The notes beneath the pieces are model-generated. The model was not told the origin of the DNA, did not search any database, and was given only the letters and a program-made list of their open reading frames with translations. From a virus: 26,454 nucleotides of DNA. The stretch covers positions 1 to 26,454 of IMG/VR virus record IMGVR_UViG_3300025168_000562, one strand, 5' to 3'. Shown here one piece after another: positions 1-26,454 of this stretch (the stretch's first letter is position 1; each line of letters begins with the position of its first letter). The position numbers and the translations under genes were made by a program.

Positions 1-1068
1 GGTAAAGACGGTTTTGAGCATGCGTTTAATACTTTGCATCATACGAATGAGTTAATCTCTAAGAGGAAGTCTGACGCGTCTGTATCGACTAAATATGATG
101 GTTCTCCTAGTGTTGTGTTTGGACATCATCCTGAGAATGGAAAGTTCTTTGTTGCATCTAAGTCAGCCTTTAATAAGAATCCAAAAATTAACTACACACA
201 TGATGATATAGAAAAGAATCATGGACATGCGCCTGGTTTAGTTTCAAAGTTAAAAGGTGCTTTAGATCATTTACCTAAGACAACACCAAAAGGAAAAGTC
301 TTTCAAGGTGATTTGATGTATCATAAGGATGATGGAGATGTTAGATCAGAAGGTGGTAAGCATCATTTTACACCTAACACCATAACATATTCTACTCCAC
401 ATAATTCTGAAGAAGGTAAAAAGATAGCAAAAGCAAAGATTGGTGTAGCAGTGCATACAGCTTATTCTGGAAAGACATTAGATGGAATGAAAGCAGAATA
501 TAATCATAACACTAATTCATTTAAACCACATCCAGATGCTCATATTATATCAACAGCAATTGATCATACAAAGATTAATCACGGTGACGATAAACAAAAA
601 GAATTTGCTGGTCATATGAAACAAGCAATTGATGCTCATAATACAATTAAAAATTACAATCATTTAGATGGTCATGATTCAATGCTTAAAACGCATATTA
701 ATAAAACAATACGTGATGGTACGAAACCATCCGTAAAGGGTTATATGGAACATTCAAATGGTGTTTTTAATAAGAAAGCAGATTCAGTTAAGACAGAAGT
801 TGCTAAAAATAGACATTTAGATGCTGGTAAGAAGCATATGGATCATATTAAAAATAATGTTAATAGTTTTACTAAGACATTAGAAGTACATAAACATCTT
901 CAGAATGCTAAGAATGTATTAGTTAATTCTTTAGCAACTCACAACAAATACGAACATAGTGTTAATGGTCAGAAGGTTAAGCCTGAGGGTTCTGTAGCAG
1001 TTATAAAGAATAGACCAACAAAACTTAATGACCGTGAGGAATTTAATAGACTTAATTTCAACAAATAA
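1..1068 (+). CDS. Ligase-fold nucleotidyltransferase-like protein, 5' truncated
   Basis: The reading frame is open from base 1, so the true start lies upstream; the TTG at 34 is internal (Gly-Lys-Asp-Gly-Phe-Glu-His precedes it). Residues 31-36 of the visible protein read KYDGSP, matching motif I (KxDG) of the covalent nucleotidyltransferases (DNA/RNA ligases, capping enzymes), where Lys takes the AMP. A later VFQGDLMY segment resembles motif III/IIIa and KIGVAVHTAY a further core strand. It resembles a family of T4-like marine phages that I recall as DUF6267. The second half is His/Lys/Asn-rich and helical. Ligase-like fold is inferred; ligase activity is not shown. It sits at the head of a run of virion-type genes. 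Confidence 0.75.
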   Translation, partial: GKDGFEHAFNTLHHTNELISKRKSDASVSTKYDGSPSVVFGHHPENGKFFVASKSAFNKNPKINYTHDDIEKNHGHAPGLVSKLKGALDHLPKTTPKGKVFQGDLMYHKDDGDVRSEGGKHHFTPNTITYSTPHNSEEGKKIAKAKIGVAVHTAYSGKTLDGMKAEYNHNTNSFKPHPDAHIISTAIDHTKINHGDDKQKEFAGHMKQAIDAHNTIKNYNHLDGHDSMLKTHINKTIRDGTKPSVKGYMEHSNGVFNKKADSVKTEVAKNRHLDAGKKHMDHIKNNVNSFTKTLEVHKHLQNAKNVLVNSLATHNKYEHSVNGQKVKPEGSVAVIKNRPTKLNDREEFNRLNFNK

Positions 1069-1144
1069 CAACAATATTGGTTTTACACCTCTCATGGATC
1101 CACATAGCAAATTTACCCTATAGGTCAACAGAAGACAACAGTTA

Positions 1145-1528
1145 ATGAAGAAATTTAAAGAACTCAGAGAACAAGGAAAATTATATGAAGCAGCTAGGAT
1201 TCCTAGGAAGGCTAATCAACCAGCCAAATCAGACAAACACTCAGACCTTTACACAGATGAAGATCCAAAAGGGACTATACATGGACTCAAGTTCGCAACA
1301 TCAAAAGATGCAGAACGAAGCGTCTCAAAAATTAGAAGATCTGGAAGAACTCACGCACATAAGATTCAAGCAGCGGTAGCAATGGAGCAAAGAGCAAAGG
1401 TTGCGGGTAAATCAACAGCAGCTTCTGTTTATAGAAAATTTATTAATATGATGAAAGAAAAGACTAAAAAGATGAACGAGGATGGGCCACCATTAAACTT
1501 AAAAAAAAGAAACTATGAAAACTTTTAA
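1145..1528 (+). CDS. Conserved small basic phage protein, unknown function
   Basis: A 127-residue, Lys/Arg-rich soluble protein. The core from about residue 32 to 105 (HSDLYTDEDPKGTIHGLKF, then SGRTHAHKIQAAVAMEQRA and AASVYRKFI) is a compact domain I recognise from T4-like marine phages and some large viruses, without a known activity. No Shine-Dalgarno is obvious before the ATG, which follows a 76-base spacer in which I see no hairpin or promoter. Its end overlaps the next gene by 14 bases, so the two are probably co-transcribed and coupled. The N-terminal sequence MKKFKELREQGKLYEA resembles the leader-like N-termini of several neighbouring proteins. Confidence 0.7.
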   Translation: MKKFKELREQGKLYEAARIPRKANQPAKSDKHSDLYTDEDPKGTIHGLKFATSKDAERSVSKIRRSGRTHAHKIQAAVAMEQRAKVAGKSTAASVYRKFINMMKEKTKKMNEDGPPLNLKKRNYENF

Positions 1529-2282
1529 AAAACTTAAAGAAGATATAAGCGATATGGTTAATCCGTATATGCTTTGGAAGAATAAAAGTCCAGTAAAATA
1601 TGCAATGCATTTATCTGAAACTTTTGGTCCTCCTACAGAACTGACCCCATTTAGAGCTATATGGTATGATAAAGATGGTGTAAAAAGAATTGTTATAAAA
1701 GATGAATATATTTTACACGGATCCCCTTCTCCACATTATGATTTTGTTTATAGTTATGTGGATTTAAAAGTACCCCATGAGTTTGCGGAGTCTCTGGTAA
1801 ACAGTAGTGAAAGCATATTAATTGATTTCCTTAAAAATGAAGTAGGAGCAAGATGTGGTTCTCTTACTGCTAATGCTGTAACAATAAACTATGTTCTTGA
1901 TGTAGTGTATGGTAGAGTAAAGCCAAGCAAAGAAGAATATGAAAAAAGAATAAATGAAATGACAGATATGTTTGACAAAGGTAAAATATATACTAACAGC
2001 TGGTGGCCAGATGATACAAAAGACGCAGATCCTGATAATCCATATTACAAAGAAGGAAGTATAGAAGAAGCTGCTCCTGTTATAGGAGGAGTTAAGATGA
2101 AAAAACTTGGTAAAGGCAAACCAGGTAGTTATAAAAGTTTAGTGTCAAGACATCTTGGAGCAGCTGCTGCAGAAAAGATCGATAAGAGTGATGGAAGCAA
2201 ATTAGTGGCCAAAGGTAAAAAAACAGGTAATAAAGATCTTGTACGAAAAGGTAACTTTATTAAAAATGTAATCAGCAGGTAA
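1515..2282 (+). CDS. Hypothetical phage protein with basic C-terminal tail
   Basis: 255 residues, not recognised as an enzyme. Residues 1-150 form a mixed domain with many aromatics (YMLWKNKSPVKYAMHLSETF, FRAIWYDKDGVKRIVIKDEY). Residues about 188-255 are a Gly/Lys/Ala-rich tail (KKLGKGKPGSYKSLVSRHLG, ending in NFIKNVISR) of a type repeated in unknown virion-associated proteins of marine T4-like phages. No signal peptide or membrane segment is present. The ATG lies inside the end of the upstream gene, and the gene stops 18 bases before the next start. A structural or head-related role is a guess from context. Confidence 0.65.
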   Translation: MKTFKKLKEDISDMVNPYMLWKNKSPVKYAMHLSETFGPPTELTPFRAIWYDKDGVKRIVIKDEYILHGSPSPHYDFVYSYVDLKVPHEFAESLVNSSESILIDFLKNEVGARCGSLTANAVTINYVLDVVYGRVKPSKEEYEKRINEMTDMFDKGKIYTNSWWPDDTKDADPDNPYYKEGSIEEAAPVIGGVKMKKLGKGKPGSYKSLVSRHLGAAAAEKIDKSDGSKLVAKGKKTGNKDLVRKGNFIKNVISR

Positions 2283-2288
2283 TAAAAC

Positions 2289-2296
2289 TATAAATA
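2289..2296 (+). promoter_or_regulatory. Possible T4-type late promoter box TATAAATA
   Basis: An exact TATAAATA, the T4 late -10 box read by gp55/gp33-modified RNA polymerase, sits in the 18-base gap before the gene starting at 2301. A late start about 6 bases beyond the box would fall on the start codon, giving a leaderless message. That odd spacing, in AT-rich DNA, keeps confidence low. Confidence 0.35.
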
Positions 2297-2300
2297 ACAC

Positions 2301-4289
2301 ATGGACTTTAAAACATTTTTAATAGAATCTGACGAAAAGCATGCGGTAATGTCCTATGGCAGGTTTAATCCTGTAACTACTGGTCATGAAAAACTAATGC
2401 ATAAAGTTCATGATGTTGCTAAAAAAGTAGGTGGTGATGCTCATGTTATAGCTTCACATTCGGAAGGTGATGATAGGAATCCAATACCAAAAGATAAAAA
2501 AATTGGTTATATTAAGAAAGTGGCAAAACCTGGTACTAAAGTTTCATCATCAGATAAAGAACATCCTTCTATTTTACACCAGGCTGTAAAACTACACGAT
2601 CAAGGTGTAAAACATTTACATATTGTAGGTGGTTCTGATAGAGTAGAAGGTTTTCATAAAATGTTAAACACTTATAATGGTAAGAAAGGTCTTAGACATG
2701 GCCATTATGATTTTAAGTCAATAACCAAACATTCTTCAGGAGAAAGAGATCCTGATTCAAAAGATGTATCTGGTATGTCAGGTACTAAAATGAGACAACA
2801 TGCAAGATCAGGTGATATGAAAAGTTTCAAGTCAGGTTTACCAAAAGTATTACATCCCCATGCAGAAGAAATGGCAAATCATATTAAAGCGGTTCCAGAA
2901 AAAATTAAAAAAGCTAAAAAAATTAAAGAAGAATACAAATATGAATGGGGAACACCAGAAGGTACAAGGTATATGAAAAAACTAACTCCTGGTGAAAATA
3001 AGAATAAAGAAACAGAAGTTGTGTTTGGTGAAGTTAACCAAGACTCAGATATAAAAGATAGAAAAGGTACACAACCTGCTAAATATCATTCTGGTTTATC
3101 AAAATCAACAAAAGAAAAAAGGGATGCTCAATTTAAAAAGCAAACTAAAATGGATGACAGAGATCCAGCTGCTTATAAACTAGCACCAGGAGATAAGACT
3201 GCAAAAACTAAACCTTCGGTGCATACAATAGCTTATAAGAAAAAATTTGGTGAAGAAAGTATTCCAATGTTATGTAAGAAATGGAATAACTCCGATCTCG
3301 ACGAGCAATATCCATTTAAATCAGTAATGATGAGAGCAAAAGCAAAAATCAGTCCATCATATAAAATGGCTAAAAAAGAATTGCAAAATAAAGTAAAAAG
3401 TGATCCAAGTAAGCCTAAAGTATCACACGCTGCAACAATTGCTAAAAAGTACAATGGTGTTGATGCAAGAACACTTGATAGTGTTACCGAGCAAGGCAAA
3501 GGTTTGTATTACAATATTAATAAGAAAAGAAAAGAAGGTAGACCTATGAGAAAGAAAGGGGAATCAGGAGCTCCTAAGCCATCTGACTTTGATAGAGCAA
3601 AAACAACTGCTACAGAAGAAGTTGTAACTATTGAAGAACAAAAAGGTTTATCCGCCAAAGCTGCAAAATCTGGTGTATCTTTATCAACTTTAAAAAAGGT
3701 ATACAATAGAGGAATGGCAGCTTGGAAGACTGGTCATAGACCTGGAACAACTCCTCAACAATGGGCAATGGCAAGAGTTAACTCATACATTAATAAAGGC
3801 AAAGGTACTTATCACGGTGCTGATAAAGACTTAAGAGAACATATGGATCTTTCAAAACTCACAGAACAAGATACAGATCAAATGGTTGATGAGCTTACTT
3901 GGGAAGATATTGTTGATTTCTATGATGACAATGATTTTCATACAGAAGAAGTTAATGAGGCTTTATCAACACAGGCAAGACTCAAAAGAAGACAAACATT
4001 TGCAAGATTTAGAGGTAAAAGAGGTATTGCTAAAGGATTAAAATTAAGAAGAGCTTCAGATATGAAAACTCTTCAACGTAGAGCTAAGTTAGCAGCTAGA
4101 AGAGCTCTATATGGAAGATTTTTAAGAGGTCGTAATAAGGCAAGTTTATCAGCAGCAGAAAAAGATAGACTAGAGAAGCAAGTAGGTACTTTAAAAACAT
4201 TACAAACATCTTTAGCACAAAAAATGTTACCAAAAATAAGAGGAATTGAACAAAAACGCCTTGCAGGTTATAGGTCTAAGAAAAAATAA
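2301..4289 (+). CDS. Cytidylyltransferase-fold domain fused to long basic virion-type tail
   Basis: 662 residues. Residues 16-200 form an HxGH-type nucleotidyltransferase: YGRFNPVTTGH (19-29) carries the ATP/CTP-binding TxGH, and SGTKMR near 160 matches the second ST/GxxxR motif of NMNAT/cytidylyltransferases. The remaining 460 residues are Lys/Arg-rich. Around 454-512 lies a GVSLSTLKKVYNRGMAAWKT...GHRPGT...WAMARVNS block (I recall DUF5824), and the last 100 residues are a basic helical tail (FARFRGKRGIAKGLKLRRAS). Related fusions occur in T4-like marine phages with unknown substrate. The ATG at 2301 keeps residues seen before GRFNP in relatives. The size and basic tail suggest a virion or DNA-associated protein; that is inference. 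Confidence 0.75.
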   Translation: MDFKTFLIESDEKHAVMSYGRFNPVTTGHEKLMHKVHDVAKKVGGDAHVIASHSEGDDRNPIPKDKKIGYIKKVAKPGTKVSSSDKEHPSILHQAVKLHDQGVKHLHIVGGSDRVEGFHKMLNTYNGKKGLRHGHYDFKSITKHSSGERDPDSKDVSGMSGTKMRQHARSGDMKSFKSGLPKVLHPHAEEMANHIKAVPEKIKKAKKIKEEYKYEWGTPEGTRYMKKLTPGENKNKETEVVFGEVNQDSDIKDRKGTQPAKYHSGLSKSTKEKRDAQFKKQTKMDDRDPAAYKLAPGDKTAKTKPSVHTIAYKKKFGEESIPMLCKKWNNSDLDEQYPFKSVMMRAKAKISPSYKMAKKELQNKVKSDPSKPKVSHAATIAKKYNGVDARTLDSVTEQGKGLYYNINKKRKEGRPMRKKGESGAPKPSDFDRAKTTATEEVVTIEEQKGLSAKAAKSGVSLSTLKKVYNRGMAAWKTGHRPGTTPQQWAMARVNSYINKGKGTYHGADKDLREHMDLSKLTEQDTDQMVDELTWEDIVDFYDDNDFHTEEVNEALSTQARLKRRQTFARFRGKRGIAKGLKLRRASDMKTLQRRAKLAARRALYGRFLRGRNKASLSAAEKDRLEKQVGTLKTLQTSLAQKMLPKIRGIEQKRLAGYRSKKK

Positions 4290-4297
4290 TATAAATA
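4290..4297 (+). promoter_or_regulatory. TATAAATA box abutting a start codon
   Basis: A second exact TATAAATA ends one base before the ATG at 4298. If used as a T4-type late promoter, transcription would begin about 5 bases inside the lipoprotein gene, which is awkward. It may be chance in AT-rich DNA or may serve the downstream genes at 4648-5141. Confidence 0.25.
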
Positions 4298-4651
4298 ATG
4301 ATTAATATCAAAAAAACTGTTGTTAGTATAGTACTTTGTTTGTTTTTAGTTGGATGCACTTTCATGCCTAAAAAGCATGACCCAATGTTAGCAGGTTCCT
4401 TTGTAGACTTATCTATTTCGTTAGAAGACGCAAGTTGTGAAGATCAATTTAGTATTGAAGAAACAATTTATATTGCTATGTGGATGGAAAGATATGCTAT
4501 GTTTAGAGAAGATCCACAGTTAAAAACTGTAACAAGTATTATTGAAAATTTAAAAAAGGCTTCATATACAAGCGAAGCAGCATGTGAAAGATGGTTAAAT
4601 ATTACTAATATAAAAATGAAAACTCTTAAAAAAGTATGGAGTAAGAGATGA
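4298..4651 (+). CDS. Predicted phage lipoprotein
   Basis: 117 residues. The N-terminus is a lipoprotein signal: MINIKKT, a hydrophobic stretch (VVSIVLCLFLV) and the lipobox LVGC with Cys at 20. The mature part is about 98 residues, mildly charged, with two more cysteines (about 48 and 95) that could form a disulfide. Lipobox processing by signal peptidase II would anchor it in the inner or outer membrane of a Gram-negative host. No family is recognised. The start gives a normal signal peptide, although a TATAAATA box sits immediately upstream. The stop overlaps the next ATG (ATGA). Exclusion of other phages and a role in lysis are both possible. Confidence 0.7.
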   Translation: MINIKKTVVSIVLCLFLVGCTFMPKKHDPMLAGSFVDLSISLEDASCEDQFSIEETIYIAMWMERYAMFREDPQLKTVTSIIENLKKASYTSEAACERWLNITNIKMKTLKKVWSKR

Positions 4652-4884
4652 ATGAAAATGATGAGCTTTTAAAATACATAAATGAAGATTCAATTCGAGG
4701 AGATTTATCCAAAGAGTTTACTGGAATTATTAGTGATTTTAAAGAAGGTAAAATTACAGAAAAAGAAAAAGAAGATCTAGTGTCTGGTATCGAAGAAGGA
4801 TTTATGGCAGATGAATCTGCTAGAGACGAAGAATTAGTTAGATGGGTTCACAATGCAGTACTAATAGTCAGTAAGGTAATATGA
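4648..4884 (+). CDS. Small acidic hypothetical protein
   Basis: 78 residues, strongly acidic (many Glu/Asp, e.g. EKEKEDLVSGIEEGFMADES), with a likely helical body and a short hydrophobic C-terminus (NAVLIVSKVI). No family is recognised and no cysteine is present. It overlaps the previous gene by ATGA and the next gene in the same way (ATG at 4881 over the TGA at 4882), so it is probably translated by coupling in a three-gene chain (4298-5141). The tight coupling is the main reason to regard it as real. Confidence 0.6.
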   Translation: MNENDELLKYINEDSIRGDLSKEFTGIISDFKEGKITEKEKEDLVSGIEEGFMADESARDEELVRWVHNAVLIVSKVI

Positions 4885-5141
4885 AAAAATTTATTGAATT
4901 TAAATCTTCAATATTAGAAAGAACTTTAAACAAACCTTTTCTCACTCCGGATGGACCAAAGAAAAGAGCTGTCTATGTTAAAAATGAAAAAGGTAATGAA
5001 GTAAAAGTAACTTTTGGTGATCCCAATATGAGAATTAAGAAAAGTAATCCAGCTAGACGTAGAAGTTTTAGAGCTAGACATAATTGCGATAGCCCAGGTC
5101 CAAAAACAAAGGCAAGATATTGGTCTTGCAAACATTGGTAA
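4881..5141 (+). CDS. Small basic conserved phage protein (DUF6321-like)
   Basis: 86 residues, very basic. The C-terminal half (KVTFGDPNMRIKKSNPARRR, then FRARHNCDSPGPKTKARYWSCKHW) is a strongly conserved block in T4-like marine phages, which I recall as DUF6321. In relatives it can stand alone or follow a protease or core domain. Its two Cys and His could bind metal, but only two cysteines are present. An AAGG lies before the ATG. It is coupled to the upstream gene and followed by a 9-base gap with an AGGA ribosome site for the next gene. Function unknown; nucleic-acid binding is plausible from charge. Confidence 0.7.
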   Translation: MKKFIEFKSSILERTLNKPFLTPDGPKKRAVYVKNEKGNEVKVTFGDPNMRIKKSNPARRRSFRARHNCDSPGPKTKARYWSCKHW

Positions 5142-5150
5142 GGAATAAAG

Positions 5151-6764
5151 ATGTCAACATTTTTAAAAGGTAGAGAATTATCAGAACTCGAAGCTGCTGC
5201 ATTAGAAGTATTAGTTAAAACTATTGCTCCTAATCCAGAAGAATATAGAGTGGATGAGGCTGTACATCCAATGGGCGTTCATGTTACATCTGTATCTGGG
5301 AAAAAAGTAGAAGGCCTCCCAGCATATAAAGTTACTAAAATTGGGTCTAAAGTAAAAGAACACGGTGGTATAACAGTTGGAGAACATTTACATGATAATC
5401 ATTTAGATGATTTAGCTGATATGGGTCATAAAATAAAAAATGAACAAGTTACTACAGAAGCTAATAGTCGCATGTTTAAAGCAAAAGGCCAATATTCAAC
5501 TGGAGAGCCAAATCCTATATCGAACAATGGCGACACTGTTTCAGGACCACAAGATCAACTTCAAAAAAAAGCAGAGGGTAAGATGAATTTAATTCAAGCA
5601 TCAGTGAAGGAAATTTCCCAAAGGGCCAAGAGTAATGGTACCCAAAAGGAAAGTAAAGAAGTCACAGAGGACATGCATAAGAAAAAGAAAAAACATGACT
5701 GTGCATCTAAAGTAAAATCAGAAGAATATGGTATTGGTTATTGTATTCCAGAACAACATACCATGTTAGAAGATGGAACTGTTACTCATTATGATGTCGA
5801 GTTTGATGATGTTATAATTCAAAATTTTCCTGTAACAGAACTTGAAATAATTGAAGAATCAAGTCATATGCATGAAGTTAATCAAGAAAAAAATGAAGAA
5901 GTTGCACAACAAAGTGAAGCAGCCCACAAAGATGTTGAAGTACAACAAATCCCAATGAATCAAAAACATACAGCTAAGATGAAAAAAGCATCAAAGATGT
6001 ATAAATCAGTTCCAGCTTCACAGCGTGGAACCGGTTCTGCTGGGAAGCGTGGTGGTGATTCTGGATTTAGTAATGTTAAGATGGAAGACATGCATGATTC
6101 TGAAGAAGGAATGTCAAAAGATGCTAAAAAGAAAGTAGCTAAAGGAAAGTCAAATTACAAAGGTTTAGATAATGCAAAAGGTGATGACGATAAAGATGCT
6201 GTTGCCGAAGGTGCATTAGGCACAGGTCTTGGAGCAGTTGGGGGAGCAGCAATAGGAGGTCCAGTTGGTGCAGCTGTTGGTGGTGTTGCTGGCCATATGG
6301 CTCAACAAGGTTTAAGAAAGTTAGGTAAAAAAATAAAGTCAGGTATTGCAGGTTTTAGAAAGCCACAAACAGCAGAATCTATGAATAAAATGAAAGAAGA
6401 TACAGATGTTGATTATACTGTAATTGAACACAACGCTTTCGACATAGAAATTCCTGAAGAGCTTCTTTTTGCAGATTATTTAAATGCAGCCTCTACTTTT
6501 ACAGAAAATCACAGTGATGCTGTTAAGATAGCAGATCAATTTTTTGGTGAAAATGATGAATCAATTATTTTTGAGGCATTTACAAGAAAAGATATAGAAG
6601 ATAGGATTTCAGCACACGCCAAAGCTGGAAAAGCAGTTAGTATGCCTAAATATGGTATGAAAGATGGAAAACCAACAGCCGAATATACTGTTACTGATAA
6701 AGATGCGGGTTCTAAGACAACATTCATGCATCACGGTAACATTAGGCGTGTCACAAGAAATTAA
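5151..6764 (+). CDS. Large hypothetical virion-type protein with SH3-like and glycine-zipper segments
   Basis: 537 residues, mostly hydrophilic and Lys/Glu-rich. Residues about 175-235 contain HDCASKVKSEEYGIGYCIPE followed by beta-strand sequence, resembling small SH3/Tudor-like barrels such as those ending UvrD-type helicases; this link is tentative. Residues about 350-385 are glycine/alanine-rich with GxxxG spacing (GAVGGAAIGGPVGAAVGG), a glycine-zipper pattern able to insert in membranes. The C-terminal 130 residues are acidic, then end in a basic FMHHGNIRRVTRN. An AGGA site precedes the ATG. It lies between small conserved genes and a large Ig-like structural gene, so a capsid, core or ejected protein is the best guess. 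Confidence 0.65.
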   Translation: MSTFLKGRELSELEAAALEVLVKTIAPNPEEYRVDEAVHPMGVHVTSVSGKKVEGLPAYKVTKIGSKVKEHGGITVGEHLHDNHLDDLADMGHKIKNEQVTTEANSRMFKAKGQYSTGEPNPISNNGDTVSGPQDQLQKKAEGKMNLIQASVKEISQRAKSNGTQKESKEVTEDMHKKKKKHDCASKVKSEEYGIGYCIPEQHTMLEDGTVTHYDVEFDDVIIQNFPVTELEIIEESSHMHEVNQEKNEEVAQQSEAAHKDVEVQQIPMNQKHTAKMKKASKMYKSVPASQRGTGSAGKRGGDSGFSNVKMEDMHDSEEGMSKDAKKKVAKGKSNYKGLDNAKGDDDKDAVAEGALGTGLGAVGGAAIGGPVGAAVGGVAGHMAQQGLRKLGKKIKSGIAGFRKPQTAESMNKMKEDTDVDYTVIEHNAFDIEIPEELLFADYLNAASTFTENHSDAVKIADQFFGENDESIIFEAFTRKDIEDRISAHAKAGKAVSMPKYGMKDGKPTAEYTVTDKDAGSKTTFMHHGNIRRVTRN

Positions 6765-6776
6765 GGAGAAATAAAA

Positions 6777-8441
6777 ATGTCTTTATGGGGATATGCAGAC
6801 AACGTACGAATTCAAGGAAATGTAATCTGTACAGTTGGCGCAGCTAACGTAACAGGTAACTTAGCCAACTTTGTTGAACCTTTTGTTGCTCAAAGGGGTA
6901 CAGATTTTGGTGGTAATGGAAATACAGCATCCAAAGCAGGTAATGCTTTTGGACAACATGGATCAGCAGCCAATGTTGGTTCTGTAATAAATCCAGGAGA
7001 TTATATTTTCCTAAAAGGAACCAAATATAAGATTAAATCTGTAGGTGGATTATCAGATGGTAGCATCACAAGCAATGCTCAATTTAATAGATGTAATCTT
7101 ATATTAGAAACTAACTTTTCAAATGCAAGTGATGCTGTTGGAGTACAAGTTAGAGAAAATCTTGCCACTATTCAACAAGGTCCAAAATATATTGCTAATG
7201 CTACATATGGTTCAAGCGTCGATAGCTTAGGATCACCAAATGCTACTAAGAGAGCCAGACTTGGTAATGTTTATTCAATTCAAAACATGAAAGCAGTAAC
7301 CATTGATGAAGCAAATATTGCTGGTAATCAAGTAATTGGAATAAAGTCGCCAGGTTGGTATAGTGCTCGTCCAGCTATAACAAAAGCACAAGGTGGGAAA
7401 AAATTTAGAAACGAAGTGTTAATTGCTCTTTCTAAAAACGCCTTTACAGGTGGTGGTGATGCTCCTGATGATCTACCATCATTTTCTATTAGATTTACAT
7501 CTCAACCAGCTGGTGTTAGTGGAAGTTCATTTGCAATAGCTAATATTGCTGGAGCAAATGTTCAAATCTTTTCTAATGCAATCACGAATCCAATAACAAC
7601 AGAAGGTGTTGATAGTATAAGTTACAGATGGTATGTAGCTAATGCAGGAACAACATCAACATCAGATGCAGCCTTTACTAGAATTGATGCAGCTACTGCA
7701 GTTCTTGGAGCAGGAATTCATGGTCATAAAGGTGTTGCATTTACAGGATTTGATTCAAATGTCTTGGTTGTTGGTAATACAGCTAATGCACATGCTAACG
7801 TGGTATTCTGTGAAGCAACTACAACTGATGAGGGTGGAGCTAATATTTCTACTCAATCTGATATTGTTACACTCAATACACTTGGTTACGCATTAACATT
7901 TGATAATGTTTACAGTGATGCATCTACAGAAGGTAATCCTTATCAAATTCAAATAGCTACAGGTCCAAAAGTTATTCAGCAAACTCAAGGAACTGGTAAC
8001 ATTTTATACGCCGGCGCTGTATTGAAAGAGTCTGGTAGTAGTGGATCTAACACATTTGGAACTAATACAATCTTCCGTGCTAATGCAACAATAATAGTAC
8101 CGGGTGCTGCTACTGTTACGTATAAATGGTTGTATAGTAAATCAAATGGTCAACCAGTTACAGCTTTTGTTAATGGTGGTGTTTATGCTAACGCAGGTGC
8201 CACTACAAATGTATTAACAATTGGTAATGTATCTGGAGCAGCTACTAGTAGTACTAATAGATTTGCTAAACAATTTTCAGCAATTGCCAATAGTACTATT
8301 ATGTGTCAGGCATCTGTTGAATTACCTCCACACTTGATAGCTGTTGGTTCTAACACAGCTAACTTGAGATTTAGTGGTACAACAATGACAGCCAACTCAG
8401 CCATTGTAACAATGAATGTTCTTACTGGTGGTGCTGGTTAA
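6777..8441 (+). CDS. Putative structural protein with two Ig-like repeats
   Basis: 554 residues, rich in Gly, Ala, Asn, Thr and Ser and nearly free of long charged runs, as is usual for an extracellular beta-rich virion protein. An N-terminal domain (about 1-215) starts MSLWGYADNVRIQGNVICTV, a start I associate with marine T4-like structural proteins. Two Ig-like units follow: SYRWYVA near 281, LVVGNTAN, then VVFCEAT near 344; and TYKWLYS near 446, LTIGNVSG, then IMCQASV near 509. In each, Trp and Cys are about 60 residues apart, as in Ig folds. The strong AAGGAGA site 8 bases before the ATG suggests high expression. Hoc-like decoration, tail or fibre roles all fit. Confidence 0.75.
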   Translation: MSLWGYADNVRIQGNVICTVGAANVTGNLANFVEPFVAQRGTDFGGNGNTASKAGNAFGQHGSAANVGSVINPGDYIFLKGTKYKIKSVGGLSDGSITSNAQFNRCNLILETNFSNASDAVGVQVRENLATIQQGPKYIANATYGSSVDSLGSPNATKRARLGNVYSIQNMKAVTIDEANIAGNQVIGIKSPGWYSARPAITKAQGGKKFRNEVLIALSKNAFTGGGDAPDDLPSFSIRFTSQPAGVSGSSFAIANIAGANVQIFSNAITNPITTEGVDSISYRWYVANAGTTSTSDAAFTRIDAATAVLGAGIHGHKGVAFTGFDSNVLVVGNTANAHANVVFCEATTTDEGGANISTQSDIVTLNTLGYALTFDNVYSDASTEGNPYQIQIATGPKVIQQTQGTGNILYAGAVLKESGSSGSNTFGTNTIFRANATIIVPGAATVTYKWLYSKSNGQPVTAFVNGGVYANAGATTNVLTIGNVSGAATSSTNRFAKQFSAIANSTIMCQASVELPPHLIAVGSNTANLRFSGTTMTANSAIVTMNVLTGGAG

Positions 8442-8444
8442 TAG

Positions 8445-8897
8445 ATGGCAGACTCTAAAGTATCACAACTTACTGCAATCACCTCCCCTTTGGGAGGTGG
8501 TGAGTCTTTATATGTTGTACAAGGTGGTACAAGTAAAAAAGTTACTATAGATAATTTTGTCGGTAGTTTAAAAAATCCTAATCTAACTGGCAACATAACA
8601 GTTACTGGTAATCAAACAATTACTTCTGCAACTGATATAAAAACTTCTATACCCGTAACTCTTATAAACATTCCAGCTGGTGATGGTATATGTCCTTTAG
8701 TAGAAGCAGCATCTAATGGGCAAGTTAAAGTTATTATGGCTACAGGAAATGGTGGTGGTACATTTACATTACTTAAAGGTAATATTGCTGGTAATGCCAA
8801 TGTACAGTTCTTTCGAGTTGGTCAATCAGCTACACTTATGTACCAAGGAGATAAATGGTTTCCATTAGGAGGAACAGCTAACATAATATTTCCATAA
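8445..8897 (+). CDS. Small fibre-like virion protein
   Basis: 150 residues, Gly/Thr/Asn-rich and beta-strand-like. The N-terminus (KVSQLTAITSPLGGGESLYV, then VQGGTSKKVTIDNF) is a common head segment of phage tail-fibre and virion proteins, in which a short motif ending in KKVT..NF leads into the shaft. The rest (GNITVTGNQTITSAT, then GNANVQFFRVGQSATLMYQG) looks like a trimeric fibre tip or a small decoration protein. It starts three bases after the stop of the Ig-like gene and was probably transcribed with it. A perfect GC-rich hairpin lies within its first 60 bases. Confidence 0.7.
   Translation: MADSKVSQLTAITSPLGGGESLYVVQGGTSKKVTIDNFVGSLKNPNLTGNITVTGNQTITSATDIKTSIPVTLINIPAGDGICPLVEAASNGQVKVIMATGNGGGTFTLLKGNIAGNANVQFFRVGQSATLMYQGDKWFPLGGTANIIFP
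8478..8501 (+). repeat. GC-rich inverted repeat (hairpin) inside a fibre-like gene
   Basis: CACCTCCC (8480-8487) and GGGAGGTG (8492-8499) form a perfect 8-base-pair stem around a CTTT loop, extendable by a T-G and an A-T pair. It is conspicuous in AT-rich surroundings and starts 33 bases into the coding region. No T-run follows, so it is not a classic intrinsic terminator. It may damp translation or protect mRNA, or simply reflect the SPLGGGE codons. Confidence 0.6.
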
Positions 8898-8922
8898 TGT
8901 AAATATTTTTTAAGTAATTATA

Positions 8923-9279
8923 ATGTATCAGTTGACAGAAGACAATTTTTTCCTATATGCTATGAAGAGTTATAACAATCCTAACTGTAAGGGTATGGAT
9001 GAATTTAAAGATGATTTAAAAAAGTTTAGTTATGTTAAGAGATTGTTGAAAAAAACTAGAAATAAAAATGGTTTGAAAGAACGTCTCATAATTAATCATA
9101 TCATTGTAATTTATAACTTATTTGGTTCTGAGGCGGCAACAAAAATGTTATTCTTTAAAATAGATAAATCATTTTGGCCACAGTTAAAATCATTTTTAAT
9201 ATTTTTAAATTTTATGCCACCTGATAATATGCTTGTAGTTCAGGATGAGGCTTTACTTATTTTTTTAAGGGAAATATAA
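8923..9279 (+). CDS. Conserved T4-like phage protein, unknown function
   Basis: 118 residues with no signal peptide. The start region (ENFFLYAMKSYNNPNCKGMD, then EFKDDLKKFSYVKRLLKKT) is a pattern I recognise from a short conserved protein of T4-like cyanophages and pelagiphages (possibly DUF7207). The middle (INHIIVIYNLFGSEAATKML) and end (MLVVQDEALLIFLREI) are hydrophobic helices typical of a small globular protein. The ATG follows a 25-base AT-rich gap with no clear ribosome site. The stop overlaps the next ATG by one base (TAATG), so both are co-translated. Role unknown. Confidence 0.7.
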   Translation: MYQLTEDNFFLYAMKSYNNPNCKGMDEFKDDLKKFSYVKRLLKKTRNKNGLKERLIINHIIVIYNLFGSEAATKMLFFKIDKSFWPQLKSFLIFLNFMPPDNMLVVQDEALLIFLREI

Positions 9280-9833
9280 TGGGACGTTTTGTTGATTCTG
9301 TTATAACATACAGAATATTAAAACTGTTAGTTACACCGTTTGATAAAACTAAGGCATTTCAACTTGGTATTATAGATTCAAAAGGTAAAGAATTAAAAAA
9401 GATGCGTCAACTCAACACTGTTGCTGAGAGAGATGCCTATTCACTTTTACACAGATTGGTCTATAGACTTAAAAAAATTATAGAAAAAGTTCCACTACAA
9501 AATAAAAAATTATTATCCTATGCTGCTGCTTTATCATTAATAAGAGAGCATATGGATTATCAACACGAACCAATTGAATTAGAAAATTTATATTTAGATA
9601 AAATTGGAACAAACTTAACTGAAGAAATACAAACTATCGAAGGTTATTTTTTAAATAAACCTTTAACTTTCAAAGAATACTTGGAAGAAGACATTCCAGC
9701 AAATAATGCTGGTGGAGGCGGGATAGCTGGATTAGATGCTGAAACAATGGGTGTATCTAAGAAAGCTGCTAATAAGTATAAGAAACAAAATCAAACTATG
9801 GCTAGAAGGGCAAATGTAACACATGTGGGTTAA
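9279..9833 (+). CDS. Conserved T4-like virion-type protein
   Basis: 184 residues. The N-terminus MGRFVDSVITYRILKLLVTP followed by FDKTKAFQLGIID is strongly reminiscent of a conserved protein of T4-like marine phages found next to the preceding family. A helical middle (LLHRLVYRLKKIIEKVP) and a Gly-rich linker (NNAGGGGIAGLD, about residues 143-154) precede a basic C-terminus (KKAANKYKKQNQTMARRANV). It has an AGGGA ribosome site. In related phages such proteins are listed as virion or head-associated, but I cannot confirm that. The last 11 bases overlap a small gene starting at 9823. Confidence 0.7.
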   Translation: MGRFVDSVITYRILKLLVTPFDKTKAFQLGIIDSKGKELKKMRQLNTVAERDAYSLLHRLVYRLKKIIEKVPLQNKKLLSYAAALSLIREHMDYQHEPIELENLYLDKIGTNLTEEIQTIEGYFLNKPLTFKEYLEEDIPANNAGGGGIAGLDAETMGVSKKAANKYKKQNQTMARRANVTHVG

Positions 9834-9990
9834 AGAACAACTTGTAAAGATATTAAAATGGTTAATAGATGACCCAACTGACAGTAATTATATACAATCT
9901 AAATTAGATAACACAAAACCAACTCGCAAAAAAAGAACAAAAAGAAATTCAAATGGATCCAGTTCAAAAACCAGAAAAAACATTATCTAG
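9823..9990 (+). CDS. Small basic hypothetical protein (55 aa)
   Basis: A 55-codon frame fills the gap between the genes ending at 9833 and starting at 9953. It begins MWVKEQLVKILKWLIDDPTD, an amphipathic helix, and then becomes Lys/Arg/Ser/Asn-rich (TRKKRTKRNSNGSSSKTRKN). It overlaps the upstream stop by 11 bases and the next gene by 38 bases, as is common in this genome. Without it a 119-base non-coding gap would remain in a densely packed run. No homologue is recognised, and the basic tail may be low-complexity chance. Confidence 0.55.
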   Translation: MWVKEQLVKILKWLIDDPTDSNYIQSKLDNTKPTRKKRTKRNSNGSSSKTRKNII

Positions 9991-10321
9991 TGATTCAACA
10001 AATGCTAGGTTATCTGTATTGGAAAACAATATGAACATAATGACACACAATATAGAAAAACTCGAGTTTCAAACTGATCAAAACTATGCAACTCTTCATT
10101 CACGTATTAGTGAGTTAAGAGATGATTTAAGAAAAGATTTTGAATCAAAGAATGAAAAGATTCTAGCTAAACTAGAAGAACATAATAATTATGAGCAAGA
10201 TCAAAACAATTCTCTTCATAAAAAAATTCATCAGTTTGAAAAATGGCGTTGGATGATTATGGGAGGAGCATTAGTAATAGGTTATATCATAGCACATTTA
10301 AAATTGGAACGTTTTCTTTAA
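9953..10321 (+). CDS. Coiled-coil protein with C-terminal membrane anchor
   Basis: 122 residues. Residues about 20-95 form a long heptad-rich coiled coil (NARLSVLENNMNIMTHNIEK, SELRDDLRKDFESKNEKI). Residues about 97-116 (WMIMGGALVIGYIIAHL) are a single membrane helix preceded by Lys/Trp/Arg, ending in a short tail. The N-terminal coil would lie in the cytoplasm with a tail anchor. The layout recalls the XhlA-type holin-associated proteins, but these are diverse and I do not assign it. The start within the upstream small gene is uncertain. It lies just upstream of primase. Confidence 0.65.
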   Translation: MDPVQKPEKTLSSDSTNARLSVLENNMNIMTHNIEKLEFQTDQNYATLHSRISELRDDLRKDFESKNEKILAKLEEHNNYEQDQNNSLHKKIHQFEKWRWMIMGGALVIGYIIAHLKLERFL

Positions 10322-10346
10322 TTAATTATTGTAATATAATGATTGA

Positions 10347-11363
10347 ATGTCATTATATCTTGATCAAAAATATCTCACTTTAATAAGTAACAGACTCCCT
10401 CTCTTCAAAAAGAAGAAAGACAATACCTATAACTGTAGGTGCATAATATGTGGTGATTCAGCAAAGAAAACCACAAAAGCAAGGGGATATTTTTTTCCAA
10501 ATAAAAATAAGTTATTTTATAAATGTTTTAATTGTGATGTTGCAATGGCATTTTCTTCTTTTTTAAAACAACTTGATCAAACGCTATTCCAAGAATATTC
10601 ATTTGAAGATTATTCAGAAGGAATGTACTTATCTAATTCAAAACCTGATTACAAGTTTGAACAACCTGTATTTAAAAGTAGTTCAAAATATCAAAAAATA
10701 ATTAATAATATTTTAGTTACTTTAGATAAGTTACCATCTGATCATGAGGCAATCAAGTATGTTGAAAAAAGGCAAATTCCAAAAGAAAAATATAAAAAAA
10801 TATTTTTTATCGAACATGTGTGTGACATTGCAGAATTAAATGATAAGTACAGAGCAAGCATCAAAAGTAAAGAGCCAAGATTAGTATTTCCATTCTATGA
10901 TGAAAACAAATCTCTTACTGGTGTTTCTTGTAGAGCAATCAGAGGTGAAGCATTAAGATATATAACTGTTAAAATACATGATGATCAGCCTCTTATATAC
11001 GGCCTAGAAGACGTTGATACAACTAAGCCTGTGTATGTGGTGGAAGGTCCTATTGATAGCTTATTTCTTGATAATTGTATTGCTGTAGCTGGTTTGTCAA
11101 TAAACAAATTAAACAACATTGGTGTACCTAAAGATAAATTAATTATCGTTCACGATAATCAATCTAGAAACATTGAAGTTTGTAAAGTAATACAAAAAAC
11201 TATTGATAATGATTACAAATGTGTTATATGGCCAGATTACATTGAGCAAAAAGATATAAATGAGATGATAAGTTATAATATTAATGTCCATAGAGTGATA
11301 AAGGAAAACACATTCAGTGGATTAAGTGCTGTTGTAGAATTTACAAGATGGAGAAAAAATTGA
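10347..11363 (+). CDS. 61: DNA primase, T4 gp61 family
   Basis: 338 residues, close to T4 gp61 (342). It would make RNA primers for lagging-strand synthesis with the gp41 helicase. An N-terminal zinc-binding domain has CxxC pairs at 32/35 and 60/63 (CIICGD, CFNC), used for template recognition. The central TOPRIM catalytic region includes VYVVEGPIDSLF near 228 (the conserved Glu and the DxD-type acidic segment that follow metal ions) and IIVHDNQ near 266. The protein starts MSLYLDQKYL, usual for the family. The helicase is not in this window; its loader gp59 is at 24678. The end overlaps thyX by 16 bases. Confidence 0.95.
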   Translation: MSLYLDQKYLTLISNRLPLFKKKKDNTYNCRCIICGDSAKKTTKARGYFFPNKNKLFYKCFNCDVAMAFSSFLKQLDQTLFQEYSFEDYSEGMYLSNSKPDYKFEQPVFKSSSKYQKIINNILVTLDKLPSDHEAIKYVEKRQIPKEKYKKIFFIEHVCDIAELNDKYRASIKSKEPRLVFPFYDENKSLTGVSCRAIRGEALRYITVKIHDDQPLIYGLEDVDTTKPVYVVEGPIDSLFLDNCIAVAGLSINKLNNIGVPKDKLIIVHDNQSRNIEVCKVIQKTIDNDYKCVIWPDYIEQKDINEMISYNINVHRVIKENTFSGLSAVVEFTRWRKN

Positions 11364-12019
11364 GTGTTAAATTGATTAGTTATACAAAATCATGTATTGA
11401 AGGTATTAATAATTTACAAGAACTAGCTGCTTATTGTGCTAGAGTTTCTAATCCAAGTAATCAATTAAATAATGATACATCAGAAAAATTGATAAAATAT
11501 CTCATAGATAATGAACATTGGTCACCTTTAGAAATGATAAATGCTTGTATTGAAATAACTACTACAAGAGACATTGCTAGACAGATATTAAGACACAGAT
11601 CATTTTCATTTCAAGAATTCAGTCAAAGATATGCTGATCCTACAAGTGACCTTAGTTTTGTAAACAGAGAAGCAAGATTGCAGGATAAAACAAATAGACA
11701 GAATAGTGTAAAGTCAAATGATTTAGGCCTGTCTTTAGAGTTTCAAGTTAAACAAAAAGATCTGGTTGATCAAGCTCTAAAATATTACAAAGATGCAATT
11801 GATTCTGGAATAGCTAAAGAACAAGCTAGATGTTTTTTACCAGAAGGTTTAACTGTTTCAAGATTATACATGAATGGAACAATGCGAAGTTGGATTCATT
11901 ATATTCAGTTAAGATCTGCTAATGGTACACAAAAAGAACATATGGATGTAGCTGTAGAGTGTGGTAAAGTCTTATCTACTATATTTCCATTTATTACAAA
12001 AATTTTAAAAAATAAATAA
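11348..12019 (+). CDS. thyX: Flavin-dependent thymidylate synthase ThyX
   Basis: 223 residues. It makes dTMP from dUMP with methylenetetrahydrofolate and FAD/NADPH as a homotetramer. The signature RHR..(7)..S.R is complete: RHRSFSFQEFSQRY at 82-95. The downstream ARCFLPEGLTVSRLYMNGTM segment carries the Arg/Leu pattern of the substrate site, followed by WIHYIQLRSANGTQKEH. T4 itself uses ThyA (td), whereas many marine phages carry ThyX. The start is inside the primase gene, giving translational coupling. With nrdA/nrdB downstream it belongs to the phage nucleotide-synthesis set. Confidence 0.95.
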   Translation: MEKKLSVKLISYTKSCIEGINNLQELAAYCARVSNPSNQLNNDTSEKLIKYLIDNEHWSPLEMINACIEITTTRDIARQILRHRSFSFQEFSQRYADPTSDLSFVNREARLQDKTNRQNSVKSNDLGLSLEFQVKQKDLVDQALKYYKDAIDSGIAKEQARCFLPEGLTVSRLYMNGTMRSWIHYIQLRSANGTQKEHMDVAVECGKVLSTIFPFITKILKNK

Positions 12020-12502
12020 ATGATGATTGGTATAGGTTCCTCAATAAAATTATTCTTAATATTGTTAATAATAGGTAGTTTACTGGCAGCTGGTTGGTAT
12101 GTTACAGGTATGCGAGAACAGTTAGCTATTTCACAAAACAACAACGAAAAATATGAACAAGCAGTTTTTGATCAGCAATTATTAATCAAACAGATTAAAG
12201 AAGATGTACAAAGTATTCAGGAAGCTAATAATGAATTAGCTAGTGTAGTTAAAAAACAAAACAAAGATTTAAATTCACTACACAAAAAGTTTGAAAAAAC
12301 TAAACCTGATGGTACTGTTAGAGATATTGGTAAGATAGCTGTACGCAGACCTGAATCAATCGAAAGAATAATAAACAATGCAACAAAAAACTCACTACGG
12401 TGCTTGGAAATAGCATCTGGTGCACCTTTAACGGAAGATGAAAAATATGGCAAGAAGATTAATACAGAATGCCCTGCTCTTATGCCTGATAACGGCTCTT
12501 AG
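12020..12502 (+). CDS. Putative inner-membrane spanin (Rz-like)
   Basis: 160 residues. An N-terminal membrane helix (about 9-28, IKLFLILLIIGSLLAAGWYV) is followed by a periplasmic coiled coil (about 33-95, EQLAISQNNNEKYEQAVFDQ onward). That is the layout of Rz-type i-spanins, which join an outer-membrane partner and fuse the two membranes at the end of lysis. The C-terminus has cysteines (LRCLEIASG, TECPALMP). The next gene, in another frame, is a lipoprotein overlapping its last 56 bases, the usual Rz/Rz1 arrangement. An alternative start is the next ATG, one codon later. An AATAAATA box lies just upstream. Confidence 0.75.
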   Translation: MMIGIGSSIKLFLILLIIGSLLAAGWYVTGMREQLAISQNNNEKYEQAVFDQQLLIKQIKEDVQSIQEANNELASVVKKQNKDLNSLHKKFEKTKPDGTVRDIGKIAVRRPESIERIINNATKNSLRCLEIASGAPLTEDEKYGKKINTECPALMPDNGS

Positions 12503-12830
12503 TGGTTGTGCAAGTTTTAGTTTACCTTTTTTTGGTAAAAAATCAGCAGCAAGACCTGTTGAGATACAAACAAAAGCAGTAGAAAAACAAAATTTAAATT
12601 TAAAGACACCTGACCCTCTAAATCTAAAAGATGTAGAATGGATAATTGTGAATAAAAGCAATGTAGAGGAAGTTTGGAAAAAATTAAAGAAAAATGAAAA
12701 AGATATTGTGTTATTTGGTATCACAGACGATAGTTATAAAGAGTTATCAGTAAACTTAATCAAGTTAAGAAACTTAATAAACACACAACGTATTGTAATA
12801 ATGCAGTACAAAAAATACTACGAACAATAA
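12447..12830 (+). CDS. Putative outer-membrane lipoprotein spanin (Rz1-like)
   Basis: 127 residues with an N-terminal lipoprotein signal: MARRLIQNALLLCLITALSG then Cys at 21 (lipobox LSGC). The ATG at 12447 follows GGAA by 10 bases; the ATG at 12438, three codons earlier, has its GGAAG directly against it, so 12447 is preferred. The mature part includes a conserved LNLKDVEWIIVNKSNVEEVW segment and a helical C-terminus (NLIKLRNLINTQRIVIMQYK) that I recognise as a common family of marine myoviruses. Partial overlap with the i-spanin gene in a different frame supports a two-component spanin, though this protein is longer than most Rz1. Confidence 0.75.
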   Translation: MARRLIQNALLLCLITALSGCASFSLPFFGKKSAARPVEIQTKAVEKQNLNLKTPDPLNLKDVEWIIVNKSNVEEVWKKLKKNEKDIVLFGITDDSYKELSVNLIKLRNLINTQRIVIMQYKKYYEQ

Positions 12831-12847
12831 TAAGAGATGGAGTGAGT

Positions 12848-14881
12848 ATGGAAAATGTTTTCCATGATATAACTGTCAATTTTGATAGAGATAATTTATT
12901 TGATGAACTCGGAATGAAAAGACTTGAAGAATCCTATATGAAGGAGGAAGAAAGATCCCCACAAGAAAGGTTCGCTTATGTTTCGAAATCATTCTCGACG
13001 GATATCGCACATGCCCAGAGATTATACACTTATGCATCTAAGCACTGGCTTAGCTATTCTACTCCCATTCTTTCTTTTGGTCGTAGTGCCCGCGGTTTGC
13101 CTATTAGTTGTTTTTTACCCTATCTACCTGATAGTTCAGAAGGCTTGGTCAGCACTCTTTCGGAAGTAAACTGGCTTTCAATGTTAGGTGGTGGAGTTGG
13201 TATAGGTATTGGAATTAGATCATCAGATGACAAGTCTGTAGGCGTTATGCCACATTTAAAAACTTATGATGCATCTTCCTTAGCATATCGTCAAGGAAGA
13301 ACTAGAAGAGGCTCATACGCAGCCTATTTGGATATATCACATCCGGATATAATACAGTTTTTGGAAATGAGAAGACCTACCGGTGATCCAAACATGCGTA
13401 CGTTAAATTTACATCATGGTGTTAACATCAACGATAAGTTTATGGAAATCATAGAGAAGTCTATGATAGATAAAGATTTTGATGATAGTTGGGAATTGAA
13501 AGATCCACATGATAATAGTGTGAAGGAGGTAGTCTCTGCTAAAGAACTATGGCAAAGAGTTTTAGAATTAAGAATGATGACAGGCGAACCCTATATTCAT
13601 TTTATTGATACTAGCAATAGAAAGATGCCAGATTTCCAAAAGAAGTTAGGACTAAGTATTAAGCAATCAAATCTCTGTTCAGAAATTGTATTACCAACTG
13701 ATAAAAATAGAACTGCGGTATGCTGCCTATCTTCACTTAATTTGGAGTACTATGATGATTGGAAAAATGAAAGTCTTTTTCTGCGGGACGTTGCTGAGAT
13801 GCTCGATAACGTATTGCAGTATTTTATTAATAACAGTCCAGATGGTGTACAGCGTGCAAGATATAGTGCTACAAACGAGCGTAGCATTGGTGTCGGCGCT
13901 CTTGGCTTCCATGCCCATTTGCAGAAGCATAAATTACCTTTCGAATCCGCACTTGCAAAGTCGAGAAACGTGGAAATCTTCAGACACATCAGACGAGGAT
14001 TAGATGAAGCAAATTTGGAACTCGGGTCAATTAGAGGAGAAGCTCCTGATGCTGCTGGCACTGGTCTTAGGTTTTCTCACCTTATGGCTGTTGCTCCCAA
14101 TGCTAGTTCTAGTATTATTATGGGTAATACTTCTCCTAGCGTAGAACCATACAGAGCAAATGCTTATAGACAAGATACACTCTCAGGGTCATTTTTAAAC
14201 AAAAACAAATATTTGGATAAAATTATAAAGGAAAAAACAAATGACACTGAATATAACAAGGTGTGGAGCAACATTATTGCTTCCGACGGATCCGTACAAC
14301 ACCTTGATATACTCAATGACAGGGAAAAGGACATCTTCAAAACGAGTATGGAGATTGACCAAAGATGGGTTGTGGAGCACGCAGCTGACAGACAAAATTA
14401 CATTGACCAGGCGCAATCCATTAATTTATTCTTTCGGCCGGACTGCAATGTAAAATATTTACATGCAGTTCATTTTATGGCTTGGAAACTTGGATTAAAA
14501 ACTTTATATTATTGCAGGTCAGAAAAAATTGGCAAAGCAGATAAGGTAGCAAAAAAGATTGAAAGAGAAGTTATCAAAGAGCTTGATATGAAAGCTCTTG
14601 CATCAGGTGAAACAAGAACAAGAGCTCAAGTATACGGAACAGATAATTGTATATTTTGTTCAAAAACAAAGGCTGAGTTAAGTCTTCGTGGAATACCTTT
14701 TGATTTTGTTAATATAAATGAAATAGGTAAAACAGCAGCTGAAGTAACTGGAAGACCTGTTAAAACAGTACCACAAATATACCTTGAAGGAGAATATGTT
14801 GGTGGGTATGAAGAAATGATGAGCTATTTTAATAGTTCGTTTCAACAAGATAATGATGAATGTACAGCTTGTGAGGGTTAA
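12848..14881 (+). CDS. nrdA: Ribonucleotide reductase class I alpha subunit with internal glutaredoxin domain
   Basis: 677 residues; reduces ribonucleotides to deoxyribonucleotides with NrdB. Active-site residues are clear: Cys88 (PISCFL), N275-C277-E279 (NLCSE, thiyl radical site), Cys292 as the partner of Cys88, and YY in TLYYCRSE as the radical relay. The N-terminus is short: the ATP-cone of E. coli NrdA is absent, so inhibition by dATP at that site is not expected. After the core, a glutaredoxin domain starts near 14617 with CIFC (14648-14659) and a TVPQIYLEGEYVGGYEEM end, then comes the RNR redox tail ECTACEG. GGAG 5 bases ahead favours this ATG over a GTG at 12842. GC content changes sharply near 14450. 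Confidence 0.95.
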   Translation: MENVFHDITVNFDRDNLFDELGMKRLEESYMKEEERSPQERFAYVSKSFSTDIAHAQRLYTYASKHWLSYSTPILSFGRSARGLPISCFLPYLPDSSEGLVSTLSEVNWLSMLGGGVGIGIGIRSSDDKSVGVMPHLKTYDASSLAYRQGRTRRGSYAAYLDISHPDIIQFLEMRRPTGDPNMRTLNLHHGVNINDKFMEIIEKSMIDKDFDDSWELKDPHDNSVKEVVSAKELWQRVLELRMMTGEPYIHFIDTSNRKMPDFQKKLGLSIKQSNLCSEIVLPTDKNRTAVCCLSSLNLEYYDDWKNESLFLRDVAEMLDNVLQYFINNSPDGVQRARYSATNERSIGVGALGFHAHLQKHKLPFESALAKSRNVEIFRHIRRGLDEANLELGSIRGEAPDAAGTGLRFSHLMAVAPNASSSIIMGNTSPSVEPYRANAYRQDTLSGSFLNKNKYLDKIIKEKTNDTEYNKVWSNIIASDGSVQHLDILNDREKDIFKTSMEIDQRWVVEHAADRQNYIDQAQSINLFFRPDCNVKYLHAVHFMAWKLGLKTLYYCRSEKIGKADKVAKKIEREVIKELDMKALASGETRTRAQVYGTDNCIFCSKTKAELSLRGIPFDFVNINEIGKTAAEVTGRPVKTVPQIYLEGEYVGGYEEMMSYFNSSFQQDNDECTACEG

Positions 14882-14883
14882 TT

Positions 14884-15300
14884 ATGAAAGTAGGATTTAC
14901 ATGTAGCACTTTTGATTTATTACATGCTGGTCATGTACAAATGTTAAGAGAAGCAAAATCAGTGTGTGATTATTTGATAGTCGGATTACAAATTGATCCA
15001 ACTATTGATCGAGAAGAAAAAAATAAACCAATACAAACTATTGTAGAAAGATATGTTCAACTTCAAGCGGTAAAACATGTAGATGAAATTATTACGTATT
15101 CTACTGAAAAAGATCTTGAAGACATATTAGCAATGTATCAAATTGATATACGAATTATGGGTGTTGAGTACAGGAATAAAGATTTTACAGGTAAAGATCT
15201 TTGTAGAAAAAGAAGTATTCAACTTTATTTTAACAAAAGGGACCATAGGTTCTCTACTTCCGATTTACGTGAAAGAGTGAGTTTAGCAAATGAATCATAG
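14884..15300 (+). CDS. Cytidylyltransferase-family enzyme (TagD/RfaE-like)
   Basis: 138 residues, the length of glycerol-3-phosphate cytidylyltransferase (about 130). It has STFDLLHAGH (residues 8-17; the HxGH nucleotide-binding motif), VERYVQLQAVKHVDEII (the RxxxxxxxxxVD motif) and the C-terminal STSDLRERV, matching the ISTTxxR signature. It would transfer a nucleotide to an alditol or sugar phosphate. The substrate cannot be read from sequence: CDP-glycerol (TagD) and ADP-heptose type (HldE C-domain) are both possible. A GAGG at the end of nrdA is the ribosome site (6-base spacer). Its end overlaps the phosphomannomutase start by 11 bases, so the two may act in one sugar-activation path. 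Confidence 0.85.
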   Translation: MKVGFTCSTFDLLHAGHVQMLREAKSVCDYLIVGLQIDPTIDREEKNKPIQTIVERYVQLQAVKHVDEIITYSTEKDLEDILAMYQIDIRIMGVEYRNKDFTGKDLCRKRSIQLYFNKRDHRFSTSDLRERVSLANES

Positions 15301-16015
15301 ATATGTTTTTGATGTAGATGGTACACTAACACCAAGCAGAAAAAAAATATTACCAGAAATGGAAACTGCTTTTAGTACATTTATAGATAACTACAGTGTT
15401 TACCTAGTTACAGGTAGTGATTATGAAAAAACACAAGAACAGCTTGGTAAGCATATAGTTGAAAAAGTTGAAAAAGTTTACAATTGTTCAGGTAGTGATG
15501 TTTGGGCTGCTGGTAAGAATATAGAAAGAAGTGAATGGAAACTACCATTTGAAGCACGAATGTGGTTAGAGGATAGACTAGATAATAATCCATATCCAGT
15601 TAAAACAGGTTTGCATATTGAACAAAGAACTGGTCTATGTAACTTTAGTATAGTTGGTAGAAATGCAACACATACTCAAAGACAAGAATATGTTAAATAT
15701 GATAACGAAACAAATGAAAGAGATAATATTGTTAAAGATTTTAATGTTGTATTTTGTAATATAACATCAAGCGCAGGTGGTGAAACTGGTGTTGATATAC
15801 ATCCAGTAGGAAAAGATAAATCACAGATAGTCAATGATTTTAACGACAATGATGTAATCCATTTTTTTGGGGATAGAATGGATAAAGATGGAAACGATTA
15901 TAGTTTATCATTAAAGGCTTACAAAAGTTATCCCGTTGGATCATGGAAAGACACTTATAATTTGATAGTTTCATTAAATCAATTAGCGGTTTTGAATGGA
16001 AATAATAAAGACTAA
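15290..16015 (+). CDS. HAD-type phosphomannomutase (eukaryotic PMM family)
   Basis: 241 residues, close to human PMM2 (246). It would interconvert mannose-6-P and mannose-1-P by an Asp nucleophile. Motif I is FDVDGTLTPSR with D8 and D10; LVTGSDYEKTQEQLG matches the PMM segment (V)GGSDFEKVQEQLG; the cap has GLCNFSIVGR (the Arg-rich sugar-phosphate site); and the end has GGETGVDIHPVGKDK and FFGDRMDKDGNDY, equal to GGxxSFDVFPxGWDK and the metal-binding GND motif. Bacteria usually use a different phosphohexomutase family, so this is unusual. It overlaps the cytidylyltransferase gene upstream. Activity on other phosphosugars is possible. Confidence 0.88.
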   Translation: MNHRYVFDVDGTLTPSRKKILPEMETAFSTFIDNYSVYLVTGSDYEKTQEQLGKHIVEKVEKVYNCSGSDVWAAGKNIERSEWKLPFEARMWLEDRLDNNPYPVKTGLHIEQRTGLCNFSIVGRNATHTQRQEYVKYDNETNERDNIVKDFNVVFCNITSSAGGETGVDIHPVGKDKSQIVNDFNDNDVIHFFGDRMDKDGNDYSLSLKAYKSYPVGSWKDTYNLIVSLNQLAVLNGNNKD

Positions 16016-16136
16016 ATCAGGATATTGGGTTGTAGGATATATTACTGTTCTAGGTGGTCCATTCACTACAGACATTCAAGCACAAAAACATAGAAAGTAT
16101 CTATTAGACAAATGGCATATTCAAGCAAAGTACTAG
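15996..16136 (+). CDS. Small hypothetical protein (46 aa)
   Basis: A 46-codon frame from ATG 15996 bridges the 96-base gap between the phosphomannomutase and iscU genes. It overlaps the first by 20 bases and the second by 25. It reads MEIIKTKSGYWVVGYITVLG then a GGPFTTDIQAQKHRKYLLDK stretch, a well-mixed protein-like composition with a strand-rich start and a helical basic end. No ribosome site is clear and no family is recognised. The fill-the-gap pattern resembles that of the 9823-9990 gene. Confidence 0.5.
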   Translation: MEIIKTKSGYWVVGYITVLGGPFTTDIQAQKHRKYLLDKWHIQAKY

Positions 16137-16519
16137 ATCATTACGAAAATCCAAGAAATGTTGGATCAATGGACAAAACTAATCCAAATGTTGGAACAGG
16201 GATGGTTGGAGCTCCTGCTTGTGGTGATGTAATGAAATTACAAATTAAAGTAGAAGATGGTATCATTACTGATGCTAAGTTTAAAACATATGGATGTGGT
16301 AGCGCAATTGCTAGCAGTAGTTTAGTTACAGAATGGGTGAAAGGAAGAACTGTTGATGAAGCTGTTGAAATTAAAAATGCCGAGATAGCGACTGAACTTG
16401 CATTACCTCCTGTAAAAATACATTGTTCAATATTAGCCGAAGATGCAATTAAGGCTGCTGTTGAGAATTATAAAAATAAATCCAATCAAATTGAAGTTAA
16501 CATAGAAAAATTAAATTAG
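16112..16519 (+). CDS. iscU: Iron-sulfur cluster scaffold protein IscU
   Basis: 135 residues against 128 in E. coli IscU, which it resembles over nearly all its length. It assembles [2Fe-2S]/[4Fe-4S] clusters with the cysteine desulfurase IscS and passes them on through HscA/HscB. All ligands are present: ACGD (Cys37, Asp39), YGCGSA (Cys63) and IHCS (His and Cys near 105/106). The LPPVK chaperone-recognition motif is kept directly before the last Cys. Flanking residues MAYSSKVLDHYENPRNVGS fit the family start. No iscS, hscA or fdx lies nearby, so it would work with host partners. It lies between the sugar-phosphate genes and nrdB. Confidence 0.95.
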   Translation: MAYSSKVLDHYENPRNVGSMDKTNPNVGTGMVGAPACGDVMKLQIKVEDGIITDAKFKTYGCGSAIASSSLVTEWVKGRTVDEAVEIKNAEIATELALPPVKIHCSILAEDAIKAAVENYKNKSNQIEVNIEKLN

Positions 16520-16529
16520 GAAAAATTAA

Positions 16530-16733
16530 ATGAAACTTAAAATTATTGTTGTAGCATTTTTATTATTATTATCGGGATGTGCAGTTAAAAACCATCCTCC
16601 AGCTGATTGGATTTCGTGGGGTAAGAAATGTATGGAAACATATGAAGGTACCATAGTTTCAAGTTATGTTTGGTTTTATAACAGAAGACAAGGATTAGAA
16701 GCAACAGAAGAAGAATGTAAAATAAACGATTAA
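16530..16733 (+). CDS. Small lipoprotein
   Basis: 67 residues. A compact lipoprotein signal (MKLKIIVVAFLLLLSGC, lipobox LSGC, Cys17) leaves a mature chain of about 51 residues with two further cysteines (KKCMETYE and EEECKIND), likely a disulfide in the periplasm. It contains several aromatics (WISWG, VSSYVWFYNRR). An AGGA site precedes the ATG. It sits between iscU and nrdB and is probably carried on the same transcript. Small phage lipoproteins often block receptors against later phages, but no such family is recognised here. Confidence 0.7.
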   Translation: MKLKIIVVAFLLLLSGCAVKNHPPADWISWGKKCMETYEGTIVSSYVWFYNRRQGLEATEEECKIND

Positions 16734-16742
16734 GGACAATAA

Positions 16743-17714
16743 ATGCTAAAAGACGAGAGACAATATTTCAAACCATTTAACTACCCATGGGCTTATGATA
16801 AATGGTTGAAGCATGAGCAATCACATTGGTTACATACAGAAGTACCAATGTTAGAGGATGTAAAAGACTGGAAGAAAAAATTAACTGATTCAGAAAAACA
16901 TTTTTTAACTAATATTTTTAGATTTTTTACACAAGGTGATATTGATGTTGCTGGAGGGTATGTACAAAATTACATTCCACATTTTCCACAACCAGAAGTA
17001 AGAATGATGTTATTAGGATTTGCTGCAAGAGAAGCATTACACATAGCTGCATATTCACATTTGATTGAAACTCTAGGAATGCCAGAGTCAACGTATTCTG
17101 AATTTGCAGAATATGAAGAGATGAAAGATAAACATGATTATATTATGTCTTTATCAGCTAAGAATGGAACAGTAGAATCCACAGCTGCGCATATTGCTGC
17201 TTTCAGTGCATTTACAGAAGGTATGCAACTCTTTTCATCATTTATTATGTTGTTAAACTTTCCAAGACATGGAAAAATGAAAGGAATGGGTCAAATAGTA
17301 ACTTGGTCTATTGTTGATGAAACACAACATACTGAAGGTATGATTAAATTATTTAGATCATATGTTGAAGAAAACAATGAAATATGGAATGATGATCTTA
17401 AAGGTAAAATTTATACTATTGCAGAAAAAATGGTTGAACTTGAAGATAAGTTTATTGATTTATCATTTGATACAGGGGCTATTCAGGGTCTTACAGCTGA
17501 TGAAGTTAAAGAGTATATAAGATACATAGCTGATAGAAGATTAATTAGTATGGGTATGAGAGGTATATATAAAAGAAAGACTAATCCTTTACCTTGGGTT
17601 GAAGAAATGATTAATGCACCAACACATACTAACTTTTTTGAAAACAGAGCTACAGATTATGCAAAGGGTTCTTTGTCAGGAGGTTGGGATAAGGTTTGGG
17701 GCAAGGCTGCTTAA
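16743..17714 (+). CDS. nrdB: Ribonucleotide reductase class I beta subunit
   Basis: 323 residues; the radical-generating small subunit that partners NrdA at 12848. The di-metal ligands are in order: Asp66 (FFTQGDID), Glu97 and His100 (AREALH), Glu159 (FTEG), Glu193 and His196 (VDETQH). Tyr104, four residues after His100 as in E. coli Tyr122, is the likely radical site. No ATP-cone is found at its N-terminus. The AGGA site lies 6 bases before the ATG. The stop overlaps the next ATG (TAATG). nrdA and nrdB are 1.9 kb apart here, with sugar, IscU and lipoprotein genes between. Confidence 0.95.
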   Translation: MLKDERQYFKPFNYPWAYDKWLKHEQSHWLHTEVPMLEDVKDWKKKLTDSEKHFLTNIFRFFTQGDIDVAGGYVQNYIPHFPQPEVRMMLLGFAAREALHIAAYSHLIETLGMPESTYSEFAEYEEMKDKHDYIMSLSAKNGTVESTAAHIAAFSAFTEGMQLFSSFIMLLNFPRHGKMKGMGQIVTWSIVDETQHTEGMIKLFRSYVEENNEIWNDDLKGKIYTIAEKMVELEDKFIDLSFDTGAIQGLTADEVKEYIRYIADRRLISMGMRGIYKRKTNPLPWVEEMINAPTHTNFFENRATDYAKGSLSGGWDKVWGKAA

Positions 17715-17884
17715 TGAAACATTTTATTTGTGATGTGTGTGATGGTGATTTCAGATTGAGACATGAAATGGACGAAGATTATTACGAAGTCCATTTCTGT
17801 CCTTTTTGTGGTGCACAAATTAACAAGGAAGAGGATGACGAAGAACAGGATGAACTAGGTGGATTCCCAACAGTGGAGATGTAA
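17714..17884 (+). CDS. Small zinc-ribbon protein
   Basis: 56 residues from the ATG that overlaps the nrdB stop. Two CxxC pairs, FICDVCDGDF and HFCPFCGAQI, about 26 residues apart, form a classical zinc ribbon, followed by a highly acidic tail (NKEEDDEEQDELGG). Such small proteins may bind nucleic acid or another protein. The longer frame from 17696 adds only residues that overlap nrdB, so the coupled ATG is preferred. The end overlaps the next gene by 26 bases. No family name is recognised. Confidence 0.7.
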   Translation: MKHFICDVCDGDFRLRHEMDEDYYEVHFCPFCGAQINKEEDDEEQDELGGFPTVEM

Positions 17885-18266
17885 TGGAGTTGCAATTGAA
17901 GAACCGGGTGATAATTATGGGTTTGTTTATGTTATTACTAACCTTACCAATCAGAGAAAATATATCGGCAAGAAGTTTTTTTGGTCTCTTAAGAGAAAGC
18001 AAGTCAATAAGAAGAAAAAACGTGTAACAGTAGAATCTGATTGGAAAAAGTATTGGGGTTCGAATGACGAATTAAAAAAAGATATAAGTTTGTTAGGTGA
18101 GGAAAAATTTACAAGAGAAATACTACATTTATGTAAATCTAAAGGAGTAACAAATTATCTTGAAGCAAGAGAGCAATTCGAAAGACACGTATTGGAAAAT
18201 AAAGAAGAATGGTATAATAGTTGGATCATGGTCAAGGTGAATCGGACACATTTAAATAAATTATGA
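17859..18266 (+). CDS. GIY-YIG-family putative endonuclease (SegE-like)
   Basis: 135 residues with a GTG start, supported by AGGA 8 bases ahead. The core GFVYVITNLTNQRKYIGKKF is the GIY-YIG two-strand motif (here VYV...YIG), followed by a Lys-rich loop, WKKYWGSNDELKKD, and LEAREQFERHVL with the catalytic-type Glu. Related proteins in T4-like phages are annotated as SegE-like endonucleases and are usually free-standing. The protein may cleave DNA for homing, or be retained for another nuclease role since it is common in marine relatives. It overlaps the genes on both sides. Confidence 0.75.
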   Translation: MDSQQWRCNGVAIEEPGDNYGFVYVITNLTNQRKYIGKKFFWSLKRKQVNKKKKRVTVESDWKKYWGSNDELKKDISLLGEEKFTREILHLCKSKGVTNYLEAREQFERHVLENKEEWYNSWIMVKVNRTHLNKL

Positions 18267-19141
18267 TCTTTATTGCTATACTTTTCTTATCGGCTTTTTT
18301 GTTGTCGGGTGTTGCTGCGTTTTATTCAATTGTAGGATTGATATCAATATTTCCAGCAGCAGAAATACCTATTGTTATAATGGGTATAAGTTTAGAGATA
18401 TGTAAACTTGTAGCTGCCTCTTGGTGTTATCGTAACTGGAAAAATGCTCCTGTAGTTATGAAGTATTATTTTGCCATAGCAGTGTTAGTTCTATCTTTCA
18501 TAACTTCAATGGGAATATTTGGATTCCTTTCAAAGGCTCATATTGAGCAAACAACAATAGCTGGTGATAATAGCCTACAAATTGGTTTATTAGAAAATAA
18601 AATACAAAGAGAAATAAAAAGAATAAAAGATGCTGATCTTGTAATAAGTCAGCTAGATCAAACAGTACAAACATTAATGGACTTTGATAGAGTAAGAGGT
18701 CCAGAAGGTGCAATAGCTGTTCGCGAAAGTCAGAAAAAAGAGAGAGATAATCTCAATACTATAATAGACAAAGCTCAAGATAATATATCTGGTTATCAAC
18801 AAGAAAATCTTATTCTTAGCAAACAACAGATTAAAATTGAAGCTGAAGTAGGACCTATAAAATACATAGCTGAATTTTTGTATGGTGAAGCAGATAAAAA
18901 GTTAGTAGAGAAGGCTGTAAGAGCTGTTATTATAATCATAGTTCTTGTATTCGATCCTTTGGCAATAATACTACTGATAGCAGCTAATAGAGAAATGAAA
19001 ATAGTTTCTGTTTCTAATAAAAGAAGAAAGACAAGATCAATACCTAAACAATCGATTGATAAGTCTAAAGTATCAATTGATAAAAATGATATATCTGTTT
19101 TACCAAAAGAAATTATAGATAGGTTTTTTAACAGCAAGTAA
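18263..19141 (+). CDS. Multi-spanning membrane protein with coiled-coil domain
   Basis: 292 residues. Three hydrophobic segments lie in the first 95 residues (about 2-24, 32-54, 66-92), then a hydrophilic coiled-coil region (about 100-200, including GLLENKIQREIKRIKDADLV), a fourth membrane helix (about 222-244, VIIIIVLVFDPLAIILLIAA) and a basic C-terminal tail (NKRRKTRSIPKQ). It recalls membrane proteins of unknown function carried by T4-like cyanophages. With an even number of spans the coiled coil would be extracytoplasmic if both termini are inside. ATG overlaps the previous stop (ATGA). It closes this transcription unit: a promoter follows. Confidence 0.7.
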   Translation: MIFIAILFLSAFLLSGVAAFYSIVGLISIFPAAEIPIVIMGISLEICKLVAASWCYRNWKNAPVVMKYYFAIAVLVLSFITSMGIFGFLSKAHIEQTTIAGDNSLQIGLLENKIQREIKRIKDADLVISQLDQTVQTLMDFDRVRGPEGAIAVRESQKKERDNLNTIIDKAQDNISGYQQENLILSKQQIKIEAEVGPIKYIAEFLYGEADKKLVEKAVRAVIIIIVLVFDPLAIILLIAANREMKIVSVSNKRRKTRSIPKQSIDKSKVSIDKNDISVLPKEIIDRFFNSK

Positions 19142-19144
19142 CAT

Positions 19145-19173
19145 TTGCATTTTATAAAGTATTGTTGTATAAT
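19145..19173 (+). promoter_or_regulatory. Sigma70-type promoter upstream of RNase H gene
   Basis: TTGCAT (19145-19150) and TATAAT (19168-19173) are separated by exactly 17 bases, close to the bacterial consensus, in the 62-base gap between the membrane-protein gene and rnh. It would drive an early or middle transcript starting with rnh and running toward gp32. AT-rich DNA makes chance matches common, but the gap position and spacing are right. Confidence 0.6.
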
Positions 19174-19203
19174 TAACTGGTAAAAATTTTTATTGGAACT
19201 AAC

Positions 19204-20058
19204 GTGATTATTATAGACTATTCTCAAACCATTATATCCAGCTTGATGGCTGAGCTAAATGGAGATACAGAAGCCAAACTCGAAGTAAACCTAATTCGTC
19301 ATATGGTTATAAATGCCATAAGAAGTTATCATAAAAAATACAGTGGTGATTTTGGTGATTTAGTTATTGCATGTGATAGTAGGAAATATTGGAGAAAAGA
19401 AGTATTTCCATACTATAAAGCTAATCGTAAAAAAGTTAGAGATAACTCTGGCTACGATTGGAATATTATCTTTGATACAATTAATATACTTAAGGCAGAA
19501 CTTAAAGAATTTTTCCCATATAAGTTAGTTGAAGTCGAAGGTGCTGAAGCAGATGATATTATAGCTACGTTGTGTAAGGAAACACAAAAGACACAAGATC
19601 CTGTCTTGATAATATCAGGGGATCATGACTTTATGCAATTGCAAAAATATCCAAATGTTAAACAATACTCACCAGTACAACAAAAGTATGTTAAATGTAA
19701 AAACGATCCTAAAGAAACACTCTTAGAACACATTATAAGAGGTGATAGAGGCGACGGAGTTCCAAATGTACTTACTGGTGATGAATCGATTGTGGAGGGC
19801 AAAAGACAGCGTCCTATACAATCTAAAAAGCTAGCGTTATGGTTAGCTGATCCTAAAGAAATGCCTCAAGACCCAACATTCGTAACAAACTTTGAAAGAA
19901 ATCAGACTATGATTGATCTTTCAAGAATACCAGAAGATATTGAAAGCAATATTATAAATACTTTCAAAATGCAGTCTATAAAAGATAAAAGTATGCTTAT
20001 AGATTATTTTAACGAACATAAAATGAAAAATATGTTAGAACTTATTGAGGAATTTTAA
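19204..20058 (+). CDS. rnh: RNase H / 5'-3' exonuclease, T4 Rnh family
   Basis: 284 residues (T4 RNase H is 305). It removes RNA primers and flaps from lagging-strand fragments. The FEN-like pattern of acidic metal ligands is seen at IIIDYS (Asp5), VIACDSRKYWRKEVFPYYK, VEGAEADDIIATL and ISGDHDFMQLQ, followed by RGDRGDGVPNVL (the H3TH-type DNA-binding region). It starts with GTG (GGAA 5 bases ahead) since no ATG occurs before the essential first Asp. In T4 rnh lies beside 33-59-32; here the same order is kept, with several genes inserted between. Its stop overlaps the next ATG. Confidence 0.92.
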   Translation: MIIIDYSQTIISSLMAELNGDTEAKLEVNLIRHMVINAIRSYHKKYSGDFGDLVIACDSRKYWRKEVFPYYKANRKKVRDNSGYDWNIIFDTINILKAELKEFFPYKLVEVEGAEADDIIATLCKETQKTQDPVLIISGDHDFMQLQKYPNVKQYSPVQQKYVKCKNDPKETLLEHIIRGDRGDGVPNVLTGDESIVEGKRQRPIQSKKLALWLADPKEMPQDPTFVTNFERNQTMIDLSRIPEDIESNIINTFKMQSIKDKSMLIDYFNEHKMKNMLELIEEF

Positions 20059-20594
20059 TGAACTTACTACTCTCCGAACTTTTTTTAATGGTCCAAAAGC
20101 AAAAGGACGATACAGATCGTATGAATCTGTTACGGCAATATAAAAATGAATTAGTACTGCAAATGCTAACTGTGAACTTTAATCCAACAGCCAAATGGTT
20201 AATTCCTGCAGGGATTCCTCCATATAAAAAAGATCCAAATGTGCCTATGGGATATCAACAAACTACTTTAATGAAAGAACTTAGAACTTTGTACATTTAT
20301 GTTGATCCCAATCAAGCTATGGCTCAAAACAAAAGAGAAATGCAATTTATAACATTACTTGAGGCTTTACATCATACTGAGGCTGATTTACTTTGTGCTG
20401 TGAAAGATAAAACATTACATGAAATGTTCCCTGCTATTACAGAAAAATTAATTAGAATTACCTTCCCTGGTCTTTTCTTTTGGCCCGAACCAAAAGTACC
20501 AATGACAGAACAAGTTGCAAATGCAGCTCGCAAACTAAGAGGCAGAGGCAGACCACCAAAGTCAGCTTCTGAAACAATTATAGAAGAGGTATAA
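20058..20594 (+). CDS. Conserved T4-like phage protein with C-terminal AT-hook (DUF6433-like)
   Basis: 178 residues. The body (LLLSELFLMVQKQKDDTDRM, WLIPAGIPPYKKDPNVPMGY, FPGLFFWPEPKVPMTEQVAN) matches my memory of a family found beside RNase H in T4-like cyanophages (DUF6433). The last 20 residues include RGRGRPPKS, a textbook AT-hook, preceded by a basic helix, so binding to the minor groove of AT-rich DNA is likely. GAGGA is the ribosome site, and the ATG overlaps the rnh stop. A role in replication or packaging is possible from its neighbour; no activity is known to me. Confidence 0.75.
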   Translation: MNLLLSELFLMVQKQKDDTDRMNLLRQYKNELVLQMLTVNFNPTAKWLIPAGIPPYKKDPNVPMGYQQTTLMKELRTLYIYVDPNQAMAQNKREMQFITLLEALHHTEADLLCAVKDKTLHEMFPAITEKLIRITFPGLFFWPEPKVPMTEQVANAARKLRGRGRPPKSASETIIEEV

Positions 20595-20618
20595 TAAAAT
20601 TTATTATGGAGATATATT

Positions 20619-20924
20619 ATGAGAGTTTTGAATTTGGGTAAGTCAAAAGAAAGTTATAAAAAAGGAATTAATCCCTATTCTAAGAGAAAGATTACTCCAG
20701 CCCATTTACAGGGCACCCTCAAGATTGCTGAACCTTTTAGAAGACAAACTAAAAGTATACCCAGCCTCAACTCAGATAGTCAATTTGATGTCTGTGTTAA
20801 AAAAGAGAAAGATACCTATACCGGCAAGAATATGCTTGGTATTGGTACTCTTCACAAGTCTAATCCCATTCCCATTTTTGACCCTGATCACGCTGTGGAT
20901 CTTGCTACCATGAGGAGAAGTTAA
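20619..20924 (+). CDS. Basic hypothetical phage protein
   Basis: 101 residues, rich in Lys, Ser and Pro, no hydrophobic segment. It begins MRVLNLGKSKESYKKGINPY and ends DPDHAVDLATMRRS. GGAG lies before the ATG. The gene is visibly more GC-rich than its neighbours. The low secondary-structure content suggests an extended or disordered protein. The stop overlaps the next ATG (TTAATG). No family is recognised with certainty, though similar short basic proteins occur at this place in marine T4-like phages. Confidence 0.6.
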   Translation: MRVLNLGKSKESYKKGINPYSKRKITPAHLQGTLKIAEPFRRQTKSIPSLNSDSQFDVCVKKEKDTYTGKNMLGIGTLHKSNPIPIFDPDHAVDLATMRRS

Positions 20925-21307
20925 TGACGTACCGTTACACAATAATACAAGAAAATACTTTAGATGATACTAAAATGACATATGAATTTAAAGCTGAAGA
21001 TGATACAAATTTTATGTCCGAAGTTAGCGTTTTTATGAAAAGTATTGGTTTTTTAGATGAAGGTTATTTAGATATTGTTAAAGATAATATGTATGAAGAT
21101 GATTTATATTCTGATGACAATAGAGTACCTCATCCTGACTTTCCATACATACCAGATGATACTGATCACAACCTAGTTCAATTTAATTATGATTATGAAG
21201 AAAATTTACCTGCATATAATCAAATTGATTCTGGAGCAACAGAAACTAATCTTGTGAATATATATGAAACAACTGGTAATGTGGAGCATGCGTTATATGG
21301 TCTTTAA
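20924..21307 (+). CDS. Acidic hypothetical protein
   Basis: 127 residues, strongly acidic (NMYEDDLYSDDNRVPHPDFP). The N-terminal third alternates strands (YRYTIIQENTLDDTKMTYEF, then a helix FMSEVSVFMKSIGFL), a small alpha/beta layout. The C-terminus is disordered-looking. GAGGAGA is a strong ribosome site. The last 11 bases overlap the next gene. No cysteine or membrane segment. A DNA-mimic role is conceivable from charge but unsupported otherwise. Confidence 0.6.
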   Translation: MTYRYTIIQENTLDDTKMTYEFKAEDDTNFMSEVSVFMKSIGFLDEGYLDIVKDNMYEDDLYSDDNRVPHPDFPYIPDDTDHNLVQFNYDYEENLPAYNQIDSGATETNLVNIYETTGNVEHALYGL

Positions 21308-21491
21308 TAATAAACAAATATACGTTTTGGAATACAAGGAATCTGATAGTAAAGGTAGAGAAAAGAATGCTAAATTTGTTGGAGTATATAATTCTATCTC
21401 TGATGTAGATAATGCTAAGAAAAAAGTATCAGAAGAGCTTACAAATAAAAAGATTTCTTTCCAAACCTATGAACCACAAACTCTAATTTAA
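21297..21491 (+). CDS. Small hypothetical protein
   Basis: 64 residues from the ATG at 21297 (MVFNNKQIYVLEYKESDSKG); in-frame ATGs at 21264, 21279 and 21288 would add up to 11 residues. GGAG at 21283 stands 10 bases ahead of 21297. The chain reads as two or three strands followed by a Lys-rich helix (DVDNAKKKVSEELTNKK) and a final strand, a compact alpha/beta domain. It overlaps the acidic gene upstream, and an AATAAATA box lies across its stop and the following gap. Function unknown. Confidence 0.55.
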   Translation: MVFNNKQIYVLEYKESDSKGREKNAKFVGVYNSISDVDNAKKKVSEELTNKKISFQTYEPQTLI

Positions 21492-21502
21492 TAAATAAAA
21501 TT

Positions 21503-21778
21503 ATGCCAACATATACTTTCAGACATAAAGAAACCGGTGAAGTTGTCGATAAGTTTTTACAAATATCTAAACGTGATAAGTTTATAGAAGATAATCCCCA
21601 ACTCGAACAAACATGTGCCTATACGTCAATACCTATAGGTGATCCTGTTCGTTTGGGTTTAAAAACAACTGACAATGGTTTTAAAGAAGTACTATCCAAG
21701 ATACATAGCCAAAACGGCGTACGAAGTACACTTGGACAAAAATTATCCCGATCTAAAAACGGAATAAGGAATATTTGA
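21503..21778 (+). CDS. Conserved small T4-like phage protein, unknown function
   Basis: 91 residues. The start MPTYTFRHKETGEVVDKFLQ and middle IPIGDPVRLGLKTTDNGFKE with VLSKIHSQNG are a pattern I recall from a widespread short protein of marine T4-like phages. The first strands resemble the FmdB-type regulatory ribbon (MPxYxY..), but its cysteine pairs are absent, so no zinc site is expected. The C-terminus is basic (GQKLSRSKNGIRNI). The AATAAATA at 21490-21497 ends 5 bases before the ATG. A 43-base gap to phoH follows in which only a ribosome site is seen. Confidence 0.65.
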   Translation: MPTYTFRHKETGEVVDKFLQISKRDKFIEDNPQLEQTCAYTSIPIGDPVRLGLKTTDNGFKEVLSKIHSQNGVRSTLGQKLSRSKNGIRNI

Positions 21779-21821
21779 TTATGATTTGGTGATAACTCTA
21801 ACCAAACGAAAAGAGGTATAC

Positions 21822-22574
21822 ATGGCTAGAAAGCGTGCTCTTCAAACACAAACAGTATCTCAACCAACTAATCTATCTGTTGTTAATAATAAATTAAAAA
21901 TAAAGATAGATGATTTATACCAAATTGAGCCATTGACTGAAAATCAACAAAAGTTCTTTCAATTGTATAAAGAGACAAATTTTATTATACTGCACGGTGT
22001 TGCAGGAACAGGTAAAACTTATATTGCTCTTTATAAGGCGTTAGAAGAAGTACTCTCAAGGGGAAAAACTAATCAAAAGGTTGTGTTAGTAAGATCTGCT
22101 GTGCCATCAAGAGACATAGGACATTTGCCAGGAGATGAGCAAGAAAAAACTGCTGTTTATGAAAGACCGTATTCAGAAATATGTGAAAATCTTTTTGGTA
22201 AAAAAGATGCTTACCAAAGATTATCTGAGCAACACAACATATGTTTTATGAGTACATCATATGTAAGAGGTATTACATTAGATGATTCAATTATTATAGT
22301 TGATGAATGTCAGAACATGACTGATATGGAATTGAATAGCATTATTACTAGGGTTGGTCAAAAATCAAAAATTATATTTTGTGGTGATTTTAGACAAACT
22401 GACCTATATAAGAAACACGAACAATCAGGTTTGAAAAAATTTATGGTGATTGCAGATATGATGCCACATACAAAGTCTGTAGAGTTTTATAATGAAGACA
22501 TAGTCAGATCAAAATTAGTCAAACAATATATTGTTGCTAGAAACTGCTACGAGGATATGTATGAAACTCACTAA
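21822..22574 (+). CDS. phoH: PhoH-like P-loop ATPase
   Basis: 250 residues from the ATG with AGAGG 5 bases upstream; a TTG at 21786 would add only 12 residues. The Walker A is GVAGTGKT (59-66) and the Walker B IIIVDECQNM near 157, with VVLVRSAVPSRDIGHLPGDE between, the diagnostic PhoH segment. PhoH is an ATPase with predicted RNA-related function, often phosphate-regulated in bacteria and used as a marker gene in marine phages; its phage role is unsettled. The 3' end overlaps the peptidase gene by 14 bases. No pho box was noticed upstream. Confidence 0.93.
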   Translation: MARKRALQTQTVSQPTNLSVVNNKLKIKIDDLYQIEPLTENQQKFFQLYKETNFIILHGVAGTGKTYIALYKALEEVLSRGKTNQKVVLVRSAVPSRDIGHLPGDEQEKTAVYERPYSEICENLFGKKDAYQRLSEQHNICFMSTSYVRGITLDDSIIIVDECQNMTDMELNSIITRVGQKSKIIFCGDFRQTDLYKKHEQSGLKKFMVIADMMPHTKSVEFYNEDIVRSKLVKQYIVARNCYEDMYETH

Positions 22575-23025
22575 TAATTTTGCACTTAACGAAATGACGA
22601 AGAGCCAAACAGCTCTTCGTCGTGGTATCAGTAATGAACCTTCAAATAACGAAATAGATAATCTAAGAATATTATGTGAATATGTGTTACAACCGGTAAG
22701 AGAACATTTTGGTAAACCTGTCAGTATTAATTCTGGTTTTAGAAGTAGTGAGCTTAATAAAGCTATTGGTGGGTCAGGAACTTCTGATCATTGCAAAGGA
22801 ATGGCTGCAGATATAGAAATAGCTGGCGTAGATAATGGTGTTATTGCACAATGGATTGAGGATAATTGCGAGTTCCGTCAGCTTATACTTGAATTTTATA
22901 CACCAGGTGTTGGTGACTCTGGCTGGGTTCATGTATCATATAATGCTGATGATAATGATAAAAAAGTAATGACAGCTTTAAAAGAAAATGGTAAAACTGT
23001 TTATAAGTTAGGATTAATAAAGTAA
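22561..23025 (+). CDS. Peptidase M15A-type zinc peptidase (probable endolysin)
   Basis: 154 residues from the ATG with GAGG 6 bases upstream; the frame extends 10 codons further into phoH, but that lacks a ribosome site. Zinc ligands of the D-Ala-D-Ala carboxypeptidase/L-Ala-D-Glu peptidase fold are visible: SGFRSSELNKAIGG, then His77 and Asp84 (SDHCKGMAAD) and His124 (WVHVSY). It would cut peptidoglycan stem peptides. No signal peptide, so a holin would be needed. T4 itself uses a lysozyme (gpe), but many marine phages use M15 enzymes. The spanin pair is 10 kb upstream. Confidence 0.88.
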   Translation: MKLTNNFALNEMTKSQTALRRGISNEPSNNEIDNLRILCEYVLQPVREHFGKPVSINSGFRSSELNKAIGGSGTSDHCKGMAADIEIAGVDNGVIAQWIEDNCEFRQLILEFYTPGVGDSGWVHVSYNADDNDKKVMTALKENGKTVYKLGLIK

Positions 23026-23216
23026 TGTATAATAATGAGATGATTGATGCAACACAAAATTATTTAGAAAAGTGGCGTACACATTTAGAGAATCAAACCA
23101 ATTCTGATCACTCAATAGATGGTCCTCATTTGTTAAGAAAAATATTTAAAAGTTTGAATAGGCAGGAGTCTTACGAATTGTTTTACAAGTGGAAGAGTAA
23201 CACAAAAAAAGAATAA
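23025..23216 (+). CDS. Small hypothetical protein
   Basis: 63 residues, hydrophilic and helical (MIDATQNYLEKWRTHLENQT, then LLRKIFKSLNRQESYELFYK). The ATG overlaps the peptidase stop (TAATG), which supports translation by coupling. A 6-base gap follows. It is Lys/Asn/Glu-rich with no cysteine or membrane helix. No family is recognised. Confidence 0.6.
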   Translation: MYNNEMIDATQNYLEKWRTHLENQTNSDHSIDGPHLLRKIFKSLNRQESYELFYKWKSNTKKE

Positions 23217-23222
23217 TATATA

Positions 23223-23876
23223 ATGTTTGAGAGAGTACATCATGAATTTCCCAGAATCAAGAGAATTACAAACGATCAAGGTATCAGAGTATATCAAACT
23301 CCGAGTGGTGAATCCTATCCTTCGGTCACAACGGTTACAGGGCTTTTGGCAAAAGAGGCTATCAAGAAATGGCGAGAACGAGTTGGAAAAAAAGAAGCCG
23401 CAAGAATTTCTACAACAGCCTCAAAAAGAGGAACCAGGATACACACATTATGTGAAAAGTATCTCTCCAACATTGACTTCGACGAAACAAATTTTGATCT
23501 TGAAATGTGGGAATCGATCAGGCCACACCTGGACAGCATAAATCAGATACATGCTTTAGAGAATAAATTATATTCAGATCATTTACAGGTAGCAGGAACA
23601 GTTGATTGTATAGCAGAATATAATGGTAAGTTATCTGTAATAGATTTTAAGACTTCATCTAAAGTTAAAAAGAGAGAACATATACATGGATATTTTATGC
23701 AGTGTTCTGCTTATGCAGTTGCCTTTGAAGAGATAACAAAAGTACCGGTTTCTAATTTAGTTATTATTATGACAGTTGCACATGATGATTGTATTATATT
23801 CGAAGAAAAAAGGGATGATTGGATTGGTCAATTTAAAGAGTTAAGAGAAGAATATCGCAGAAGTTATCATTGTTAG
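23223..23876 (+). CDS. PD-(D/E)XK exonuclease-like protein (RecB/Cas4-type fold)
   Basis: 217 residues. The nuclease core is clear in the second half: AGTVDCIAEYNGKLSVIDFKTSSK gives the Asp, then the DxK triplet (IDFKTSS) of the PD-(D/E)XK motif, and YFMQCSAYAVAFEE the QxxxY motif IV of RecB/Cas4 nucleases. The N-terminal part has GESYPSVTTVTGLL and KRGTRIHTLCEKYL, whose His is a further RecB-type site. It may take part in recombination or degrade host DNA; relatives occur in marine T4-like phages. The first 320 bases are much richer in GC than the rest, with a sharp change near 23540. No ribosome site is clear. Confidence 0.82.
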   Translation: MFERVHHEFPRIKRITNDQGIRVYQTPSGESYPSVTTVTGLLAKEAIKKWRERVGKKEAARISTTASKRGTRIHTLCEKYLSNIDFDETNFDLEMWESIRPHLDSINQIHALENKLYSDHLQVAGTVDCIAEYNGKLSVIDFKTSSKVKKREHIHGYFMQCSAYAVAFEEITKVPVSNLVIIMTVAHDDCIIFEEKRDDWIGQFKELREEYRRSYHC

Positions 23877-23888
23877 TAAAGGAAACGT

Positions 23889-24329
23889 ATGTACGAATAT
23901 AATTGTAAAATAGTTAGAGTAGTTGATGGTGATACAGTTGATGTTGATATTGACCTTGGCTTTGGTGTATGGATGAGAAACGAAAGAGTACGTCTATATG
24001 GAATAGATGCTCCTGAATCAAGAACAAGTGATAAAGAAGAAAAAAAATATGGTCTTGCTTCAAAAAAGTTTGTGCAAGATACTATGCCTTTAGATTCTAC
24101 ACAAACATTAAGAACAATGAAAGATGGTGTTGGAAAGTATGGAAGAATCTTAGGTGTATTTGTATTGCCTGAATATGACAATCAAAGGTTAGATGAAATG
24201 ATGATAAAGAATCATCATGCTGTAGATTATCACGGTCAATCAAAAGATGATATTCAAGAACAACATTTAAAGAATAGAGAACATGTAGTTATACTCGAAG
24301 ATGTTTTGAATAAAAATTATATTAGGTAA
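23889..24329 (+). CDS. Thermonuclease (staphylococcal nuclease-like)
   Basis: 146 residues, near the size of the mature SNase domain. It keeps the catalytic Arg35, Glu43 and Arg86 (RVRLYGIDAPESR and GKYGRILG), with Asp40, and the metal-side DGDTVDVDID segment at 13-22. No signal peptide is present, so it would act in the host cytoplasm, probably on host or incoming DNA/RNA. AAGGA is 5 bases ahead of the ATG. It directly follows the PD-(D/E)XK gene, making a pair of nucleases just before the replication block. Confidence 0.93.
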   Translation: MYEYNCKIVRVVDGDTVDVDIDLGFGVWMRNERVRLYGIDAPESRTSDKEEKKYGLASKKFVQDTMPLDSTQTLRTMKDGVGKYGRILGVFVLPEYDNQRLDEMMIKNHHAVDYHGQSKDDIQEQHLKNREHVVILEDVLNKNYIR

Positions 24330-24331
24330 GT

Positions 24332-24430
24332 ATGCGCGATAAAATTTGTCAGATTATTCACACAATAGCAATAAGTACAATAGCTACAAGTACTACTTTA
24401 ATTATGTTACGTACTTATGGAATATTATAA
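24332..24430 (+). CDS. Putative small membrane peptide (32 aa)
   Basis: A 32-codon frame lies exactly between the thermonuclease stop and gene 33. It starts with ATG behind AGGTAAG (24324-24330) and its TAA overlaps the next ATG (24430). The protein, MRDKICQIIHTIAISTIATS then TTLIMLRTYGIL, has a hydrophobic run long enough for one membrane helix. Very short hydrophobic phage peptides are common, but so are chance frames. The tight start/stop fit is the support. Confidence 0.45.
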   Translation: MRDKICQIIHTIAISTIATSTTLIMLRTYGIL

Positions 24431-24681
24431 TGCCAGACTTTAATGATAGTATTTTAATTACAAAAAGATTTAGATCTCCAACAGAGTTTTCACTTTTTAT
24501 TGAACAAAGAGTATCCATTGAAAAGATTGGGTACATGGACGCAGTTATAGATTACTGTACAATTAATGATGTAGATATAGATAACATAGGTGGTTTGATT
24601 ACACCCTCTTTAAAACAAAAGATACAAATTGAAGCAGAAGATTCTAACATGATGAAGCCTAAAGGCAAACTACCGATATGA
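24430..24681 (+). CDS. 33: Late transcription coactivator, T4 gp33-like
   Basis: 83 residues from the ATG at 24430. It resembles T4 gp33 over its second half: IGYMDAVIDYCTINDVDIDN lines up with T4 MSYLEATTAFLEENSIPETQ, and LKQKIQIEAEDSNMMKPK with IIEKIQSEAIDENLLRPS. gp33 binds the RNA polymerase flap and links late promoters to the sliding clamp. Earlier in-frame codons back to 24346 carry an unlikely Tyr/Asn-rich sequence and overlap the 32-aa frame, so 24430 is chosen. Position beside gp59 and gp32 is the T4 order. The clamp and the late sigma gp55 are not in this window. Confidence 0.85.
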   Translation: MPDFNDSILITKRFRSPTEFSLFIEQRVSIEKIGYMDAVIDYCTINDVDIDNIGGLITPSLKQKIQIEAEDSNMMKPKGKLPI

Positions 24682-25292
24682 TATGTATGGAAGCATTTGA
24701 TGTATACAAATCTTACTTAGCTCTTAAATTACATTTTACTACAGATAAGTATGATGTAATAAAGCAACAAGGAAGAGTGAGAGCAACTAAACAATCCTTT
24801 TTCAAAAGGAATGATTTGCTTAATATAAGAAAGATAGCAGATACTTATAGTGAAAAGGAAGTAGTTGATTTCTTGGTAGCTAACTTTGTATCTGGTGATA
24901 GATGGGGTGGTGTATTTGATAGCGAAGCAAAAAGTAATTACTTAGATTGGAAAAGAAGAATTGAAGCTATAAAATATACATTTGAAAAAGAAATAGATAG
25001 ATTACAGTTTATTATGGAAAAGGAAAATTTGTCTTACAATGATTTATTTACCATAAATAATGGACACCCGATAATACTTAAAAAGTATTTGAAAAAAGAC
25101 ATATCAATTGAAACATTGGTCATTTTGAATGTCATTGACAATTTTACTATTATGCTAGATAATAAGTTAAATGAAGATATTTTATGGCCAGATGTGTCGA
25201 GAATTATTAAGAAATATACTCCATTTTTAAAAGTAGATAAGGAGAAATATGCAAGTGCCCTTAGAAGAAGAATTGGACATAGTGCTTGGTAG
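24678..25292 (+). CDS. 59: DNA helicase loader, T4 gp59 family
   Basis: 204 residues (T4 gp59 is 217). It loads gp41 helicase at forks through gp32. The start FDVYKSYLALKLHFTTDKYD matches T4 VYKLYLMIKQHMNGKYDVIK; VDFLVANFVSGDRWGGVFDS matches the T4 segment with AWIGD; and a helical region with YLDWKRRIEAIKYTFEKEID follows, then LKKDISIETLVILNVIDNF. All helices of the two-domain protein seem present. The ATG overlaps the gene 33 stop (ATGA), as expected for coordinate expression. The last 44 bases overlap a small coiled-coil gene. Its partners gp41 and gp61 would form the primosome. Confidence 0.92.
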   Translation: MICMEAFDVYKSYLALKLHFTTDKYDVIKQQGRVRATKQSFFKRNDLLNIRKIADTYSEKEVVDFLVANFVSGDRWGGVFDSEAKSNYLDWKRRIEAIKYTFEKEIDRLQFIMEKENLSYNDLFTINNGHPIILKKYLKKDISIETLVILNVIDNFTIMLDNKLNEDILWPDVSRIIKKYTPFLKVDKEKYASALRRRIGHSAW

Positions 25293-25464
25293 GATACTTG
25301 AGATGGAAAAGCAATTAGCTATAACTCAAAATGATAATATGCAACTATCGGAACAAATAAGAGAAACACAAAGATATCTAATTAGATTAGCTAGAAATCA
25401 ATCTGAAATTACAAGAAGAATTACAAAATGGCCTTACATAGCAATTGAAGTAGAGAAGAAGTGA
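25249..25464 (+). CDS. Small coiled-coil protein between gp59 and gp32
   Basis: 71 residues with a heptad-rich helix (IVLGRILEMEKQLAITQNDN, then MQLSEQIRETQRYLIRL) and an end of RRITKWPYIAIEVEKK. AAGGAGA, 4 bases before the ATG, is among the best ribosome sites here and supports the gene despite its 44-base overlap with gp59. It may be an assembly or regulatory protein of the replication block, but no family is recognised. A promoter for gp32 follows. Confidence 0.7.
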   Translation: MQVPLEEELDIVLGRILEMEKQLAITQNDNMQLSEQIRETQRYLIRLARNQSEITRRITKWPYIAIEVEKK

Positions 25465-25466
25465 CG

Positions 25467-25495
25467 TTGTAAATTTGTGAAGTACATACTATAAT
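25467..25495 (+). promoter_or_regulatory. Sigma70-type promoter for gp32
   Basis: TTGTAA (25467-25472) and TATAAT (25490-25495) stand 17 bases apart in the 71-base gap before gp32. The predicted start, around 25502, gives a leader of about 34 bases with GGAG. I see no clear pseudoknot like the one T4 gp32 uses for autoregulation, though folding was not computed. gp32 therefore has its own strong early or middle promoter. Confidence 0.65.
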
Positions 25496-25535
25496 ACATT
25501 AATACTATTAATACAATAATATACGGAGAATACAT

Positions 25536-26420
25536 ATGGCTTTAGATTTTAGTGCCCTCAAGAAGAATCGTGGTAATTTTGATTCCCTTATGAAAGAAGT
25601 AGAAAAGATTGAAACACCTAAACAAGGTGGTAATAAAGATGAAAGATTTTGGCAACCTGAAGTAGATAAGGCTGGTAATGGTTATGCTGTTATTAGATTC
25701 CTTCCTCCTCCTAAGGGTGAAGATTTACCATGGGTTAGAACATGGAGCCATGGCTTTCAAGGTCCTACAGGTAAGTGGTACATAGAGAATTCACTTACTA
25801 CTCTTAATAAACCTGATCCTGTTTCAGAACTGAATACCGAACTATGGAATTCAGGTAAAGACGAGAATAAAGATATTGCTCGTAAGCAGAAACGTAAGCT
25901 GGTTTACATTGCAAACATATATGTTGTTACAGATCCTAACCATCCAGAGAATGAAGGTAAGACATTTTTGTATAAGTTTGGTAAGAAGATCTTTGACAAG
26001 ATTAAAGATGTTATGCAGCCTCAGTTTGAAGATGAAGATAAAGTAAATCCATTTGATTTTTGGAAAGGCGCTGACTTTAAGTTAAAGATTCGTAATGTAG
26101 CTGGATATCGTAATTACGATAAGTCTGAATTTGGTTCTATCTCTAATATGCTTGATAATGATGATGAGCTAGAGAGTATTTGGAACAATGAATATTCTTT
26201 AACTGAATTTTTAGATCCTAAGAACTTTAAGAGCTATGATGAATTGAAGCAAAAGTTAGAAATGGTTCTTTCTGGTTCTGGTTCAACTATGAAGCGTGCT
26301 GAAGAAATTGATCTACAAGAAAGATCGAGACCTGCACCACAACCAGTAAAGGAAGTGGATACATCTAAAGATGAGGATGAATCGCTGAGTTATTTTGCTA
26401 AGTTAGCTAACGAAGACTAA
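25536..26420 (+). CDS. 32: Single-stranded DNA-binding protein, T4 gp32 family
   Basis: 294 residues (T4 gp32 is 301). It coats ssDNA in replication, recombination and repair and recruits gp59. The basic N-terminus (LKKNRGNFDSLMKEVEK) fits the cooperative-binding LAST-like region, then the OB core (VYIANIYVVTDPNHPENEGK, TFLYKFGKKIFDKIKDVM) matches T4 [31 protein letters not shown]. The acidic C-terminus ends LSYFAKLANED, the tail for partners. No cysteine occurs anywhere, so the T4 zinc finger has been lost. GGAG lies 7 bases ahead of the ATG, behind its own promoter, and a strong terminator follows. Confidence 0.95.
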   Translation: MALDFSALKKNRGNFDSLMKEVEKIETPKQGGNKDERFWQPEVDKAGNGYAVIRFLPPPKGEDLPWVRTWSHGFQGPTGKWYIENSLTTLNKPDPVSELNTELWNSGKDENKDIARKQKRKLVYIANIYVVTDPNHPENEGKTFLYKFGKKIFDKIKDVMQPQFEDEDKVNPFDFWKGADFKLKIRNVAGYRNYDKSEFGSISNMLDNDDELESIWNNEYSLTEFLDPKNFKSYDELKQKLEMVLSGSGSTMKRAEEIDLQERSRPAPQPVKEVDTSKDEDESLSYFAKLANED

Positions 26421-26421
26421 G

Positions 26422-26445
26422 AAAGGGCCGAAAGGCCCTTTTTTT
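26422..26445 (+). terminator. Rho-independent terminator after gp32
   Basis: AAAGGGCC and GGCCCTTT form a perfect 8-base-pair stem closed by a GAAA (GNRA) tetraloop, with T-run TTTTTTT (26439-26445). It begins two bases after the gp32 stop. It is the only classic intrinsic terminator I could find in the window. Confidence 0.93.
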
Positions 26446-26454
26446 ATAAATTTA

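Follow-up and report, generated by a model that had tools for sequence, protein, structure and literature searches.

Genes and features at the nrdA locus

The window, that is, the whole stretch of 26,454 nucleotides that was analyzed, comes from an uncultivated virus record (26 kb) of a marine-type phage. It contains an open frame that runs from a GTG codon at position 12842 to position 14881; the in-frame ATG at 12848 is the likelier start, judging from the GGAG sequence that sits 5 nt upstream of it (Table 1). Residues are numbered here from the GTG as residue 1 (protein P0001, 679 amino acids). The NCBIfam model PRK09102 (NrdA) matches residues 7-584 with 742.3 bits, as compared to a cut-off of 620, and by this assignment the product is a class I ribonucleotide reductase (RNR) catalytic subunit of the PRK09102 type, with predicted reductase activity. 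Downstream of the core, the Pfam glutaredoxin (Grx) model matches residues 597-653 (E 1.9e-9). On the basis of its CxxC, TVP and GG motifs and of its predicted fold, the inserted domain is a dithiol glutaredoxin, whose glutathione-dependent activity is predicted. The structure predicted for this segment matches T4 glutaredoxin, E. coli Grx3 and Francisella Grx1 (1aba, 3grx, and 3msz, respectively). The AlphaFold model of the full-length protein has a mean pLDDT of 73, with values below 50 in the linker and in the tail; the domain placement is of low confidence, and the position of Grx relative to the active site is not fixed by the model. Across 28 fused sequences, C90, C279, C294/C295, Y556/Y557, and the C-terminal CxxC are invariant.

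The partner subunit NrdB is encoded in the same genome as the fused NrdA. No Grx was found on this radical-generating subunit of 323 amino acids, so the system is not of the Grx::NrdB type. The interval from nrdA to nrdB holds a complete gene for an IscU-like Fe-S scaffold, with all three cysteines and the LPPVK motif; an iscU is again found close to other phage nrdA genes, whether they have Grx or not (L001, L002, L109, L112, L126, L125, L040, L048, L055, L076, and L077). Directly after nrdA come two genes, one resembling a cytidylyltransferase gene and the other a phosphomannomutase gene of eukaryotic type. Just upstream of nrdA, the gene for an Rz-like spanin overlaps with that for a small lipoprotein, which resembles the outer-membrane partner of this spanin.

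Table 1. Position in the window of nrdA, its domains and motifs, and the neighboring genes.
Feature	Position	Strand	Residues	Remarks
Rz-like spanin gene	12020-12502			overlaps the next gene
Small lipoprotein gene	12438-12830			
nrdA-grx gene	12848-14881	+		alternative in-frame GTG start at 12842
NrdA core, PRK09102 family	12860-14593	+	7-584	without ATP-cone
Linker from core to Grx	14594-14626	+	585-595	low confidence
Glutaredoxin domain	14627-14842	+	596-667	Pfam match, motifs, predicted fold
CIFC motif of Grx	14648-14659	+	C603/C606	
TVP motif of Grx			642-644	
GG motif of Grx			654-655	
Flexible end	14843-14878	+	668-679	contains the NrdA redox tail
Redox tail ECTACEG	14858-14878	+	E673-C674-T-A-C677-E-G679	followed by the stop
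Cytidylyltransferase-like and phosphomannomutase-like genes	14884-16015			
iscU-like gene	16112-16519			
nrdB, radical-generating subunit	16743-17714	+		323 aa, without Grx and ATP-cone

The redox tail belongs to NrdA

The preliminary description of this DNA had placed the glutaredoxin between the NrdA core and a redox tail kept from NrdA, and the comparison with relatives bears this out. When a whole-protein search was carried out, 77 of 80 viral relatives showed a Grx-less C-terminus ending in KELDMKAIVEGDTCLACEG or a near variant, while in 3 of the 80 the Grx lies between a KELDMKAIVEGDTCLACEG-like segment and the terminal CxACEG. Since the Grx-less relatives end in the same CxACEG tail directly after the core, the tail is NrdA's own and was kept after the insertion; an assignment of the terminal CTAC to the glutaredoxin throughout the relatives is thereby refuted. 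The fused tails (CTAC, CRAC, and CLAC) overlap with the Grx-less ones (CLAC), an overlap that bears on whether the tail moved together with Grx. An alignment that mixed fused and Grx-less sequences (A2), in which the CxxC of the Grx-less tail fell on the CxxC of Grx, was replaced by one of fused sequences only.

The lack of an ATP-cone, from which the same description had argued for a possible escape from dATP shut-off during infection, is real but not special to this enzyme. In fact, ATP-cone models gave no match in the NrdA and NrdB of the window or in 28 fused sequences; the lack is shared by the Grx-less relatives and characterizes the NrdAi/NrdAk groups (PMC6370689). The Grx-less relatives, of about 600 amino acids, have no room for an ATP-cone either, and for this reason its absence is not linked to the insertion of Grx. 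The advantage that lytic phages may draw from losing it ("no dATP shut-off") was already proposed for cyanophages (Harrison et al., 2019; PMC6370689).

Recurrence and conservation of the fused layout

The same domain order recurs in other phages, both in environmental viral loci and in named phages. A search of viral contigs with an alignment of Grx plus tail gave at least 565 candidates, and the best 80 were examined. All of them, several seen only partially, encode an NrdA with Grx before CxACEG; three of these contigs were already among the matches of the whole-protein search. Because the query favors this very layout, the 80 loci do not give an estimate of frequency. In a search of 50,697 phage records, the matches listed with the layout are phage C48C1, Delftia phage PhiW-14 (two records), and the Acinetobacter phages SH-Ab 15599 and nACB2. 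When viral sequences were scanned with the protein of the Delftia phage as query, it matched nothing beyond itself. The NrdA of both Acinetobacter phages carries, besides Grx, an intein-like insert directly after the SNLC catalytic cysteine (L090:2649-5270 and L091:2661-5279). When 84,980 species genomes were scanned, a single match was obtained, on a 142-kb contig, probably of a phage, in a bacterial MAG. From this single-pattern scan with its one match, an absence of the layout from bacteria is suggested at most.

Each of the 54 distinct fused C-termini retains both CxxC pairs, whereas the linkers, including the stretch from Grx to the tail, vary in length and sequence. The CxxC, TVP, and GG motifs of Grx are conserved across fused lineages that are about 50% identical, and most of the fused Grx motifs are the ordinary dithiol ones, CPFC and CPYC. 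An assembly artefact as the source of the fusion was rejected, since the 54 distinct sequences come from many samples.

Phylogenies of the NrdA core and of the glutaredoxin domain

On the tree of NrdA cores, from which six rows without the trimming motif were omitted, the fused label needs three changes. The fused sequences form three groups, namely Delftia plus Acinetobacter, the C48C1 lineage (23 rows), and the lineage of the window (7 rows), the last being nested among Grx-less NrdAs. A core clade uniting the C48C1 and window lineages was rejected (p-AU 6e-6, quick tree). On the Grx tree, by contrast, these two lineages group in a single clade with support 98/96; the Grx of Delftia and Acinetobacter stands next to it (support 92/73), and the 19 free Grx that were sampled all fall outside the fused groups. 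The Grx alignment is short (76 columns), and therefore the finer branching of this tree was disregarded.

The two trees conflict, in that the cores lie apart and the Grx domains together, and this indicates module exchange. The simplest reading of these sequences appears to be that divergent phage nrdA genes exchanged a 3' segment bearing Grx; the module, either alone or together with the tail, would have passed between distantly related phage NrdAs. On plasmid p7 of Rhizobium, a free grx gene and the end of an RNR gene have 4 bases in common (L204:1545-4240), an overlap that is a possible pre-fusion step.

Redoxin genes in fused and Grx-less records

The fused viral records that were searched have exactly one Grx match each, the fused one. 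Thioredoxin was searched in 22 fused records and gave no match, so that a second redoxin was found in 0 of 22, as compared to a small thioredoxin-like gene in 8 of 17 Grx-less records (Fisher p=4e-4, a value that overstates the evidence because the records are mostly fragments and mutually related). The other 9 of the 17 Grx-less records gave no detectable redoxin gene, and a phage redoxin may therefore not be essential. In two Grx-less records the thioredoxin-like gene lies between nrdA and nrdB, adjoining the latter: it encodes an 81-aa thioredoxin with a WCGPC motif and overlaps the nrdB start (L186:5214-5456; L187, reverse complement, 5347-5589).

The related Melnitz-type lineage is arranged differently: its NrdA has no Grx, and among L214-L293 all 76 loci containing nrdB have Grx at the N-terminal end of NrdB, an arrangement that also speaks for a role of Grx tied to the reductase. 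This Grx-NrdB protein is labelled hypothetical in the Melnitz-1 record. Even though nrdB is present in 72 of the 80 fused loci, no locus showed Grx on both subunits.

A candidate built-in reductant

The active site of class I RNRs is re-reduced by two cysteines at the C-terminus, which in turn are reduced by thioredoxin, glutaredoxin, or NrdH (PMC6187632). The Grx fused to NrdB of Facklamia ignava reduces its RNR in vitro (PMC6187632). By this analogy, and on the basis of the conserved motifs, we consider it probable (about 0.75) that the protein of the window is a phage class I RNR catalytic subunit carrying its own reductant, in which the built-in Grx recharges the tail. Turnover would oxidize the cysteine pair of the active site, which the C674/C677 pair would re-reduce; C603/C606 of Grx, inserted just upstream, would then reduce C674/C677, acting in cis or in trans, and host glutathione would re-reduce Grx. 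The tether would keep reductant and tail at a high local concentration. The phage may in this way be freed from the host redoxin pool, still depending on host glutathione and NADPH. A tethering of the reductant to the tail fits both the retention of the CxxC pairs in 54 of 54 C-termini and the fused phages without other redoxin genes.

Grx might instead be present without being the main reductant, the tail being reduced by host thioredoxin or glutaredoxin as in the Grx-less relatives, about half of which have no detected redoxin and presumably use that of the host. We consider this unlikely, because the motifs of Grx are kept across such divergent lineages and the fused phages have no other redoxin. 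Even less probable is that Grx serves other targets, such as NrdB protection or the upkeep of a metal cofactor with the neighboring IscU, with RNR as a mere carrier. Such a role would agree with the place of iscU, which in the window follows nrdA and precedes nrdB and in several relatives lies close to nrdA, but iscU is also found near Grx-less nrdA and in only one C48C1-type locus among those examined, and the fused Grx motifs are mostly of the ordinary dithiol kind. It is very improbable that electrons pass straight from the CxxC of Grx to the active site, with the terminal CxxC left as a relic: one fused lineage does have the Grx CxxC 36 residues after the YY dyad, like the tail cysteine in most Grx-less NrdAs, but the terminal CxxC is invariant in 54 of 54 sequences while the linker varies, and the Grx cysteines lie within a folded domain.

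Grx and tail together might be a mobile, self-contained electron-relay module that passes between divergent NrdAs and makes the reductase independent of a separate redoxin. The tail would then work despite a folded domain in its arm, and the subunit that it serves may be the other one of the dimer. We put forward this broader proposal tentatively, at slightly less than even odds. The protein would represent a natural single chain of RNR and reductant, and the shuttling of electrons by a swinging C-terminal tail, a long-standing question, is approachable in it with cysteine mutants. It may also suggest a route by which marine phages loosen their dependence on host redoxins in DNA synthesis.

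Comparison with known systems

The Grx::ATP-cone::NrdB of F. ignava (Rozman Grinberg et al., 2018; PMC6187632) is similar in that a dithiol Grx is covalently joined to a class I RNR. There, Grx is at the N-terminus of NrdB, together with an ATP-cone, and its role as reductant was demonstrated, whereas in the window it lies inside NrdA, before the tail and without an ATP-cone, and its role is one that we infer. According to the same source, Grx fusions to all RNR components are on record, including Grx with NrdA in two viruses. These two are similar to the present case and possibly include Delftia phage PhiW-14, which has the layout of the window; its text does not describe for them the order of domains, the retention of the tail, the distribution, or an exchange of the module. 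In the open-access texts searched, we found no description of the Grx position before a retained tail, of its spread in environmental phages, or of the module exchange.

The NrdAs of pelagiphages (HTVC019P) and of other phages with a PRK09102-type enzyme share the core, the lack of an ATP-cone, and the CxxC tail, but have no Grx domain. Methylophilales phage Melnitz comes close in another respect, having an NrdA of the same PRK09102 family and a Grx tethered to the holoenzyme. However, in the Grx::NrdB proteins of Francisella (PRK12759) and Melnitz, Grx is carried by the other subunit and NrdA is Grx-less.
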